Part shown: in pieces, positions 1 through 64,000 of the stretch
Numbering within the stretch: the first letter of the stretch is position 1
How the letters are laid out: the number at the start of each line of letters is the position of its first letter
From: Gammaproteobacteria bacterium
Lineage (GTDB): Bacteria; Pseudomonadota; Gammaproteobacteria; JAUZRS01
Length of the DNA stretch: 64,000 bases
Direction: 5' to 3'
NCBI GenBank assembly: GCA_030949385.1
Contig: JAUZSP010000007.1
Coordinates: 193,210-257,209 of the forward strand
Made by a program: the position numbers and the translations under genes
Notes under the pieces: generated by a model
What the model was told of the DNA's origin: nothing
The model's input: the letters and a program-made list of their open reading frames with translations, nothing else
Database searches by the model: none

Positions 1-47
1 CCACCGGTACCTGTAGCAAAATTGTGAATGGCAAGGTGAAAAGCTAA
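1..47 (+). CDS. C-terminal tail of a BufA-like (DUF2282) bufferin precursor, partial
   Basis: Only the last 14 codons are present, in the frame starting at base 3 and ending with TAA at 45-47; they read TGTCSKIVNGKVKS. A Gly-Thr-Cys followed by a short polar tail fits the C-terminus of DUF2282 proteins, the BufA1 precursors of bufferins. Bufferins are copper-binding ribosomal peptides whose cysteines are modified by MNIO enzymes. The assignment rests mostly on context: the next genes are DUF692, DUF2063 and DoxX, the standard partners. The single visible cysteine would be the last of the conserved set. The rest of the gene lies left of the window, so signal peptide and core cysteines cannot be checked. 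Confidence 0.55.
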   Translation, partial: TGTCSKIVNGKVKS

Positions 48-64
48 GCCCTTACGCTTTTTTT

Positions 65-95
65 AAAACTTGAGGTTCTCTCCGCCTCAAGTTTT
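65..95 (+). terminator. Terminator-like hairpin between bufA and bufB
   Basis: An 11-bp perfect inverted repeat, AAAACTTGAGG at 65-75 and CCTCAAGTTTT at 85-95, encloses a 9-nt loop and is followed by ATTTTATT. It lies between the bufA stop (47) and the bufB start (132). As an intra-operon element it could act as a partial terminator, giving more precursor-peptide mRNA than enzyme mRNA. Confidence 0.65.
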
Positions 96-131
96 ATTTT
101 ATTCACAAAAAAACTCAATAGGCACAAAAAA

Positions 132-965
132 ATGACTCAATCTCTCAGGGGTGTCGGTGTTGGCCTGCGTGTCGAACACTTCAACGAACTGCTTGAAAGC
201 GCAAGCAACCCCGTGCCTTGGCTGGAAATACTGGCGGATAATTTTCTCTCTGCCGGAGGGCCAAGCATTCGCAATCTTGAGCGCGTGGCACAACGTTACC
301 CACTCAGTTTTCACTGTGTCGGCATGTCTCTCGGTTCCACCGACCCCATTAACAAAGCCTATTTCAAACGCCTAAAAGAGCAAGTAGACCGTTTTCAACC
401 CGCGCTGATCTCTGACCATCTCGCTTGGGTCAGTGTCCACCACCGCTATCTACACGATTTAATCCCCCTGCCCTACACTCAAGAAAGTCTGGCGCACATG
501 GTCAGCCGCGTTCAGCACGCACAAGAGTTATTGGGTCGTACTATTATTATTGAAAATCCATCGGCTTATTTAAGTTTTAAAGAGAGTGAAATCAGCGAAA
601 CAGAATTTTTACGCCAATTACACCAACAGACCGACTGCGGCTTATTAATAGACGTTAATAATATCTACGTCAGCGCGGTCAACAACGATTTTTCAGCTCA
701 TGATTATTTAAATGACCTTCCCGCCTCAGCGGTGGCCGAACTTCATCTGGCCGGTTACGAAGAGCAAGCCGGTTATCTGTTTGATAGCCACGGACAACGA
801 GTGCATCAACCGGTCTGGGATCTCTATCAACAGGCCTTGCAACGCTTTGGCGACACCCCCACCTTAATCGAATGGGACACCGACATCCCCCCCTTTAGCG
901 TTTTAGCCGAAGAGGTGGCCAAAGCGCAAGCCTACCAACAGCAGTGCCAAGAGGTTGAAGCATGA
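132..965 (+). CDS. bufB: BufB, DUF692 multinuclear iron oxidase (MNIO) for bufferin maturation
   Basis: A 277-residue protein of the DUF692/MNIO family, TIM-barrel enzymes that use two or three iron ions and oxygen to modify cysteines of RiPP precursors. Family signatures are visible as His/Asp/Glu metal-ligand segments: SFHCVGMSLGS near 58-68, SDHLAWVSVHHRYLHD near 94-109, IIIENPSAYL near 138-147, LIDVNNIYV near 172-180, ELHLAGYE and DSHGQRVHQPVWDLY in the 200s, and IEWDTDIPPF near 248-257. The length is normal for the family. It follows the bufA tail and overlaps bufC by 4 bp (ATGA), so the two are translationally coupled. The substrate is inferred from context; the family assignment is firm. 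Confidence 0.9.
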   Translation: MTQSLRGVGVGLRVEHFNELLESASNPVPWLEILADNFLSAGGPSIRNLERVAQRYPLSFHCVGMSLGSTDPINKAYFKRLKEQVDRFQPALISDHLAWVSVHHRYLHDLIPLPYTQESLAHMVSRVQHAQELLGRTIIIENPSAYLSFKESEISETEFLRQLHQQTDCGLLIDVNNIYVSAVNNDFSAHDYLNDLPASAVAELHLAGYEEQAGYLFDSHGQRVHQPVWDLYQQALQRFGDTPTLIEWDTDIPPFSVLAEEVAKAQAYQQQCQEVEA

Positions 966-1738
966 CCTCCCTCGTCGAATTACAAAACGCCTTTGCAGAA
1001 GCCGTTTTTGCCCCTGCCGACGATCAGCACCCAATTGTGCAGCAGATCGACAGCAAACATGGCCCCGCTGCCACCGAGCGATTAAACATTTATCGAGACT
1101 CCATTTTAAGCAGCTTCAGCCGTGTTTTAGCCAGCACCTATCCGGTCATCGAAACACTCTTGGGGGAGGAGTTTTTTGCTGCAATGGCACGCCACTACGC
1201 CTCCCTAAGCCCCTCTTTACAGCCCGATCTGGGTGAATTTGGTCGTCAGTTTGCTGAGTTTTTAACCGAATTTGAGCCGGTAAAAGAATTTGTGTATCTG
1301 CCCGACGTGGCGCGCTTAGAGTGGTTATGGGAAGAGGTCTTTTACGCCGCTGACGATGCCGAAGCCAATTTTGCAGCCTTGGCAACCTTAAGCAACGAGG
1401 CACTGCAAAAGGTACGTTTTACTCTCTCCGCCTCAGCACGCCTGCTGCACTCCCCTTATCCTGTGCTGGCCATTTGGCAGGCCAACCAAAAAGGTGAAGA
1501 GAACGCTGAAATTGATCTTGATAATGGCGGCGATCAACTGCTGCTGCTCAGACAAGGCGACGAGTGCCGCATGGATCGCCTCACCCCAGCGGAGTGGTCA
1601 CTGCTCAACGCCCTGCATTCGGGTCACTCTTTTGCACAACTGGTCGAGCTTGCCGGTGGTCTTGAAGCACTGAATAAAACATTACCCCTCTACGTGCAAC
1701 GGGGTTGGATTGTCGGTTTAAATTTAACTCACCTTTAG
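962..1738 (+). CDS. bufC: BufC, DUF2063 partner protein of the MNIO enzyme
   Basis: A 258-residue DUF2063 protein. The N-terminal part (about 1-95) carries the family pattern: LQNAFAEAVF, a short linker, ERLNIYRDSILSSFSRVLASTYPV, then LLGEEFFAAMARHYA. DUF2063 proteins accompany DUF692 enzymes and are thought to bind the precursor leader peptide and present it to the MNIO enzyme. The C-terminal half (about 130-258) is the more divergent second domain. The start overlaps the bufB stop in ATGA. No signal peptide or membrane segment is seen, so it is cytoplasmic like its partner. Confidence 0.88.
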   Translation: MTSLVELQNAFAEAVFAPADDQHPIVQQIDSKHGPAATERLNIYRDSILSSFSRVLASTYPVIETLLGEEFFAAMARHYASLSPSLQPDLGEFGRQFAEFLTEFEPVKEFVYLPDVARLEWLWEEVFYAADDAEANFAALATLSNEALQKVRFTLSASARLLHSPYPVLAIWQANQKGEENAEIDLDNGGDQLLLLRQGDECRMDRLTPAEWSLLNALHSGHSFAQLVELAGGLEALNKTLPLYVQRGWIVGLNLTHL

Positions 1739-1750
1739 GAGTAAATTAAT

Positions 1751-2218
1751 ATGTCTGCTTTACATCTGATCGCCAAAACCTGCGAAAAAGGCAGCAACGT
1801 TACCGCTTTATTAAGCCCCTTATTGGATTTTGGTCTGCGTTTTTGGGTCGCCTACGCCTTTTTTCTCTCAGGTCTGACCAAAATTCAGAGCTGGAGCACC
1901 ACCGTGATGCTGTTTGAATACGAATACGCCGTGCCACTGCTCTCACCCGTGACCGCCGCTTGGACAGGTGCAGCCACAGAATTAATTTTACCTATTTTTT
2001 TACTCTTAGGTTTTTTAGCACGCCCCGTTGCGCTGGCGCTGTTTATCTTTAATGCAATTGCGGTCTACTCCTATGGCTCCTTCCTGTTTGGCGAAGACGG
2101 CGGTGCCGGTCTGCAACAACACATCTTGTGGGGCGTAATGCTACTGGTCATATTTGTTCATGGGCTGGGGAAATTATCACTGGATGCACTGGTAGCCAAA
2201 CGATATGGCGCAGCGTAA
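1751..2218 (+). CDS. DoxX family membrane protein of the bufferin operon
   Basis: A 155-residue protein with four hydrophobic segments (about 25-42, 62-80, 85-105, 122-142), typical of DoxX. Small DoxX proteins are common fourth members of bufA-bufB-bufC operons; their exact role there is not settled, and electron supply or membrane handling of the peptide have both been proposed. The ATG follows GGAGTAAATTAAT with good Shine-Dalgarno spacing, 12 bp after bufC. The 3' end overlaps the following histidine kinase by 14 bp, so the sensor genes appear to belong to the same transcript. Confidence 0.85.
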   Translation: MSALHLIAKTCEKGSNVTALLSPLLDFGLRFWVAYAFFLSGLTKIQSWSTTVMLFEYEYAVPLLSPVTAAWTGAATELILPIFLLLGFLARPVALALFIFNAIAVYSYGSFLFGEDGGAGLQQHILWGVMLLVIFVHGLGKLSLDALVAKRYGAA

Positions 2219-3749
2219 TTCACTCTTTGTTATTGCCACCTTGGCGCTGGTATTCCTGCTTCTCGCTTGGCAGGGATACAGTCGCTACCAGCAGTTTTCA
2301 CGTTATCACCAAGGCATGGCAACCCATTCGGTGACGGCGGTGGCCGGTGAAATTTCCAACCTGATTCAAAGTTATCGCCGACTGGCACGACTTTATGCCG
2401 TTCAACATCGTCAGACCTTAACCTCTTTATTGGAACAGCCCGACAATCAAACATCAGCCAAGCAACTGGCAACGTCATTGACGCAGTTTTTACCCGAATA
2501 CAGTGATTTTGCTCTGGCCGATGCCCAAGGAATACCGAACTTCACCCTAAACTCCAAAAACTTAGCTGAACCGTGCCGCTTACAGCTGCTCGATTTTGCC
2601 CGCTCTCGCTCCAAACAGCAGCCGATAAAAATTCACAGCAACAAAAAGGGCAGCCACTTTGACATCGTCACCGAGTTTGGCATGCACAATCGCACCGGCC
2701 TGTTTTTTATCAGTTTTCATATCGAACGACTGAACACCATTTTAAAAAATGGTCATATTCGTGGCCACAGATTACAACTGCTCACCTATGATAATGCAAC
2801 ACAAGAGCCATCTGAGCAGAGCTTAAAAAAATCACTCAACACGCTTTTCAGTGTCTTTGCTAAAAAGGCACACGCGACCGAAAAAAACAGCCCCACCCCC
2901 ACCAACCTAAATAAACTGCTCGCGCTGCAAAAAGTATCGAATACCCCGTGGGTATTAATCGACACACCGGACACCACCTTATTTCAACAAGAAAAGTCCA
3001 AAATAATCTTTGAAATGAGCCTGATTTTTCTTGTTTTTTCTCTTGTTGCTTTCACCGTGCTGAGATTGAAGCGTCGTGAAATTCGTCAAACCGGTGAAGC
3101 CACTCTGACCATTGAACGAATTGAAAGTGAACGAACCCGCATTGCGATGGATCTGCACGATCAGGTCTTGGGCGAAATCACCCATCGAATCCGTGAAACA
3201 GACAACTACCTAATTTCATGTGAAAAAAATAACCCTCTGCATCAGCAAGTGTCCGCCCTAACCAACAGCCTCAATACCATGAGTGAAGGCATTCGTGGCA
3301 TTATTGATGACTTGCACCCGCAAGCACTCAGTATTTTAGGTCTGGAAGCGACCCTTTCTGATGCCCTTGAAAAACGAATTCAAATAATAGATCGACTCAC
3401 ATGGTCACTGACCATTGAAGCTGAAATAGATCAACTTCTGGGCAGCGTAAATCAACTGAATCTGTATCGAATTTTACTGGAATTGAGCCAAAATACAGTA
3501 CGCCACGCCCAAGCCAGCGCACTCCACATCACGCTAAAAAAACAGAGTGAAGATAACATTCGAGTTTTAGTCTCCGATGATGGCATCGGTTTTAACAAAA
3601 GTGACATTGGCATTAATTCACACGGACTGGCCAACATTCGCACCCGCGTCAGAAGCATGAACGCCGACATTCGCTGGCAGTCCAATCCCAACGGCAAAGG
3701 CACCTGTGTGCAATTGGACATTCCTTATGAACGGAGGCAAAAAGGATAA
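2205..3749 (+). CDS. NarL-type membrane sensor histidine kinase
   Basis: A 514-residue sensor kinase. A first membrane segment lies at about 6-24, a periplasmic sensor region at 25-266, and a second membrane segment at about 267-287. The HisKA_3 dimerisation domain carries ERTRIAMDLHDQ, making His318 the likely phosphoacceptor. A HATPase_c domain follows, with DDGIGF and HGLANIRTR near the end. The periplasmic part is not Cys- or Met-rich, so nothing in the sequence points to direct metal sensing; it could be a dCache/PAS-like fold. It starts inside the DoxX gene and ends one base before its response regulator. Coupling to a bufferin operon suggests control of copper or envelope stress, which is inference. 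Confidence 0.88.
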   Translation: MAQRNSLFVIATLALVFLLLAWQGYSRYQQFSRYHQGMATHSVTAVAGEISNLIQSYRRLARLYAVQHRQTLTSLLEQPDNQTSAKQLATSLTQFLPEYSDFALADAQGIPNFTLNSKNLAEPCRLQLLDFARSRSKQQPIKIHSNKKGSHFDIVTEFGMHNRTGLFFISFHIERLNTILKNGHIRGHRLQLLTYDNATQEPSEQSLKKSLNTLFSVFAKKAHATEKNSPTPTNLNKLLALQKVSNTPWVLIDTPDTTLFQQEKSKIIFEMSLIFLVFSLVAFTVLRLKRREIRQTGEATLTIERIESERTRIAMDLHDQVLGEITHRIRETDNYLISCEKNNPLHQQVSALTNSLNTMSEGIRGIIDDLHPQALSILGLEATLSDALEKRIQIIDRLTWSLTIEAEIDQLLGSVNQLNLYRILLELSQNTVRHAQASALHITLKKQSEDNIRVLVSDDGIGFNKSDIGINSHGLANIRTRVRSMNADIRWQSNPNGKGTCVQLDIPYERRQKG

Positions 3750-3750
3750 A

Positions 3751-4476
3751 ATGGATCATAACAACCCACTCTTAATTGCAGAAGACAACCCGCGTGATCA
3801 AGAGTTTTTACGCACCAATCTGAGAGACTTTAACGCCGAGTTAATTCTGTTTGATAACGGCATGGATCTATTAGAGTCACTGTCTAACTTTAACCAGCCC
3901 CATATTTTGAGCGACATTCAGATGCCAAAATTAAACGGCATTGCCATGGCCACCGAAGTTTGGCAACGTGCGCCTTTAGCACGGATTGTTTTTTGGTCAC
4001 AGTATGAAGATGAAATCTACATCCGCTCGCTGAGCAAAATCATTCCTGCCGAAACCGTCTACGGTTACATCCTGAAAAGCAACCCCGCCAAAACGTTACT
4101 CAAAGCACTGGCACAGGTCTTTCACGAAGAGCAGTGTTGGATTGATCCCAAACTCAGACCGGTGCAAGCGCGCACCGGCCAATCTCGTGACCTGATTTCC
4201 GATGCCGAGTTTGATGTCTTGCTCGACATCGCCTTAGGGTTGACTGACAACCTGATCGCACAGCGCCGCTTTTTATCTCGACGCGGCGTACAGAGCCGTT
4301 TAAAATCCCTCTACCAAAAATTGGGCATCGAGCGCATCACCCTAAAAAACGGCTGTGAAACCCTGAACCCTCGTTCACGAGCGGTAAGCGTGGCTTTGCA
4401 ACGCGGCCTATTAAACCCATTTGAACTGCAACAAGCGGAAACACAATTTGCACTTTGGATGGAAAAACACGGCTGA
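3751..4476 (+). CDS. Response regulator, receiver plus LuxR/NarL-like DNA-binding domain
   Basis: A 241-residue response regulator partnered with the kinase just upstream. I use ATG 3751 rather than the in-frame ATG at 3706 inside the kinase gene: it gives a normal N-terminus (LLIAEDNPRD) and is preceded by GGAGG. The receiver spans about 5-120 with Asp55 in SDIQMPKLNG as the probable phosphorylation site and a Lys in YILKSN near 110. The C-terminal half carries SDAEFDVLLDIALGLTDNLI and RRFLSRRGVQSRLKSLYQKLG, a somewhat divergent LuxR-type helix-turn-helix. Target genes cannot be read from the sequence; the bufferin operon is the obvious candidate. Confidence 0.85.
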   Translation: MDHNNPLLIAEDNPRDQEFLRTNLRDFNAELILFDNGMDLLESLSNFNQPHILSDIQMPKLNGIAMATEVWQRAPLARIVFWSQYEDEIYIRSLSKIIPAETVYGYILKSNPAKTLLKALAQVFHEEQCWIDPKLRPVQARTGQSRDLISDAEFDVLLDIALGLTDNLIAQRRFLSRRGVQSRLKSLYQKLGIERITLKNGCETLNPRSRAVSVALQRGLLNPFELQQAETQFALWMEKHG

Positions 4477-4531
4477 CAGATGAACGCTCTCCCAAACTTT
4501 ATTTCCATCCCTTTGAGAGAAAAACAACCCC

Positions 4532-5200
4532 ATGAGTAAAAAAACCTTCCTGCTGCCCATCACCCTTCTGAGCAGTTTAATCATCAGCTCCAGCGCGTTT
4601 GCCGCCATCAAAGGCAACGCCGGTTACGTTACTGACAGCTCTGGTAACGTTGTCAGAGACCCCTTTGGCGAATGCTGGCACACCGGCAGTTGGAGCCCCA
4701 AACTGGCCATTGCCGAATGTGCAGGTGGTAAAGCGGTAAAAATGACCACAAAACCGGCTCCCAGAGCAATACCTGCCCCCGTTACAAGACTCGCTGAAAA
4801 CACACCCCCACCTGTCACACAGCCCAAAAAACCGGCTTTTGAACCCGTGGTGCTGAAATCCGGTGCGCTGTTCGCCAGTGGTAAAGCCTCTCTGGGCAAT
4901 GCCGGTCTGAGTGAGCTCGATGCACTGGCCAAGAGAATCAAAGCAACCGACACCCTTCGTTCCATCGAAATTGTTGGTCACACCGACAGCATGGGCAATG
5001 CAGAAATGAACCAGAAACTCTCTGAATCACGCGCAGCAGCGGTGAAAACCTATTTGGAAAAACAGGGCATTGCGGCTGCACGTATTACGTCCATCGGCAT
5101 GGGTGAAAGCAACCCCGTTGCCGATAACGACACCGCCGAAGGTCGTGCGCAAAACCGCCGTGTTGAAGTGATTTTCAAAGGCAAACAGCAGATTAAATAA
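4532..5200 (+). CDS. OmpA-family outer-membrane/peptidoglycan-binding protein
   Basis: A 222-residue exported protein. A signal peptide is clear (residues 1-24, ending SSSAFA). Next comes a short region with FGECWHTGSW, a motif seen in several OmpA-like proteins, then a Pro-rich linker (about 70-105), and a C-terminal OmpA domain (about 108-218). The OmpA domain has the peptidoglycan-binding pattern IVGHTDSMGNAEMNQKLSESR and ends NRRVEVIF. There is no N-terminal beta-barrel, so it is probably periplasmic and cell-wall associated. It stands alone downstream of the response regulator, with its own start preceded by GAGAGAAA. Confidence 0.87.
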   Translation: MSKKTFLLPITLLSSLIISSSAFAAIKGNAGYVTDSSGNVVRDPFGECWHTGSWSPKLAIAECAGGKAVKMTTKPAPRAIPAPVTRLAENTPPPVTQPKKPAFEPVVLKSGALFASGKASLGNAGLSELDALAKRIKATDTLRSIEIVGHTDSMGNAEMNQKLSESRAAAVKTYLEKQGIAAARITSIGMGESNPVADNDTAEGRAQNRRVEVIFKGKQQIK

Positions 5201-5234
5201 CGAAGCTTAAAACAACACTCAAAAATAACCAACC

Positions 5235-5756
5235 TCAATGCCAATAGATGTGACGGCGAAAATAAGGCCGATAAAAATAGAACGGATCAACGTAAATTTG
5301 CACGTCACTGCGCACCCTCTGAGGCTGTTTCGACCACAGATGCAAAGCTTGTGAATGCAGCAGTACATAACGATAAGGATGCTCTCCTACTTCTCCTTCG
5401 CGCTCACCGTCCACCACCCCTTTGATTGTCACCGCTCGCCCTTTGGCGTAAATATCTGGGTCTAAAAAACCTGTAACTCGCACCAAAAAACGGCCATGAG
5501 TACGATCACTGCGCCACGGGCGAGCACTCTCTGCCAAAGGCCGTTCTACCACCTCCAGCAGCGTCTCCTTTTCACCGTTTTCAATCGAGGCCACCGTGCC
5601 ACCCCAACGCACGATGCTGCCGACGTAATGATCCGTCTGCGCCAACACCGCTTTCAGTGACGGGTTCTCCGCTGGCTCCATCTGCAAAGATTTTGGCAAC
5701 GGACTCACACAACCTGTTAGGAACAACATTAATCCAACAACACCCCAACGACTCAT
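5235..5756 (-). CDS. Slp-family outer-membrane lipoprotein
   Basis: A 173-residue lipoprotein. The N-terminus has a short hydrophobic signal and the lipobox LTGC, giving acylation at Cys16. The body matches the Slp family: HYVGSIVRWGGTVASIEN, TLLEVVERPL, GRFLVRVTGFLDPDIY, GRAVTIKGVV and YRYVLLHSQALHLW. Slp proteins are outer-membrane lipoproteins linked to starvation and acid stress in enterics; the molecular role is unclear. The C-terminal tail is rich in Tyr, Phe and His. The gene converges on the OmpA-like gene and is monocistronic. Confidence 0.85.
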   Translation of the reverse strand: MSRWGVVGLMLFLTGCVSPLPKSLQMEPAENPSLKAVLAQTDHYVGSIVRWGGTVASIENGEKETLLEVVERPLAESARPWRSDRTHGRFLVRVTGFLDPDIYAKGRAVTIKGVVDGEREGEVGEHPYRYVLLHSQALHLWSKQPQRVRSDVQIYVDPFYFYRPYFRRHIYWH

Positions 5757-5909
5757 AACCCTCTCCTTTTGTTTAGCGCCTAAACTTATACTCTATCGTT
5801 TTACCCTACCACTTTGCAATTAATTCCCATCAATACAATTCATCGCCCCGACGAATAACACGTTTGTTATACTCGGCTCTTCTCGCGTCTAATCCCACAA
5901 ACAGGTCAT

Positions 5910-6458
5910 ATGGAAAACAACAGCAAATTTGAAGAGCTCACCAGCTCCGTTCGCCACTTTGAGCGCATTATTCGCACCATCATCACGGTGCAAGAACATC
6001 AAGGAAAGCGGATTCGGCTAAGCATACGCATCGGTATGCTGTTTCTTGGCATCATCGGCATCGGCATGTTTTTGATGCTCTACACCGTCTCCACCCAGAT
6101 GAACCAAGTGGCCACCGTCATTGCTGAAATGAACCAATCGTTTGAAGTGGTCGATGACCGGATGCACAACATTCGTGACATTATGAAAAAACTGGAAGTC
6201 AATGTGGCGCGTTTACCCCACATCAGCCAATCCATGCCCATCATGGAGAGCAATATCAAAGAACTTAACAACAGCATGAAATTAATGCGCGATGAAATTG
6301 ACGACATCACCGTCGATGTCACCTCGATTCAACAACAGAGCGTCGCCATGCACGAACGTTCACAGCAGATGTCACAGAACATCCAGCGCATGACGAGCGA
6401 AGTCAACCACATGGCACAACCGGCTCGCACTCTGAACCGGTTTATGCCCTTTCCATAG
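5910..6458 (+). CDS. Single-pass membrane protein with long periplasmic coiled coil, twin A
   Basis: 182 residues, family not recognised. A basic cytoplasmic N-terminus (1-38) is followed by one membrane segment (about 39-60, IGMLFLGIIGIGMFLMLYTV) and about 120 residues of Met- and Gln-rich coiled coil with many heptad-like Met/Ile/Leu positions. The C-terminus ends HMAQPARTLNRFMPFP. The next gene encodes a protein with the same layout, membrane-segment position and NRF(M/L)P ending, so the two look like diverged duplicates that may form a hetero-oligomer. The segment resembles signalling helices of chemoreceptors, but no methyl-accepting or kinase module is present. Confidence 0.7.
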   Translation: MENNSKFEELTSSVRHFERIIRTIITVQEHQGKRIRLSIRIGMLFLGIIGIGMFLMLYTVSTQMNQVATVIAEMNQSFEVVDDRMHNIRDIMKKLEVNVARLPHISQSMPIMESNIKELNNSMKLMRDEIDDITVDVTSIQQQSVAMHERSQQMSQNIQRMTSEVNHMAQPARTLNRFMPFP

Positions 6459-6481
6459 CGACGTGATAGAGAGAGCAAAAT

Positions 6482-7033
6482 ATGAATGAAAAGCAACAGC
6501 GTCGCTTTCAACAGCAATTTAACCTCACCCTCACCAAGCTGGAAAATGAGGCTGAGCGACACCGTGGTGCGCGTTTTTACCACATGCGCCGTACCAATAT
6601 CTGGGTGCGTTTTGTCACCATCGTGACCTTGGTTCTGACTCTGTTTAACGTCTACTACATCAGCAATCTCTACGACCACTTTCTCTCAATCGTTGATAAT
6701 GTCTCATCGCTCAACAGCAAAGTGGTCAATATTTCCTCAGACATGATCAGCCTCACCGATACCATGCAACAGTTCGACAATCACCTAACGGTGATGCCCG
6801 TTATCGACGACTCCGTTGCCGCCATGGCCGAATACACCGTCGATATGAACGCCAGCGTTGCCGACATGTTGCACGACATGGAAACCATGAATGACGACAT
6901 GGACTTGATCTACACCGCCATTTATGGGGTCAATCACAACTTTGGCGACATGGTGCAAGGCATCCGTTTAATGAGTGGCAATGTACGCCAGATGTCTCGC
7001 CCAATGGGCTTTATGAACCGATTTTTACCCTAA
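6482..7033 (+). CDS. Single-pass membrane protein with long periplasmic coiled coil, twin B
   Basis: 183 residues, not recognised. Layout mirrors the preceding gene: charged N-terminus (1-40), one membrane segment (about 41-61, VRFVTIVTLVLTLFNVYYI), then a coiled coil rich in Met, Asp and Ser repeats such as DMISLTDTM and MNASVADMLHDMETM. It ends QMSRPMGFMNRFLP, aligned with the ending of its neighbour. The gap of 23 bp with GAGAGAGCAAAAT before the ATG indicates an operon. Together they would place paired helical rods in the periplasm. Function is unknown. Confidence 0.7.
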   Translation: MNEKQQRRFQQQFNLTLTKLENEAERHRGARFYHMRRTNIWVRFVTIVTLVLTLFNVYYISNLYDHFLSIVDNVSSLNSKVVNISSDMISLTDTMQQFDNHLTVMPVIDDSVAAMAEYTVDMNASVADMLHDMETMNDDMDLIYTAIYGVNHNFGDMVQGIRLMSGNVRQMSRPMGFMNRFLP

Positions 7034-7080
7034 ACCGTTTTAAACTCAGGCCAACCGGTCTTTAAAAAAGAGGAAAAAAG

Positions 7081-7335
7081 ATGGCCGTCATCCCCATGTG
7101 GAAATGCGACAGAGACAACTCTATGTTTGAAAACAAAAAAGACGCTGATGCGCACGACAAAGAGCTGGAGCTGGGCAGCGCCTTTAGCCAGCTATTGGAA
7201 CAGATCATCCCCGATGTGGATGAAAAAAAATCAGAAGAATTTGGTCTCTTTTTAGCGCGACATAAAAACCAAATTGTACAAGCCTGCAAAGGCAAACCCG
7301 ATGCCTTGGAAGCCCTGCTAACAGAACAACACTAG
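7081..7335 (+). CDS. YebG-like small protein
   Basis: 84 residues. The N-terminal half resembles YebG, the small SOS-inducible protein of enterics: a short hydrophobic-basic start, then FENKKDADAHDKELELG, comparable to the conserved KKEADAYDK segment. The remainder (EQIIPDVDEKKSEEFGLFLARHKNQI) matches the expected helix pattern. GAGG lies before the ATG. YebG has no firmly known biochemical activity. No LexA box (CTG-N10-CAG) is obvious to me just upstream, so SOS control is not supported here. Confidence 0.6.
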   Translation: MAVIPMWKCDRDNSMFENKKDADAHDKELELGSAFSQLLEQIIPDVDEKKSEEFGLFLARHKNQIVQACKGKPDALEALLTEQH

Positions 7336-7379
7336 CCCCCACCTAAGCGCTCTCAAGCGGCGCTTAGATTACACCCTGA

Positions 7380-9677
7380 TTAACCGCGTTTTAACGCCCC
7401 GCGTAACGCATCCGCCATCGCACTGCCCAGCGCCACATCTTGATTGGCCTGTTTTAAGGCTTTTTTCTGCTGACCACCGTAACGATCACTCTTTTTTTCC
7501 ACTCGTTCTGCATCACGGGCTTTTTCATTCAACTTCATCGACAAGGCAATACGCTGGCGTTTAATGTCCACCGCCACCACCCGCACGTTAACAATGTCAC
7601 CGGCTTTGACCACATCCCGTGGGTCTTTAACAAAGCGATCTGCCAACTGAGAGATGTGTACCAACCCGTCTTGATGCACCCCCACATCGACAAACGCACC
7701 AAAATTGGTCACATTGGTCACCACCCCTTCAAGACGCATGTCTTCGAGCAGATCTTTCATCGTCTCGACACCCTCTTTAAAGGTGGCGGTTTTAAATTCG
7801 GGACGCGGATCACGACCGGGTTTTTCCAGCTCTTTAAAAATATCCACCACCGTTGGCGCACCGAATGTGTCATCGCGGTAGTCATTGACGTTCAAGCTGT
7901 TTAAAAAAGCACTCTCACCCAAAATTTGCTCGATTTTACGCCCTGATTTTTGCAGAATTTTTTCCACCAGAGAATAAGCCTCGGGATGCACAGCTGAGGC
8001 ATCCAGTGGATTTTTCCCTTTAACAATGCGCAGAAAACCCGCTGCTTGCTCGTAGGCTTTTGGCCCAAGGCGAGACACGTTCAGCAGTTGTTTACGCTCT
8101 TGATACGCGCCATTTTGATCCCGATAAAGCACAATATTTTTTGCCATATCGCGGCTCAACCCCGCCACTTGAGTCAACAGCGCAGGCGAGGCGGTGTTCA
8201 CATCCACCCCCACTGCGTTAACACAATCTTCCACCACCGCTTGCAAACCGCGATTCAGTTGCACTTGATTCACGTCGTGCTGATACTGCCCCACACCAAT
8301 CGCTTTTGGCTCGATCTTCACCAGCTCCGCCAAGGGGTCTTGCAGACGACGAGCAATGGAAACCGCTCCGCGCAAGGAAACGTCCATATCAGGCAGCTCA
8401 TTGGAGGCCAACTCCGAAGCCGAATAGACCGAAGCCCCCGCTTCAGAAACCACTATCGGGGTCATGTTCAACTCCGGCAGTGCCTCACACAGCTCCCGCG
8501 CCAATTTTTCCGTCTCTCTGGAAGCCGTACCGTTGCCTATGCTGATCAAACTGACCTGATGCCTTTTGGCCAGACGTGCCAGTGAGGCGAGCGCCGTATT
8601 CCACTTTTTTTGCGGTGCGTGTGGGTAAATGGTATCGGTGTCCAAAACTTTACCGGTGGCATCCACCAGCGCCACTTTGACTCCGGTGCGCAAGCCGGGA
8701 TCAAGACCTAAGACGGTTTTAGGCCCTGCAGGAGCGGCCAGCAGCAGGTCATTGAGGTTGTTGGCAAAGACCTTAATCGCCTCCGCTTCCGCCTGCTCCT
8801 TGAGTTTGAGTTTCATATCCACGTCAATGCGACTAAAAATCTTAATCTTCCAACTCCACTGCACCGTTTTCCACAACCACGGTGAAGCGACTTCAGGATC
8901 AATCTTAAACTGCGTTGCTACTTCGTTTTCACACCGACTCTGGCCAACGGCCTCCTCTTCGCTCACCTGCAACTTGAGGTTTAATACGCCTTCGTTACGG
9001 CCTCGAAACAGCGCCAAAACACGGTGCGAAGGCATTTTATGCAGCGCTTCACGGTAGTCAAAGTAGTCTTTGAATTTGGCTCCCTCTTCCTCCTTTCCCT
9101 TCGCCACCTGCGAAGCCATCACGCCTTCATCCCAGACCAATTGACGTAAGCGCATCACCAGATCGGCATTTTCGGCGAACTGCTCCATTAAAATCTGCCG
9201 CGCACCGTCCAGAACCGCAGTCACATCGGCCAGCTCTTTTTCGGCATCGACGTAACCTGCTGCAGCCGCTTCGGCATCCAGATCCTGCTGCGCCAACAAT
9301 TGATCTGCCAACGGTTGCAAACCTCGCTCACGGGCAATCTGCGCTTTGGTACGCCGCTTGGGTTTGTAAGGCAGATAGAGATCTTCCAGACGGGTTTTGC
9401 TGTCGGTTTCGCGGATCGACTTTTCCAGTGCGGGAATCAGTTTTCCTTGCTCAAAAATGGTCTCTAGCACCAGCACACGGCGTTTATCCAGCTCACGCAA
9501 GTAAGTCAGACGTTCGTCCAATTGACGCAGATGGGTATCAGTAAGCCCGCCCGTGACCTCTTTACGATAGCGGGAGATAAAAGGCACGGTGTCACCGTCA
9601 TCCAACAAACCCACAGCCGCAGCCACCTGTTTGCGCTCCACCATCAGCTCATCAGCAAGACGGGAAAAAATATCCAT
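7380..9677 (-). CDS. tex: Tex, transcription accessory RNA-binding protein
   Basis: 765 residues from ATG 9677; a longer frame to 9734 exists, but MDIFSRLADELMVERKQV is the usual Tex N-terminus. Domains in order: Tex N-terminal helical region (1-190), YqgF/RNase H-like domain (about 320-450, VLGLDPGLRTGVKVALVD), helix-hairpin-helix repeats (about 490-560, GVDVNTASPALLTQVAGLS), and a C-terminal S1 domain (about 645-715, EGVVTNVTNFGAFVDVG). Tex is a cytoplasmic nucleic-acid binding protein involved in transcription and RNA metabolism. Length and architecture are normal. It is monocistronic and converges on the YebG-like gene. Confidence 0.95.
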   Translation of the reverse strand: MDIFSRLADELMVERKQVAAAVGLLDDGDTVPFISRYRKEVTGGLTDTHLRQLDERLTYLRELDKRRVLVLETIFEQGKLIPALEKSIRETDSKTRLEDLYLPYKPKRRTKAQIARERGLQPLADQLLAQQDLDAEAAAAGYVDAEKELADVTAVLDGARQILMEQFAENADLVMRLRQLVWDEGVMASQVAKGKEEEGAKFKDYFDYREALHKMPSHRVLALFRGRNEGVLNLKLQVSEEEAVGQSRCENEVATQFKIDPEVASPWLWKTVQWSWKIKIFSRIDVDMKLKLKEQAEAEAIKVFANNLNDLLLAAPAGPKTVLGLDPGLRTGVKVALVDATGKVLDTDTIYPHAPQKKWNTALASLARLAKRHQVSLISIGNGTASRETEKLARELCEALPELNMTPIVVSEAGASVYSASELASNELPDMDVSLRGAVSIARRLQDPLAELVKIEPKAIGVGQYQHDVNQVQLNRGLQAVVEDCVNAVGVDVNTASPALLTQVAGLSRDMAKNIVLYRDQNGAYQERKQLLNVSRLGPKAYEQAAGFLRIVKGKNPLDASAVHPEAYSLVEKILQKSGRKIEQILGESAFLNSLNVNDYRDDTFGAPTVVDIFKELEKPGRDPRPEFKTATFKEGVETMKDLLEDMRLEGVVTNVTNFGAFVDVGVHQDGLVHISQLADRFVKDPRDVVKAGDIVNVRVVAVDIKRQRIALSMKLNEKARDAERVEKKSDRYGGQQKKALKQANQDVALGSAMADALRGALKRG

Positions 9678-9871
9678 AGACCAATTCCAAAAGTAACCAA
9701 GGGAAGTTTTAGGGGCGCATCTTGGAATATCCAAAAGGGCTTTGCAAGAGGAGAAACAGGGTAATCAGCAGCGTGTTTTATTAGAGATGGTGAACATTTT
9801 TGATGAAGCGATCCCATAAAAATTTCGGGTGTATACTTTAACACCTACAAATCACACGCTGGACAGCGAGC

Positions 9872-10594
9872 ATGTTAACCGCCCTCAAAACATTATGGTT
9901 CCGCGACCCCAAAGAATCGCCTCTCTACATCAATGACGTTGCAGTGCGCATTCGCGCCGGTATGCTGCTCATCATCCCGCTGTTTATGGGACTGACGCTG
10001 TTTAATGTCGCCTACACCTCAAAATGGGTGGTGGATGGCAACACCGCCAGCGACACCTACGAAACCAACTGGGATGGCGATATTATTTACGCCGTCGAGG
10101 CCAGCAAACGCACCTACGAATACAGCACTCAAACAATTGTGCTGTTTTACGCCCTGTTCGAGATGCTAGCGGGCATGTTTCGCCTCACCGCTCGCCTCTC
10201 ACCGACGATTTTATTGGCCAGTCTGTTGGCCAAAAACAGCCCGCCAGTTTGGAAGCCCCTACTGCCCAAGCGTTTTGCCTGGAGCATCGGAGCCTGCCTG
10301 ATCAGCATCTGCTTGGTGTTTTTCAACCCAGACACCTTTGCTCAATGGGTTAATTTTTTATCAACCAGCCCGCTGCTGCCCACCACAGAAAACTACATGC
10401 CCGCCAACACCGGAACCACCTTGGTCTGGGTTTGTCTCGGTTTTATGTGGTTGGAAGCGATTTTGGGTTTTTGTGTCGGCTGTAAACTGCACGCCTTGCT
10501 GGTTTGGATGGGTGTGCTAAAAGAAGAGTGTGAGGCCTGCAATAACATTGACTGGCAAAAAATTGCTGAAAATCAGCAGAAAAAAACACGTTGA
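9872..10594 (+). CDS. DUF4395 family integral membrane protein
   Basis: 240 residues with four or five hydrophobic segments (about 28-48, 90-110, 134-152, 187-207). The DUF4395 pattern is present: INDVAVRIRAGMLLIIPLFM near the start, AGMFRLTARLSPT in the middle and GFCVGCKLHALLVWMGVL near the end, with the conserved Cys-x-x-Cys. The family has no firm function. A charged periplasmic loop sits at about 55-85. The next gene starts 40 bp downstream on the same strand, so they may be cotranscribed. Confidence 0.75.
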   Translation: MLTALKTLWFRDPKESPLYINDVAVRIRAGMLLIIPLFMGLTLFNVAYTSKWVVDGNTASDTYETNWDGDIIYAVEASKRTYEYSTQTIVLFYALFEMLAGMFRLTARLSPTILLASLLAKNSPPVWKPLLPKRFAWSIGACLISICLVFFNPDTFAQWVNFLSTSPLLPTTENYMPANTGTTLVWVCLGFMWLEAILGFCVGCKLHALLVWMGVLKEECEACNNIDWQKIAENQQKKTR

Positions 10595-10634
10595 TTGCCT
10601 TAAAATAACCGCTTTAATCAGACTCAGGAACATC

Positions 10635-11609
10635 ATGAACAGACACTCTGTTTTACCCCGCCTTGCCCTACTCGCCCTTATTGGCCTCAGCTCACCCAAC
10701 CATGCTGCAACGGAAAAAACAAGTCACAGCCTATTTCCAAGCGACGTTTTTATCAGCATGAAAGCAGACGCGACCGTACAACACTTTCCCGTGCAAAACA
10801 GCTGGAAAGGCGGAGCAAACATGCTCTACACCGCCATCAGCCCCGATGGCAAAACCGTCTTGGCCACCAGCCCCTCCAGCCAATCACTGTACGTTTTTGA
10901 TGCCAAAAGCGGCCAACAACGCGCCATTATTACCGTCGGCAAAGCCCCCAAAGGAGTCAAAATCAGCCCCGATGGCCAGTGGGCTTATGTGAGCAATCAA
11001 GGTTCGGCAAACATCAGTGTGGTTGAGTTAAACACCTTGAAGGTAATCGATACCATTCAAGTTGAAAAAGAGCCACATAATGCACGTTTCAGTCACGATG
11101 GAAAATGGGCGTACGTCACCCTGCAAGGCGGTGCTGGGCTGGGCGTGATCAACACCAAAAAACGTAAAATGATCCAAGTCATCCCGCTGCCGGGTTTAAC
11201 CGGCCCGCACAATTTGGATCTCTCTAAAGATGGCAAAACCGCCTTTGTGCGCGACTTTGTTCACCATGTGGCGGTATTGGATTTAACCACGAATAAGGTT
11301 AAAAAAATCATCACCGTTGGCAACGGTCACGGCGGCATTGACGTCAGCCCCGACGGTCGTTACGCCATCACCACGGCAATTGGCGATACCGTACTTTCTG
11401 TGATCGACACCCAGACTTTAGAAGTCACCAGAATCGAACTGGGCAACGGCTCCCACGGCGTTCGCAGCAGCGCCGACAGCCGTTGGATTTACGTCACCTT
11501 ACCGCAAGCCAACGAAATCGCGGTTATCAACAGCCGCACATTGAAAATCGAGCGGAGAATTAAGAGCGGTAAATTCCCTTTCTGGATCGCACTGCAAGGC
11601 AACCCATAA
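10635..11609 (+). CDS. Exported YVTN-type beta-propeller protein
   Basis: 324 residues from ATG 10635 (CAGGAA lies just upstream; the frame is open from 10530 but that start lies inside the preceding gene). A signal peptide ends near SSPNHAA. The mature protein is a string of about seven blades of roughly 42 residues, each with an ISPDG(K/Q/R)-type turn followed by a YV or FV strand: ISPDGKTVLA, ISPDGQWAYV, FSHDGKWAYV, LSKDGKTAFV, VSPDGRYAIT. This is the YVTN/WD40-like propeller family. Such periplasmic propellers serve as binding platforms or accompany metal and redox proteins; no catalytic residues can be named. Confidence 0.85.
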   Translation: MNRHSVLPRLALLALIGLSSPNHAATEKTSHSLFPSDVFISMKADATVQHFPVQNSWKGGANMLYTAISPDGKTVLATSPSSQSLYVFDAKSGQQRAIITVGKAPKGVKISPDGQWAYVSNQGSANISVVELNTLKVIDTIQVEKEPHNARFSHDGKWAYVTLQGGAGLGVINTKKRKMIQVIPLPGLTGPHNLDLSKDGKTAFVRDFVHHVAVLDLTTNKVKKIITVGNGHGGIDVSPDGRYAITTAIGDTVLSVIDTQTLEVTRIELGNGSHGVRSSADSRWIYVTLPQANEIAVINSRTLKIERRIKSGKFPFWIALQGNP

Positions 11610-11613
11610 AACC

Positions 11614-12159
11614 CTATTTCAACATCACCAAAGCGCGTTTTAACACCGGCAACGCTTTGGGAACTTGAATGTCCATAATGTAATCAGGTACCCATTTATT
11701 GTCTTTTTCACCTAGAATTTTGGCAACATTGTTGCCAAAATTACGCCGCATAACGTAACTCGGACCGTCCTCTTCGCTAAAATCCGACTGAGCATAATCG
11801 GCCATGCGCTCATTTAACAGCGCCACAAAATTGCTGCGGTGATCAATTTCTGGCTCAAAATCAGCGCGGTTTTCCGCATAAAAATCGACCATATACAGCG
11901 CCAAGGCACTAACAAAAATCTGTCGCTCTTCTTCGCTTTTTTTACCGTAAATGCTGCGATCCACCACCTGAATTAAAAAGGCAGAAAATTCCGCCAACAC
12001 ATCCAGACGTTGGCATTGCGTGTCGGTTTGAAAGCCTTCGTTTTCAATTTCCAACAACGCCGTTTGACCAATTTTCCAGATAGCAATGCCAATGGCCGTC
12101 GCCACATGCTCTGTTGAACGATCCCGATCTTTTTGATTCCAGCGAGTTTTAACGCGCAT
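11614..12159 (-). CDS. Conserved-looking hypothetical protein, 181 residues
   Basis: Not recognised. ATG 12159 is chosen over 12204 because AGAGGAGATACATCA precedes it. The protein is soluble and mostly helical, with no signal or membrane segment. Notable stretches are EHVATAIGIAIWKIGQTAL, LAEFSAFLIQVVDRSIYGK, LALYMVDFYAENR and DGPSYVMRRNFGNNVAKILG. The gene is single, convergent with the propeller gene and divergent from the next one. I can offer no function. Confidence 0.7.
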   Translation of the reverse strand: MRVKTRWNQKDRDRSTEHVATAIGIAIWKIGQTALLEIENEGFQTDTQCQRLDVLAEFSAFLIQVVDRSIYGKKSEEERQIFVSALALYMVDFYAENRADFEPEIDHRSNFVALLNERMADYAQSDFSEEDGPSYVMRRNFGNNVAKILGEKDNKWVPDYIMDIQVPKALPVLKRALVMLK

Positions 12160-12272
12160 TGATGTATCTCCTCTAAAAATGATTCGACTGGAACAGTGGA
12201 GCACTCACGCCAGCCCGTGCTAGCATGGCCTCACTGCTTAAACTCATATTCCTAAACTTAGAAAAAGTCCTC

Positions 12273-12653
12273 ATGTCTGACAACAAACACCTGCTCGCCA
12301 TCATTGAACACGGCGGTTACCCGAATTTATTACCCCTCTACCAAGAGCTGGGGCTGACCACTCACACCGCACCCTCGATGCGTAAAGGTCTTTCGCTGTG
12401 CAAAAAACACAAACCGGATATTGTGGTAGCGGAGTTTATCTACGCCCCCACTTACGGCTCTTACATCTGTAATTTAGAATCGCTGTTTGCTTTTTTGCAA
12501 CGCAGCAAACCCGACACACAATTGATTGTCTTTATTGAAAAAGAGCATCTGCACCATCTGGAAAAAGTCGCGGATCGTTTTCCCATTGCGGCGGTGATAA
12601 CTCACCCCATTCAACCGCATGAGGTCGAAGCAAAACTGCGACAGCACTTATAA
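12273..12653 (+). CDS. Receiver-like hypothetical protein lacking the phosphoacceptor Asp
   Basis: 126 residues from ATG 12273. The alternation of hydrophobic strands and helices (HLLAIIEH, PDIVVAEFIY, TQLIVFIEKE, PIAAVITHPI, then QPHEVEAKLRQHL) looks like a CheY receiver fold. At the position of the usual phosphorylated Asp there is VVAEF, so Glu instead of Asp. This may be a degenerate receiver that works without phosphorylation. The fold call is inferred from pattern only. The gene converges on the next minus-strand orphan with no gap. Confidence 0.55.
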   Translation: MSDNKHLLAIIEHGGYPNLLPLYQELGLTTHTAPSMRKGLSLCKKHKPDIVVAEFIYAPTYGSYICNLESLFAFLQRSKPDTQLIVFIEKEHLHHLEKVADRFPIAAVITHPIQPHEVEAKLRQHL

Positions 12654-12974
12654 TTAGACAACCAGTTCCGTCTCACTCATTTCACCGCTCGTATCCACCA
12701 GCACCTCTTGAATGCCCGGCACCCGTTTTAAAATGTAAGCGGCCAGCAACACCCCCATTTTTTGATTTTGGCGATGAATGGCACTGACGATTTTATCCGC
12801 TACAATTTGGCAGCGCTGATATTGATCTGGTGCTTCAACCCAATCGCGGCTCATCTGCCAGCCGCGATCCATATCCGCGTCCAGTTGGCGAAAAAACTCA
12901 TCGGCACTGGTTAAAATAGATTCCGGCACTTCAATCGGAAAACTTTCGCCTTCCACTGTTATTTTTAATTTCAT
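12654..12974 (-). CDS. Hypothetical protein, 106 residues
   Basis: Not recognised. It begins MKLKITVEGESFPIEVPESI, a beta-hairpin-like start, and continues with helices including RGWQMSRDWVEAPDQYQRCQ and IVADKIVSAIHRQNQKMG. It is soluble, acidic and has no signal. The start is supported by AAGAAGAAAT upstream. Its stop is immediately adjacent to the stop of the convergent receiver-like gene. Confidence 0.65.
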   Translation of the reverse strand: MKLKITVEGESFPIEVPESILTSADEFFRQLDADMDRGWQMSRDWVEAPDQYQRCQIVADKIVSAIHRQNQKMGVLLAAYILKRVPGIQEVLVDTSGEMSETELVV

Positions 12975-13094
12975 TTCTTCTTTACCTTATTCACTCGGCC
13001 CAGCACATGGCATCCGGCACTTTCATAATTTAATTCAATCGGTATGATAACCGCGAGCCTCACGACACGCTGTTTACCACCGGAGACCCGTCCC

Positions 13095-13769
13095 ATGCTG
13101 ATCGAAATCCCCAATGTATTGACCCCAATGCAGCTCAAACAGATTCAAGATAAACTTGCACACGCCACCTTTATCGACGGCAAACTCTCCGCTGGCAGCG
13201 CCGCTCAACGGCAAAAAAACAACGAAGAGCTCCCGCCAAATTCACAACTGCAACAGGAGCTGAACGCACTGGTGATGAATAATCTGCTGCGTCACCCCAT
13301 CTTTCAAAGTGCGGTTTTGCCCCACCGTGTTGGCAGCCCATTTTATGTGCGTTACAGCACGGGGATGCACTACGGCGAACACCTCGATGACCCCATCATG
13401 GGACCGATGGGGCAACAGTACCGCAGCGACGTCTCCACTAGCCTGTTTCTCAATGAGCCGGATGACTACCAAGGCGGTGAACTGGTGATCAAAACCCAAT
13501 TTGGTCAACAAAAGATCAAACTGGCGGCGGGCAGCGCCATTGTCTATTCCTCCACCAGCCGCCATCACGTTGCGAAAGTCACCGCTGGCGAACGTCTGGC
13601 GGCGGTCACGTGGAGTCAAAGTCTGATTCGAGACCCCGACAAACGCCAACTGCTGTACGAATTGAGTTTAGCGCGCGACAGTCTGCTGCGCAGCGCTCCT
13701 GAAAGCCAAGAGTCCCAATACGTGGACAGCAGTTACATGAACTTAATGCGCATGTGGTCAGAGCTTTAA
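13095..13769 (+). CDS. PiuC/YbiX-type Fe(II) 2-oxoglutarate-dependent hydroxylase
   Basis: 224 residues from ATG 13095, which gives the family N-terminus MLIEIPNVLTPMQLKQIQ. The double-stranded beta-helix core has the HxD iron ligands in YGEHLDDPIM, the distal His in TSRHHVAKVTAGERLAAV, and the 2-oxoglutarate-binding Arg in the same segment. SLFLNEPDDYQGGELVI is a strong family motif. PiuC/YbiX proteins are PKHD-type hydroxylases often linked to iron uptake. Here it is alone, with no TonB receptor beside it, so the link to iron is family knowledge only. Confidence 0.88.
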   Translation: MLIEIPNVLTPMQLKQIQDKLAHATFIDGKLSAGSAAQRQKNNEELPPNSQLQQELNALVMNNLLRHPIFQSAVLPHRVGSPFYVRYSTGMHYGEHLDDPIMGPMGQQYRSDVSTSLFLNEPDDYQGGELVIKTQFGQQKIKLAAGSAIVYSSTSRHHVAKVTAGERLAAVTWSQSLIRDPDKRQLLYELSLARDSLLRSAPESQESQYVDSSYMNLMRMWSEL

Positions 13770-13772
13770 CAC

Positions 13773-13814
13773 AAAAAAAGGGGTCAAAGCTCGCAGCCTC
13801 ACCCCTCTTTTTTT
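13773..13814. terminator. Bidirectional terminator between convergent genes
   Basis: AAAAAAAGGGGT (13773-13784) pairs with ACCCCTCTTTTTTT (13801-13814) around a 16-nt loop. The A-rich and T-rich flanks allow termination of both the hydroxylase gene (plus) and the DsrC-like gene (minus). Confidence 0.75.
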
Positions 13815-13843
13815 CCGACCTAAACAGTTAAACCCTGAACGGT

Positions 13844-14179
13844 TTAGCTACAGCCTTTAGGGCGAGGCAAACCGGCAATTTTATTTGCCGATTTCACCAA
13901 ACCACCCATTGGGAACAAACCGTAGATGTATTTGCTGGTACTGCGGTCTTTGCCGTATTTTTTCTTCATGACTTTTGCAAAAATACGCGGCTCGGCAACG
14001 GTACTGTTGGTCTCAAAGTAATCACGCGCTTCGTTGACCACCACCCAATGCTCTTCACTCATCTCTACATCTTCAATTTTGGCCACTTCCAGAGCCACTT
14101 CCACTGTCCATTCATCCAGATTTTCCAACCAACCCGCTTCGCTCAACTCAATGGTTTTGCCGTTTGCTTCAATTTGCAT
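13844..14179 (-). CDS. TusE/DsrC-family sulfur relay protein with one conserved cysteine
   Basis: 111 residues from ATG 14179 (GAGGATAAAGTG upstream; the frame extends to 14236 without need). The DsrC fold is evident: MQIEANGKTIELSEAGWL, a central EEHWVVVNEARDYF helix, and the C-terminal arm ANKIAGLPRPKGCS. The penultimate Cys (Cys110 here, CysA) is kept. The second functional Cys of true DsrC, 11 residues earlier, is Asn99. This matches TusE-type family members, which have only the penultimate Cys and take part in sulfur transfer rather than in the DsrAB trisulfide cycle. A terminator separates it from the upstream 67-residue gene, so it probably has its own promoter. Confidence 0.88.
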   Translation of the reverse strand: MQIEANGKTIELSEAGWLENLDEWTVEVALEVAKIEDVEMSEEHWVVVNEARDYFETNSTVAEPRIFAKVMKKKYGKDRSTSKYIYGLFPMGGLVKSANKIAGLPRPKGCS

Positions 14180-14298
14180 CACTTTATCCTCATCAAAATG
14201 CCTGACGGTATCGAAATACCCAACCGTAATGGTCAACTTTATCCTAAAGACAGGATAATGGCCTGAATTTTTTTTTCAATCTTTATTTGAACAACACA

Positions 14299-14336
14299 CA
14301 AAAAAAGCCGCAGCCCAACTGGGTTTACGGCTTTGA
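14299..14336 (-). terminator. Rho-independent terminator after the 67-residue gene
   Basis: On the minus strand AAAGCCGTAAACCC and GGGCTGCGGCTTT form a GC-rich stem with an AGTT loop, followed by TTTTGTGTG. It lies 20 bp after the stop of the 67-residue gene and ends that transcript before the TusE-like gene. Confidence 0.75.
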
Positions 14337-14355
14337 ACAGCACCGAACGTTTTAA

Positions 14356-14559
14356 CTAACGTACAGAACCTTTTTCTGCATGAGCAATATCAACCAATTT
14401 CACTGCCATGTCATCGTACTTTTTACGGTAACCGAACAATTTATCATCATCTTCAGGCATGAAGTATTCTTTCATGCCAACACCGTGTTCACGCTCGTAC
14501 GCGGAAAAATCGTTCTGCATTGCGATCATCTCTTTGATCAAATCTGTTTTTTCACTCAT
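14356..14559 (-). CDS. Small orphan protein, 67 residues, in the DsrC-paralogue cluster
   Basis: A soluble, highly charged helical protein, MSEKTDLIKEMIAMQNDF at the start and DIAHAEKGSVR at the end. AAAGG lies before the ATG. I do not recognise a named family, though I believe similar small proteins sit next to dsrC-like genes in other sulfur oxidisers. It is flanked by two DsrC paralogues on the same strand, so a role in the same sulfur-related process is likely but unproven. No cysteine is present. Confidence 0.7.
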   Translation of the reverse strand: MSEKTDLIKEMIAMQNDFSAYEREHGVGMKEYFMPEDDDKLFGYRKKYDDMAVKLVDIAHAEKGSVR

Positions 14560-14591
14560 GGTCTTATACCTTTACCTTAATGGAAATTTCA

Positions 14592-14643
14592 GACCGCTTA
14601 ATCAGCGGTTGGTTTCAATCACAGTCACACCAGCAAGGCTGGT
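14592..14643 (-). other. Two short stem-loops in the mRNA gap of the DsrC-like/Cas6 cluster
   Basis: ACCAGC-AAG-GCTGGT (14629-14643) and ACCGCT-TAATC-AGCGGT (14592-14608) are two perfect 6-bp stems. They lie between the stop of the cysteine-less DsrC gene and the start of the 67-residue gene. Neither is followed by a T-tract on the minus strand, so they are not classical terminators. They could stabilise or define ends of a processed mRNA. Confidence 0.5.
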
Positions 14644-14982
14644 TTAGTAACCGCCTTTACGGCGACTTTCTGGCAGACCAGAGAGACGCCCCCCTTGTTT
14701 GCTGGGATCACCAGGGAAAAGATCGTACAAGGTTTTTGCATTGATCTTTTCGCCCCATTTTTTGCCCATGGTTTTCACCATCGCACGGGTGTTCGGCTGA
14801 TTAGCGCCGTTATTAATGAACTCATCACGAAGATAATTCATCAAATCCCAATGTTTGTCGGTCAATTCCAGTGTTTCAGAAGCTGCCATATGGGTTGCCA
14901 AATCTTCACTCCAATCTTCAATATTTACCAAGTAACCGCTTGCGGTGGTTTCAATGCTAGCACCGTTAAATTCAAGAGCCAT
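14644..14982 (-). CDS. Cysteine-less DsrC-family protein (RspA-type)
   Basis: 112 residues with the DsrC fold pattern: MALEFNGASIETTASGYLVN, the helix KHWDLMNYLRDEFI, AKTLYDLFPGDP, and the arm RLSGLPESRRKGGY. Both functional cysteines are missing: the arm has Gly and Arg where CysB and CysA would be. Members without either Cys have been grouped, as I recall, as RspA (regulatory sulfur-related) proteins. They cannot carry sulfur themselves, so a regulatory or competitive role at DsrC partners is plausible. The gene lies 66 bp after the Cas6-like gene in the same orientation. Confidence 0.87.
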   Translation of the reverse strand: MALEFNGASIETTASGYLVNIEDWSEDLATHMAASETLELTDKHWDLMNYLRDEFINNGANQPNTRAMVKTMGKKWGEKINAKTLYDLFPGDPSKQGGRLSGLPESRRKGGY

Positions 14983-15048
14983 AAACCGTCTCCTTAAGTC
15001 ATTTAATCACTGATGGTTAATAAAAAATGAGCTTATAAAAAAGCCCTG

Positions 15049-15738
15049 TTACTTCATCTGCTGTGTTTTGTTCACCGCCTCAATGCCTTTATGCGGAATA
15101 AATAAACCACAACCAATTTTACGCCCGCCACCCAAACCCATACGCTGCAAACGCACCGACTCTTCTATATCTAAGTCAGCCAGCATCAAACTGCGCGTAA
15201 ATAAAGGCCCTTTCGGGGTTTCAAAACGGTGTGAAAGACCACTCAACATCTTGCGCACCGTAATATCCATTGCGCTCAAACGCGCCACAACGGAGGTTAA
15301 AAACTCATCTTCATCCTGATTTTTATCCACCTCAATGTAGCGGGAAAAAACCGTGGTTAATTTGCTCAATTTTTTACGCGAGGTCTCGCCCAACGTCAAT
15401 TTCCCTAAAGACATATTTAATGTCTGACCCTGCAACTGCTCCGCCTCTGCCAAGCGGTGCTTGGGCAGACGCAAGGTCAAACGCGCACGACGTGACAAGT
15501 GCAACAGATCTTCTGGGTTTTCTGGGCGCTGCCAACCGTTGGCCGAATTTGCCACATGAATCAGGTGAATACCCGCCTCTGGTTCGTCTTCCAACCAAGG
15601 CAAAACCTCGCACAAGGATTGAGACAATACATAAGCGTGATCCACGGGAATCGAAGAGCCAATCAGTTTAAAAGAGAGGTCCATGACCTCATCAGTAAGC
15701 TCATATTCCTGCTCTTCTGGGCTCTCTTGCCAATACAT
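15049..15738 (-). CDS. Solitary Cas6/Cmx6-like RNA endonuclease
   Basis: 229 residues resembling the I-MYXAN type Cas6 (Cmx6). Key family features are VMDLSFKLIGSSIPVDHAYVLS at 19-39, written in parts: DLSFKLIG then PVDHAYVLS, with His34 as candidate catalytic residue; SRRARLTLRLP near 83-93; and the C-terminal glycine-rich loop RLQRMGLGGGRKIGCGLFIP near 196-216. Cas6 proteins are ferredoxin-fold ribonucleases that cut CRISPR repeat hairpins. No other cas gene and no repeat-spacer array exists in this window, and the gene sits between DsrC-family and orphan genes. It may have been recruited to process another RNA. AGAGGC precedes the ATG. Confidence 0.82.
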   Translation of the reverse strand: MYWQESPEEQEYELTDEVMDLSFKLIGSSIPVDHAYVLSQSLCEVLPWLEDEPEAGIHLIHVANSANGWQRPENPEDLLHLSRRARLTLRLPKHRLAEAEQLQGQTLNMSLGKLTLGETSRKKLSKLTTVFSRYIEVDKNQDEDEFLTSVVARLSAMDITVRKMLSGLSHRFETPKGPLFTRSLMLADLDIEESVRLQRMGLGGGRKIGCGLFIPHKGIEAVNKTQQMK

Positions 15739-15747
15739 ACGCTGCCT

Positions 15748-15939
15748 CTAAACCTTGTTCGCAACGGTAAACGCTGCCTCAAGTCGATTTTCCCAATCAG
15801 CTGGGGTGTCACTGAAAGGCGGTTTCACATCCATACTGAAGTGAATCTCGCCTTTAGCACGCTGTTTAATCAGCTGCTCCAGATCTTCAAACCCTTCCAA
15901 AGCAAATTCTTGAATCAATACTTCACTCAAACACAACAT
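15748..15939 (-). CDS. Small orphan protein, 63 residues, upstream of the Cas6-like gene
   Basis: An acidic, helical protein (EVLIQEFALEGFEDLEQLI, then PPFSDTPADWENRLEAAFTV). Not recognised. Only 9 bp separate its stop from the Cas6-like start, and 21 bp separate it from the dioxygenase gene, so all three should be cotranscribed. GAGAGTG lies upstream of the ATG. It could be a protein partner of the Cas6-like enzyme, which is inference from position. Confidence 0.65.
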   Translation of the reverse strand: MLCLSEVLIQEFALEGFEDLEQLIKQRAKGEIHFSMDVKPPFSDTPADWENRLEAAFTVANKV

Positions 15940-15960
15940 TCCACACTCTCCAAAATTGTT

Positions 15961-16902
15961 TCATACCGCACTCATTTCAATAGCACGATCGTAATAACGC
16001 GCCCGATAGAGCAGCCGTTGTTGCTGCTCAGAGTTCTGAAACGAGGATCGACCATGCAAGACGTTATTGCAGATAATCCCTTGCCCTGCTTGCAAACGAA
16101 AACGCAGCAGAGCGTCGTTCTGTTCAGACATCAAGCGCCGTAAAGCCGCTTCTGCAGCCTGAGTTAGTGCATCGTGCGCCCAAATCACATGGCGCAGACG
16201 TGCGCTGTAACGCATGTGCAGATGACCGCTGGCCAAGATCGAAAAGACCGGCCCACTCTGCTCTGCCCGCAGGCAAACGCCCTTTTGCACATTCTCCGGA
16301 ATGGTCATCGCATCCGGTCGCATCAAAGCCTCAATGTACGCGGGGTTCAAGTCTCGTAACTGCAAATAAAGCAGCTCGTGATCCATTAAAAAATTTTCAC
16401 CACCCTCCGCTGCCGGTTGCACACAGTGCATCACAATGGCACGAATCTGCCGTGACACCGGGTTGTAATAGCCGTCCGTATGCCAATTCAAGCCTTTATT
16501 ACTGTAGGGGATGTACTCACCCTGAACCGCACCAGGTTTGCGCACCTGCAACGCCGTGATCGCATCGTTGTCCGCACAGAGATTGCCATCCAGACGCTCC
16601 AAACCCAGCGACAATCCCAACTGACGCACAAAGGCTTTATCACCCACCACACCGTCAGGTAACTGATAGAGCACCGCATTATTCTGCTGCAAACAGATCT
16701 TTAAACATTCTATCTCTGCTTCACTCGGCTTAAGCTGAGCAAAACAGACCAACAGTTCCTTCACCGAGTTCGCTCGACTCGACAACTTCTCTTCGCGCCA
16801 GGATTGATAAGCCAGATTATCACCCAGATTAAAAGGCGAGACCATCAATCTGCACCCAACCTCATTATTAAGGTTACAAACGGCTTGCTGCATAACCCGC
16901 AA
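15961..16902 (-). CDS. TauD/TfdA-like Fe(II) 2-oxoglutarate-dependent dioxygenase
   Basis: 313 residues. The HxD iron ligands are in LNWHTDGYYNP (about 178-188), the distal His in CNNVLHGRSSF (about 277-287) and the 2-oxoglutarate Arg in RLLYRARYYDR near 297-306. GGENFLMDHELLYL is a typical TauD-like core segment. The substrate is not evident; relatives act on taurine, betaines and other small organic acids. The start is uncertain: Met codons at positions 1, 4 and 20 are all possible. It is the first gene of the minus-strand cluster that diverges from dsrA, so its promoter lies in the same 492-bp gap. Confidence 0.82.
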   Translation of the reverse strand: MRVMQQAVCNLNNEVGCRLMVSPFNLGDNLAYQSWREEKLSSRANSVKELLVCFAQLKPSEAEIECLKICLQQNNAVLYQLPDGVVGDKAFVRQLGLSLGLERLDGNLCADNDAITALQVRKPGAVQGEYIPYSNKGLNWHTDGYYNPVSRQIRAIVMHCVQPAAEGGENFLMDHELLYLQLRDLNPAYIEALMRPDAMTIPENVQKGVCLRAEQSGPVFSILASGHLHMRYSARLRHVIWAHDALTQAAEAALRRLMSEQNDALLRFRLQAGQGIICNNVLHGRSSFQNSEQQQRLLYRARYYDRAIEMSAV

Positions 16903-17394
16903 CCACTCTCAACTTTGATGGCCAGTATTCTATTACAGCTTCTACACATTGTGACTACCCACAAGGCAAGAGACGCACAATGAAACTGAACAAACGCCAG
17001 ACCAAGAATAAAAAGGTATAAAAAAGCAGAAAAACCACCACTCTAAATTCATAAAAAAAACACAACCACCTGTTTTTAAACAAAAAAATAAAGACAGCTG
17101 CGCAAACATAAAAACACCCCCTCCTGCCCAAAACCACATCTAAAGCAGGTCTCTATATAAAAAACTTATGCCGACATATCCCCTTAGGGATAAATATCCC
17201 TCCTCATGCCACCCCATCGTGAAGGTAGCCGACACGCGCTCAGGAACCTAGACTTATCCCACCTGCTATCGGACAGCCCTGTGTGTGCTCGGTAACAGTA
17301 CAAAATAACGTTTTATTTTAAATAGCCAGGACACAGCTCGCGGGCTTTGACCGCGTCCACCAATCCTGAATCCTTAAGTTAAGGGAGATTTAGT
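16903..17394. promoter_or_regulatory. Divergent control region between the TauD-like gene and dsrA
   Basis: A 492-bp non-coding gap that must hold the dsr promoter. The clearest element is TATCCCCTTAGGGATA at 17177-17192, a near-perfect palindrome, with a further ATATCCC copy at 17194-17200. Read as two heptamers, TATCCCC-TT-AGGGATA, it has the 7-2-7 spacing of NarL/NarP-type sites, but differs from their consensus at the third base. A second palindrome, CCTTAA-G-TTAAGG (17372-17384), overlaps the dsrA ribosome binding site AAGGGAG (17381-17387). The rest is A-rich; I cannot fix -35/-10 boxes with confidence. Confidence 0.55.
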
Positions 17395-18651
17395 ATGGCT
17401 ACAAATCAGCATGACACCCCAATGCTCGACGAGTTGGAAAATGGCCCATGGCCCAGTTTCATCACCGGAATTAAACGTCTGCGTGACGAACATCCCGATG
17501 AGCGCATCAACGCCGTAACCAACGATCTGTTGGGGCAACTGGAACACTCTTACGAAACTCGTAAAGGGTATTGGAAAGGCGGCACCATGAGTGTCTTCGG
17601 TTACGGCGCAGGTATCATCCCTCGCTTTTCCGAAGTTGAAAAAGCCTTCCCTGCTTCTAAAGAGTTCCACACTCTGCGCATTCAGCCTCCACCCGGAAAC
17701 CACTACAGCACCGACATGCTGCGCCAACTGGCTAACAGTTGGGAAAAAAGCGGTTCTGGCTTGGTGACCTTCCACGGTCAAACCGGCAACATCATGTTTA
17801 TTGGTGCCAGCAGCGCCAGTACTCAAGTCTTCTTCGACGAAATCAACGACTACGGTTGGGATCTCGGCGGTGCAGGCCCTGACGTGCGTACCGGCATGTC
17901 GTGTGTTGGTGCAGCACGTTGTGAGCAGTCTTGCGTTGATGAGCAAAAAGTTCATCGCCTACTGCAAAACAACTTCACCGATGACGTTCATCGTCCCGCT
18001 CTGCCTTACAAGTTCAAGTTCAAAATTTCCGGTTGTCCTAATGACTGCCAGAACTCCATTGAGCGTTCTGATTTCTCCGTCATTGGTACTTGGCGTGATG
18101 AGATGAAAGTGGATCAGGAAGCCTTCAAAGGCTACATGAGCACCAAAGGTCGTGAGTACATCATCGACAACGTCATCAGCCGTTGCCCTACCGATGCACT
18201 GGCACTGAACGACGACGACACCCTCAACGTCAACAACCGCGATTGTGTTCGCTGCATGCATTGCTTGAATGTTATGCCTAAAGCCCTCTCTCCTGGAGAT
18301 GACAAAGGCGTGATCATCAGCATGGGCGGCAAACGTACCCTGAAAATCGGTGATTTGATGGGCACGGTCATCATCCCGTTCAAAAAACTGGAAACCGAAG
18401 ACGACTATGAAACATTAGTTGAGTTGGCTGAAGAGGTCATCGACTTCTGGGCTGAGAACGGTCTTGAGCACGAACGTTGTGGTGAAATGATCGAGCGTAT
18501 CGGTCTGGCCAACTTCCTTGAAGGCATCGATGTTGATGTTGATCCGAATATGATCAACAGCCCACGCCAAAGCTCCTACGTTCGTATGGACGATTGGGAC
18601 GAACAAGCCGAGAAGTGGTTCGTACGTCAAGCGGAAAAAGAAGCCAGCTAA
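17395..18651 (+). CDS. dsrA: DsrA, reverse dissimilatory sulfite reductase alpha subunit
   Basis: 418 residues, normal for DsrA. With DsrB it forms the cytoplasmic alpha2beta2 enzyme that here oxidises sulfane sulfur delivered by DsrC toward sulfite. The sirohaem-[4Fe-4S] ligands are visible as Cys170 and Cys176 (CVGAARC) and Cys214 and Cys218 (GCPNDC). A ferredoxin insert carries CPTDA and CVRCMHCLNVMP around 264-298. AAGGGAG lies 8 bp before the ATG. The operon gene content (dsrEFH, dsrL) shows the oxidative direction. A 9-bp hairpin follows the gene before dsrB. Confidence 0.98.
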   Translation: MATNQHDTPMLDELENGPWPSFITGIKRLRDEHPDERINAVTNDLLGQLEHSYETRKGYWKGGTMSVFGYGAGIIPRFSEVEKAFPASKEFHTLRIQPPPGNHYSTDMLRQLANSWEKSGSGLVTFHGQTGNIMFIGASSASTQVFFDEINDYGWDLGGAGPDVRTGMSCVGAARCEQSCVDEQKVHRLLQNNFTDDVHRPALPYKFKFKISGCPNDCQNSIERSDFSVIGTWRDEMKVDQEAFKGYMSTKGREYIIDNVISRCPTDALALNDDDTLNVNNRDCVRCMHCLNVMPKALSPGDDKGVIISMGGKRTLKIGDLMGTVIIPFKKLETEDDYETLVELAEEVIDFWAENGLEHERCGEMIERIGLANFLEGIDVDVDPNMINSPRQSSYVRMDDWDEQAEKWFVRQAEKEAS

Positions 18652-18666
18652 ACGCAGGCTCAGAAC

Positions 18667-18689
18667 GAGAAGGTGGATCACACCTTCTC
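18667..18689 (+). other. Stem-loop between dsrA and dsrB
   Basis: GAGAAGGTG-GATCA-CACCTTCTC, a perfect 9-bp stem with 5-nt loop, lies in the 85-bp gap. The next bases are CTCTCCG, and a T-rich stretch starts only after TTTATTCGG, so it is not a typical terminator. It could protect the dsrA 3' end or be a processing site. Confidence 0.55.
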
Positions 18690-18736
18690 CTCTCCGTTTA
18701 TTCGGTTTTTAACCCCCACATATTTCAGGAGTTATC

Positions 18737-19813
18737 ATGGCTAAAGCAACACCTCGCTCTCCTATCGAGTCCGGTTGTCCGGACGCATTCCAGTATATGC
18801 ATCCCATGATGCGTAAACACTACGGTAACTGGGCATACCACGAAGATCCACAGCCTGGCGTGCTACTGCACGTTGCGCACGGTGGTGACAAAATTTGGAC
18901 CATCAAAGTCGGCACCCAACGTATTCTGGATGTCTTCACCATTCGCAAATTATGCGACATCGGTGATGAATTCGCTGAAGGTCACATTCGTTTCACCCTG
19001 CGTTCCAACTTGGAATACATGGTCACCGACGAAGCCAAAGTCCAACCTCTGATCGAAGCCATCGAAGCCGAAGGTTTTGTGGTCGGTGGAACACGTAACT
19101 CCGTGACCACTCTGTCTCACACCCAAGGTTGGTTGCATTGTGATATTCCTGCCACCGATGCTTCTGGTGTTGTGAAATCCATGATGGATGAGCTGATTGG
19201 TGAGTTTAAAGCGTGGAATATGCCTAACCGCGTACACATGACCACCTCTTGCTGCCAAATCAACTGCGGTGGTCAAGGCGACATCGCGATCAACGTTCAG
19301 CACACCAAGCCACCGAAGATTAACCATAATCTGGTTGCCAACGTTTGTGAACGTCCTTCGGTTGTTGCTCGTTGCCCTGTGGCTGCTATTCGTCCTGCAA
19401 TGGTCAATGGTAAGCCGTCTTTGGAAGTCGATGAGAAGAAATGCATCTGTTGTGGTGCCTGTTTCCCACCTTGTCCTCCGATGCAGATCAATGATCCAGA
19501 GCACAGTAAACTGGCTATCTGGGTGGGTGGTAATCACTCCAACGCACGTGGCAAACCGACCTTCCAAAAATTGGTTGCTGCCGGTATCCCCAACAACCCC
19601 CCTCGCTGGCCTGAAGCAACGGCCATCGTGAAGAAAATCCTCAGTGTCTACAAAGAAGACGCCAAAGATTGGGAGCGCATCAACGAGTGGGTTGAACGCA
19701 TTGGCTGGCCTCGTTTCTTCGAAAAAACCGGTCTGCCCTTCACGAAATACCACATCGATAACTGGCGTGGTTCGCGTGCGAGCTTAAACTCCTCTGCACA
19801 CATTCGTTTCTAA
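18737..19813 (+). CDS. dsrB: DsrB, reverse dissimilatory sulfite reductase beta subunit
   Basis: 358 residues. It shares the sulfite reductase fold with DsrA and binds the catalytically active sirohaem. Cysteine ligands are seen in TTSCCQINCGG (Cys172, Cys173, Cys177) and CERPSVVARC (Cys204, Cys213). A ferredoxin domain follows with CICCGACFPPCPP (about 236-248). AGGAG lies before the ATG. Partner of DsrA in the alpha2beta2 core; the DsrC C-terminal arm inserts between the subunits. Confidence 0.98.
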   Translation: MAKATPRSPIESGCPDAFQYMHPMMRKHYGNWAYHEDPQPGVLLHVAHGGDKIWTIKVGTQRILDVFTIRKLCDIGDEFAEGHIRFTLRSNLEYMVTDEAKVQPLIEAIEAEGFVVGGTRNSVTTLSHTQGWLHCDIPATDASGVVKSMMDELIGEFKAWNMPNRVHMTTSCCQINCGGQGDIAINVQHTKPPKINHNLVANVCERPSVVARCPVAAIRPAMVNGKPSLEVDEKKCICCGACFPPCPPMQINDPEHSKLAIWVGGNHSNARGKPTFQKLVAAGIPNNPPRWPEATAIVKKILSVYKEDAKDWERINEWVERIGWPRFFEKTGLPFTKYHIDNWRGSRASLNSSAHIRF

Positions 19814-19827
19814 GACAGGGTTTATCG

Positions 19828-20220
19828 ATGAAATTCGGAATCATGATCAACGAAGGGCCTTACAACCATCAAGCGGCTGACAGCGCGTATCAATTCGCCA
19901 AAGCCGCTCTGGAAAAAGGCCATGAAATCTTTCGTGTTTTTTTCTACCACGATGGTGTCAACAACGCGACTCGTCTGGCGGTTCCACCGCAAGACGACCG
20001 TAACGTGACCAAAATGTGGCAGGAGTTGGCGGAAGCGCACAAGCTTGATCTCGTCGTCTGTATTGCTGCGGCTCAACGCCGTGGCATCCTCGATGCAGAT
20101 GAAGCAAAACGTCAAGGCAAAGATGCCGATAACATCGCCTCCGGTTTTCGTATCTCCGGTCTGGGTCAGCTGATTGAAGCAGGCATTCAGGCGGATCGTT
20201 TACTGGTCTTTGGTGATTAA
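19828..20220 (+). CDS. dsrE: DsrE, sulfurtransferase subunit of DsrEFH
   Basis: 130 residues of the DsrE/TusD fold. Cys78 (LDLVVCIAAAQRRG) is at the same position as the essential persulfide-carrying Cys78 of Allochromatium DsrE. DsrEFH is a cytoplasmic hexamer that hands sulfane sulfur to DsrC. The gene lies 14 bp after dsrB and 11 bp before dsrF. The presence of dsrEFH marks the sulfur-oxidising version of the pathway. Confidence 0.97.
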   Translation: MKFGIMINEGPYNHQAADSAYQFAKAALEKGHEIFRVFFYHDGVNNATRLAVPPQDDRNVTKMWQELAEAHKLDLVVCIAAAQRRGILDADEAKRQGKDADNIASGFRISGLGQLIEAGIQADRLLVFGD

Positions 20221-20231
20221 AGGAGCCTCTT

Positions 20232-20639
20232 ATGTCTACGATTAAAAAGTTTTTCTACGTTAACAGAAAAGCGCCTTACGGCACTGTTTACGCTCTGGAA
20301 TCATTGGAGGTGGTACTGATTGGTGCCGCTTTCGAACAAGACGTCACCTTGGCGTTTATCGACGACGGCGTATATCAGTTGATGAAAAACCAGAGCACCG
20401 CAGGAATTGGCATGAAAAACTTCTCGCCAACCTACAAAGCGCTCGGTGATTACGACGTCACCAAACTGTACGTCGAAAAAGAGTCTCTGGAAGCGCGAGG
20501 CCTGACCATTGATGATCTGATGGATCTAAAATGGGAAGATGAAGATGACGACTGGGCAGAAAGAGATTCTATCCGCCTGGTCACCTCCGCCGAACTTGCT
20601 GACATCATGTCTGAGCAAGACGTGGTCTTGAGCTTCTAA
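20232..20639 (+). CDS. dsrF: DsrF, structural subunit of DsrEFH
   Basis: 135 residues of the DsrF/TusC fold, beginning MSTIKKFFYVNRKAPYGTVY. The protein contains no cysteine at all, in keeping with a structural rather than sulfur-carrying role. An acidic segment (WEDEDDDWAE) lies near 101-110. AGGAG is 7 bp upstream of the ATG. It assembles with DsrE and DsrH. Confidence 0.96.
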   Translation: MSTIKKFFYVNRKAPYGTVYALESLEVVLIGAAFEQDVTLAFIDDGVYQLMKNQSTAGIGMKNFSPTYKALGDYDVTKLYVEKESLEARGLTIDDLMDLKWEDEDDDWAERDSIRLVTSAELADIMSEQDVVLSF

Positions 20640-20652
20640 GGGGTATTGAAAA

Positions 20653-20961
20653 ATGGCGATGTTACACACCGTTAATAAATCCTCTTTTGATCGCAACACC
20701 TTTGAAAGTTGCTTGCGCTTGGCAAAAGAGGGTTCTTCCGTACTTCTCATCGAAGACGGCGTTTATGCAGCAATGAAAAACACCACCGCTGCCGAAAAAA
20801 TCAACAGTGCAATGGGCACGCTGACTTTTTATGTTCTCGGTCCAGACATGGACGCTCGTGGAATAAAAGCAGACGCACTCATCGACGGCTTTAAGGTTGT
20901 GGACTACAACGGCTTTGTGGATCTTTCCATCGAGCACGACAGCGTACAATCTTGGCTTTAA
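20653..20961 (+). CDS. dsrH: DsrH, subunit of DsrEFH
   Basis: 102 residues of the DsrH/TusB fold. Cys20 (FESCLRLAKEG) matches the conserved Cys20 of the characterised DsrH. It ends DSVQSWL. The gene begins 13 bp after dsrF, with GGGG upstream of the ATG. Third subunit of the relay that feeds DsrC. Confidence 0.96.
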   Translation: MAMLHTVNKSSFDRNTFESCLRLAKEGSSVLLIEDGVYAAMKNTTAAEKINSAMGTLTFYVLGPDMDARGIKADALIDGFKVVDYNGFVDLSIEHDSVQSWL

Positions 20962-21010
20962 ATTTAACCCAATTTGAGATTACCTCGGTAGTCTCTAGGA
21001 GAATAAACAC

Positions 21011-21343
21011 ATGGCTATTGAACTGAATGGCAAGACTTACGACACCGACGAAGAAGGCTACTTAGCGGATCTGTCCCAGTGGGACGAAGATATCGCAGCT
21101 GAAATGGCTCGTCTGGATGACGCAGAACTGACCTCCGCTCACTGGGAAGTGATGAACTTTCTGCGCGAATACTACGAAGAGTACCAAATTGCTCCCGCAG
21201 TTCGCGTTTTGACCAAAGCGATTGGCAAAAAACTGGGCAAAGACAAAGGCAACAGCAAGTACCTGTACGAGTTGTTTCCTTACGGTCCTGCTAAGCAAGC
21301 CTGTAAATATTCTGGCCTGCCTAAGCCTACCGGTTGCGTGTAA
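21011..21343 (+). CDS. dsrC: DsrC, canonical two-cysteine sulfur carrier
   Basis: 110 residues. The flexible C-terminal arm reads ACKYSGLPKPTGCV and carries both functional cysteines, Cys98 and the penultimate Cys109, spaced by ten residues. DsrC takes sulfur from DsrEFH, presents it to DsrAB and, in disulfide or trisulfide form, exchanges electrons with DsrMKJOP. TAGGAG precedes the ATG. It is the only one of three DsrC-family proteins in the window with both cysteines. A strong hairpin follows the gene. Confidence 0.98.
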   Translation: MAIELNGKTYDTDEEGYLADLSQWDEDIAAEMARLDDAELTSAHWEVMNFLREYYEEYQIAPAVRVLTKAIGKKLGKDKGNSKYLYELFPYGPAKQACKYSGLPKPTGCV

Positions 21344-21357
21344 CACTGCGCTGCCTA

Positions 21358-21379
21358 AGTGGGGGACTCTTCCCCCACT
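21358..21379 (+). terminator. Terminator-like hairpin after dsrC
   Basis: AGTGGGGGA-CTCT-TCCCCCACT, a perfect 9-bp stem with a tetraloop, is followed by GTTTTCATTA. Since dsrM to dsrR continue downstream, it probably acts as a partial terminator or 3' stabiliser that raises dsrC (and upstream) transcript levels over the membrane genes. Confidence 0.6.
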
Positions 21380-21427
21380 GTTTTCATTACTGTCTTTAAA
21401 ATTTTACACCTGAGGAGTTTCAGGAGC

Positions 21428-22168
21428 ATGCTTCTGTCTGTCTTGTTCACAATTTTGTTCTACGCCGCAGCCCTTATTTTCTTTGTCGGTGTGGGTAACA
21501 AGATCTATCAATATGCCTCCACTCCTGCTCCATTAAAAATTCCGACCACACCGGCTCCGGTGACTCGTGGTGGTGTGGTCTTGCGCATGTTGCGCGAAGT
21601 GACGCTGTTTGAGAGCCTGTTTAAAGCCAATAAATGGATCTGGCTGTTTGGCTGGTTGTTCCATGTGGCACTGGCGCTGATCGTCATTCGCCATCTGCGT
21701 TATTTTACCGACCCTGTTTGGCCTCTGGTTGAGATGCTGCAACCGTTCGGTAAATACGCCGCCTTTGCCATGTTGGCCGGTTTAGCCGGTCTCTGGGCCC
21801 GTCGCTTCTTGGTTGACCGGGTGCGTTACATCTCAGCCCCTTCCGATCACCTGATGCTGGCGCTGCTGATCGGCATCGGCATCAGCGGCGTGATGATGAA
21901 ATTTGTCTCACACACCGACATCGTGGCGGTCAAAGTGTTCTTTATGGGCTTGATGTCCTTTGACTTCAGCCACCCGCTGCCCGCTGACGTGCCTTTGATC
22001 GTGCATTTGTCACTGGTGGCACTGCTGGCGATCATCTTCCCCTTTAGCAAGTTGCTGCACGCCCCCGGCGTGTTCTTTAGCCCCAGCCGCAACCAGGTGG
22101 ACAATCCACGTGAAAAACGCCATCTGGCGCCTTGGGCAGCCGAACTTGAAGCCGGTGAAAAGCGCTAA
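21428..22168 (+). CDS. dsrM: DsrM, haem b membrane subunit of DsrMKJOP
   Basis: 246 residues from ATG 21428, preceded by CAGGAGC; the frame is open from 21359 but that region is the dsrC hairpin. It has about five membrane helices and resembles the NarI gamma subunit. Candidate haem-ligand histidines lie in LFHVALALIVIRHLR (about 77-91) and later helices. DsrM passes electrons between DsrK and the quinone pool. It is followed 43 bp later by dsrK. Confidence 0.94.
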   Translation: MLLSVLFTILFYAAALIFFVGVGNKIYQYASTPAPLKIPTTPAPVTRGGVVLRMLREVTLFESLFKANKWIWLFGWLFHVALALIVIRHLRYFTDPVWPLVEMLQPFGKYAAFAMLAGLAGLWARRFLVDRVRYISAPSDHLMLALLIGIGISGVMMKFVSHTDIVAVKVFFMGLMSFDFSHPLPADVPLIVHLSLVALLAIIFPFSKLLHAPGVFFSPSRNQVDNPREKRHLAPWAAELEAGEKR

Positions 22169-22211
22169 GCGCCTTCACCGCAGAGCCTCAATAAACGACT
22201 AGGAGCAGCAC

Positions 22212-23750
22212 GTGGCCAATTTTGAAACACCTGAATTTAGAGAATACCCCATCATTCCCAAGCTGCAAGAGGGAACGATGGCGCACAGCAAACCCTTTAT
22301 CTCACGCGTGCCTTTTCAGGAGCCTTTGGGTTTTCCTGACGAATTAGTGGACAACTGGCAAGAGAAAGCCATCGCAAAAATCGGTGAGCTAAAAGGCAAA
22401 TACCGTGGTTTACAGGTCTACCTTGACTCCTGCGTCAAGTGTGGCGCGTGTACCGATAAGTGCCACTACTACCTTGGCACCAACGATCCGAAAAACATGC
22501 CGGTGGCACGTCAGGATCTGTTCCGCAGTGTCTATCGTCGTTATTACACCGTGGCTGGCAAATATTTCCCCAAACTGGTGGGCGCGAAAGATCTGACCAA
22601 AGAGGTGCTGGACGACTGGTACAGCTACTTCCACCAGTGCTCACAGTGTCGCCGCTGTTCGGTGTTTTGCCCCTACGGCATTGATACCGCCGAAATCTCC
22701 ATGGCGGCGCGTGACGTAATGAACCACATCGGTGTCGGGCAAAAATACTGCAACGAGATCATTGCCAAGGTTTATAAGATTGGCAACAACCTCGGTCTGC
22801 CCGAACCCGCTCTGCTGGATACGTTGGAAGGTCTGGAAGAAGACATCGAAGACGAAACCGGCGTAGCAGTCAAACTGCCACTGGATCAAAAAGGCGCAGA
22901 CGTGCTGCTGGTCACCCCTTCCGCTGATTTTTTTGCCGAACCTCATGTTGATGGTTTAATGGGCTACGCCAAAGTGTTCCACGAAGCGGGCATCAGCTGG
23001 ACCCTCAGCTCCTACGCCTCAGAAGGTGCCAACTTCGGCATGTTCATCGGCAACTACGACAACATGCGCAAAATTTCACTGCGCATTCGTAAAGCAGCCC
23101 AAGATCTGGGCGTGAAACGCATCGTCTTTGGCGAGTGCGGCCATGCGTGGCGCGTCGGTTACAGCTTCCTCAACACCTTGGCAGGACCGTTTGATTTCTT
23201 GGATCAACGTTACCCTGTACCACAGCACATTCTTGAAGTGACCCACGGGCTGCTGCAAGAGGGCAAGCTGCGCATGAATCCGGCGGTCAACGATCACATG
23301 ACCTTGACCTTCCATGATTCCTGCAACGTGGCACGCGCCAGTCGCATGGGCGACAAACCCGGCGGCCAATTCACCTTCCCACGGGATGTGATCAAAGCCG
23401 CCTGCAATAACTATTACGACATGGATCCCACCACCACCCATCAGAACACCTTCTGTTGTGGCGGTGGCGGCGGTCTGTTAACCGATGATCTGCTTGAGCT
23501 GCGGGTTAAAGGTGCTCTCCCACGAATGGAAGCTTTGAAAGAAGTAACCGAGGAGAAAAAAGTAACTCACATGGCGGCTATTTGCGCCATCTGTAAAAGC
23601 CAGTTCAGCAAAATGCTGCCCTACTACGGCTTCGAGATGGATCAAATTGTCAGTGTTCACCAACTGGTGAGCTCTGCGCTGGTGATGAAAGGCAGTGAAC
23701 AAGAAGCAGAACTCGACGCAATTGAAACAGATAACGGTGAAGCCGCCTAA
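22212..23750 (+). CDS. dsrK: DsrK, HdrD-like iron-sulfur subunit of DsrMKJOP
   Basis: 512 residues, GTG start at 22212 with AGGAGC 6 bp upstream. Two [4Fe-4S] motifs are seen, CVKCGACTDKC (about 74-84) and CSQCRRCSVFC (about 139-149). Two HdrD-type CCG domains follow, including GECGHAW and CCGGGG, which bind the special catalytic cluster. DsrK faces the cytoplasm and is thought to act on DsrC, reducing or oxidising its cysteines, with electrons to DsrM. Length and motifs are normal. Confidence 0.97.
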   Translation: MANFETPEFREYPIIPKLQEGTMAHSKPFISRVPFQEPLGFPDELVDNWQEKAIAKIGELKGKYRGLQVYLDSCVKCGACTDKCHYYLGTNDPKNMPVARQDLFRSVYRRYYTVAGKYFPKLVGAKDLTKEVLDDWYSYFHQCSQCRRCSVFCPYGIDTAEISMAARDVMNHIGVGQKYCNEIIAKVYKIGNNLGLPEPALLDTLEGLEEDIEDETGVAVKLPLDQKGADVLLVTPSADFFAEPHVDGLMGYAKVFHEAGISWTLSSYASEGANFGMFIGNYDNMRKISLRIRKAAQDLGVKRIVFGECGHAWRVGYSFLNTLAGPFDFLDQRYPVPQHILEVTHGLLQEGKLRMNPAVNDHMTLTFHDSCNVARASRMGDKPGGQFTFPRDVIKAACNNYYDMDPTTTHQNTFCCGGGGGLLTDDLLELRVKGALPRMEALKEVTEEKKVTHMAAICAICKSQFSKMLPYYGFEMDQIVSVHQLVSSALVMKGSEQEAELDAIETDNGEAA

Positions 23751-23816
23751 ACGGCGCTTCACTTGTACCTTATTTACACAATTTAAAGATTAAACAGACC
23801 TCACAGGAGGACGGGC

Positions 23817-25772
23817 ATGGCCACTTCTAAAGACGATATGAACCAAAAACTGACTTTTCGACGTTTTGAGGACGGTGATAGTGAATACCGCTCCGCAGGC
23901 GACATAATTTTAAACGAGGACACATCGTACAAATGCCCGACTTACGTGCATCGTACGCCTCCTTGCCAAGGCAGCTGCCCCTCTGGTGAGGACATTCGTG
24001 GCTGGTTGGACATCGTTCGTGGTATCGAACTGCCTCCCGAAGGCATGGAAATGTCGGAATACGCTTTCCGTCGTTCCACCGACGCCAACCCCTTCCCCGC
24101 CATGATGGGTCGTGTTTGCCCAGCACCGTGTGAAGACGGCTGTAACCGCAACAACGTCGAAGAGTTTGTCGGCATCAACTCCGTTGAGCATTTCATCGGT
24201 GATGAAGCGTTCAAAAACGGCTACACCTTTGACGTACCCGCCTTCAACGGCACTCGCATCGCCATCATCGGTGGCGGCCCTGCGGGCATGGCTGCCGCTT
24301 ACCAACTGCGTCGCAAAGGCTACGGCAGTGTGATTTTTGATGATCATGAGCAACTTGGCGGCATGATGCGTTACGGCATCCCAGGATACCGTACCCCTCG
24401 TGAAGTACTTGATCACGAGTGCAAACGTATTTTAAACATGGGCGAAATCGAATTCCGCGCCAACACCCGCGTCGGTCGTGACGTGGCCGTGGCTGACTTG
24501 GAAAAAGAATACGCTTCTGTTTTATGGGCCTTGGGTTGTAAATCCGGTCGTGGCTTGTTTGTGGACGGCTGGGAAGGCACTCCTAACTGCGTCTCCGGCG
24601 TGGCGTTCTTAGAAGCGTTTAACACCGGCAAGCTGCACGTTGCAGCGGACAAAGTGGTCTGCGTTGGTGGTGGTGATACCTCCATTGATGTGGTCTCTGT
24701 GGCACGTCGTCTGGGTAAAATCACCAACTTGCCTGAACATGAAAAACCCGAGCATGTGATCGGCGGTTACGTCGCCCACGATTCAGCCTACGCTGCGGCT
24801 CGTGAAGGCGCACAGGTCACATTGACCTCCTTGTTCCCGAAAGAGAACATGACCGCTGCCGAACACGAAGTCACCGACGCACTGACCGAAGGGGTTACCA
24901 TCCTTGAAGGTGTGATGCCCATTGCGTTGGTTAAAAACGCCGAAGGTCGTGCCACCGCTCTGCGCGTTGCCAAATGCACCGTGGACAGCGCCGGTCGTCC
25001 GACCCCAGTTGAAGGTTCTGAATACGACATCGAAGCCGATCTGATCGTCTCCGCCATCGGCCAAGGCGGTGATCTCACCGACCTGGAAGAGATGAACAAC
25101 GGTCGCGGTCTGATTGACGCCGACAAATTTTACCAAGTACCTGGTAAAGCCGGTCACTTCGTCTGTGGTGACATCGTCCGTCCTCATCTGTTGACCACCG
25201 CCATCGGCCAAGCGTCCATCGCCGTTGACAGCATCATTCACTACCTCAATCAAGAAGAGCAGAGCAAACGTCCAAAAGTGGATGTGCATCACTTCAACCT
25301 GCTCAGCAAATTGCAAGAGACCGATTTAGCACCAGAATCCTTTGACGACAGTGACGGTGATCTGCGTGGTACCGATGATGCAAAATTTGCCATCCACAAC
25401 TACGAAGATCGCTCCAATCAAGAGATCATCTCTTCTGACAAACTCTTCTTGGGTCATTTTGGTCACACGCCTCGCATCCATCGTGATGAAGTGGTTCCCA
25501 GCTCTGAAGAAGTTTTGGGTCACTTTGAAGAACGACTGATTGCCCTCAGCGACGATCAGGCGGTTGAAGAAGCCAAACGCTGCATGAGCTGCGGTATGTG
25601 TTTTGAGTGTGATAACTGCGTCATTTTCTGCCCTCAAGATGCCATCTTCCGCGTCAAGAAATCCGAAAAAACCACCGGCCGTTATGTGGACACCGACTAC
25701 TCTCGTTGTGTTGGTTGCCACATCTGTTCCGATGTCTGCCCCACCGGCTACATCGACATGGCTTTGGGTTAA
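23817..25772 (+). CDS. dsrL: DsrL, NAD(P)H-linked iron-sulfur flavoprotein
   Basis: 651 residues. It begins with a cysteine-rich segment (CQGSCPSGEDIRGWL and VCPAPCEDGCNR) as in glutamate synthase small subunits. Next come an FAD-binding motif, IAIIGGGPAGMAAAY (about 149-163), and an NAD(P)H-binding motif, VVCVGGGDTSIDVV (about 281-294). The C-terminal ferredoxin domain has CMSCGMCFECDNC and CVGCHICSDVCP (about 592-645). DsrL couples DsrAB to NAD(P)H and is essential for sulfur oxidation in Allochromatium. AGGAGGACGGGC gives a very strong ribosome binding site. Its presence between dsrK and dsrJ is typical of oxidisers. Confidence 0.97.
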   Translation: MATSKDDMNQKLTFRRFEDGDSEYRSAGDIILNEDTSYKCPTYVHRTPPCQGSCPSGEDIRGWLDIVRGIELPPEGMEMSEYAFRRSTDANPFPAMMGRVCPAPCEDGCNRNNVEEFVGINSVEHFIGDEAFKNGYTFDVPAFNGTRIAIIGGGPAGMAAAYQLRRKGYGSVIFDDHEQLGGMMRYGIPGYRTPREVLDHECKRILNMGEIEFRANTRVGRDVAVADLEKEYASVLWALGCKSGRGLFVDGWEGTPNCVSGVAFLEAFNTGKLHVAADKVVCVGGGDTSIDVVSVARRLGKITNLPEHEKPEHVIGGYVAHDSAYAAAREGAQVTLTSLFPKENMTAAEHEVTDALTEGVTILEGVMPIALVKNAEGRATALRVAKCTVDSAGRPTPVEGSEYDIEADLIVSAIGQGGDLTDLEEMNNGRGLIDADKFYQVPGKAGHFVCGDIVRPHLLTTAIGQASIAVDSIIHYLNQEEQSKRPKVDVHHFNLLSKLQETDLAPESFDDSDGDLRGTDDAKFAIHNYEDRSNQEIISSDKLFLGHFGHTPRIHRDEVVPSSEEVLGHFEERLIALSDDQAVEEAKRCMSCGMCFECDNCVIFCPQDAIFRVKKSEKTTGRYVDTDYSRCVGCHICSDVCPTGYIDMALG

Positions 25773-25794
25773 TCAACAACAACGGAGCATCATT

Positions 25795-26211
25795 ATGGCC
25801 GGTTCTTACCGAGGCATAACGTTGCTGTCCACTCTGCTAGGGGGGCTGCTTATGGCAGCCTCCCTGTTGGCATCTGCGGGAGTTTCGGCTCCCGTTGTGC
25901 CGCAAGGCAAAGGTGAACAGTGCGTTGAACCCACCGCTGACATGCGCAAAAATCACATGGAGTATCTGCTCCATCAACGTGATAAAACCGTGCGCCAAGG
26001 CATTCGTACCAAACAACACAGCCTGAAAGAGTGCATTAACTGCCACGTTCAAGCCAACAAAGCGGGTGATTATCCCAGCGTTCACACCAATAACAGCGAA
26101 CAACATTTCTGCGACAGCTGCCACAGCTACGCGGCGGTTAAAATCGACTGTTTTGATTGTCACGCCGACCGCCCTGCATCTCCCTCTGCCGCCAAAGGTG
26201 CCAAACCATGA
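25795..26211 (+). CDS. dsrJ: DsrJ, periplasmic trihaem cytochrome c
   Basis: 138 residues from ATG 25795, with CGGAGC upstream. An N-terminal hydrophobic signal/anchor (about 8-30) is followed by three haem-binding motifs: CINCH (80-84), CDSCH (106-110) and CFDCH (119-123). Cys43, in GEQCVEPTADM, is the likely counterpart of the unusual cysteine haem ligand found in DsrJ. It is the periplasmic redox subunit of DsrMKJOP. The stop overlaps dsrO in ATGA. Confidence 0.95.
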   Translation: MAGSYRGITLLSTLLGGLLMAASLLASAGVSAPVVPQGKGEQCVEPTADMRKNHMEYLLHQRDKTVRQGIRTKQHSLKECINCHVQANKAGDYPSVHTNNSEQHFCDSCHSYAAVKIDCFDCHADRPASPSAAKGAKP

Positions 26212-26945
26212 GCGATCAGCACATTAACGCCTATCGTCGCCGTTTTCTCGGCGGTGCCGGTGCTCTTGCCGCCCTAACCGTCGCGCCTGGCTTGCTGCTT
26301 AACGTTGTGAAAGCCAAACCGGCGGCTGAAGCGGTCAGCAACACAACCCGCTGGGGTCTGTTAATCGACGCCAATAAGTGCGGTGAAGGCTGTAACGATT
26401 GTGTTACCGGCTGTAATGAAGAGCATGGCCTAAAAGAAATTCACGGCCCCGCCACAGACGCACAGTGGATTCGTACCGTCAAAGTGCGTGATACCAGCAC
26501 CCAACACGTGACCCACTTGCCGATGATGTGTCAGCACTGTGAAAGCGCTCCTTGTGTAGACGTCTGCCCAACGGGTGCCTCTTTCAAACGTGAAGACGGC
26601 ATCGTTTTGGTGGACAAACACACCTGCATCGGCTGCCGTTACTGCATGATGGCCTGCCCATATAAAGCACGTTCTTTTGTGCATGAACATCTGACCGAAC
26701 AGAAACCCGACGTGCCTCGCGGCATCGGTACCGTTGAATCCTGCACGATGTGTGTTCATCGGGTGGACAAAGATGGCGATCAAGCCATTACTGCCTGCGC
26801 AGAAGCCTGCACCCACGACGCCATTTTGTTTGGTGATCTGAACAATCCCGACAGCGACATTTCCAAGCGTCTGGAAAAAGAAGGCGGCACCCGCATCCGT
26901 GCAGATCTTGGACTCAACCCTGGTGTGCGTTACCAAGGTATTTAA
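26208..26945 (+). CDS. dsrO: DsrO, Tat-exported four-cluster ferredoxin subunit
   Basis: 245 residues from ATG 26208. The N-terminus has a twin-arginine signal, YRRRFLGGAGALAAL. The mature part has four clusters of cysteines, among them CGEGCNDCVTGC, CQHCESAPCVDVC, CIGCRYCMMACP and CTMCVHRV. It resembles periplasmic ferredoxin subunits that pair with NrfD-like proteins, here DsrP. It passes electrons between DsrJ and DsrP. Start overlaps the dsrJ stop. Confidence 0.95.
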   Translation: MSDQHINAYRRRFLGGAGALAALTVAPGLLLNVVKAKPAAEAVSNTTRWGLLIDANKCGEGCNDCVTGCNEEHGLKEIHGPATDAQWIRTVKVRDTSTQHVTHLPMMCQHCESAPCVDVCPTGASFKREDGIVLVDKHTCIGCRYCMMACPYKARSFVHEHLTEQKPDVPRGIGTVESCTMCVHRVDKDGDQAITACAEACTHDAILFGDLNNPDSDISKRLEKEGGTRIRADLGLNPGVRYQGI

Positions 26946-26969
26946 CCGTTATTGTTTGGGAAAGCTGTT

Positions 26970-28193
26970 ATGAAAATAGCCTATCGTACCATTGAAGGCC
27001 GCAGTCGCGGCTACTTTGCCCTGTTTGGGGTTCTTGGCCTGTTCGTTCTGGCCGGTCTGGGAGCCGCTCACCACATGGAGAGCGAAGGTCACTGGATCAC
27101 CGGCATGAACAACCAGATCGTCTGGGGTATGCCCCATGTGTTTGCGGTCTTTTTGATCGTCGCCGCCTCTGGCGCGCTCAACATCGCCTCGATCTCTTCG
27201 GTGTTTGCCAAAACCGCCTACAAACCGCTGGCGCGCCTCTCAGGGCTGCTCTCCATCGCCTTGTTGGCCGGTGGTTTGATGGTCTTGGTTTTGGATTTGG
27301 GTCGCCCAGATCGCCTCATCGTTGCCATGACCACCTACAACTTCAAGTCGATTTTTGCTTGGAACATCATCCTCTACAACGGCCTGTTCGCCATCGTAGC
27401 GATTTACATCTGGATGATGATGGAAGGGCGTTTTAACAAATACAGCCGCACCGTTGGTATGGCCGCCTTTATCTGGCGGCTGCTGCTCACCACCGGTACC
27501 GGCTCCATCTTTGGTTTTTTGGTGGCACGTCAAGGCTACGATGCGGCCATTATGGCGCCGATGTTTGTTGTCATGTCCTTCTCCTTTGGTTTGGCCATCT
27601 TTCTGCTGGTTCTGATGGCCTCGTACAAATGGTCTGAACGCCCTCTGGGTGATGCCACGGTAAAGCGTCTGAAAAACCTGTTGGGTGTGTTTGTTGCCGG
27701 TGTGCTCTATTTTGTCTTGGCCTACCACCTGACCAACCTCTACGCCACCGAACACCACGGTTATGAAGCGTTCTTGTTGTTGGGTGAAAACGGCGGCGGC
27801 ATTTACAGCAACCTGTTCTGGATCGGTCAAATTCTGCTCGGCAGCTTGGTGCCATTGGCGCTGCTCTACCACCCCGTCACCGGTAAAAACCGCGTCATGC
27901 TCGGTTTTGCCTCGGTGCTGATCATCTTGGGTGGTCTGGCACAGATGTACACCATCATCATCGGTGGCCAAGCCTTTCCAATGACGATGTTTCATGGCAT
28001 GGAAGTGAGCAGCAGCTTTGGGGACGGTGTCACCGCCAGCTACGCTCCCAGCACTTGGGAAGTGATGCTTGGCGTGGGCGGTTTTGCCATGGCTCTGGTG
28101 ATCGTCACCGCAGCGGTCAAAATTCTGGCCTTTTTGCCTGAAGACCTCAGCGATGAAGTCGCCGATCCGCACACGGCCTCCAAAAGCACATAA
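26970..28193 (+). CDS. dsrP: DsrP, NrfD-like quinone-interacting membrane subunit
   Basis: 407 residues from ATG 26970 (GGGAAAG upstream; a TTG at 26952 is in frame but less likely). It has about ten membrane helices and the NrfD/PsrC pattern, including LDLGRPDRLI near 110, and conserved ETxxTG-like loops. DsrP links DsrO to the quinone pool. It is the last DsrMKJOP gene; a strong terminator follows before dsrN. Confidence 0.95.
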   Translation: MKIAYRTIEGRSRGYFALFGVLGLFVLAGLGAAHHMESEGHWITGMNNQIVWGMPHVFAVFLIVAASGALNIASISSVFAKTAYKPLARLSGLLSIALLAGGLMVLVLDLGRPDRLIVAMTTYNFKSIFAWNIILYNGLFAIVAIYIWMMMEGRFNKYSRTVGMAAFIWRLLLTTGTGSIFGFLVARQGYDAAIMAPMFVVMSFSFGLAIFLLVLMASYKWSERPLGDATVKRLKNLLGVFVAGVLYFVLAYHLTNLYATEHHGYEAFLLLGENGGGIYSNLFWIGQILLGSLVPLALLYHPVTGKNRVMLGFASVLIILGGLAQMYTIIIGGQAFPMTMFHGMEVSSSFGDGVTASYAPSTWEVMLGVGGFAMALVIVTAAVKILAFLPEDLSDEVADPHTASKST

Positions 28194-28209
28194 GCCACAC
28201 CGTTCAACT

Positions 28210-28240
28210 CCCCAAGCGCTGCCCAGCGTTTGGGGTTTTT
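28210..28240 (+). terminator. Rho-independent terminator between dsrP and dsrN
   Basis: CCCCAAGCGCTG (28210-28221) pairs with CAGCGTTTGGGG (28224-28235), with one G-T pair, and TTTTT follows. It lies 17 bp after dsrP and about 30 bp before dsrN, so dsrN and dsrR receive reduced read-through or have their own promoter. Confidence 0.8.
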
Positions 28241-28268
28241 CTATTTTTAAACTGCCAAAGTTACCTTC

Positions 28269-29648
28269 ATGGCTCATATTCTACTGTCAGCTGCCCATAA
28301 ATCTTCGGGCAAAACCACCATCAGCATCGGTCTCTGTGCCGCCTTTAAAAGCCGAGGTTTAGAAGTTCATCCCTTTAAAAAAGGCCCTGATTACATCGAC
28401 CCCATGTGGCTCAGTCGTGCTGCTGAACATCCCTGCCATACCTTGGACTTTTACACCTCAAAACACAGCGAGATCTTACAAACCGTTGCTCAATATCATC
28501 ATCAATCGGACCTCTGCCTGATCGAAGGCAATAAAGGTCTCTACGACGGCCTTGATCTGGAAGGCAGCAACAGCAACGCCGCGCTGGCCAAATTTTTGCA
28601 CGCACCGGTGATTCTGGTGCTCGACGCGCGTGGCATGACCCGAGGCATTGCGCCGTTAATCTTGGGTTATCAGCAATTTGATCCCGAGGTCAACATCGCT
28701 GGCGTGATCCTCAACCAAGTGGGTGGCAGCCGTCACGAAGGCAAGCTGCGCCGAATTATGGAGCACTACACCGACGTTACGGTTTTGGGTGCGGTGCAAC
28801 GTGACCCTGCTCTCGATCTGGAAGAGCGCCATTTAGGGCTGATGCCAAGCAACGAAGATCATCTGGCAACAGAAAAAATCAGCGCCATCGGCAGCGCCAT
28901 TGCCAAGCAGGTCAATCTGGATCAGCTGCTGGAAATTGCCCAACAAGCGCAATTGCCCACCCCCGCCGTTCCAGCGCCCCTCCCTCTCAACACACAGAAA
29001 AAGGTGCGCATCGGCATCGCTCAAGATGCCGCCTTTGGTTTTTATTACCCCAGTGACCTGCACGCCTTGCAAGACGCTGGAGCCGAGTTGATCAGCATCA
29101 ACACGCTTAAGGATACTCAGCTGCCTAAGATTGACGGCCTCTTTATCGGCGGCGGTTTCCCTGAAACCCAGATGAAGGCGTTGGAAGCCAACACTCAGTT
29201 GCGTCTTGAGATCCATCAAGCAATTGAAAACGGTCTGCCCTGTTACGCCGAATGCGGCGGTCTGATGTACCTTTCAAACGCGATTCATTGGCAAGGTCAA
29301 CGCTGTGAAATGGTCGGCATCATCCCCGCTGAAACCGAAATGCACCCTCGCCCACAAGGACGCGGTTACGTTCGTCTGCAAGAGAACAGCGACAGCCTCT
29401 GGCCACGCGCGGGCAGCGCAGAAATCGCCGCTCATGAGTTTCACTACTCGGCGCTGTCCGGTTTGGAGCATAATCCAGCGTTTAAATTTGCCTACCAGGT
29501 GAAACGCGGCGTCGGCATCGACGGCCAACACGACGGCCTGATCTACAAAAACCTAATGGCCTGCTACAGTCATCAACGTAACAGCCAACAAAACCCGTGG
29601 ACGGGGCGTTTTATCGACTTTGTACGCCACTGCCAAACCCCTGAATAG
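28269..29648 (+). CDS. dsrN: DsrN, sirohaem (a,c-diamide) amidase of the CobB/CbiA family
   Basis: 459 residues. The N-terminal P-loop-like start, ILLSAAHKSSGKTTISIGL, and FKKGPDYIDPMWL are CbiA/CobB signatures. The C-terminal class I glutamine amidotransferase domain carries the catalytic Cys in LPCYAECGGLMYL (about 327-339) and a His in AAHEFHYS. DsrN is thought to make the amidated sirohaem used by DsrAB. It lies downstream of the dsrP terminator. Confidence 0.95.
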   Translation: MAHILLSAAHKSSGKTTISIGLCAAFKSRGLEVHPFKKGPDYIDPMWLSRAAEHPCHTLDFYTSKHSEILQTVAQYHHQSDLCLIEGNKGLYDGLDLEGSNSNAALAKFLHAPVILVLDARGMTRGIAPLILGYQQFDPEVNIAGVILNQVGGSRHEGKLRRIMEHYTDVTVLGAVQRDPALDLEERHLGLMPSNEDHLATEKISAIGSAIAKQVNLDQLLEIAQQAQLPTPAVPAPLPLNTQKKVRIGIAQDAAFGFYYPSDLHALQDAGAELISINTLKDTQLPKIDGLFIGGGFPETQMKALEANTQLRLEIHQAIENGLPCYAECGGLMYLSNAIHWQGQRCEMVGIIPAETEMHPRPQGRGYVRLQENSDSLWPRAGSAEIAAHEFHYSALSGLEHNPAFKFAYQVKRGVGIDGQHDGLIYKNLMACYSHQRNSQQNPWTGRFIDFVRHCQTPE

Positions 29649-29675
29649 ACCCCTTAACCTAATGAGACCAACCTT

Positions 29676-29993
29676 ATGATTACCGTAACCCCCGCTGCTG
29701 CCGTTCAAATTCGCATCGCCGCCAAACAAGGCGAAATGGAAAACATGCCCCTGCGTCTGGCGGTGAGCAAAAGTGCCACCGGCGAATTTCAATACGCCAT
29801 GGGTTTTGATGACGACGAGCACGAAGGCGATCAAACCACCGTCACAGAGGAGATTTCCGTGGTGGTGAACGTCACCAGTTTTGCCCTCTTAGAAGGCACC
29901 ACCATTGATTACGTTGAGCTGGAACCCAGCAAATTCCACTTTATCTTCCTCAACCCCCAAGATCCCAACTATTTAGAGCCATCCGAAGATTAG
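29676..29993 (+). CDS. dsrR: DsrR, cysteine-less IscA-like protein
   Basis: 105 residues of the A-type iron-sulfur carrier fold (MITVTPAAAVQIRIAAKQG at the start), but without any cysteine. The known DsrR of Allochromatium also lacks the metal-binding cysteines and works at the post-transcriptional level of dsr expression. The C-terminus ends in an acidic tail. It lies 27 bp after dsrN. No dsrS-like gene follows. Confidence 0.92.
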   Translation: MITVTPAAAVQIRIAAKQGEMENMPLRLAVSKSATGEFQYAMGFDDDEHEGDQTTVTEEISVVVNVTSFALLEGTTIDYVELEPSKFHFIFLNPQDPNYLEPSED

Positions 29994-29996
29994 CCC

Positions 29997-30026
29997 TTAG
30001 GGGCGCAGGTCAGAATGCGCCCCTAA
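29997..30026 (+). other. Hairpin after dsrR
   Basis: TTAGGGGCGCA (29997-30007) and TGCGCCCCTAA (30016-30026) form an 11-bp perfect stem directly after the dsrR stop. The following CACAATCC is not T-rich, so termination would be weak; it could mark the 3' end of the dsr mRNA. Confidence 0.55.
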
Positions 30027-30194
30027 CACAATCCAAAAGCCTTACAACACGCTTAATTTTGTGTGAGAATATCACCGTTCATAACGAATTATTGGACTTT
30101 TGTCAGATGCGATCAGGAGAATATCGCTACATGGAGGAAAGTCCCAACGGAATAGGGAATATTATTCATAACAACGTAATAGGAAGAGCGACGC

Positions 30195-31712
30195 GTGGAA
30201 AGAGAACAAGCATTAACCGTTCTAGGTCTGGATTCTGAAGCCAGCCTACAAACTGCCGAAATGGCCTATCAATTGATGTGGGATGAGTGCAATTTCACCA
30301 TTGACCAATCCGACTCGGCGCAAGAACGCTTAGAAAGTCTCGATACCATGCAGCACCTAGACAGTGCCGTCACTCTGTTGCGCAATGCCGCCAACCAAAA
30401 ACACGACGATGATGAATTTGCCATCGAAAGCGCTGAAACGGTGATGATCCCTCCAACGGGCGTCACCCTACGTCGCACTTCCGCTCCCAATTTAACCTTG
30501 GCAGACACCTCCGCCATTGACCTTGAGTTAAATCATTCTCGCATCCAAAAAGCCACGCCCAATGATGAGGCTCATCTCCCAATGGACGATGAAGACCACA
30601 ACCCCACCTTGATGGCACCACAACAAGGCGAACTTGAACAGCAACTGGCACAAGACGCACGCAAAACGTCGCTCTCAAAACATCAACACAAGCGCAAAGA
30701 ACAGACCCAGAGCGCCCCGCTTGATCTGAACATGGACAAAACCTTGCTGGGCAAGCGCAGTACGGTCAGTGCCAAACACAAAGCCGAACACGTACTGGAA
30801 TTAAACCAGACCCTGATCAATGGACGCTACACCATCCAAGCCTTTATCGACAAAGGCGGCATGGGCGAGGTTTATCAAGCCTACGACAACATCCGTCGCC
30901 AAGAGGTGGCCATCAAAGTACTGCTGCCCGATCTGGACAAAGACGCTTACGAACGTTTTTTCAATGAAGCGCGCCTTTCCAGCCAACTCAGCCACCAAAA
31001 CATCGTCAACGTTTACGACGTGCAAAAAGACGGCGAACTGATCTTTATGAGCATGGAGCTGCTCAAAGGTGAAAACCTACGCCACCGTATGCGTCGTCAT
31101 CAACGCGCCAATGAGGCCATGCCACAAGCTGAAATCCATCAGCTCGCCATTGCCATGAGCAGCGCTCTTCAATACGCCCACAAAAAAATCATTCACCGCG
31201 ACATCAAACCAGAAAACATCTGGGTCTGTGACAACGGCGAAATCAAACTGATGGATTTTGGCATCGCCCGCACCTTCTCTCACGAACAAGCGATTCAGAC
31301 CCGCACCGTCGCCGGTTCCGTACGTTACATGGCTCCCGAGCAGTTGGGCAGCGGCGACGGCTCTCAAATGCTGGAGATCGACAGCCGCGCCGATCAATAC
31401 GCCCTTGGGGTTATTCTCTACGAACTGCTGAGCAACACCCCACTCTCTGGTCGCATCACGCCCTTGTGTGAGATCAACAGCGACATCAACGAACAGTTGG
31501 CTGAGATTGTGGAAAAAATGCTCGAAGGCAAAGCCGATAATCGCTTCGCCTCGACCAAAGTACTGCATCACGCCCTCAAAACACCCTTGAGCAGCAACAG
31601 CCTGTTCTCACAGTTCTCATCCAAGATGAACAAGCTAGCGCATGAGTCATCCAAAAGTGGATTAATATCAAATCTTGCTCCCAAACTAAGCAGACTCTTT
31701 TTACGTAAGTAG
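30195..31712 (+). CDS. Soluble Ser/Thr protein kinase with acidic N-terminal extension
   Basis: 505 residues, GTG start 30195 with AGGAAGAG upstream. A Hanks-type kinase domain covers about 212-470: glycine loop DKGGMGEVYQAYD, Lys241 (VAIKVLL), HRDIKPEN with catalytic Asp336, DFG-like MDFGIAR with Asp354, and the APE motif MAPEQL. The first 200 residues start with a helical segment (EQALTVLGLDSEASLQTAE) and continue as a low-complexity acidic linker. No transmembrane or PASTA region is present, unlike PknB. It lies 200 bp after dsrR where other species have dsrS. A role in controlling sulfur metabolism is inference from position. Confidence 0.88.
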   Translation: MEREQALTVLGLDSEASLQTAEMAYQLMWDECNFTIDQSDSAQERLESLDTMQHLDSAVTLLRNAANQKHDDDEFAIESAETVMIPPTGVTLRRTSAPNLTLADTSAIDLELNHSRIQKATPNDEAHLPMDDEDHNPTLMAPQQGELEQQLAQDARKTSLSKHQHKRKEQTQSAPLDLNMDKTLLGKRSTVSAKHKAEHVLELNQTLINGRYTIQAFIDKGGMGEVYQAYDNIRRQEVAIKVLLPDLDKDAYERFFNEARLSSQLSHQNIVNVYDVQKDGELIFMSMELLKGENLRHRMRRHQRANEAMPQAEIHQLAIAMSSALQYAHKKIIHRDIKPENIWVCDNGEIKLMDFGIARTFSHEQAIQTRTVAGSVRYMAPEQLGSGDGSQMLEIDSRADQYALGVILYELLSNTPLSGRITPLCEINSDINEQLAEIVEKMLEGKADNRFASTKVLHHALKTPLSSNSLFSQFSSKMNKLAHESSKSGLISNLAPKLSRLFLRK

Positions 31713-32128
31713 TTGATGTTACTCAGTGGGTAAGAAACCAAAAGAATCCCACCGCCCTACAGATCAAGACGGCGTAGGGCGCACTAACCAAAGGGCAGTG
31801 CGCCGATAAAACCAAGCAAGAGCACATCCCCCTCAATCCCCCCCAAAACAACTGCACCAACTATTTCTAACTTATTTTCCTTATAGATAAAAAAGTAATT
31901 AATTTCCTATGTTATTTTTATACCTAAGTCAATAGACTACGATCATCCCATTCAAATAAAGCGACCAAAGGTAATTCGAGTCGTATGAGTTGCACGGAGC
32001 AGAGGATAAACGGATAGGGAGATAACACAGCGGACTGGAACTGTCCGTTGTCAGGAATTAAAGAATGGATTCTTTTTGATATTTGATGAGCTTGCTTCTC
32101 ATCACAGGAATTGAAAAGGAAAACAGCT
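31713..32128. other. Non-coding gap with two hairpins
   Basis: 416 bp with no convincing gene. Near the left end two stem-loops follow each other: GCCCTAC/GTAGGGC (31754-31780) and GGCGCACT/AGTGCGCC (31778-31804), sharing bases and so mutually exclusive. This may be the transcript end of the kinase gene or a small dispersed repeat. The rest (31850-32110) is AT-rich and probably holds the promoter of the response regulator. Confidence 0.5.
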
Positions 32129-32776
32129 ATGAAAATTGGTGTAGTAGATGACCATGAAATGTTCAGCGACTCATTGAGCCTCACCTTTCACTGCCTTTTA
32201 GAAGGCAGTGAAGTATCCAGCTTTTACGACCCCGAGGTGTTCCTCAACTCCATTGATCAAGGCAGCCGTTTCGATCTGCTGCTCATTGATATGAACATGC
32301 CCAAAATGGACGGCCTAAGCCTGTTGCAAGCCTTGCAGGCACGTCATATTGAAACCCCCGTCGTCATTCTCTCGGCGACGGATAACATCGAGATCATTCG
32401 TAAGGTCTGGGATCAAGGCGCAGCGGCTTTTATCTCCAAAACCGGCGGTTGCAGAACGTTGGTCGAAATCCTAAAACGGATTTTAGAAGGCGAACGCTAT
32501 TTATCAGAGCCGATCAAAAAGTCGATCAAACAACTGAAAAAATGCTCAGGTACAGAAGAGGATCAAAAAACCCTCCAGCACCTAGGCATCACCAAAAAAC
32601 AGTTGTCAGTACTAAAATTGATCGTGAAAGGCCACACCAATCAGCAAGTGGCCTCGGTAATGAACGTCAGTGAACATACGATTAAATCCCATGCCAGCGC
32701 CATTTATCGCACTGTTGGGGTACCCAATCGCAGCAGCTGCATTGCTCATGTTAGAACGATGGGGTTGGGCTTTTAA
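32129..32776 (+). CDS. Orphan LuxR/NarL-family response regulator
   Basis: 215 residues from ATG 32129 (AAAAGGAAAACAGCT upstream; ATG 32111 is also in frame). The receiver domain has Asp7/Asp8 (VVDDHEMF), the phosphoacceptor Asp54 (LLIDMNMPKMDG) and Lys in FISKTGG near 106. The C-terminal LuxR-type helix-turn-helix (about 150-210) shows VLKLIVKGHTNQQVASVMNV and SEHTIKSHASAIYRTVGV. No histidine kinase gene is adjacent; the nearest signalling gene is the Ser/Thr kinase. It could act on the dsr promoter palindrome, which is speculation. Confidence 0.9.
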   Translation: MKIGVVDDHEMFSDSLSLTFHCLLEGSEVSSFYDPEVFLNSIDQGSRFDLLLIDMNMPKMDGLSLLQALQARHIETPVVILSATDNIEIIRKVWDQGAAAFISKTGGCRTLVEILKRILEGERYLSEPIKKSIKQLKKCSGTEEDQKTLQHLGITKKQLSVLKLIVKGHTNQQVASVMNVSEHTIKSHASAIYRTVGVPNRSSCIAHVRTMGLGF

Positions 32777-32797
32777 AGCCATCCAAACTAAACCCTA

Positions 32798-32817
32798 GGG
32801 CAGAAAATTTTCTGCCC
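32798..32817. other. Perfect 20-bp palindrome downstream of the response regulator
   Basis: GGGCAGAAAATTTTCTGCCC is fully self-complementary and lies 21 bp after the stop. With no loop longer than the AATT centre and no T-tract, it could be a weak terminator or a protein-binding site. Confidence 0.5.
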
Positions 32818-33028
32818 CTACGCTCCTCCACTCAAAACAAAATCTCCAACAAACCCATAAAACTTCCAATATTCGCCTCAATACGCCCTTTTTTCATTTT
32901 AATTACGCAAAAAAGTTCAAAAATTCATACTTTAGGATGAGGTTTTAAAGTTCTTTTTTCTATAAAATTCTGTGAATCAGTTCTCATATCCAACCGGTAA
33001 AAAATAAAATTTTCTCAAGGAATATCAA

Positions 33029-33413
33029 ATGATACTAAAAATAATCCCTCTAATGGTGGCCTTTGCAGCCATCTCAGTGACCACATCGTCCCTGCAAGCG
33101 GCCTCACTCACTGCAAGTCACCAAGTGCTGTCACAACAGCAGGGAACAAACGGCTTTGACGTCACATTGGCTCTTACGGTAAGCAATACAGGAGCAACCC
33201 CTCTCAGCGCCCTCTCACTGACCTCTATGGAATCCATTTCATTCGAAAGCCAACTCACTCTCCTTGGGTAGCATGGCGGCAGGAAGCAGCGTTTCTGTAA
33301 ACTGGAGCCTCACCCTACCGGCTCCTGATCTTCCCCTGCTGATGCTTGATGCCTCTGATATCGATGCTAATGGCACTGTCAATCACACTCCCGTTATCAG
33401 TGAGGCACAGTAA
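33029..33413 (+). pseudogene. Small exported repeat-type protein, frameshifted
   Basis: A signal peptide (MILKIIPLMVAFAAISVTTS, ending near LQA) opens a reading frame of 80 codons that stops at 33269-33271. The continuation lies in the next frame: GSMAAGSSVSVNWSLTLPAP through HTPVISEAQ, ending with TAA at 33411-33413. Joining the two needs removal of one base somewhere around 33250-33270, for example in the GCC before CAACTC, which would give LSLGSMAAG. The product would be a small beta-rich secreted protein. The stop is directly followed by the ATG of the RCC1/HYR gene, so they form an operon. Confidence 0.65.
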
Positions 33414-33414
33414 A

Positions 33415-36039
33415 ATGAAATCCTTCAACTCTTTTAAACTCATTCAGCTGCTGGCCTTTCTATTTTTAGGTCTGCTTTCTGCACTCTCCACAGCTCAAGC
33501 CGCTCCCACTGTTTGGGGAGCCAACTGGCACGGAGAACTGGGCGACGGTACAACCACTCAACGTAATAGCCCCGTTACTATTGTAGGGGGACTGGAATAC
33601 AGTCAAATTTCTGCTGGATACACACATACACTAGCCCTCAGGGCAGACGGCACGGTCTGGAGTTGGGGCAATGGTACCGCTGGTCAATTGGGTCATGACA
33701 ACCGCTCAAACCAATACCGCCCTGTGCAGATCGGTGGCCTAAATAACGTTGCTTCACTCTCCGCAGGGACTTTCCACTCTCTGGCCGTGAAAACAGACGG
33801 CACGGTCTGGAGTTGGGGCTATAATGACTCTGGTCAATTGGGTCATGGCAACAGGGCAAACCAATACCGCCCTGTGCAGATCGGTGGCCTAAATAACGTT
33901 GCTTCACTCTCCGCAGGGACTTTCCACTCTCTGGCCGTGAAAACAGACGGCACGGTCTGGAGTTGGGGCTATAGTCTCTATGGTCAATTGGGTCATGGCA
34001 ACAGTGCAACCCAATACCGCCCTGTGCAGATCGATGGCCTAAATAACGTTGCTTCACTCTCCGCAGGGGGTTACCACTCTCTGGCCGTGAAAACAGACGG
34101 CACGGTCTGGAGTTGGGGCTATGGTAGCGCTGGTCAATTGGGTCATGGCAACCGCTCAAACCAATACCGCCCTGTGCAGATCGGTGGTCTATCATCCACA
34201 TCGATAGAAGCAGGCTCGCATCACTCCTTCACTTATACCGGAGGCGTAAACAATCAAGCACCGGTTGCCCATGCGGGTGCCAATCAAACCCTAGAAAGCA
34301 CCGGCAGCTCCAGCGCCAATGTGACCTTAGATGGTTCTGCTTCATCTGATGCCGATGGCGACACCTTAACCTATGCATGGTCGTGGGCAGGCGGTTCAGC
34401 TACGGGCGTCAGCAATTCAGTCTCTTTGCCTCTGGGCACAACAGTTGTGACTCTGACCGTCGATGACGGTACCGACAGCACAACCGACACCGTTTCCATC
34501 ACCGTTCAAGACACCACACCACCCACCGTCAATGCCGGTGCTGATGTCACTCTGGAATCCACCGACGCGGCCGGTGCTGCCTTTAGTGTCTTGGATCAAA
34601 CCACCTCCGATGATGTCGGTTGTGGTTCGCCATCACTGAGTGCGGCTCCCACCCCCGCCTTCTACCCGCTCGCAGGTACCACGGTTACCGTTACCGCCAC
34701 GGATTGTGTCAGCCTCACAGCAACCGATACCATGCTGGTAACGGTTCAAGACACCACCGCGCCGGTTCTCACCGTTCCAGCCAATGTCAGTGTTGAAGCC
34801 AACGCGGTCTTAAGCACCGTCGCCATCGGCAGCGCTTCTGCAACAGACATCTTTGCTGTAACAGTAACCAACGACGCTCCGATGACTTTCCCATTGGGTG
34901 ATACGGTGGTGACCTACACCGCCACTGATGGCAACGGTCTCACAAGTACTGCGACTCAAACCATCACCGTGACGGACACCACTGCGCCGGTTCTCACCGT
35001 TCCTTCAGCGATTACTTCTGAAGCCAGTGCAGTAGAAAGTCTCATTGCGCTGGGTACTGCCACCGCAACGGACATCTTTGGTGCTACGGTTACCAACGAT
35101 GCGCCAGCAACCTTCCCTCTCGGCGATACGGTGGTGACCTACACCGCCACTGATGGCAACGGTCTCACAAGTACTGCGACTCAAACCATCACCGTAACGG
35201 ACACCACTGCGCCGGTTCTCACCGTTCCTTCAGCGATCACTTCTGAAGCCAGTGCCATCTCCAGCCTCATTGCTCTGGGTACCGCAACCGCAACGGACAT
35301 CTTTGGTGCTACGGTTACCAGTGATGCCCCAGCTACTTACAGCTTAGGCACCACGGTAGTCACTTGGACCGCAACGGATGTGAACGGCAATGTCAGCACC
35401 GCGACGCAAAACGTGGTGGTGGTCGATACAACCGCCCCAGTACTGATCGCTCCAGCAGCCATCAATATTGAAGCCACCGGCGCTCAAACCCCCGTCGCCA
35501 TCGGCACCGCTACCGCTACCGACATCTTTGGCTTCAACATCACTAACGATGCCCCTGCCACTTACGGCTTAGGCACCACCGTGGTCACTTGGACCGCCAC
35601 CGATGTGAATGGCAACGTCAGCACCGCGACACAAAACGTAGTCGTGGTAGACACCACCGCACCCACCGTGACCGCCAATCTGAACCCCGTCAGTCAGGGT
35701 GATGATGATCATGATTCCGATGAAGGTCGTTTCACTGTCTCCTTCAACGTCTCTGACATTGTCGATGCCAACCCCACCGTGGTAGCGGAGCTGATCGTCG
35801 CCGGTCACGCCACCGCCATCGCGGTTACCAAAGGTCAACTCATCGAGTTTGAATACGAAGATGAAAAAACCGAAGTGGAGATCGAAGACGGCATTCTTGA
35901 GATCGAAGCACCCAGCATGGTGTTGCGGATCACCGCCACCGACGCCAGCGGCAACGTCACCGTGGTTGAAGTTCAACCTCAAGGCCTGAGCCGTGATAAC
36001 GACGATGATTATGATCGTAACGACGATCACGATGATTGA
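33415..36039 (+). CDS. Large secreted protein with RCC1 repeats, HYR-type repeats and acidic tail
   Basis: 874 residues from ATG 33415. A signal peptide ends at STAQA (about residue 29). Residues 32-275 are RCC1-type propeller repeats of about 50 residues (VWSWGxxxxGQLGHGN). From about 280 on there are PKD/HYR-like beta-sandwich repeats with APVLTVPxxI, ATDIFGATVTNDAP and TVVTYTATDGNG. The protein ends in a acidic tail, DNDDDYDRNDDHDD. This is a typical cell-surface or extracellular adhesin/structural layout. No sortase or PEP-CTERM signal is visible. Near-identical DNA repeats in both regions suggest copy-number change by recombination. Confidence 0.82.
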   Translation: MKSFNSFKLIQLLAFLFLGLLSALSTAQAAPTVWGANWHGELGDGTTTQRNSPVTIVGGLEYSQISAGYTHTLALRADGTVWSWGNGTAGQLGHDNRSNQYRPVQIGGLNNVASLSAGTFHSLAVKTDGTVWSWGYNDSGQLGHGNRANQYRPVQIGGLNNVASLSAGTFHSLAVKTDGTVWSWGYSLYGQLGHGNSATQYRPVQIDGLNNVASLSAGGYHSLAVKTDGTVWSWGYGSAGQLGHGNRSNQYRPVQIGGLSSTSIEAGSHHSFTYTGGVNNQAPVAHAGANQTLESTGSSSANVTLDGSASSDADGDTLTYAWSWAGGSATGVSNSVSLPLGTTVVTLTVDDGTDSTTDTVSITVQDTTPPTVNAGADVTLESTDAAGAAFSVLDQTTSDDVGCGSPSLSAAPTPAFYPLAGTTVTVTATDCVSLTATDTMLVTVQDTTAPVLTVPANVSVEANAVLSTVAIGSASATDIFAVTVTNDAPMTFPLGDTVVTYTATDGNGLTSTATQTITVTDTTAPVLTVPSAITSEASAVESLIALGTATATDIFGATVTNDAPATFPLGDTVVTYTATDGNGLTSTATQTITVTDTTAPVLTVPSAITSEASAISSLIALGTATATDIFGATVTSDAPATYSLGTTVVTWTATDVNGNVSTATQNVVVVDTTAPVLIAPAAINIEATGAQTPVAIGTATATDIFGFNITNDAPATYGLGTTVVTWTATDVNGNVSTATQNVVVVDTTAPTVTANLNPVSQGDDDHDSDEGRFTVSFNVSDIVDANPTVVAELIVAGHATAIAVTKGQLIEFEYEDEKTEVEIEDGILEIEAPSMVLRITATDASGNVTVVEVQPQGLSRDNDDDYDRNDDHDD
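33640..34190 (+). repeat. Tandem 150-bp RCC1 repeats at DNA level
   Basis: Four to five units of exactly 150 bp; the core CAGACGGCACGGTCTGGAG occurs at about 33645, 33796, 33946 and 34096. Long parts of units are identical, far beyond what protein conservation would require, which points to recent amplification or gene conversion. Confidence 0.85.
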
Positions 36040-36090
36040 TCGCTAACCCTCCTGCTTGAGTCGCTCTGATTCAAGCAGATCCTTAAAGGT

Positions 36091-36120
36091 AAAAGCCCGC
36101 TCTTGAGCGGGCTTTTTTTT
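36091..36120 (+). terminator. Rho-independent terminator after the RCC1/HYR gene
   Basis: AAAAGCCCGCTC-TT-GAGCGGGC followed by eight T. An almost identical copy occurs at 36970-36997. Confidence 0.9.
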
Positions 36121-36173
36121 GTGGGTAACTGTTTCAGGTTTATAAAAAAATAGATAGCTGATAAGATCTGTTT

Positions 36174-36491
36174 ATGGTCAAGAAAAAAAAGTCTAAGCAC
36201 AACAAGGTTGTTGATGAGCGTTATACTTTCTCGAAAAATAGGGGTGGTGGTTTGATCAAAATTGAAGTGTGGGAAGATCAGTACGGAGCGGTGGTTCGAT
36301 ACAATATGGCTTACATCAATTTTGCCCTCTACTCTGGAGATCATGGTCGCGTAATTGGGTACGATAATGCCCATAACTATCACCATAGACATTGTTTTGG
36401 TGTGGTCTCACCTGTGAACGATTTTGTAGGTTATGAGGTTTTGCTTGAACATTTTGAAGCAGAAGTAAGAGGCTATTTAAATGAGCATTGA
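36174..36491 (+). CDS. TumE-like toxin (DUF6516 family)
   Basis: 105 residues: basic start MVKKKKSKHNK, then a compact alpha-beta domain with GGLIKIEVWEDQYGAVVRYN, and HNYHHRHCFG near 73-82. The pattern fits the DUF6516/TumE toxin family, which pairs with a small HTH antitoxin. It overlaps the downstream HTH gene by 11 bp, as expected for a toxin-antitoxin pair. The His-rich segment is a candidate active or metal site. Base composition is more AT-rich than the neighbours, in line with acquisition. Confidence 0.72.
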   Translation: MVKKKKSKHNKVVDERYTFSKNRGGGLIKIEVWEDQYGAVVRYNMAYINFALYSGDHGRVIGYDNAHNYHHRHCFGVVSPVNDFVGYEVLLEHFEAEVRGYLNEH

Positions 36492-36855
36492 AATTAAATC
36501 GGGCACCCTGAGTGACTTCTTTCATTCAGCAAAAAAAACGGCAAAAGCGGTGGATAACGGTGAATCTTTGACACAAAAAAGAACGCTCTGGGTTGAAGGT
36601 GATGATCTTGTCTCGTTATTAAAACCGGCAAGGAGGCGTTTGGTTCAATACCTACGCCAAGAGAAAAAAGTCTGTTTTTCTGATTTGATGCTGGCGATGG
36701 AACGAAGCCCTGTTAGCTTGAACAACGACTTAAAGTTATTAGCCAAATATAATTTAGTGCGCATTTGTCGAGAAAGTAACCCAGGTCATGGTGTTCACAA
36801 AGTGATTGAGTCGGTGTTATCAAATGAAAAAATTGAGTTTCGAGTGGATGTGTAG
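36481..36855 (+). CDS. TumA-like antitoxin, HTH DNA-binding protein
   Basis: 124 residues with a winged-helix/HTH-like core: LKPARRRLVQYLRQEKKV, then FSDLMLAMERSPVSLNNDLK and LLAKYNLVRI. It resembles the HVO_A0114-type DNA-binding proteins that accompany TumE toxins. The N-terminal part (DFFHSAKKTAKAVDNGE) probably binds the toxin. It likely represses its own operon. The start lies inside the toxin gene. Confidence 0.7.
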   Translation: MSIEIKSGTLSDFFHSAKKTAKAVDNGESLTQKRTLWVEGDDLVSLLKPARRRLVQYLRQEKKVCFSDLMLAMERSPVSLNNDLKLLAKYNLVRICRESNPGHGVHKVIESVLSNEKIEFRVDV

Positions 36856-36969
36856 CGAAACAGTCTAAAACCAGTGCAGTAGACAACGTCAATGCTCTGG
36901 GTACCACAACTGCAACCGATCCCAATGGCAATATCAGTACTGCAATAGCTACTGACTTTTTTCAAAGCT
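36856..36969 (+). pseudogene. Remnant of an HYR-repeat gene 3' end
   Basis: About 100 bp resembling the HYR repeats of the large gene upstream: AGTGCAGTAGA, then GCTCTGGGTACCACAACTGC and GGCAATATCAGTACTGCAA match repeat segments near 35030 and 35390. There is no open frame of useful length. It is followed by a copy of the terminator of that gene, so this is a decayed or deleted second copy. I see no gene from here to 37226. Confidence 0.6.
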
Positions 36970-36997
36970 AAAAGCCCGCTCTTGAGCGGGCTTTTTT
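36970..36997 (+). terminator. Second copy of the RCC1/HYR terminator
   Basis: AAAAGCCCGCTC-TT-GAGCGGGC plus six T; the same stem as at 36091-36120. It also ends the toxin-antitoxin transcript. Confidence 0.88.
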
Positions 36998-37055
36998 GTA
37001 GATCTGAGTTACGCACTGCTTTGAATTCCCACGACACTCTCTGGGGAAAAAAATA

Positions 37056-37103
37056 AAATCTCCCTCGACCCCTCTTCCATTGAAGAGGGGTCGAGGGAGA
37101 TTT
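37056..37103. repeat. Perfect 22-bp inverted repeat
   Basis: Arms 37056-37077 and 37082-37103 are exactly complementary around a CATT loop; the arm contains CTCCCTCGACCCCTCTTC. A shorter relative, CCCCTCTTT-AATC-AAAGAGGGG, is at 54721-54742. This suggests a dispersed palindromic element family. Confidence 0.75.
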
Positions 37104-37226
37104 GCTCTTGCTTGGTTTTATCGGCTATCAGGATTTAAATAACGGTAAACAAAGTCATTAAATTTGCCGAGATGAAATAAAGCAGTCGCACCAATCTCAA
37201 TGGATAAAAACAGACAAGGAATCATC

Positions 37227-38433
37227 ATGCCCCCCTCTTTAGCCACATCATTAAATGTAATCTTCATCGTAATCTCTTTTTTTTCACACAGCCTTTACGC
37301 GCTGCCCATCTCATGGGGAAAAAAATGACAACGGTCAACTGGGTCACAACGCCGCCGGTGGTCCTGTTCCCCATGCCATTCTTAACTCTGACCCATTCAG
37401 CGCGATTGAGCTTGGCGCTCATGCCTCCATTGCACTGAAAACAGACGGCAGCGTCTGGAGCTGGGGAGGAAACTGGCACGGCGAATTGGGCGATGGAACC
37501 ACAACACAAAGCACTCGACCCGTACAGGTCGTCGGCCTAAACAACGTCATTGCCGTGAGCCGAGCAGCAAAAACAGATACGGTGGCCGCCCTGAAAGCCG
37601 ATGGCAGCGTTTGGTGCTGGGGGCAGAATCAATATGGGCAGTTGGGCAACGGCACTCAGATAGACTCACTGACCGCCGTGCAGAGCAACATCTCCAATGT
37701 GATCGCCATCGCCACCGGACCTGCGGATGTCATGGCCTTAAAAAAGGACGGCACCGTTTGGGCTTGGGGAGACAACCTCTATTGGAAATTCGGCTCAACT
37801 TCTACGGCATCCGCTGGCGGCGTTTTTCAGGTTTTGGGCATCAGCAATGTGGTGGCCATCGCCTCCGGCAGTTATCACGCCCTCTACTTAAAAGCCGATG
37901 GCAGCGTTTGGCTGTCAGGACGTATGGGCAGTGTCTCTCACAGAACCCCCACACAGGTGGCCAATTTATCCCAAGTGGTTGAAATCACTGCTGGCCAAGA
38001 GTACAGCCTTGCCCGCAAAAAGGACGGCAGTGTCTGGGCGTGGGGTGCCAATTATTATGGCAATTTGGGCGATAACACAACCACCGAACGCCTGACTCCC
38101 GTTCAGATCACAGGATTAAACCAAGTGGTCGATCTGGCCGCAAACTTGTTCCACTCTCTCGCTGTGAAAGCCGACGGCACTGTCTGGAGCTGGGGTTCAA
38201 ATACAGCCGGTCAACTCGGCCACCGCAAGGCGCAACACAAAACGCCTCAGCAGATCATCGGCGTATCGCAATTCAATGCCGTTGCCACGGGCGGCAATCA
38301 CTCTGCGGCCTATCAAAGCCACTCAGCGATGAGCGGTTTGCTTATGTTTAATCCCCCAGAAAACCGTGACAAGGAAGAGGAGAGTGAGGATAACGATGAA
38401 GAAGAGGATCACGATGACGAGCAAGATGATTGA
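37227..38433 (+). pseudogene. Secreted RCC1-repeat protein with frameshift in an A7 tract
   Basis: ATG 37227 (AAGGA upstream) starts a signal peptide, MPPSLATSLNVIFIVISFF, that runs into SWGKK and a stop at 37326. With one A fewer in the seven-A run at 37319-37325 the frame continues as SWGKNDNGQLGHNAAGG and joins the long frame to 38433. The full product would be about 401 residues: signal, six or seven RCC1 repeats (VWSWGxNxxGQLGxG) and an acidic tail (EEESEDNDEEEDHDDEQDD). The A7 tract could be an error, a phase-variable switch or a site of transcriptional slippage. Confidence 0.75.
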
Positions 38434-38513
38434 ACCTTATTTCCATCCCATCTTGATTTTTAATCTCAGGCCTTTATCCTCTAAAGGTGATTTTCAACCA
38501 AATGGGGTTCCTT

Positions 38514-39170
38514 ATGTCTTTTGCTCGATTCGCACCACTGCTGTTTCTCTGCACTTTTACTGCCCAAGCTGGAGAGTTTGACAGCGACAGCTTACCCGTT
38601 GGCATCAGCGCGAATATCAAGCAGGTCAGCATCAAACACGCAGGCAAAGAGGTGATCATCAAACGCAACCCCGATAACGCCCACACCGTCGATGACAACT
38701 ACGCTAAAACTTCACGCCCCTGCCCGCCCTTTTGCATTCAACCCATGACTCTGGCACCCGGAGTGGAAACCATCGGTGAGTTGGAACTGATCGACTACCT
38801 GCAACGCCTCAGCAGCGGCGATAACACCCTTCTCGTTATCGACTCTCGTACCCCAGTTTGGGTCGATCTGGGCAGCATTCCTGGTGCCATCAACATTCCG
38901 TGGAAAAAACTCAGCCTCAACCACGGCACTGACCCTCTGAGCCTAATTGAGATTTTGGAAGCACAGTTTAACGTCCAGCAACACAGTGATTTTCTCGACT
39001 TTAAAAACGCCAAAACCTTAGTCATGTTCTGCAACGGCATGTGGTGTGGCCAATCTCCCAGCAACATCAAAACCCTGTTGCGGCTCGGTTATCCCGCTCA
39101 CAAACTCAAGTGGTATCGTGGCGGCATGCAGAACTGGAACAATCTCGGTTTAACCACCGTTAAACCGTAA
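38514..39170 (+). CDS. Periplasmic rhodanese-like protein
   Basis: 218 residues from ATG 38514; the frame begins at GTG 38487, but the signal peptide MSFARFAPLLFLCTFTAQA starts at 38514. The rhodanese domain covers about 85-215: LLVIDSRTPVWVDLGSIPGA, then the active-site loop MFCNGMWCGQSP with Cys near 179, and YRGGMQNWNNLG. A second Cys pair (CPPFC) sits near 70. Exported rhodaneses handle sulfane sulfur or act as redox or cyanide-detoxifying enzymes. The gene is not adjacent to dsr but fits a sulfur oxidiser. Confidence 0.85.
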   Translation: MSFARFAPLLFLCTFTAQAGEFDSDSLPVGISANIKQVSIKHAGKEVIIKRNPDNAHTVDDNYAKTSRPCPPFCIQPMTLAPGVETIGELELIDYLQRLSSGDNTLLVIDSRTPVWVDLGSIPGAINIPWKKLSLNHGTDPLSLIEILEAQFNVQQHSDFLDFKNAKTLVMFCNGMWCGQSPSNIKTLLRLGYPAHKLKWYRGGMQNWNNLGLTTVKP

Positions 39171-39335
39171 AAGATCAACAAAAAACCAATAAACTCAAGT
39201 GATTATAAATCCACAATTCATAGGCTCTGACGGGGAATAGCAATTTCCTGTATGATGCCAACCCACTAAGACAAACTCTACTCAGCCCTTCATGGACGAG
39301 TGGCCACAATTTTTGATTACGGGGAAACCAAACCC

Positions 39336-39566
39336 ATGAGTGAAAGTCTTGATCCTATCGTGCTTAATATTCTGTACGCCGTTACCGGTGGTACCTTAAC
39401 CCTACTGTTTATGTGGCTCGGATGTAAAATGTTCAATCACCTTGTCTGCTTCGACATCAGTGACGAACTCGCCAAGGGCAACATCGCCGTTGGCATTATG
39501 CTGATGGGCATTTTTGTCGGTGTTGGCACAGGCCTCGGTCTCGTCATAGGGCTTGGGTTAAACTGA
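39336..39566 (+). CDS. Small DUF350-like membrane protein
   Basis: 76 residues from ATG 39336. Two membrane segments (about 9-29 and 48-72, the second Gly-rich: IMLMGIFVGVGTGLGLVIG). The segment DISDELAKGNIAVGI is typical of the DUF350 family. It directly precedes the transglycosylase gene (2-bp gap), so the two are cotranscribed. Confidence 0.7.
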   Translation: MSESLDPIVLNILYAVTGGTLTLLFMWLGCKMFNHLVCFDISDELAKGNIAVGIMLMGIFVGVGTGLGLVIGLGLN

Positions 39567-39568
39567 TC

Positions 39569-40171
39569 GTGTTCAGACCCCTACTTCTTTCCCTCTGCCT
39601 TTGCATCGGCGCAGCACCCTCGACGCTCTACGCTGCCAAAAGCATTGATCAGTGGACAACGAAGTACGACCGTTATTTTAAAAAATACACCAAACGCTAT
39701 TTTGGACCGCACTTCAATTGGAAGTGGTTTAAAGCTCAGGCCATTGCTGAGTCTGGTCTCAAACCCAAAGTTAAAAGCCACGTTGGCGCACGGGGAATCA
39801 TGCAGATCATGCCCGCCACCTACGCTGAAATCCGCAGCAAAAACCGTCAGTTTCTCAACATCGAAGAACCGCAGTGGAACATCGCAGCAGGGATCTACTA
39901 CAACCGTGGTCTGTATCGAAAATGGCGGCTGCCTGCGCTCTCTAATATGGAACGCCTGCTTCTCACCTTCGCCAGCTACAACGCCGGTTATGGTCGAATT
40001 CTAAGAGCCAAACGGCGAGCTGGAGGAGAGATTAAAGCATGGAAAGATGTGGAGCCTTATGCGCCCACCGAAACGAAAAACTACGTCAAACGCATCTCCA
40101 GACTGCTCAATGGCAAACGTGACAAACGCAAACGCCGCCTGCACGGCATTGAAAAATGGAGCAGATCTTAA
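39569..40171 (+). CDS. Periplasmic lytic transglycosylase (SLT domain)
   Basis: 200 residues, GTG start 39569, just after the DUF350-like stop. A signal peptide ends near STLYA. The SLT domain shows the catalytic Glu in AQAIAESGLKPKV (about 55), followed by GARGIMQIMPATY and NIAAGIYY, and YNAGYGRI later. It cleaves peptidoglycan glycan strands. The C-terminus is strongly basic (KRDKRKRRLHG), which could aid wall binding. The stop overlaps the convergent Sel1 gene by 4 bp. Confidence 0.88.
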   Translation: MFRPLLLSLCLCIGAAPSTLYAAKSIDQWTTKYDRYFKKYTKRYFGPHFNWKWFKAQAIAESGLKPKVKSHVGARGIMQIMPATYAEIRSKNRQFLNIEEPQWNIAAGIYYNRGLYRKWRLPALSNMERLLLTFASYNAGYGRILRAKRRAGGEIKAWKDVEPYAPTETKNYVKRISRLLNGKRDKRKRRLHGIEKWSRS

Positions 40172-40857
40172 GGCGTTGGGATGGGTCGTGTCTGAGTAAG
40201 CAGCTTACGATAGACCCAACCGATTTTTTGCGTACCAATAATGCCCACCTTGACCCATTTTCCCTGCCGACTCAGCTCCACCAACACTTCACCTGCCCTT
40301 AATTTAGCAATACGTTTGTGATGTACCGCCGGTCTGCGACGAATATTAGCGGTGCGACGGGTATACACTTGGCCAGCAAACAGCTCACCCTCCTCCTCCA
40401 ACAGCTCTTTCAAGCGCCCTCTGGAGGGATAGTCTCGTTGACCCAGACGTGCGCGTAAAATCGCTTGCGCATCCTCATTACCCCGCCGAGCGGCGCGAGC
40501 GTAATAGGCCACCGCCACATCGTAATCTTGCTCACCAGAATCCCCAAATTCAAACAACATCCCCATGGAGAACATCGCATCCACATGATTTTTATCCGAG
40601 GCACTTAGCCACCAACTCATCGCCTTTTCATCGTTAATCGCCAAGCCGTAACCGTTGTGGTACATCCAGCCCAAACTGTATTGAGCATCGGCATCACCTG
40701 CTTCTGCCATCGGTCGCAAAATGCAGTAAGCAATGGCGTAGTCGCCATCACGCATCGCCACTGTGGCACGTTCATACTCGCCTTCAGCCCAGAGAGAGCC
40801 GAGATGAAATAGAACGGAAAACAGCAACAGTGCCGCTATTATTTTACTTTTTTTCAT
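40168..40857 (-). CDS. Exported Sel1-repeat protein with C-terminal SH3-like domain
   Basis: 229 residues. A signal peptide ends near SLWA. Three Sel1-like repeats follow (AEAGDADAQYSLGWMYHNG, then KNHVDAMFSMGMLFEFG and RRGNEDAQAILRARLG). The C-terminal region (about 155-220) resembles bacterial SH3: TANIRRRPAVHHKRIAKLRAG and WVKVGIIGTQKIGWVY. Such proteins act in envelope protein interactions. It converges on the transglycosylase gene. Confidence 0.8.
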   Translation of the reverse strand: MKKSKIIAALLLFSVLFHLGSLWAEGEYERATVAMRDGDYAIAYCILRPMAEAGDADAQYSLGWMYHNGYGLAINDEKAMSWWLSASDKNHVDAMFSMGMLFEFGDSGEQDYDVAVAYYARAARRGNEDAQAILRARLGQRDYPSRGRLKELLEEEGELFAGQVYTRRTANIRRRPAVHHKRIAKLRAGEVLVELSRQGKWVKVGIIGTQKIGWVYRKLLTQTRPIPTP

Positions 40858-41047
40858 ATGATTTGACGCTTAACCCCGTTTTGTAAAGACACTCCCTCTT
40901 CGATCCCTCTGCCCACTCCCAAGCAACAGCTGAATCTAAAACATACTACAACGAGAGTCCAACAAAATAGACAAAAAACAGACATTTGTTGCTTAAATAC
41001 AACTCAACACCCTAAAAAAACAGTTTTTTCGACCTAAAAGGCACGGC

Positions 41048-41842
41048 CTATTTTTCTGCCACCAAATAGGCAATCCAACAAGCCACATCCTCACACCGCT
41101 CACTTTCCACAAACTCATCCAAGGGTTCATCGGTTTCGGGATCAAACGCCTGCAGGTAGATCCGTGTCTTAGAAAAACCACACTCAAGCAACAACTCACG
41201 AATTTCTTTCGCTCCCCAGAGTCGCCAACGATAGGCATACGCTTGATTCAGACGCGAACCGTCCTCAAACTCAAAATGGATGTAGCACTGCATGTCAGCA
41301 GTGACTGGGTTGTATTCCGCCTGCTGCCAAATGTAAGTAAAGCCCTCCAGCTCACGCACCTCTTCTTGGGTTTGATGCGCTTCAAAACCACCAAAAGAGT
41401 CCAGAAAAAACAGGCCGTCTTTTTTCAAACAAGAATGAACCCGCTGAAAATAAGCCTTCATCTGCGCTCGTTCTTGAAACAGCCAATAACTGAAATTCAA
41501 CGCCTGACAGATGTCCACCCTATCCGTCTCGACCGTCAAGACATCCGCACTCAGAAGCTCAATTCGCTGCTGCTCGTCAACGGACATCTCTGCCACATTG
41601 TGGGCTTCTCCCCAAGCCAGCACCTCGGCATCAATGTCCACCGCCACCGCGCTGTGAGCGGGGTTTAACTTGACCCATTCACAGGCCGAAAGCGCCGTAC
41701 CACAAAAGTCCTCGCGCAAACGGTGCGGCCAACGCCCTCGCAGGGCTTTAAACGTCTCTTGAACAAATTCCAGCTCAAACTCAACCCCCTGCACCGAACG
41801 CTGATAGAGATCGTGCCGATCTGCTTTTTCTGCCAAACTCAT
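41048..41842 (-). CDS. Class I SAM-dependent methyltransferase
   Basis: 264 residues. The SAM-binding pattern is HRLREDFCGTALSACEWVK (about 37-55), AVAVDIDAEVL with an acidic residue ending strand 2 (about 65-75) and QALNFSYWLF near 116. The N-terminal DRHDLYQRSVQGVEFELE is typical of a subgroup of uncharacterised methyltransferases. It is the last gene of the ABC operon, starting one base before the permease stop. The substrate is unknown. Confidence 0.82.
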   Translation of the reverse strand: MSLAEKADRHDLYQRSVQGVEFELEFVQETFKALRGRWPHRLREDFCGTALSACEWVKLNPAHSAVAVDIDAEVLAWGEAHNVAEMSVDEQQRIELLSADVLTVETDRVDICQALNFSYWLFQERAQMKAYFQRVHSCLKKDGLFFLDSFGGFEAHQTQEEVRELEGFTYIWQQAEYNPVTADMQCYIHFEFEDGSRLNQAYAYRWRLWGAKEIRELLLECGFSKTRIYLQAFDPETDEPLDEFVESERCEDVACWIAYLVAEK

Positions 41843-42616
41843 TTAACTTTTAATCCCCACACCCCGATTCAACAGGCTCATGGAAGCGGCAAATAAAACC
41901 AGAATAAAAAAGCCAATGATCAAAAAGGCACTGCTCATCGAGACATCACTGACCCCCAAAATGGCGTAACGAAAGGCGTTGACCATATAAAATATCGGGT
42001 TAAACAGCGAAGCGGTTTGCCAAAAGTCCGGCAACAGCGTGATGGAATAAAAAATACCCCCCAGATAGGTCAAAGGCGTTAAGACAAAGGTGGGGATAAT
42101 AGAAATATCATCAAAACTTTTGGCAAACACCGCATTGATAAACCCCGCCAGAGAAAACAGAATCGAGGTCAACAGAGCAACAAAAATCGTCAGCGGAAAA
42201 TTATTAATCTGCAAGTCAGTAAAAAACAGCGTCACCAGCGTCACCACCACCCCCACCAGCAAACCCCGCGCCACGCCCCCCAAAACGTAACCCAGCAAAA
42301 TCAGCACATTGGGCAGAGGCGAGACCAACAGCTCCTCAATGTGGCGCTGAAATTTAGTGCTGTAAAACGAAGAGACCACATTGGCGTAGGAGTTGGTGAT
42401 GATCGACATCATAATAATGCCTGGAATAATAAAATCGGTGTAGGAATAACCGTCCATGTCCCCCAAACGTTGGCCTAACAACTCACCAAAAATCAACAAA
42501 TAAAGCACGGTGGTAATGGCAGGCGGTAAAATGGTCTGCATCCAGATTCGAGAAAAACGCAACACCTCTTTGATTACCAAAGTCTGTAAGGCGATCCAAT
42601 AATTTTTCCAGTTCAT
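41843..42616 (-). CDS. ABC-2 type transporter permease
   Basis: 257 residues with six membrane segments and the ABC-2 permease pattern (VLRFSRIWMQTILPPAITT at the start, FIIPGIIMMSIITNSYANV near 62-80, and LTPLTYLGGIFYSI near 177-190). It pairs with the ATPase gene upstream (4-bp ATGA overlap at 42613-42616). Probably exports a lipid, polymer or drug; the sequence does not specify. Confidence 0.9.
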   Translation of the reverse strand: MNWKNYWIALQTLVIKEVLRFSRIWMQTILPPAITTVLYLLIFGELLGQRLGDMDGYSYTDFIIPGIIMMSIITNSYANVVSSFYSTKFQRHIEELLVSPLPNVLILLGYVLGGVARGLLVGVVVTLVTLFFTDLQINNFPLTIFVALLTSILFSLAGFINAVFAKSFDDISIIPTFVLTPLTYLGGIFYSITLLPDFWQTASLFNPIFYMVNAFRYAILGVSDVSMSSAFLIIGFFILVLFAASMSLLNRGVGIKS

Positions 42617-43542
42617 AATTTTTCCTGCGCGTTTTTATCAATCAGCCGCAAGAAAAACGCCTCCAGACGGTTGCTTTTGTTTTTCATGCTCAACACCTCA
42701 ATGCCCTTCTCAGTCAGCTCTGCAAACAGGGCATTAATACTTTGACCTTTATTCACCTCCACCTCCAAGGTACGACCGTCCTCTTGACAGTGCAAAGAGA
42801 AGCCCTTTAGCTCCGGCAACGAGGGCAAGGGCTGAGCAATGTTCAGCAGAAAGGTCTCTGTTTGCAGTTGCTTGAGCAGCGTTCGCACCTCTCCCTGTTC
42901 AACAATTTTACCCTGATCAATAATGGCCATATTGCGACACAGGCTCTCCGCCTCTTCCAAATAATGGGTAGTGAGAATGATCGTCGTGCCTTGATGATTA
43001 ATCTCACGCAAAAAGCCCCACATGGAACGGCGAATCTCAATGTCCACCCCAGCGGTCGGTTCATCCAAAATCAACAGTTTTGGCTCATGCACCAACGCTC
43101 TGGCAATCATCAAACGGCGCTTCATGCCACCGGACAACTGACCCGCCATCGCAAAGCGCTTGCCCCACAGATCCAATTTTTTTAAGAAATACTCCGCTTT
43201 TTCAGTAGCCTGTTTACGGGCAATGCCGTAATAACCGGCCTGATTAACGACGATCTCCAGCACCGGCTCAAAAACATTAAAATTAAACTCTTGCGGCACC
43301 AAACCAATCATGCGCTTAACCGCCATCGGCATCGCATCCAAATCTTCGCCAAACACCCGCACCGAACCAGAGCTTTTGTTTACCAAAGAACAGAGAATGC
43401 CAATAGCAGTGGATTTACCGGCACCGTTCGGCCCCAGCAAGGCAAAAAAATCGCCCTGCTCGACTTTCAGATCTACCCCTTTAAGCGCCACCACGCCGTT
43501 GGCGTAAAATTTCTGTAACCCATTAATTTCAACCGCATTCAT
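42613..43542 (-). CDS. ABC-2 type transporter ATP-binding protein
   Basis: 309 residues. Walker A LLGPNGAGKSTAIG (about 34-47), signature QLSGGMKRRLMIARAL (about 136-151), Walker B LLILDEPTAGVD (about 157-168) and the switch His in LTTHYLEEAESLC. The C-terminal region (220-309) is the usual extra domain of drug/polysaccharide exporters. First gene of a three-gene operon with the permease and the methyltransferase. Confidence 0.93.
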   Translation of the reverse strand: MNAVEINGLQKFYANGVVALKGVDLKVEQGDFFALLGPNGAGKSTAIGILCSLVNKSSGSVRVFGEDLDAMPMAVKRMIGLVPQEFNFNVFEPVLEIVVNQAGYYGIARKQATEKAEYFLKKLDLWGKRFAMAGQLSGGMKRRLMIARALVHEPKLLILDEPTAGVDIEIRRSMWGFLREINHQGTTIILTTHYLEEAESLCRNMAIIDQGKIVEQGEVRTLLKQLQTETFLLNIAQPLPSLPELKGFSLHCQEDGRTLEVEVNKGQSINALFAELTEKGIEVLSMKNKSNRLEAFFLRLIDKNAQEKL

Positions 43543-43615
43543 ATTTTTTAACCAAACCTATAAAAACAGAGCCACAGAGGCAAGCAACACCCACCGCTGT
43601 GGCAATCTGACAAAA

Positions 43616-43954
43616 TTACAAGGTGATGATTTGATCGGGCATGTTACCCGCCAACGCCCCATACAAATTGGGGAAACAACCAATCACCGCGCCTTCCACC
43701 AACTTATCTTCGATCTCACGCTCTTCGCAACACTGATCACAGCCCATCAACAACATGCCTTTCTCCTTGGCCACTTTGGCCAAACGCTCGCCAATGGGGT
43801 TGCCCTCCAGCAAGACGTAGTTGTTGTCTTCAAAAAAGAACATGCCCACCACTTCGACACCGTGTGCGTCGTCTTCCAATTGAGGCAAAATCATTTTACC
43901 CAATTTAAACGAAACAGAGTGGCCTTGACTGGAAAAAATATAAGCAACTTTCAT
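43616..43954 (-). CDS. DsrE-family small protein
   Basis: 112 residues with a DsrE/TusD-like fold: MKVAYIFSSQGHSVSFKLG, VEVVGMFFFEDNNYVLL and a cysteine-rich loop, MGCDQCCEEREI (about 71-82), then GAVIGCFPNLYGAL. The Cys cluster is where DsrE-like proteins carry sulfur, and relatives are annotated as SaoD/DsrE family. It is separate from dsrEFH. Its start follows GGATTAAACC. A sulfur relay role is likely from family knowledge only. Confidence 0.78.
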   Translation of the reverse strand: MKVAYIFSSQGHSVSFKLGKMILPQLEDDAHGVEVVGMFFFEDNNYVLLEGNPIGERLAKVAKEKGMLLMGCDQCCEEREIEDKLVEGAVIGCFPNLYGALAGNMPDQIITL

Positions 43955-43986
43955 GGTTTAATCCTTAGTTTATGTAGGTATTTATT

Positions 43987-44010
43987 AAAAAACGCGCTCT
44001 TTTAGCGCGC
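43987..44010 (-). terminator. Terminator after the mutarotase remnant
   Basis: On the minus strand CGCGCT-AAAAG-AGCGCG is followed by TTTTTTAATAAA. It would end transcripts of the decayed mutarotase gene before the DsrE-like gene. Confidence 0.7.
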
Positions 44011-44046
44011 CTCATTTAACACCAAGCCCAACACAAAGGCAAAACC

Positions 44047-44940
44047 CTAAAGTAAGCTGTAAACTACAGACAAGCTGTGGCTCTGTTGCGGCTGCACAGT
44101 AACCACGTTATCAAAAGCGTTGGCGCTCTCCACACAGAGCATTTTTCGCCAACCCTCTGCGCCCAGGTCTCCCATGCGTTCGGCCTTAGCAAACCACGGA
44201 TTCCAAACCACAGTGGAATCGCTGCCGCTTTTTTTCAATAACAATTTTACGCTTTAAACCCAGATCATGAATCACGCACGTAGCAGGGCTGTTGATGTAA
44301 ACGCGATCGGTCTCACTGGCAAAACGAATATCACCCTGCTGCATTTGCGCTACAGCCTCACTCACCTTGTCATAATAGGTCACCCCCCTCCAGACCGCTG
44401 ACCGAGACCTGCTCAATGTCGCTGATCTGAAAATAGGTGTGCAGTGCTTCACTGATGACAAAGGCTCTGTCACTTAAATTACGGCTGCTCAGGTTGATCT
44501 CCAATTTTGTCCCAATGCGAAACTCCACCTGCAACAGCGTTGCATACGGCCACCATTTCGAGCCGCCATCACAGACCAGCTCCAGCAGCAGCGAAACCGA
44601 ACCGTCAGCCAACAATTGACTGCCTTTGCACGCCCAATCGGCCACACGAGCAAAACCGTGCGCAGGGAAATCAGCCTCGCTGTCATGCGGACCAAACCAC
44701 GGCCAACAGACCGGCACCCCACCGCGCATCGCTTTGCCCACAGTAGGTCGTGCCTCTTCTGACATCCAAATCACCGGCTCTGCGCCTTTGGGTGTCCAGC
44801 TCAATACCTGCCCCCCTTGCAGGCTGATTTCCGCCTGCACCAGCGCGTGTGTTGATCTGGGCGATCACAAGCTCCATCAACCTCTGCAAAAAGAGGGCAT
44901 TGGGTACACCGTATTGCTCTGCTGCTTGCATATTCTGCAT
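44047..44940 (-). pseudogene. D-hexose-6-phosphate mutarotase (YeaD-like), multiply frameshifted
   Basis: Pieces of one protein are spread over three frames. From the 5' end: QYGVPNALF, then FAEVDGAC in another frame, then AEISLQGGQVLSWTPKG through PVCWPWFGPH and HTYFQISDIEQVSVSGLEG. After a G6 run (44383-44388) the frame changes to VTYYDKVSEAVAQ. After an A7 run (44229-44235) it changes again to GSDSTVVWNPWFAKAERMGD. The combined sequence matches the aldose-1-epimerase-like family, including the conserved HTYFQI and VVWNPW. At least four single-base shifts are needed, so the gene is dead or this stretch has dense errors. Confidence 0.8.
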
Positions 44941-45096
44941 GGTAAAACCTCTGTTTTATCGGTTTAAAAACGAGCCCATCCGTAGGTTGGGGTAATAACC
45001 CCAACATCAAACACAGCCTTTTTGTTGGCAGATTAAACTCAGACCTTTTATGATGCCGAAACATCTTCGTCACATTGTTCACCATAGGTATGAGTT

Positions 45097-47700
45097 ATGG
45101 CTTTGAATGCATTGCAATTTATCAACCGTCTGCTGATGAAAACCTCCGACGGCATGGCAAAAATCCCCGACTTCACCCGCCAGCACCGCAAAAAAGCGCT
45201 GCTCTCACTGCTGCTGTTGACGGTCTTTTTTGCCGCTGGAATTCCACGCATCAAGCTGGACATGAGCATGGAAGCCTTTTTCCGTGACGACGACCCGACC
45301 CTACACAACTTCAATATCTTTCACCATCTGTTTGGCAGCGATCAAGTCTTGATGCTGATGTTCCAACCGCAAGACGACGATGTGTTCAGCACCGACTCCC
45401 TGAATAAAGTCAAAGCACTGGAAGAAGATCTAAACCAGCAACGCCTCAAAGCCAACACACCGCTGAATCGCATCACCCGTGTGCGCAGCATCTACAGCGC
45501 CGATTTTTTAGAGGCCAATGACGATGCCCTGATCAGCCGCAAATTCATCGGCCCCGACGGCCTTCCTCTCACCGCTGCCGAAAGCGACGCTCTGCGCCAA
45601 CTGGCAATGCAGCAACGCGACTTCCCTGGGCAACTCTTCTCCCGTGACAGCAAACTGGGCATTTTAATGATCCAGACCGATTACGGCGCACGCTTTAAAA
45701 TCGCTGACAAACACACCGAAACGCTCGACTCCGCCGATAACGATGGCAGCGGTTTTGAAGACGATTTCTCCGCCCCCGACACGGCAAGCAACAGCGGCTT
45801 GGCTCTGACCGCCGCCGAACTGCCCGAATTTGAGCGGGTGGAGATGGAAGAATACAGCGTCTTTATGAGCGCCTTTAACGACGTACTGGCACGACACCAC
45901 TGGCAACACCAGCTCAACAACCCCGATGCCGATGCGACCCAATATCTGGCCGTGGGCAACCCGTGGATTATGGATCTCTTTTTCAGCGTGGTGATGCAAG
46001 AGATGGCGTTGATCTCCCTGCTTTCCATTTTACTCATCATCATCGTGCTCTATTTCACCGTCGGCTCCTTGGCGGGTACCGTCTGGCCTACGATGCTGAT
46101 CATCACCGGCATCATCTGGACCTTGGGCATCGTCGGCTGGTCTGGGGTAGCGGTGAATATGATGATCAACATCACCGTCTTTTTGATTCTCACCGTCGGC
46201 ATCGCCGCCTCGATTCACATTCTGTCGGTCTTCAAACAGATGACCGAAGCGGGTTTAGAGGAGCAAGAGGCACTCACCGAAACCCTGCGTAAAACCGGCC
46301 TGCCCATCATGTTGGCGGCGCTAACGACGATGGCAGGGATGCTCTCCATGTCGGCAATTCCCATTGCGCCGATCAAAGCCTTTGCCCTGTTCGCCTCTGT
46401 GGGCGTGTTTGTCACCTTCTGGCTGACGGTGCTCTATCTGCCCACCTTGATGGGCATCTGGTCGCCGATCAAACGCAACGCCGACGGTAAGGTGACGCAG
46501 AAAAAACGCGACGCCTATCTGCAAGCCTTTTTACGCTGGACCGATCACTGCGGGCGCACCTACCCCAAAACCATCATTGCCACCTTTGTCATTGTCTCAG
46601 CGGTCTCCTTGATGGGGCTGCCCAAGGTCTACATCGACACCAACCTCATGACCCTGATCAAACCTGGGGTCGGCATGAGCGAAGCCATCACCGCCATTGA
46701 TGGCAACTTTGGTGGCAGCTCCAACGCCGAAATTTTGATCGACAGTGGCCGTGCCGACGGCATCAAAGACCCACAACTGCTCAAAGCCATGCAGAGCCTG
46801 CAAGAAAAAATCATCGCCGGTGAACCGGAGCTGGTAACGCGGGTGGACTCCATCGTCAAATTGGCCAAGGAATCCTATAAAAACCTACTCGACGGCAAAG
46901 AGAGCAACTACCGCATTCCCGACTCACAAGAGGTGTTGGCGCAAACCCTGTTCAGTTTTGAATCCGCCGACCCCGCCACGCGCAAACTGTTTGTCGATGA
47001 TGAATGGCAAGTGGCGCGCATGACCATTCAGGTCAAAACACGCGGCTCGCGGGATTACGAGCAGTTCAATAAAAACCTGCAAGGTTGGATCGACGACAGT
47101 TTTGCCGAGATCAAACAACAAAACCCCGACTTTAAAGCGGGCATCACCGGCAGCATTCCCTTAATGATGGAGATGATGAGCTACGTCTCCAAAGCGCAGA
47201 TCAACTCCTACTTGCTGGTAATCGCGGTAATCGCCGTGCTGCTGCTGGTGATTTTTGGCTCCTTGCGCTTTGGGCTGATGGCGATGATTCCCAACCTGTT
47301 CCCTATTTTGGTGCTGCTCGGGGTGACGGGCTGGCTCGGCATTGCTTTGGACACCGACACCTTATTAGTCATGCCGCTGGCCATCGGCATCGCGGTGGAT
47401 GATTCGATTCACTTTTTGACCCACTACCGCACCGAACTGCTGCGCGGCAAAAAATCAGAGGAGGCGATTCGCTCGGCGTTGACTCACGTCGGGCAAGCGA
47501 TGATCTATACCTCGGTGGTGCTCTCTCTGGGTTTCTTGATCTTTGTCTTCTCCGTGCATCAAGGCTTGACCAACTTTGGCATTCTCTCCGCCATCGCCAT
47601 GTTCTCCGCTCTGCTGGCCGATCTGTTCTTGCTACCTGCGATGATTCATCTGTTCAAACCCTTCGAAAATCAAAAACACCTCACCACGGAGGCGGCATAA
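45097..47700 (+). CDS. MMPL/RND-superfamily transporter
   Basis: 867 residues with twelve membrane helices in two halves and two large periplasmic domains, as in the RND exporters of the MMPL/sterol-sensing type. The first half has ITVFLILTVGIAASIHILSV (about 358-377); the second has PLAIGIAVDDSIHFLTHYR (about 766-784) with the Asp pair typical of proton relay. It is the first gene of a three-gene operon with a LolA-like protein and an outer-membrane barrel, an arrangement seen for lipid export to the outer membrane. The stop overlaps the next start (TAATG). Confidence 0.9.
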   Translation: MALNALQFINRLLMKTSDGMAKIPDFTRQHRKKALLSLLLLTVFFAAGIPRIKLDMSMEAFFRDDDPTLHNFNIFHHLFGSDQVLMLMFQPQDDDVFSTDSLNKVKALEEDLNQQRLKANTPLNRITRVRSIYSADFLEANDDALISRKFIGPDGLPLTAAESDALRQLAMQQRDFPGQLFSRDSKLGILMIQTDYGARFKIADKHTETLDSADNDGSGFEDDFSAPDTASNSGLALTAAELPEFERVEMEEYSVFMSAFNDVLARHHWQHQLNNPDADATQYLAVGNPWIMDLFFSVVMQEMALISLLSILLIIIVLYFTVGSLAGTVWPTMLIITGIIWTLGIVGWSGVAVNMMINITVFLILTVGIAASIHILSVFKQMTEAGLEEQEALTETLRKTGLPIMLAALTTMAGMLSMSAIPIAPIKAFALFASVGVFVTFWLTVLYLPTLMGIWSPIKRNADGKVTQKKRDAYLQAFLRWTDHCGRTYPKTIIATFVIVSAVSLMGLPKVYIDTNLMTLIKPGVGMSEAITAIDGNFGGSSNAEILIDSGRADGIKDPQLLKAMQSLQEKIIAGEPELVTRVDSIVKLAKESYKNLLDGKESNYRIPDSQEVLAQTLFSFESADPATRKLFVDDEWQVARMTIQVKTRGSRDYEQFNKNLQGWIDDSFAEIKQQNPDFKAGITGSIPLMMEMMSYVSKAQINSYLLVIAVIAVLLLVIFGSLRFGLMAMIPNLFPILVLLGVTGWLGIALDTDTLLVMPLAIGIAVDDSIHFLTHYRTELLRGKKSEEAIRSALTHVGQAMIYTSVVLSLGFLIFVFSVHQGLTNFGILSAIAMFSALLADLFLLPAMIHLFKPFENQKHLTTEAA

Positions 47701-48572
47701 TGTTCAAACTCACCGTTAGCCTATTGGCACTCTCTCTCACCGCCCTGCCTCTGCACGCCGCGCCCAGCGCACGGCAAATCATGCAGCACAGTTTGGATCT
47801 GGACGACGGCAGCAGCCGTTACAGCCAAGCCCGTATGATGAGCTGTGCGTTTGTGATCAAAAAGGGCAAACGCAAATGCCGCAGCAAACCGCGCCTCAAA
47901 CTGACCGAAAGTCTGGGCAAAGACGTAGGAGCAGAGGGCAAAGACAGCCTCTCTCTGAGCCTGATTCTGAAACCGAGCAGCGAAAAAGGCATGGCCTTTT
48001 TGCAAAAAGATTACGACGACACAGACAAAGATTCGGAGCAGTGGATGTATTTACCGGCGATGAAAAAACTGAAACGCATCGTCTCCGAAACCGACGACGG
48101 ACCCAAAACCGGCACCCTGTTTGGCTCCGAGCTGGCCTACGAAGACATTGAAAAACACCACATCAACGACTCCAGTTACAAGCTGCTGGAAAAGAACCTC
48201 AGCTACGGAAAACGCACGGTCTGGAAGATCAAAGCCACCCCCACGGAAAAATTCGCTCCCAAAACCTCCTACGGTCACTCCGTCGTTTGGATCGACCAGC
48301 AGCATTATCTGCCCTTAAAAATAGAGCTGTACAATCGCCAAGGAAAATTGGCCAAAACCCTGTTGCAACAAAAAATACAACAAATCAACGGCATCTGGAT
48401 CGCCAAACGGATGCAGATCATCAACCACAGCAATCAACGCATGAGTCTGATGGTAACGGACAAACTGGCACTCAATGTGGACGTGCCTGACGGCCTGCTG
48501 GAGTCTCGTGCGCTCAAAGACAGCAACTACCGCGAAACGCAGATGAAGGCTCTGCGGATGTTGGCGAAATAA
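47700..48572 (+). CDS. LolA-like outer-membrane lipoprotein-sorting protein
   Basis: 290 residues with a signal peptide ending LPLHAA. The mature protein is a LolA-like half barrel, as shown by SARQIMQHSLDLDDG, the repeated beta strands and MYLPAMKKLKRI plus GSELAYEDIE. These proteins pair with MMPL transporters and carry a lipid or lipoprotein across the periplasm. The ATG overlaps the transporter stop. Confidence 0.87.
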   Translation: MFKLTVSLLALSLTALPLHAAPSARQIMQHSLDLDDGSSRYSQARMMSCAFVIKKGKRKCRSKPRLKLTESLGKDVGAEGKDSLSLSLILKPSSEKGMAFLQKDYDDTDKDSEQWMYLPAMKKLKRIVSETDDGPKTGTLFGSELAYEDIEKHHINDSSYKLLEKNLSYGKRTVWKIKATPTEKFAPKTSYGHSVVWIDQQHYLPLKIELYNRQGKLAKTLLQQKIQQINGIWIAKRMQIINHSNQRMSLMVTDKLALNVDVPDGLLESRALKDSNYRETQMKALRMLAK

Positions 48573-48630
48573 AGGTGAAAAAGGCAACACGGTTTCCATT
48601 CACATCGTCATTGCTTCCATTCACGCCGTC

Positions 48631-48770
48631 ATTCCCGAAAATTACGCTGTCATTCCCGAAAATTACGCCGTCATTCCCGAAAATTACGCCGTCATTCCCG
48701 CGAACGCGGGAATCCACACGCAGATGCAACATCAACAAATGGATTCCCGCCTGCGCGGGAATGACACAGC
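48631..48770 (+). repeat. 21-bp tandem repeats and ATTCCCGC palindromes at a gene start
   Basis: ATTCCCGAAAATTACG starts at 48631, 48652 and 48673, with a degenerate copy at 48694, giving a strict 21-bp period (7 codons). The last copy runs into ATTCCCGCGAACGCGGGAAT, an inverted repeat, and an inverse-oriented GGATTCCCGC...GCGGGAAT follows at 48741-48762. A related element is at 53849-53875. Together these form a dispersed repeat family. Confidence 0.8.
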
Positions 48771-50074
48771 GTGTTAACCCCCTTTATCATTCTGTCTCGT
48801 TCACCTTTGCGCTTTGCTGGGCATTGCTGCCCAGCCTACTCGCCGCACCTTTTATTTTATCCGCTGCCGAAGAAGAATTTGACGATTTTGGTGGTTTTTC
48901 TGATGTCGGCGAAACAGAGTCAACGTCCTCCGAGCCGTGGCTGCGCGGCAGCCTTTCGCTGGATCTGGCACGTCAAATCGGCGCTCCCAACCGCTGGGTT
49001 CGCAACGGCGTGAGCACTCAGCTGATCCTCGACCGAGAGACTCCGATCGGCCATCTTTACGCGGAAGCCACCGGCCTCTACAACGCCGCCTACCGACTGG
49101 AAAAGGATCCACAAGCCATCATCGACCGTTACGAAGTAGATGGCCTGCTGCGGGAGTTCTATTGGCAAAAAGCCTTCGCTCAGTTCAGCCTCAGCGTGGG
49201 CAGAAAAATGCTGGTCTGGGGCAAAGCCGACCTGCTGCCGGTGGTGAATATGATCACCCCCCAAGATCGCAGCGCGGCGCTGTTTGCCAAACCCGAAGAG
49301 ACCCGTTTAGGCCAAGATCTGATTCAACTCGACTGGTACGGCAACGGCCAACAGCTCAATGCGGTGCTGATTCCGCAGCCGCAATTCAATCTTCAAGTCA
49401 ACAGCGGCCACCCCTATGCAACGCTCTTTTCAGACAGTACGGATCGCATCAAAGACAACGATGTGGAATACGGCCTGCGCTGGAACCAGCAACTGCCACG
49501 CGCTGAGCTGGCTCTGATTGCGGGGCATTTTGCCAATCGAGATCCGTTATTTGATGGTTTTGAGCAAACTCACCGAGCCAGCGATGTTCTGGCGCTCAGT
49601 TACAACCGTGCCGCCGATCCCTTTCTGTTTAAAACCGAACTGGCCTATCTGCCTCGACATCCGACGCAAATTTTTAGCCCACAAGAAAAACCACAGATTG
49701 AGGAGAAAGAGAGTTATCGCGCCATGTTGGGGGTGGATTACGTCAGCCAAAACTACGGCAGTTGGATTACCGAACTCTACGCCGAATGGCCCTCTGTCAA
49801 TTATCCTGGCAGCAGCGCAAAAACCAGCTTTGGTCTGTTGGCAATCAACTGGAGCGAGCGTTATTGGCGTGATGATCTGCTGCTCGGTGCCACCGTGATG
49901 TTTTTCAGTGACCTTGAAAATCGAGTGGTGCATTTGAGCAGCCGTTATCAATACGACGACCGTTGGAGTGTGAGTGGCCAATACAGCCGCATTGATGCCA
50001 ACGGTGATTCGTTTTTACTTACGCCATTAGAGGGATTTGATCGGCTTGATTTCAGCTTGAGTTACACTTTTTAG
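48761..50074 (+). CDS. Outer-membrane beta-barrel protein of the MMPL operon
   Basis: 437 residues from ATG 48761; the frame is open from 48575, but the extra 62 codons are mostly the 21-bp repeat and encode SFPKITP repeats. A signal-like segment (FTFALCWALLPSLLAA) follows the chosen start, then an acidic segment (EEEFDDFGGFSDVGE) and a run of amphipathic beta strands ending YSRIDANG and LDFSLSYTF with the terminal Phe typical of outer-membrane proteins. It would complete an inner membrane, periplasm and outer membrane route. The start is uncertain because of the repeat; spacing of GGGA to the ATG is too short. Confidence 0.75.
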   Translation: MTQRVNPLYHSVSFTFALCWALLPSLLAAPFILSAAEEEFDDFGGFSDVGETESTSSEPWLRGSLSLDLARQIGAPNRWVRNGVSTQLILDRETPIGHLYAEATGLYNAAYRLEKDPQAIIDRYEVDGLLREFYWQKAFAQFSLSVGRKMLVWGKADLLPVVNMITPQDRSAALFAKPEETRLGQDLIQLDWYGNGQQLNAVLIPQPQFNLQVNSGHPYATLFSDSTDRIKDNDVEYGLRWNQQLPRAELALIAGHFANRDPLFDGFEQTHRASDVLALSYNRAADPFLFKTELAYLPRHPTQIFSPQEKPQIEEKESYRAMLGVDYVSQNYGSWITELYAEWPSVNYPGSSAKTSFGLLAINWSERYWRDDLLLGATVMFFSDLENRVVHLSSRYQYDDRWSVSGQYSRIDANGDSFLLTPLEGFDRLDFSLSYTF

Positions 50075-50075
50075 T

Positions 50076-50259
50076 GGCTCTTAACGGATTCCTAGGTCTT
50101 AGGAAAACAAGAGTTCCAGCAGAGAGGGCAATAACCCTTTGCCTCGTTTTCGCGCATTATGCGTAAACTCAAAAAAACTCAGGTACAACGGTAACTGCTC
50201 TTGAGAAATCCCCCTGATTTGTCCATGTTACACCACGACCTAGGAATCCGTTAAGAGCC
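50076..50259 (-). mobile_element. 184-bp internally deleted insertion sequence (MITE-like) with 23-bp perfect terminal repeats
   Basis: The ends 50076-50098 and 50237-50259 are perfect 23-bp inverted repeats (GGCTCTTAACGGATTCC at the outer end). Between them, the minus strand encodes GISQEQLPLYLSFFEFTHNA, followed by RKRGKGLLPSLLELLFS and a stop at 50099. This looks like the C-terminus of a transposase, so the element is an IS that has lost most of its interior. I see no clear target-site duplication. It lies between the barrel gene and the 376-residue gene. Confidence 0.75.
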
Positions 50260-50288
50260 TTTAAAGTTATCTTCATGGCATTGTCCCG

Positions 50289-50378
50289 TCAGCTACAGAG
50301 TCTATTGCTCTCATTTTTGCCCGTTACTGCTTTTACTTCCGCCAATAGATCAGAAAATTTGCCGTAGTTGATCTTCAT
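50289..50378 (-). CDS. Possible 29-residue ORF or gene fragment
   Basis: ATG 50378 to a stop at 50289 gives MKINYGKFSDLLAEVKAVTG plus nine more residues. A weak start signal (GGTGGT) precedes it. It is next to the transposon relic and may be the truncated 5' part of a gene cut by the insertion. The rest of the gap to 50401 shows nothing else. Confidence 0.25.
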   Translation of the reverse strand: MKINYGKFSDLLAEVKAVTGKNESNRLCS

Positions 50379-50401
50379 ACCACCACCATTATTTTAACCC
50401 A

Positions 50402-51532
50402 CTAATCAATTAACTCAGCACTGCTCAATTTTCGTAACAGAGCAGATCGGCCAGGATAACAACGTTTAATTTCAACAACCTGTTCCTTAAAAGATTGCCA
50501 GTCATCTTGATGATGAGCTAAATCACACAGCCCTTTTAAAATCGCCACGGCTTTATCGTATGATTTTGATTTTTTCTCTTCGATTAAATCATAAACCTCC
50601 TGCCATGCCTCATCCTGTCTCGTTGCCAACACCGCCAATCGCTGTTGGCGAGCAATCTCCAATTGACGTTGATGCTCTGCCTGTTGATCCTGTTTGTGTT
50701 CATCCTTCCGCTCAAGCAATTCTGCTATCGAGCGGTTTGTTGATACATCTTTAGCGCCGTCAATCTGCCCCTTTTTTGCCATTTTTTCCAGCTTTCTGTT
50801 CAACAAAGCAGATAAATTTTCTTCACCATGAGCAAGACGCAGAAGAAATTTACGCTGCTCCTTAGCAGGCAATTTATCAAGCCAAAGAGCCACATTAATT
50901 TTTTTCTCCTGCCGTGGCTTGCTTAATTCTGCGGCAACAGCAACTAAGGCTTTATCAACGCCTAAAAACTTACACCACGCCACCTGCGCTGTGGAAAGCC
51001 TTTGTAACCCCGCAGGCAACGGTGGCTCCAAGAGATCAGCATCCACCTCACCATCATCCCAAATATGTGCAGCGGCGAGCAACCAAGCCAAATACAAAGC
51101 ACGAAAATCACCTTGCATTAACTCTGCTCTTAAATCCACCAAATCATCCAACCAACTCTCAGCATGCAACCAATCATCACTGCCATCATCTTGGAAATTA
51201 AAATCCAAAATAATGTGTTTTTTATCTTCCGAGAGAATACAATCAATCTCCTCCGAAACAGAGAACAGAGCCACCTTTTTTATATCAACCAGCGAAACCG
51301 GCAAGCGAATCATTAAACGAAGTGATCCCCAGTCTGCCATATAAAGCATGATGTCAAAACAACGCTCCATCAGCTGTACTTCATTGCCTCGAAAATCTCC
51401 GTAGTTATAAACAAAGGAGGCCTGATGAGAGGTGATTCGCGCTCGGCTGGAAAGTGTAGAAAGTTCCTTTTTTTCAACCTCACTCAAAGCACGGTCAATG
51501 GCACGAAACTCATAATATTGATACTCACTCAT
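50402..51532 (-). CDS. Conserved hypothetical protein, 376 residues
   Basis: The start MSEYQYYEFRAIDRALSEVE and the following ELSTLSSRARITSHQASF and NYGDFRGNEVQLMERCFDI look like a widely distributed uncharacterised family, which I recall beside SWIM zinc-finger genes in other genomes. The middle is helical; the C-terminal part (about 230-330) is a charged coiled coil (ELLERKDEHKQDQQAEHQRQ). No signal or membrane segment. It is the last gene on the minus strand after cobO, 70 bp apart, so it could be part of that transcript. Function unknown. Confidence 0.72.
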   Translation of the reverse strand: MSEYQYYEFRAIDRALSEVEKKELSTLSSRARITSHQASFVYNYGDFRGNEVQLMERCFDIMLYMADWGSLRLMIRLPVSLVDIKKVALFSVSEEIDCILSEDKKHIILDFNFQDDGSDDWLHAESWLDDLVDLRAELMQGDFRALYLAWLLAAAHIWDDGEVDADLLEPPLPAGLQRLSTAQVAWCKFLGVDKALVAVAAELSKPRQEKKINVALWLDKLPAKEQRKFLLRLAHGEENLSALLNRKLEKMAKKGQIDGAKDVSTNRSIAELLERKDEHKQDQQAEHQRQLEIARQQRLAVLATRQDEAWQEVYDLIEEKKSKSYDKAVAILKGLCDLAHHQDDWQSFKEQVVEIKRCYPGRSALLRKLSSAELID

Positions 51533-51601
51533 GGCCGCCTCTCCTTTACCCCTAAAATAATTAAACGCTTGTAATTAATAAAAAACACCCCGTTCTTCAT
51601 C

Positions 51602-52192
51602 TCACCACTCAATTCCCGCCTGCGCTTTCACCCCAAGACGAAACGCATGGCCGTCGTCTTTGATTGTGCTGATGGTATCGCCAATGGCCAACAGCTCCTC
51701 CACCATCGTCCGTCCGGTGATGATCACCGTCTGGTTTTTGGGGCGATGTTGCAACGCCGCCACCACCGGCTCAATGGGCAAGTAACGGTACTTAAACATG
51801 TAACTCATCTCATCCAGAACCAACATGTCAATGTTTTCATCTTGCAGCAGTTGTTCTGTCACCGCCCACGCTTGCTGCGCCGCCTCAATGTCCTGCTGCT
51901 TATCTTGGGTTTCCCAAGTAAAGCCATGCCCCATCACATGCCACTGCACCCTTGGATGATCGTGAAACAGTTTATATTCACCGGTTTGCACTCGACCTTT
52001 AATAAACTGCACCACTGCCACCCGCTGACCGTGTCCCAGCGCCCGTGCCAAAGTACCAAAAGCGGAACTGCTTTTACCTTTGCCGTTGCCGCGCAGCAGA
52101 ATCAACACCCCGCGCTCCTCCGTCGCCTTAGCAATGCGCTCGTCGATGACCGCTTTTTTGCGCGCCATGCGCTGTTGATGATCTTGACTCAT
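51602..52192 (-). CDS. cobO: Cob(I)yrinic acid a,c-diamide adenosyltransferase
   Basis: 196 residues of the CobO/BtuR family. The P-loop is LLRGNGKGKSSSAFGTLARA (about 33-52, partly shown). MLVLDEMSYMFKYRYL (about 124-139) and VIITGRTMVEELL (about 155-167) are family motifs. It adenosylates corrinoids in cobalamin biosynthesis or salvage. It overlaps the chelatase gene upstream by 4 bp, placing it in the riboswitch-controlled B12 operon. Confidence 0.95.
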   Translation of the reverse strand: MSQDHQQRMARKKAVIDERIAKATEERGVLILLRGNGKGKSSSAFGTLARALGHGQRVAVVQFIKGRVQTGEYKLFHDHPRVQWHVMGHGFTWETQDKQQDIEAAQQAWAVTEQLLQDENIDMLVLDEMSYMFKYRYLPIEPVVAALQHRPKNQTVIITGRTMVEELLAIGDTISTIKDDGHAFRLGVKAQAGIEW

Positions 52193-53821
52193 AAAACCAA
52201 CTCCAATTGAGAAAGGGGCAAGTAATCCGCCTGCAACAGGGTCGCTACCTCACGACAGCGCCCACGTTTGACCGTCGCCACTTCGCTGTCGATCACCAAT
52301 GTGCGCCCAGGCAAGCGCACCGGCGACAAACTCTGCCGACTGCGACCGTCGCTGATCAGATAATTCACCAACTGCAACTCCGGTTCCATCTGCAACCAGC
52401 GTTGAGTGCGCTCCTGTAGGTAGCTCAAAGCCTCGCGCAGCGGCGTACCTCCGGCAGCGGTCAAGCCATCCAGAAACAGCAATGGATTTTTGGGTGCGCG
52501 CTGGCGCGGTAGCAGCTCCTGTGACCTCTTGATTACCAAAACCAATCACCAACAACTGCTGACGCGCCAAATAGGCCTGCCGAGCAATGCCCGCCACCAC
52601 CCCTTTGGCTTGAGCAAACGCCGACTCGCCCAACGTAGAGGCGGAACGATCCAGCAGCACCACATGCAGCCGTTGTGGACGTTGACGCGCCCTCTGAAAA
52701 GCCAAACTCTGCCACGGCCAGATGCCACGATTGGCAACAACGGTGGCAAACCAATTTGGTTTGCTGTGCGTTTTCTGACTGCGTTTGCCTTGCGGCGCAG
52801 GGTTTGCGGATCTGGGCAACTCGGGCAGATCCACGCGACGCACAGCGGCGCTGGGCTGTGACTGTTCTCGTGCCATGCCGCCCCAATCTCCCGCCGCTTC
52901 GGTCTGTTTATCCGTCTGGTTTTGCTCCGGCGGACGGCTAAAGGGAGGCGGTTCAGACGGCGCTGAAGGAGGTTCAGGTGGCGTTTTACGTCGATGCAGC
53001 AGCACCAACTCTTGCACCGCCTCCAGATCCGCCAAAGTCACCTCCACACGCCCCTGCCAAGCGGCGTGGCTTTTAGCCGCTCGACACCAAACAATATCGG
53101 CACGCAACCCCTCCACCTGCGCCGCTGTGCAACGTTCGGCAATGATTTCACGATGCCCTTCATCGCACTGCACCGACGGCAAACGCCGCCGAGCGGCCAG
53201 AAGTTCATCGGCCAAGGCCTGTTGTTGAGCCTGATAACGATGACAAAAAGCGGCTGGATCATCATCAAACTGTTCACGCTGGCGCACAATCTCGATCCGT
53301 TCCGCACGACTGTGCTGACCACTCAGCGCCACTGCCAGACCAAACCGATCCTGAAATTGGCTGCGCAGCTCCCCCTCATCGGGGTTCATCGTCCCCACCA
53401 GCAAAAACCGCGCGTCGTGTTGATGGCTGATGCCGTCCCGCTCAATGCGATTGATGCCGCTGGCGCTCACGTCCAGCAGTTGATCCACCAAATGATCCGC
53501 AAGCAGATTGACCTCATCCACATAGAGCACCCCCCGATGGGCGTGCTGCAACAGACCGGGCTGAAATTCAACCTGCTGCTGATCCAGTACCCGTTGCAGA
53601 TTCAAGCTGCCGATCAACGCCTCTTCGCTGCACCCCAGAGGCAGATTGATAAACGCACCCTCGGGCAACAGCTCCGCCAAACTGCGCGCCAAGGTGGATT
53701 TAGCCGAACCCCGCGGACCGCTGATGCAAAGCCCGCCCAGACGCGGGTCGATGGCCAGCAGCAGCAAGGCGGTTTTCACCGTCTGCTGCCCCACCACCGC
53801 TGAAAAAGGAAAGTAACTCAC
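52189..53821 (-). pseudogene. ChlI-ChlD type (cobalto)chelatase subunit with C-terminal frameshift
   Basis: About 540 residues of AAA+ plus VWA protein. The first part is the ChlI-like ATPase: Walker A ISGPRGSAKSTLARSL, YVDEVNLLADHLVD (Walker B and sensor region) and LVGTMNPDEGELRSQ. A Pro-rich acidic linker leads into the VWA domain VVLLDRSASTLGE with its MIDAS motif. After LLVIGFGNQEVT the frame changes near 52520; the correct continuation ELLPRQRAPKNPLLFLDG lies in another frame and ends at 52189. One surplus G in CAGGAG would explain it. The upstream frame runs to 53875 through a repeat; GTG 53821 is a likely start. In this B12 operon it probably serves cobalt insertion. Confidence 0.8.
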
Positions 53822-53848
53822 AAAACAAACCGCCGACCACGTTTGCTC

Positions 53849-53875
53849 GTCATTCCCGTGAATACGGGAATCCAT
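53849..53875. repeat. Copy of the ATTCCCG palindromic repeat
   Basis: CGTCATTCCCGTGAATACGGGAATCCA with inverted ATTCCCGT/ACGGGAAT arms. It is similar to the element at 48693-48718 and, like it, sits right at the 5' end of a gene, here extending the chelatase frame artificially. Confidence 0.75.
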
Positions 53876-53900
53876 TGCTTACACGACAACAAGCTAAAAC

Positions 53901-54632
53901 TCACTGCGAAGCTTCAGTAGAAAACATTAAACCACGGCGCAAGCCCCACGCAGCGAGCAACCCCATCGCCAACCAGAAGAGCAGATTGGCCACGCCCGCC
54001 GAAAGCACAAACTGATGATGCAGCTCAACCAAGGAAGCCACGGCGGCGGGATCGGGGTGAATAAATTCGGGGCCGTTAAGCTGCGGCGCACCAATCAAAT
54101 GCGGCAACAGCAGCAGCAAAACACCCAAGACTTTAAAAGGCAGCTGAGCAAAAAAGAGCAGATAAAAACCCGCTCCACTGACCAGCACCGTCAGCAACCA
54201 CCACGTTTGACGCGATTCCAAGGCCGCCGCTTGGGTACCTGGAATCTCCGGCAACAGCCCCAGACTGGGCGCAACGAAGAAGGTCAAAAAACCCACCAAA
54301 CCCCAGAGCAGACCGGTGCCCAAACTGAACGGCGCACTGTTTTTAAGCTGCATGTAGGCCATCAGAGCCAGCAACATGGCAGCAAAACCAATCGCCGCCA
54401 ATACATTGGAGAGCAGACTGTACAGCGTCCGCTCCACACCTTCTGCCGGTGCCCACGCTTCATCGCCATGAGAATGCGCACCGTGGTTATGGCCATGACC
54501 GGCCTCGGCCTGTTCAAATTGCTCAGCAGCAATGATAATCGGGGTCACTTGCCACTGCTGCACAGCGGTTAAAAAGGAACCGCTCAACAGACCCACAAAC
54601 AGCGATAACAGAATCAATCGACGAAACAGCAT
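53901..54632 (-). CDS. cbtA: CbtA, predicted cobalt transporter subunit
   Basis: 243 residues with about six membrane segments. The first loop is His-rich, GHGHNHGAHSHGDEAW (about 45-60), as in CbtA proteins, which are predicted cobalt carriers. Other family features are GLLWGLVGFLTFFVAPSLGL (about 107-126) and PHLIGAP near 177. It lies between the chelatase gene and cbtB, all under the cobalamin riboswitch. A second His (HHQFV) follows near the end. Confidence 0.9.
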   Translation of the reverse strand: MLFRRLILLSLFVGLLSGSFLTAVQQWQVTPIIIAAEQFEQAEAGHGHNHGAHSHGDEAWAPAEGVERTLYSLLSNVLAAIGFAAMLLALMAYMQLKNSAPFSLGTGLLWGLVGFLTFFVAPSLGLLPEIPGTQAAALESRQTWWLLTVLVSGAGFYLLFFAQLPFKVLGVLLLLLPHLIGAPQLNGPEFIHPDPAAVASLVELHHQFVLSAGVANLLFWLAMGLLAAWGLRRGLMFSTEASQ

Positions 54633-54720
54633 CGTCCTCTCCTCACATTAGAAAGACGTTTTAAGAGCAAATCTCCAAGACCCAAGCCAAACGTTGCCCT
54701 AAAACAACCAACGCTTTTCT

Positions 54721-54742
54721 CCCCTCTTTAATCAAAGAGGGG
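54721..54742. repeat. Short palindrome between cbtB and cbtA
   Basis: CCCCTCTTT-AATC-AAAGAGGGG lies in the 132-bp gap between cbtB and cbtA. It is a shorter version of the 22-bp inverted repeat at 37056-37103. Confidence 0.6.
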
Positions 54743-54764
54743 TTGGGGAAGATTTATCTTTTAA

Positions 54765-54944
54765 TCAGTGACAGGGAAAGGTAACGCTGTGACGGGTGTC
54801 ATGAGCGGCGTTATGCACCGCTTCGGTGGGTAAAAACCCCACCAGCAGCATCATAACAGCGCCAAACAGAAAGCTGCCCAACAGGGCGACTTTGGCTTGA
54901 TCCAGCTCAAGAGGAGCAGCATTAGAGAGAGTGTTGTTTGACAT
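54765..54944 (-). CDS. cbtB: CbtB, small cobalt transporter subunit
   Basis: 59 residues, ATG at 54944, TGA at 54765-54767. One membrane helix (about 20-40, VALLGSFLFGAVMMLLVGFL) is followed by the conserved His-rich C-terminal segment TEAVHNAAHDTRHSV and FPCH. CbtB proteins are typically about 60 residues and lie directly upstream of cbtA. The gene is just below the usual ORF length cut-off, so it is easily missed. It is the first gene after the riboswitch. Confidence 0.92.
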   Translation of the reverse strand: MSNNTLSNAAPLELDQAKVALLGSFLFGAVMMLLVGFLPTEAVHNAAHDTRHSVTFPCH

Positions 54945-54984
54945 AATAACCTCGGGACACCAGCCGTGCCGTAAATGAATGAAG

Positions 54985-55110
54985 TCTGAGCAGAGGCCGG
55001 TCTCCGGACTTGGGTGAAGACCCTTTACCGTTGCGGTGGCAGTGTTAGAGTCGCACTAAGCTTCCCGATTATCCCAACGCCACTGCGTCAGGCACCTCTT
55101 ACCAGCAGAG
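54985..55110 (-). promoter_or_regulatory. Cobalamin (B12) riboswitch upstream of cbtBA
   Basis: Read on the minus strand the region shows the hallmark blocks of cobalamin riboswitches: GAGGTGCCTGACGCAGTGGC, then GGGATAATCGGGAAGC, GTGCGACTCTAACACTGCC, CCGCAACGGTAA and CCGGAGACCGGCC. It ends about 40 bp before the cbtB start. It should repress cbtB, cbtA, the chelatase and cobO when cobalamin is plentiful. Confidence 0.93.
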
Positions 55111-55181
55111 TATGATACCGAAATTTGCTTGAGGTGGCATAATAAATGTGGAGCAGGTTAGGAGAGGCATCATTTTACCTC

Positions 55182-57728
55182 TTATTTGCTGGAGAGATTC
55201 ACTCTGCCTCTATAAACACCCCGAATCGCCACCGCCTGCAAAGGGTCATCAGGCCAATAATGTTTCGGGTAACGTCCCTTCAACTCTTTTTTCACCTCAT
55301 GATAGGTCGTCGCCCAAAATCCCGCCAGATCTTGGGTCAACTGCACCGCTCTGGATGCCGGTGACAGTAACTCAATTTTTAATGCAACTTGGCCATTGGC
55401 AATTGTTGGTGTCTCCAACAGACCAAACAGCTCCTGAATCCGCGCCGATAACATGGGCGGTTGCTGGCGGTAATCAATTTTAATCTGTGAGCCGCTCGGC
55501 ACTTGAAAGGTCGCTGGAGCCATTTTTTGCACTGCGTGCTGTTGCGGCCAATCCAGTTGTGCTAACAAAATCTCCTCCAGATTCAAACTCTTCAACTGCT
55601 CCAAACGGCTCATGCCTGCTAAATAAGGAGCCAACCAGCGTTCCAGCGTTTCCAACAAAGCCACATCCGAACAATCTAACCACTTTTTTTGATCCAACTG
55701 AAACAGAAAGTTCAGCCGCCCTTGCAGCAACCTCGCCCCCTTTTGCCACGGCAGACACGCCAGCCCCAAGGAGCGAATGCCCGCCAACAACCCCTGAAGC
55801 AGCAACGCCTCTGGCACCGGCTGCAACGGCTTTTGCGCCAATACCAGCGCCCCCAAACGGCGCACCGTCATCGCCTCCACCCGCCGTTGCGTGGCCGACC
55901 AACGCACCGACGGCTCCGTGACGATCTGCTCAGAAAAATGCGTTTCCAATTCCAGCAAAACCAAAGGCGCGGCAATCTGAACGTACGGCTCTTTGGCCGC
56001 CGCCGAAAGCTGGGCTACGGCCAAATAAGGCTGAGCCAACAAGCTCGCGCTGGGGTGCAGCACCGCCCCACCGCCGCCTCGCAAGCGATACGAACCGTCA
56101 CGCTGACCGCGCAATTGAGCAATGCGATCGGGATAGGCCACAGCCAATAAAAGCCCCAATTGATCCACGGGCTGGAATTGCAGCTCAACCCGCAACGCCA
56201 TTGTCCAACGACGCGCTGCCTCCAACACCGCTTTCAACGCCACTCGATTCGCCCCCGATTTCAGGGGGCGACGCTGCGAATAAGCCTGCAACAGCGCCAA
56301 ACGCGGCGCTAATTCCACCTCGCCCCGCTGAGTAAACACATCCCGCTCCGACAACAACGCCGCCACCGCACAGGCCAGCCCCGCCAACCCCAGCGGCTGC
56401 GCGACGATCATCATTTGCGCCAAACGCGGGTGTGCGGCCATGCGCATCATTTCACGGCCATGATCCGTTATTCTTCCCTTTTGCAACGCGCCCAACTCCG
56501 CCAACAACTGCTCTGCTTGCGCCAAAGCACCGTTGGGCGGGGCATCCAACCAACTCAACTCATCGGCAGAGCTGCCCCACTGCGCCAACTCCAAAGCCAA
56601 GGGAGCCAAATCCGCCTGCAACATCTCGGCGCTCTCCTGCTGCGGCAAGCGGCCTTGCAACTCCTGCGGCCAAAGGCGATAACAACAGCCCGCTTCCAAC
56701 CGCCCCGCTCGACCACGGCGCTGCTCTGCTGCTGCTTGTGACACCCGCACGGTCTGCAAACGGCTCATGCCACTGCGCGGCTCAAAGGCAGGCACCCGTT
56801 TGTAACCGCAATCCAGCACCACCCGCACCCCTTCGATGGTCAAACTGGTCTCCGCCAAGGTGGTGGCCAAGACGATTTTGCGCTCGCCCTCCGTTGCGAC
56901 CTGAATGGCACGATCCTGCTCCGCTGTGCTCAGGTTGGAATAAAGCGGCAACACCACCACACTGGCATCCTCAATCTGCGCCAGCAACCGCAGTTGCAGG
57001 GTGCGAATCTCTGCCACTCCCGGCAGAAACACCAGCAGACTGCCCGTCTCCGTAGCCAAAATCTGCATCACCACGTTGGCCACAAAGCTCGCTTCATAAG
57101 CCAGTACTTTGGCAGGCGGTGGCATATAATGCAGCTCGACGGGATAACAGCGCCCTTCGGAGGCGAGCGCCACACAATCGGGCAGCAGATTGGCCAAGGC
57201 CATGCCTTGCAAAGTAGCGGACATCACCAACAGACGCAGATCCTCCCGCAACACCCCTTGCGACTCCAAGCAGAGCGCCAACCCCAAATCGGCGTGCAGA
57301 CTGCGTTCGTGAAACTCATCGAAGATCACCAGACCCACCCCTTGCAGCTCAGGGTCGTTCTGTAACATGCGGGTCAAAATGCCCTCGGTGATCACCTCGA
57401 TGCGCGTTTTCGAGCCAATGCGACGCTCACCACGCATTCGATACCCGACCCGCTCACCGAGCGACTCACCCAGCAACATCGCCATCCGCCGTGCCGCAGC
57501 GCGCGCAGCCAAGCGACGCGGCTCCAGCAGCAGAATTGTCTGCCCCGCCAACCACGGCGCATCCAGCAGCGCCAACGGTACCAAGGTGGTTTTGCCTGCT
57601 CCCGGCGGCGCTTGTAAAATGGCGTTGCTGTGCTCTGCCAAAGCGCGTCGCAGTTGCGGTAGAATGGCTTCGACTGGCAAATGGCTTGATGTTTTGATCT
57701 TCAATCCCCTTATTAAATCCAAACCCAT
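55182..57728 (-). CDS. hrpB: HrpB, ATP-dependent helicase of the DEAH family
   Basis: 848 residues, close to the family's usual length. Motif I is LQAPPGAGKTTLVPLAL (about 38-54), motif II is FDEFHERSLHAD (DEFH variant, about 135-146), motif III MSATLQGM and motif VI QRRGRAGRLEAG (about 335-346). The C-terminal HrpB region follows, ending YPKHYWPDDP near the C-terminus. HrpB is a cytoplasmic RNA helicase of unclear target. Start taken at ATG 57728; PVEAILPQLRRAL is the typical N-terminus from residue 18. Confidence 0.94.
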   Translation of the reverse strand: MGLDLIRGLKIKTSSHLPVEAILPQLRRALAEHSNAILQAPPGAGKTTLVPLALLDAPWLAGQTILLLEPRRLAARAAARRMAMLLGESLGERVGYRMRGERRIGSKTRIEVITEGILTRMLQNDPELQGVGLVIFDEFHERSLHADLGLALCLESQGVLREDLRLLVMSATLQGMALANLLPDCVALASEGRCYPVELHYMPPPAKVLAYEASFVANVVMQILATETGSLLVFLPGVAEIRTLQLRLLAQIEDASVVVLPLYSNLSTAEQDRAIQVATEGERKIVLATTLAETSLTIEGVRVVLDCGYKRVPAFEPRSGMSRLQTVRVSQAAAEQRRGRAGRLEAGCCYRLWPQELQGRLPQQESAEMLQADLAPLALELAQWGSSADELSWLDAPPNGALAQAEQLLAELGALQKGRITDHGREMMRMAAHPRLAQMMIVAQPLGLAGLACAVAALLSERDVFTQRGEVELAPRLALLQAYSQRRPLKSGANRVALKAVLEAARRWTMALRVELQFQPVDQLGLLLAVAYPDRIAQLRGQRDGSYRLRGGGGAVLHPSASLLAQPYLAVAQLSAAAKEPYVQIAAPLVLLELETHFSEQIVTEPSVRWSATQRRVEAMTVRRLGALVLAQKPLQPVPEALLLQGLLAGIRSLGLACLPWQKGARLLQGRLNFLFQLDQKKWLDCSDVALLETLERWLAPYLAGMSRLEQLKSLNLEEILLAQLDWPQQHAVQKMAPATFQVPSGSQIKIDYRQQPPMLSARIQELFGLLETPTIANGQVALKIELLSPASRAVQLTQDLAGFWATTYHEVKKELKGRYPKHYWPDDPLQAVAIRGVYRGRVNLSSK

Positions 57729-57748
57729 TTTTTACTCAAGAGTCCTTA

Positions 57749-58343
57749 ATGTCCAATAACAACAGCATGGTCCAAATCGGCTTGATCTTTTTCGTCATGG
57801 TGGTGATCTCCATGGGAATAAAAACCTTTCAAGACCCCCCCCCCTTAAGCCATGCACTCGACAGCCTCAACGACATGCCCACCCCAGAACTAAAACTGGA
57901 ACACAGCAACGGTGAATTACTCGATCTCAACAAGCTGAAAGGCAAAGTGGTGATGGTTAATTTTTGGGCCAGTTGGTGCCCGCCCTGCAAACGTGAAATG
58001 GCTTCATTAGAGCGACTCTACCAAAACAGTGGCCAAGCGTTTGAATTGCTGGCGGTGAACGTCGGTGAAGATCGCGCCACCGTGCTGCCTTTTTTTACAA
58101 GGTTTAAACCCCTCACCCCATTTTTCCATTCTGTTTGATTATCAAAAAGAAGCCTCCAACGCTTGGCAGATCCGTAACCTGCCCACCACCTTTATTCTCG
58201 ATGCAAACGGCAAGATACGTTACAAAGCGGTGGGCGAACGTCAATTTGATCACCCTTATATTCAAGACATCATTACTGAATTAAGTGATCCTGACTGCTG
58301 TAACACCCTGACCGAAAAAAACTATTCTGATCTGCCTCGATGA
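57749..58343 (+). pseudogene. TlpA-family membrane-anchored thioredoxin, frameshifted
   Basis: The first frame (57749-58138) encodes an N-terminal membrane anchor (about 8-24) and a thioredoxin domain with the redox motif NFWASWCPPCKREM (Cys pair near 77-80), stopping after PLTPFFHSV. The second frame, open from 58065, continues as FSILFDYQKEASNAW and LPTTFILDANGKIRYKAVG, which is the rest of the fold with its cis-Pro. Dropping one T of the five at 58121-58125 restores a single protein of about 197 residues. TlpA-like proteins reduce periplasmic disulfides, for example in cytochrome maturation. Either an error or a recent mutation. Confidence 0.85.
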
Positions 58344-58513
58344 TGGGGAAAACCTCCACTAAGAAAAATAAGATTGACACAATAGAACACCATCACTTAT
58401 ATTTTATTCGGCTAGTTGAAACTTTTTAGAAAAAAAGTAGACCAATACAAACACATACGAATTAATAACGTATTTTTAATCCGTGTTAAAAATAACAGAG
58501 AGTAAGATTTAAT

Positions 58514-58714
58514 ATGAATAAATACCTTATTGGTCGCAGTATGCAGATTTTTTTCTTGCTGATGTCAGTGATCATCTGGCTGGGAATTTGGTTAACAGGC
58601 TTTGATGTGGTTCACTGGGTACTCTATCTACCAGCGGTCTTTTTTGTCTTTGCTGGTGTCACCCGTATTTGCCCTGGCATGATCATTCTTAATAAGCTAA
58701 CAGGCAACAACTAA
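58514..58714 (+). CDS. Small membrane protein, DUF2892-like
   Basis: 66 residues with two membrane segments (about 9-30 and 34-50). It ends FAGVTRICPGMIILNKLTGN, similar to the conserved FCP-x-x-x-ILKKLG ending of DUF2892 proteins. Such domains occur alone or fused to rhodaneses (YgaP). A stem-loop GCTCGC/GCGAGC follows about 15 bp downstream. The upstream region (58344-58513) is AT-rich and shows no other gene. Confidence 0.6.
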   Translation: MNKYLIGRSMQIFFLLMSVIIWLGIWLTGFDVVHWVLYLPAVFFVFAGVTRICPGMIILNKLTGNN

Positions 58715-58784
58715 AATCATCGCTCGCCCATCCAACGGGTGTGCGAGCAAACATAAGTACGATAAAGACTACATTTATATCTTT

Positions 58785-58897
58785 GCTGTTGGCGGACATT
58801 ATGATCAGTTGTAATCTGCAACGGTGTGCAATTATGAGCGCAGCGAAACACAAAAATGCGCGCTGAAACAAATGTCCGTGTTTAACTTTTTGTTAGC
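58785..58897 (-). repeat. Degenerate attC-like site after brnA
   Basis: Minus strand: GCAGCTAACA next to the brnA stop, then inner arms GGACATT (AATGTCC at 58871-58877, GGACATT at 58794-58800) and a distal GCCAACAGC where an intact GTTAGC would be expected. A central stem (GCGCAGCG/CGCGCTG) is also present. The layout is that of an integron recombination site with a decayed right end. Confidence 0.45.
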
Positions 58898-58910
58898 TGC
58901 TTTTTCAACA

Positions 58911-59120
58911 CTAATCCCACTTAGTTTGCAGCTCTCTATGCTCACTCGCACAATCTCTAAGGTACAGATTAATAAGGCTTTGATATGGAATCCCTTTATC
59001 TTTCGCCATTTCCTTAAAGTATGAAATTGTTCCTTCATCCAAACGAATTGTGATTTGTTTTTTTATGCGCTTGGCATAGGGGTTTGGAGCAGAATTTGAA
59101 AAATCGTATGATTCGCGCAT
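58911..59120 (-). CDS. brnA: BrnA-type antitoxin
   Basis: 69 residues from ATG 59120; the frame extends to 59150, but MRESYDFSNSAPNPYAKR is the typical BrnA start. KKQITIRLDEGTISYFKEMA is a ribbon-helix-helix-like DNA-binding pattern, followed by GIPYQSLINLYLRDC. It neutralises BrnT and represses the operon. It follows brnT by 4 bp and is the last gene before an attC-like site. Confidence 0.88.
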   Translation of the reverse strand: MRESYDFSNSAPNPYAKRIKKQITIRLDEGTISYFKEMAKDKGIPYQSLINLYLRDCASEHRELQTKWD

Positions 59121-59124
59121 AACC

Positions 59125-59406
59125 TTAGCCCTCGTAGTATTTAAGTTCACATTTATCTGCTTTACGAGCAGAAATGATACGAATAGTGTTTAATTTTCTT
59201 TCGCAATGACAAACAGTTAAGAGCTTGTTTTTATTACTTATTCCCATAAGAATAAAGCGCTCTTCATTTTCCGAATGATCGGGGTCTGGGATTAATCGAC
59301 CTAATTCATCACTAAATACAGATTGAGCCTCTTCAAAGCTCACACCATGCTTATTTTGATTGGATGCATTTTTCACCTCATCCCATTCGAAATTTATACT
59401 ATCCAT
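59125..59406 (-). CDS. brnT: BrnT-type ribonuclease toxin
   Basis: 93 residues with the BrnT signature FEWDEVKNASNQNKHGVSFE and a C-terminal HCERKLNTIRIISARKA. BrnT is a RelE-fold ribonuclease. Catalytic-type residues (Arg, His, Lys) occur in these segments. It precedes brnA as usual. It forms a typical toxin-antitoxin cassette inside the integron-like array. Confidence 0.9.
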   Translation of the reverse strand: MDSINFEWDEVKNASNQNKHGVSFEEAQSVFSDELGRLIPDPDHSENEERFILMGISNKNKLLTVCHCERKLNTIRIISARKADKCELKYYEG

Positions 59407-59458
59407 AGCTAGATTATAACTACAATGTAATTATAATCAAGGTAGGTCTGTTTTTGTA

Positions 59459-59554
59459 GCTAACGCTTTGCTCAGCGGCAGTTTAAAGTGGCACGTTTTT
59501 GCGTATGCAAAAAAAAGTGACGCTTTAAATTGTCCGCTGGAGCTATTTGTTAGC
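59459..59554 (-). repeat. attC-like recombination site
   Basis: Outer boxes GCTAAC (59459-59464) and GTTAGC (59549-59554) are complementary; inner boxes GCTCAGCGG (59470-59478) and CCGCTGGAGC (59534-59543) pair with one extra base, the asymmetry expected of attC. The central part is also palindromic (TTTAAAG/CTTTAAA). It starts 2 bp after the stop of the nuclease gene at 59557, the position expected of a cassette end. Confidence 0.8.
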
Positions 59555-59556
59555 AC

Positions 59557-60588
59557 TTATGTACGATTAACTAAATAGCTATTTTCTGCGCTCGATATTT
59601 CTATAGCTTCTTCTGACCAGCTTAGATTAATAGATTGCAGCACTGGCATTTCAACTTCTTCTATATCTTGTATTGCAGGCTTAATATAATTTTCTATGAA
59701 AACTGATACGACCGCACCAGCTTCTTGCTCCATATGTTCCCAAGCGTCTTCACCTTGATAGAATTCACCTCCGCTTTCCAAATATTTATTTGATAATTCA
59801 GTTAATCTAGACGATGGAGTCGGATCTAAAACCAGTAGCACGGGTATAAATCCTGCGGCTTGGCTCTCTACAGGAAAAGAAAGTTCTTCGCCAAACCTAC
59901 CTTGACCACTAGCAGCAATTGTAACTCGTAATTTAAGTTCATAGGTGCGGTTATTTGTTGGTACCAAGCAATCAATCTGCCGCCCTTTATTTGTAGGCTG
60001 CCCATTAGAATCAAGTCTTTTAACTGGGGAGTTTCTTGAGCCTACAGGCTCACCACCCAAACAACTCGCTAAAAGAGGCTCAAATAGATAACCTGTTTCT
60101 TGTGCTGAACGATTATCAATATCGTAAATCCACTTACGCCACACCATCCAGTTAGCTAAGAGAGTTGTATCACACCCTCCATACTCTAATAGAACTCTAG
60201 GGCCAATCTGATCCATATTTGGCATAGGTTGAGTGGACAAGATTCTTTTGTACTTAACTCTACGACGATGCAATGCTGATAAGTTTTCTATAAATAACCC
60301 AAAATCATTATCTTTGCCAAAACACGTTGATAAAGCATTAACAATAACGTCAGATGATATATCTAAATTTTCTTGGTTATCAAACCAACTTAATGGGATT
60401 TGATAATATGAGTTATTAGGAAGATCGGAGGCGACAATACCAAGCTCATCAAATGACCATCCCAAATCATTTATTGTTATGGAAATTAAAGATAAAAACT
60501 CACCATTAGAAATAACCACCTGAGCATCACCAGATCCGTGCATTTTACATTTTGAGTATAAATTTCTAATAAAAGCTGTATTTGTCAT
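59557..60588 (-). CDS. Probable type II restriction endonuclease (PD-(D/E)xK)
   Basis: 343 residues, family not named. A PD-(D/E)xK core is suggested by Glu170 (TGYLFEPLLAS), Asp206 (GRQIDCLVP) and Glu217-x-Lys219 (YELKLRV), with spacing as in restriction enzymes. It lies 7 bp after the methyltransferase gene on the same strand, the standard layout of a type II restriction-modification pair. The region is much more AT-rich than the core genome. Recognition sequence cannot be read. It ends next to an attC-like site. Confidence 0.7.
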   Translation of the reverse strand: MTNTAFIRNLYSKCKMHGSGDAQVVISNGEFLSLISITINDLGWSFDELGIVASDLPNNSYYQIPLSWFDNQENLDISSDVIVNALSTCFGKDNDFGLFIENLSALHRRRVKYKRILSTQPMPNMDQIGPRVLLEYGGCDTTLLANWMVWRKWIYDIDNRSAQETGYLFEPLLASCLGGEPVGSRNSPVKRLDSNGQPTNKGRQIDCLVPTNNRTYELKLRVTIAASGQGRFGEELSFPVESQAAGFIPVLLVLDPTPSSRLTELSNKYLESGGEFYQGEDAWEHMEQEAGAVVSVFIENYIKPAIQDIEEVEMPVLQSINLSWSEEAIEISSAENSYLVNRT

Positions 60589-60595
60589 ATTCTTA

Positions 60596-61873
60596 TTAAA
60601 ACAGGTTGCCCTGTTGCTCCTTATTTTTATTTAAAATCCCACTGAGCATCATATCTGTTCGTTTAAGCGCAGGACTCATAGCTCCTGCTTTTGTGAGTAG
60701 AAAGCCAAGCATTTTACCTGAACTTACAGCACCACCATTAAAACCATAATCACCTTTAATATGCTCGGCAAAAATACGCGCTAAGAGAGGTGGGATGGCA
60801 TTCCCCACCTGCTGAATTTTTTGGGACGCATTACCACAAAAACTAAAGCTGTCAGGAAATGTTTGTATCCGAGCCGATTCACGGATAGTTAAAGGACGGT
60901 TTTCAAGGGGATGTATAAGTTCTCTTGTTGCTGCACCAGTTATTGTCAGGCAGGGTTCGTTTAAATGCAGTTTTTTTAGCCCTGAAGGTGCGCCACCACG
61001 CTTTTCTGTTGGCGTTCCATCAGCAACTCGTCTATTGGCTCTTTTTTTGAATGACTCATGCTGAAGCTCAACTGGTAAGTCTTTCATTGTTTGCCCTGGC
61101 TTTAAGGCGGAAATTCTTTTTAGTTGGATTCCTTCTATTTTCGGAGAGTAATGATCGGTTATTTCATTAGAATTCTCTCGAAGAAAAAAATCAAAGTTGT
61201 CAACTGGTGAGTCTTCTACTGGCTTCAATACTTTGGTTTTATCGTTTGTCGCAGGAGGTAAGCTACTAATCGCGTGATTAATGGTAACATCAGAATTTCT
61301 AAATATCTGACCGGACACTTTCAAGGTTGGTTCTGGCATTTTGAATTTATGCCCAATGCGATTACCAACAATCAATACACGCTTTCTTCTTTGAGGCACA
61401 CCATATTCTTGAGAATATATTTTTTCAATTCTAATGTCGTACCCAAGGCTAATAAAGGCATTGGCAGCTTCAAAAATATATTTTCCTTTATTTGAAGTAA
61501 GTAAACCCTCAACATTCTCCATTATGAACCATTTAGGATTTAATGTTTTTAGTGCTTTGACATAACTTTTTAGAAGGTGATTTCTAGGATCATCCCAAAA
61601 ACGTGTTCCAGCAGTTGAAAATCCTTGGCATGGTGGGCCACCAATTAATATGTCAAGTTCTCCAGACTGCAACCCAACATTGTCCATAATTTCATAGAAA
61701 TTTAGGTTGTCTATATCTTCGTGGCTACATATGGCTTCTGGGAAGTTTTTCTTATACGTTTCAACTGCGGCTACATCTTTGTCATTTGCATACAAAATGG
61801 CATAGCCCGCTTGTTTAAATCCAAGAGAGCAACCACCCGCACCACAAAACAAACTAATTGCTGTTGGTTTCAT
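60596..61873 (-). CDS. DNA (cytosine-5) methyltransferase
   Basis: 425 residues. Motif I is SLFCGAGGCSLGFKQAGY (8-25). Motif IV GGPPCQGFS contains the catalytic Cys82. Motif VI is MENVEGL, motif VIII QRRKRVLIVG, and motifs IX-X near the end include RESARIQTFPDSF and QVGNAIPPLLAR. The target-recognition region is between about 210 and 320. It protects DNA from the adjacent nuclease. C-terminal tail (380-425) extends beyond motif X. Confidence 0.95.
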   Translation of the reverse strand: MKPTAISLFCGAGGCSLGFKQAGYAILYANDKDVAAVETYKKNFPEAICSHEDIDNLNFYEIMDNVGLQSGELDILIGGPPCQGFSTAGTRFWDDPRNHLLKSYVKALKTLNPKWFIMENVEGLLTSNKGKYIFEAANAFISLGYDIRIEKIYSQEYGVPQRRKRVLIVGNRIGHKFKMPEPTLKVSGQIFRNSDVTINHAISSLPPATNDKTKVLKPVEDSPVDNFDFFLRENSNEITDHYSPKIEGIQLKRISALKPGQTMKDLPVELQHESFKKRANRRVADGTPTEKRGGAPSGLKKLHLNEPCLTITGAATRELIHPLENRPLTIRESARIQTFPDSFSFCGNASQKIQQVGNAIPPLLARIFAEHIKGDYGFNGGAVSSGKMLGFLLTKAGAMSPALKRTDMMLSGILNKNKEQQGNLF

Positions 61874-61950
61874 TTACGGCTATTACATCCTAAAAATATC
61901 ATTGATCCATTTTACCTTGAGTTAATGCAATATGCTGATATGTTTTGAGT

Positions 61951-62195
61951 GCTAACGGTTCTGCGGATAACCGGCACTCCGTTGAAAATTTATTTTCATA
62001 AGGTTCGTCCGGTTCAGGCGCTTGATGGACTGCGCGCAGCGACGGCCAGCAAGGGGATGGACATCCGCAGAAGCGATGCAGCAGGCGCGGAGCGCCTGCT
62101 GCATCGCCCGCATCACTTGACCGTAAAAAGGGGCGTTTTTTTTGCATCGCAAAAAAATGACGCTTTTTACGGTCAAGTGATGCGTTTGTTAGGGC
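61951..62195 (-). repeat. Compound attC-like palindromic region
   Basis: The gap 61874-62188 has no gene. On the minus strand, CCCTAACAAACGC overlaps the stop of the nuclease gene (62189). Perfect 21-bp arms follow (62110-62130 with 62163-62183), then a 14-bp stem with GGA loop (62075-62105), arms ATCCGCAGAA (62063-62072) and TTCTGCGGAT (61959-61968), and finally CCGTTAGCAC (61951-61957 on plus as GCTAACG). This looks like two or more attC sites fused, with internal outer boxes lost. Confidence 0.65.
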
Positions 62196-62974
62196 TGAAC
62201 TAAGTTATAAAGAATGCCTTCGATTTCAGCACGAATCTTTTTTTGATTTTTCTTGAAAAATTCTTCTAAATCAAAACCCACAATATCTTTAAAAAATGAA
62301 TACGTGCATTCCTTATTGTTTCCATTCATTATCCCAGAAAGAATTAGTATTTGTGAGCCTGCATAACGACTTCTAATTGTTTCATTAAGTTGATTGCTCA
62401 TCACCATAACTACGGGGAGATAATCTTCGTTATAAGCTCTTACGGCATTTCGCAAATCAGCATTTTGCCTTTTTGAATCTGCACTTTTATAACCTTGACG
62501 CACCTCGAAAACAGCCCCCTTTATTCCAGCTCGGTTGTTGTTCAAGGTGGACAAGCTTTCTTTGCACCAATTATTAATTATAGAAATTCGTGCCTTGTCT
62601 TTTAAATGGTTAGTATCAATCCTAGCATCTAAAGAAAGCTTTGCTTTTTTCTCCTGAGGATTCGTATATTCATAAGACCAGTTAGCCTGATCTTCATTAA
62701 TATTTAATGAGCTTTTTATTATTTCTCGAACCAGTCTTTCACATCCAATACCTAGCTGGCGGTAAAAACTAGTCATACCACCTGCGGCTTTATGTGCAGA
62801 ATACATATAGTCAGAATCTAGTCCTACCCATGAATAAAGTGGGTCACTACCATACAATGCTCTAAACTCAGAAAGTGAGACCCCATTTTTTTTCTTAGTC
62901 CCAAATACTGGTTTGTAGTCCGCGCACTTTTTTATTGGGTCTGTAAATATTTTTATTAAATCAGCATCTGTCAT
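62189..62974 (-). CDS. Probable restriction endonuclease paired with the second methyltransferase
   Basis: 261 residues from ATG 62974; the frame runs to 63022 inside the methyltransferase gene. Candidate nuclease residues are Asp in LSLDARIDTNH (about 115) and Glu/Lys in AVFEVRQGYKSADSKRQNAD (about 155-174, here cited in part). The family was not identified. The gene starts 2 bp after the methyltransferase stop and its own stop codon lies in the outer box of an attC-like site, so the pair forms one cassette. Confidence 0.68.
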   Translation of the reverse strand: MTDADLIKIFTDPIKKCADYKPVFGTKKKNGVSLSEFRALYGSDPLYSWVGLDSDYMYSAHKAAGGMTSFYRQLGIGCERLVREIIKSSLNINEDQANWSYEYTNPQEKKAKLSLDARIDTNHLKDKARISIINNWCKESLSTLNNNRAGIKGAVFEVRQGYKSADSKRQNADLRNAVRAYNEDYLPVVMVMSNQLNETIRSRYAGSQILILSGIMNGNNKECTYSFFKDIVGFDLEEFFKKNQKKIRAEIEGILYNLVQP

Positions 62975-62975
62975 T

Positions 62976-64000
62976 TTATTCTTTTCCTGGACGAATTTTA
63001 TTGGTGCGTAAAAAACCTTCAATTTGTGTCATTATATGGTGACCTACAATAGGTGGTACTGCATTACCAATTTCCATGAAATTTTTCCCTGCGGCATGTG
63101 GGAACACAAATTCATCGGGAAACGATTGAAGTCTTGCAGTTTCTCTTACGGTAAGTCTTCTATCTAATTCATAATGGAAGTGAACACGCCCTTTGGGGTT
63201 TGCCCTAACAGTATAACCCAGCTCACCACGCTTAGATGTTTGATCTCCTTGCCCAGCACCTGCGGTTGCCTTAGTTGAAACAAAGTATTGGCTTTGATTT
63301 GATACTGTTTCATCTGTGATTTTTTCTAAACTTTGAAGTGCTTCATCAATAGGTACAATTTTAAAAACATGAGTTGGTGTTGGCTGTATAGGAGGAGTCT
63401 TTATAGTTAGATCATTCCTAAATCCAACAAGAAAGATTCGGGTTCTGCTTTGAGGAAGGCCGAAATCAGGGCAATATACTTGCCACACTGAAAAATCATA
63501 ACCACACTCCCTAAAATCTTTTAGAATTTTTTCAACAATTTCGCCATTATGTAGAGATAAAAGGAATGGCACATTTTCACCAATAACCACTTTTGGCTGA
63601 TGATGCTTCATATACCCAACCATTACTTTGTATAGCTTTCCTCTTTTGCCTTCAAGACCTTTTTTTGGTCCACATGAGGAAAAATCTTGGCACGGAAACC
63701 CTCCTGTAAGAATATCAACATAAGGCATCAAAGATGGATCCATTTCTACTAAGTCACAACAAGATATATTTTCCGAAATGTTTAGTTTATATGTTTCACA
63801 TGCTCGCTCATCAATTTCATAGGCTTGCTTTAATTCAAATGGTAATTTTGGATAGTAATTATCCAGAAAGGTAAACCCTCCTTCTGCTCCTAGATCAAAG
63901 CCGCCACACCCTGTAAACATACTAGCAACTGACCATTTTATTCTATAGTTTTTATCATCTTTTCTTCTAGCTAAAACATTAGGGTTTTTTTTAAAGCCGA
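62976..64000 (-). CDS. DNA (cytosine-5) methyltransferase, 5' end beyond the window
   Basis: At least 341 residues; an internal ATG at 63920 is not the start because the frame is open to the window edge, reading NYRIKWSVASMFTGCGGFDLG across it (motif I, cited in parts: VASMFTGCGGFDLG). Motif IV is TGGFPCQDFS with the catalytic Cys, motif VI GENVPFL, motif VIII QSRTRIFLVG, motif X MEIGNAVPPIVGHH. It pairs with the nuclease gene downstream. This is a different lineage from the methyltransferase at 60.6-61.9 kb, as the two share only the core motifs. Confidence 0.93.
   Translation of the reverse strand, partial: GFKKNPNVLARRKDDKNYRIKWSVASMFTGCGGFDLGAEGGFTFLDNYYPKLPFELKQAYEIDERACETYKLNISENISCCDLVEMDPSLMPYVDILTGGFPCQDFSSCGPKKGLEGKRGKLYKVMVGYMKHHQPKVVIGENVPFLLSLHNGEIVEKILKDFRECGYDFSVWQVYCPDFGLPQSRTRIFLVGFRNDLTIKTPPIQPTPTHVFKIVPIDEALQSLEKITDETVSNQSQYFVSTKATAGAGQGDQTSKRGELGYTVRANPKGRVHFHYELDRRLTVRETARLQSFPDEFVFPHAAGKNFMEIGNAVPPIVGHHIMTQIEGFLRTNKIRPGKE

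Follow-up and report, generated by a model that had tools for sequence, protein, structure and literature searches.

A Cas6-family protein conserved with the dsr genes, and not with CRISPR, in Gammaproteobacteria

We analyzed a 64,000-nucleotide stretch of a gammaproteobacterial genome (hereafter the window), in which a gene for a stand-alone Cas6-family protein lies divergent from an oxidative-type dsr operon (Table 1). The open reading frame begins with ATG and coincides exactly with the interval that a first-pass annotation, made from the sequence alone, had ascribed to a Cas6-like protein of 229 residues, and to this account the minus strand is now added. The family assignment was likewise borne out, as the product scored 132.1 bits against TIGR02807 (cas6_cmx6, curated cut-off 98.85) and 203.8 bits against PF09559 (curated cut-off 26.7), and also matched six PADLOC Cas6 models, which together place its resemblance to Cas6 far above chance. 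Moreover, the motifs quoted earlier as marks of this family (PVDHAYVLS, LRLP, and a C-terminal GLGGGRKIGCGLFIP loop) are all present. The gene differs from that of its nearest relative by a dN of 0.017 and a dS of 0.130, which indicates purifying selection. A search of genome contigs returned one very close relative, a plasmid search with the protein gave zero matches, and a scan of viral contigs revealed no relative. Elsewhere in the window, we noticed a cobalamin riboswitch (RF00174, 73.2 bits) at 54978-55114 on the minus strand.

Table 1. Genes and sequence features around the Cas6-family gene, with positions numbered from the first nucleotide of the window.
Feature	Position	Strand	Basis or remark
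u196, conserved neighbor without a database model	11614..12204	-	locus comparison
Second DsrC-family paralog, accessory neighbor, ends in KGCS, adjoins the Cys-less one	13844..14236	-	TIGR03342, 100.5 bits
s67, 67 aa, MSEKxxLIKEMLEMQKKF...	14356..14559	-	downstream of the DsrC paralog; conserved operon member
Cys-less DsrC paralog, C-terminus RKGGY instead of cysteine	14644..14982	-	TIGR03342, 97.1 bits
Stand-alone Cas6/Cmx6-family protein, 229 aa	15049..15738	-	TIGR02807, PF09559, AlphaFold/Foldseek, 94-ortholog alignment
s63, 63 aa, MLxLSEiL...DVKPPF.DTP..WEDRLE.AF	15748..15939	-	between the TauD-like gene and Cas6; 9 nt separate its end from the start of Cas6
TauD/GBBH-like Fe(II)/2-oxoglutarate dioxygenase	15961..16902	-	PF02668, 70.9 bits; HxD motif (HTD)
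Divergent intergenic region, TauD operon/dsrA	16903..17394	.	palindrome TATCCC-N4-GGGATA 17177-17192; ACCCCAT 17211-17217
CCTAGACTT, likely -10 box upstream of dsrA	17247-17255	.	motif enrichment
dsrA, divergent from the Cas6 operon	17395..18651	+	TIGR02064, 622 bits
dsrA-dsrB gap with strong hairpin GAGAAGGTG-gatca-CACCTTCTC	18652..18736	+	weak candidate substrate
dsrB, dsrE, dsrF, dsrH, dsrC, dsrM, dsrK, dsrL (oxidative-type dsr operon)	18737..25772	+	ORFs, synteny

Read in the orientation of Cas6, the conserved operon consists of genes for a TauD-like dioxygenase, s63, a TPR-like protein (41 loci), Cas6, the Cys-less DsrC paralog, and s67. A TauD-like gene was seen at 75 loci and, in 74 of them, precedes Cas6 on its strand. 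The same holds for the TPR-like gene in 41 of 41 loci and, without exception, for s63, which is present at 84 of 97 loci. Downstream on that strand are the DsrC paralog (76 loci) and s67 (48 of 48 occurrences). The additional neighbor u196 directly follows Cas6 at one locus (L038) and stands between Cas6 and TauD at two others (L196 and L197). The first-pass annotation was right in setting a Cys-less DsrC paralog beside Cas6, but its view of the neighborhood overlooked both s63 and s67. No Pfam or NCBIfam model was found for either of these two small proteins, and for s63 there was also no sequence match and no fold match in the PDB. The TauD-like protein weakly matches TmpA (PDB ID: 6npb). 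Among the DsrC paralogs, 64 of 76 lack cysteine altogether and six have one within the last 12 residues; in contrast, the DsrC proteins of the dsr operons carry a terminal cysteine in 70 of 72 cases. Cys-less DsrC paralogs go by the name RspA, and the neighbor in the window, being of the DsrC family and free of cysteine, is presumably one of them. No description of an RspA-like DsrC paired with Cas6 was found in the literature.

To the sequence scores can be added the predicted structure. An AlphaFold model built from 69 orthologs (mean pLDDT 88.5, pTM 0.84) contains two RRM-like domains with the Cas6 fold, and when this predicted model was compared with the PDB by Foldseek, the top match was Cas6 8fcj_B (E 3.7e-15), with TM scores of 0.76-0.81 for 8fcj and 8fcu, and the remaining matches at E <= 5.4e-4 were all Cas6-family structures or Cascade entries. 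In sequence, too, the closest solved structure is 8fcj (E 4.5e-14), the Cas6 of a type I-B CAST. Family scores and fold matches together establish that the product of the window gene is a true member of the Cas6 (Cmx6) family. The CAST enzyme, which is 25-26% identical, serves a transposon-encoded Cascade, however, and has an asparagine where the window protein has His34. The stand-alone Cas6 of Pyrococcus furiosus (PDB IDs: 3i4h and 3pkm) belongs to the same fold family at 12-14% identity by fold alignment and, according to PMC3150331, can work as a free enzyme. Unlike what we propose for the window protein, it serves CRISPR repeats.

How the gene is distributed was followed in 56 relatives from different families, in 369 Gammaproteobacteria genomes, and in a second, phylum-wide sample, with Cas6 called by PF09559 and dsrA by TIGR02064 at E below 1e-30. 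Seventeen of the 56 relatives carry a Cas6 ortholog, one each, and s63 is present in 14 of these 17 versus none of the 39 Cas6-negative relatives. Across the 369 genomes, PF09559 was found in 117 and dsrA in 118, with both in 110, Cas6 only in seven, dsrA only in eight, and neither in 244 (phi 0.91, Fisher p 1.5e-74); p-values here overstate independence since the genomes are related to one another, a reservation that leaves the divergent placement unaffected. In genomes with Cas6 and dsrA on a shared contig, 81 of 83 pairs lie within 4.6 kb, at distances of 0.66 to 4.5 kb, and every one of these 81 close pairs is divergent. For six of the seven Cas6-only genomes, the Cas6 contig stops at or just past the side expected to hold dsrA, and the contig edge of the Cas6-only genome G317 still shows where dsrA begins. 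As for the eight dsrA-only genomes, in which no Cas6 copy was detected, five are assemblies below 90% completeness. The phylum-wide sample added only two further PF09559 genomes (G569 and G596), both with Cas6 beside dsrA and with a rearranged gene order (dsrA< Cas6> u196> TauD>). Among 47 dsrA genomes of other classes, an impure test of oxidative Dsr because some may hold the reductive type, none has a PF09559 Cas6, which argues that Dsr does not in general need Cas6. Orthologs found only next to CRISPR loci had been named beforehand as a refuting result, and this was not what we saw, since the orthologs lie beside dsr and not beside CRISPR.

Cas6 is a CRISPR RNA-cutting enzyme that acts on repeat hairpins. 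The first-pass annotation had reported a setting free of CRISPR, and indeed no array was found in the 64-kb window, but as a picture of the whole genome this fails, for three CRISPR loci (type I-E, cas1-RT, and type III-B) lie outside the window. The type I-E locus is complete; it counts 52 repeats and encodes a Cas6e (PF08798) of its own. The cas1-RT locus (L041, 11265-16134) holds two cas2 genes, cas1, a separate reverse transcriptase, and 12 repeats, and is adjoined by a PF10040 Cas6. The Cmr (III-B) locus has nine repeats and a cas1 broken into two frames (L045, 10129-10655). Since the repeats of the cas1-RT and Cmr loci are alike, both ending in ATTAAGAC, the PF10040 Cas6 could well act on both arrays, and with this enzyme and Cas6e at hand the host arrays do not need the window Cas6. 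A second PF09559 gene was not found anywhere in the host genome, nor was an I-MYXAN cas operon, whose presence had been named beforehand as evidence against a non-CRISPR role; the Cas6 proteins that do stand at the arrays are other ones. Moreover, neither the window gene nor any of 97 Cas6 loci has Cas8/Cmx1 or Cmx8, DevR/Cas7, DevS/Cas5, or Cas3 beside Cas6, and in place of these I-MYXAN genes the 97 loci hold dsr, TauD, s63, and DsrC genes. No CRISPR array was found near Cas6 at 98 loci. Apparent arrays near two orthologs (L181 and L182) proved to be a 24-nt satellite in one case and a 120-nt coding repeat in the other, and were set aside.

Nor do the carriers as a group show a tie to CRISPR, as Cas1 occurs in 50 of 117 genomes with Cas6 versus 86 of 252 without (p = 0.13, no association). 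Of the carriers, 67 lack Cas1; a weak Cas3-HD match was seen in six of these and type III RAMPs in two, which leaves 59 in which no Cas1, Cas3-HD, or RAMP match was found at all. Seven of the 59 are genomes on a single contig with a completeness of 99-100% (G020, G045, G080, G082, G109, G132, and G310). Such figures bear on the view that the window Cas6 is a relic, or a CRISPR enzyme acting in trans on type III or type I arrays elsewhere in the genome. The host does have three CRISPR loci, the part of its Cmr locus that was read shows no dedicated Cas6, and type III systems often rely on a Cas6 supplied in trans, as PMC12669027 describes. Nevertheless, an enzyme is already on hand for each kind of array (the PF10040 Cas6 adjoins an array with a Cmr-like repeat, and the type I-E operon includes Cas6e), Cas1 and Cas6 are not associated over the 369 genomes, 59 carriers yielded none of the three CRISPR markers, and the gene is fixed beside dsrA. 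Because of how Cas1, Cas3-HD, and RAMPs are distributed, and because other Cas6 proteins stand at the arrays, we discarded a CRISPR role in trans and consider it highly improbable. Conservation of this Cas6 tracks dsr, not CRISPR, and its role is almost certainly a non-CRISPR, dsr-linked one.

In the alignment of 94 orthologs, W3, H34, G68, W69, R84, R90, Q198, and G211 are invariant, and H58 is kept in 97%. His34, a residue singled out in the first-pass annotation, directly follows beta-1 in the AlphaFold model with its Cas6 fold, and it is also present in both members with a rearranged gene order. The Cas6 catalytic histidine is placed just after the first beta strand in PMC3150331, the same source including a reviewer exchange in which this histidine is said to be not universal and perhaps structural in some families. 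Judged by alignment, His34 is the retained histidine of the catalytic position, and it is kept as well in the CRISPR-linked relatives, that of CAST excepted. Besides the histidine, dsr-linked and CRISPR-linked Cas6 have in common R90, R133, and a G-rich loop, which in the window protein is near the C-terminus. Outside this shared set are the dsr-specific residues W69, E143, K163, G167, K217, and the N-terminal W3.

These features set the protein apart from its closest named family. While the window Cas6 is homologous over its full length to I-MYXAN Cas6/Cmx6 (TIGR02807 and PF09559), with the histidine after beta-1 and the G-rich loop both kept, it has no cas operon or array and falls on a separate branch. 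Relative to the I-MYXAN proteins, the dsr-linked ones add W3, a GW insert, K163/G167, and a PHK tail, and they lack a loop that precedes strand 177-187 in CRISPR-linked Cas6. In the tree, the 94 dsr-linked proteins split from nine comparison proteins with a branch support of 100/99, eight of the nine being CRISPR-linked and the ninth, from Gloeobacter, not. As a separate observation, the PF09559 members on cyanobacterial plasmids reside in I-MYXAN cas operons, with the exception of this one, which is encoded on a Gloeobacter morelensis plasmid (NZ_CP063846.1; L192, 3471-4262), not beside cas3 or cas8 and near a cupin gene and a gene of the PAPS-reductase family. It is possibly a second non-CRISPR use of Cas6.

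Given its fold and this one histidine, the dsr-linked Cas6 likely cleaves RNA. Members of the wider RAMP superfamily such as Cas5 and Cas7 bind RNA without cutting it, and the protein might correspondingly be a dead or non-cutting regulator that binds a leader or hairpin and controls translation or stability. The conservation of dsr-specific W3, W69, E143, K163, and G167, all outside the shared Cas6 set, would suit such a regulator, yet the histidine at the catalytic position is invariant in 94 of 94 orthologs and in the two rearranged-order members as well, and we judge the loss of cutting unlikely. Less likely again is a role that does not involve RNA, for example one in which the fold is a protein-binding scaffold that helps Dsr proteins to assemble or stay stable. 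None of the operon partners is a known RNA protein, and s63 has no known fold, both of which would fit this; however, the retention of R90, R133, the histidine, and the G-rich loop in common with CRISPR-linked Cas6 speaks against it, and we regard it as improbable.

For RNA targets, the dsr region itself was searched. Upstream of dsrA, 82 regions were compared and motif enrichment was measured against shuffled sequences, which brought out the palindrome TATCCC-N4-GGGATA, ACCCCAT, and CCTAGACTT. The spacing from ACCCCAT to TAGACTT is 38 nt and fixed in most loci holding both, on account of which we read these motifs as DNA operators and a promoter, not as RNA; together they are probably an unreported dsr operator/promoter. 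A shared RNA element in the dsrA leader was accordingly rejected, since the motifs resemble DNA sites, and the leaders themselves fold differently genome by genome. Hairpins downstream of the DsrC paralog (mean z -2.0) look like the same palindromic operator and were set aside. Palindromes of the TATCCC-N4-GGGATA kind are seen ahead of s67, too, in several loci.

The gap between dsrA and dsrB offers a weak candidate. Its hairpin stems differ between the window and the nearest relative (L025) with the pairing preserved, and the hairpins of carriers in general are unlike in sequence and strong in about half (mean z -2.1, 35 of 71 below -2). In Cas6-less dsr genomes of other classes they are less frequent (mean z -0.5, three of 20 below -2; p = 0.009), a comparison that is confounded with lineage. 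Moreover, these hairpins are missing from genomes of 1.0-1.1 Mb that keep Cas6 and present in some genomes without Cas6. We therefore rejected the dsrA-dsrB hairpin as a general substrate, the streamlined genomes alone being enough to show that it cannot be the general target. Over the dsr intergenic regions, no RNA element or hairpin common to all carriers was found. The core of the idea put forward at the outset, a non-CRISPR Cas6 acting in a dsr context, is strongly upheld by co-occurrence, divergent adjacency, independence from Cas1, and persistence in genomes where cas genes were not detected; RNA cleavage, a hairpin as the target, and dsr mRNA as its source are proposals.

An RNA from outside the dsr transcripts could then be considered. 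The ancestry of DsrC, DsrEFH, and TusE/TusBCD is shared with that of tRNA thiolation, and on this ground a Cas6-like enzyme beside a DsrC paralog could act on a modified tRNA or other small RNA. Under such an explanation, Cas6 would still be an RNA-processing enzyme of the Dsr context, only with a target other than dsr mRNA. It is in keeping with the adjoining DsrC paralog, which falls in the TusE/DsrC family, with the modification of tRNA by TusBCD-TusE (PMC3397948), and with the want of a conserved hairpin in the dsr operon. On the other hand, there is no direct tie between the protein and tRNA, and the conserved divergent position relative to dsrA favors a cis-linked role, so that we hold a tRNA or small-RNA target to be rather unlikely.

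A dsr-region transcript is instead the most economical target, because the divergent place beside dsrA has been kept despite reordered neighbors, and we find it fairly probable that the target is indeed RNA of the dsr region. As Cas6 neighbors dsr with or without CRISPR, it is probably a borrowed RNA enzyme now serving sulfur metabolism. On balance, the window protein appears to be a domesticated stand-alone Cas6 that has become a fixed accessory of oxidative Dsr, with dsr-region RNA as its likeliest target. In mechanistic terms, it would bind and probably cut a specific RNA, most likely the dsr polycistron or the transcript of its own operon, and the expression or stoichiometry of Dsr proteins would in this manner be set post-transcriptionally. 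It may do so together with the co-encoded Cys-less DsrC paralog, the dioxygenase, and s63. For such post-transcriptional control there is some room, seeing that in A. vinosum on sulfide the transcripts of dsrEFH and dsrC exceed that of dsrA (PMC3397948, citing Grimm 2010). More tentatively, Cas6 could have been domesticated a single time in this gammaproteobacterial lineage, as a dedicated endoribonuclease of lithotrophic sulfur oxidation, which is encoded in the six-part operon divergent from dsrA and would set Dsr protein levels through the cutting of specific RNAs.

What we observe, across the lineage in Gammaproteobacteria, is a Cas6 that is linked to dsr and free of CRISPR. No description of a dsr-linked, CRISPR-free Cas6 was found in a search of full-text literature, which leaves prior mention in subscription papers possible, as these were outside its scope; the sections consulted of reviews on Cas exaptation do not mention it, and Cas6 is likewise absent from a 2024 paper tracing how Dsr-mediated sulfur oxidation evolved. 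A precedent is solo-Cas4, a Cas-family nuclease whose gene reportedly often lies away from CRISPR loci, although it is of a different family (a DNA nuclease) from Cas6, and we know of no fixed link between it and a metabolic operon. Public annotation by family model would label the present gene 'CRISPR-associated protein', thereby hiding a conserved dsr gene, and two small protein families without a database model, s63 and s67, can now be named as companions of Cas6. If both the single domestication and the RNA-cutting reading are true, this would be the first fixed CRISPR-free function of Cas6 in core metabolism. If the protein is an RNA enzyme, then CRISPR RNA-processing enzymes can become fixed in central energy metabolism with no guide RNA, and the Cas6 operon would offer a route into the post-transcriptional control of Dsr in sulfur-oxidizing Gammaproteobacteria, including the streamlined ones of 1 Mb.
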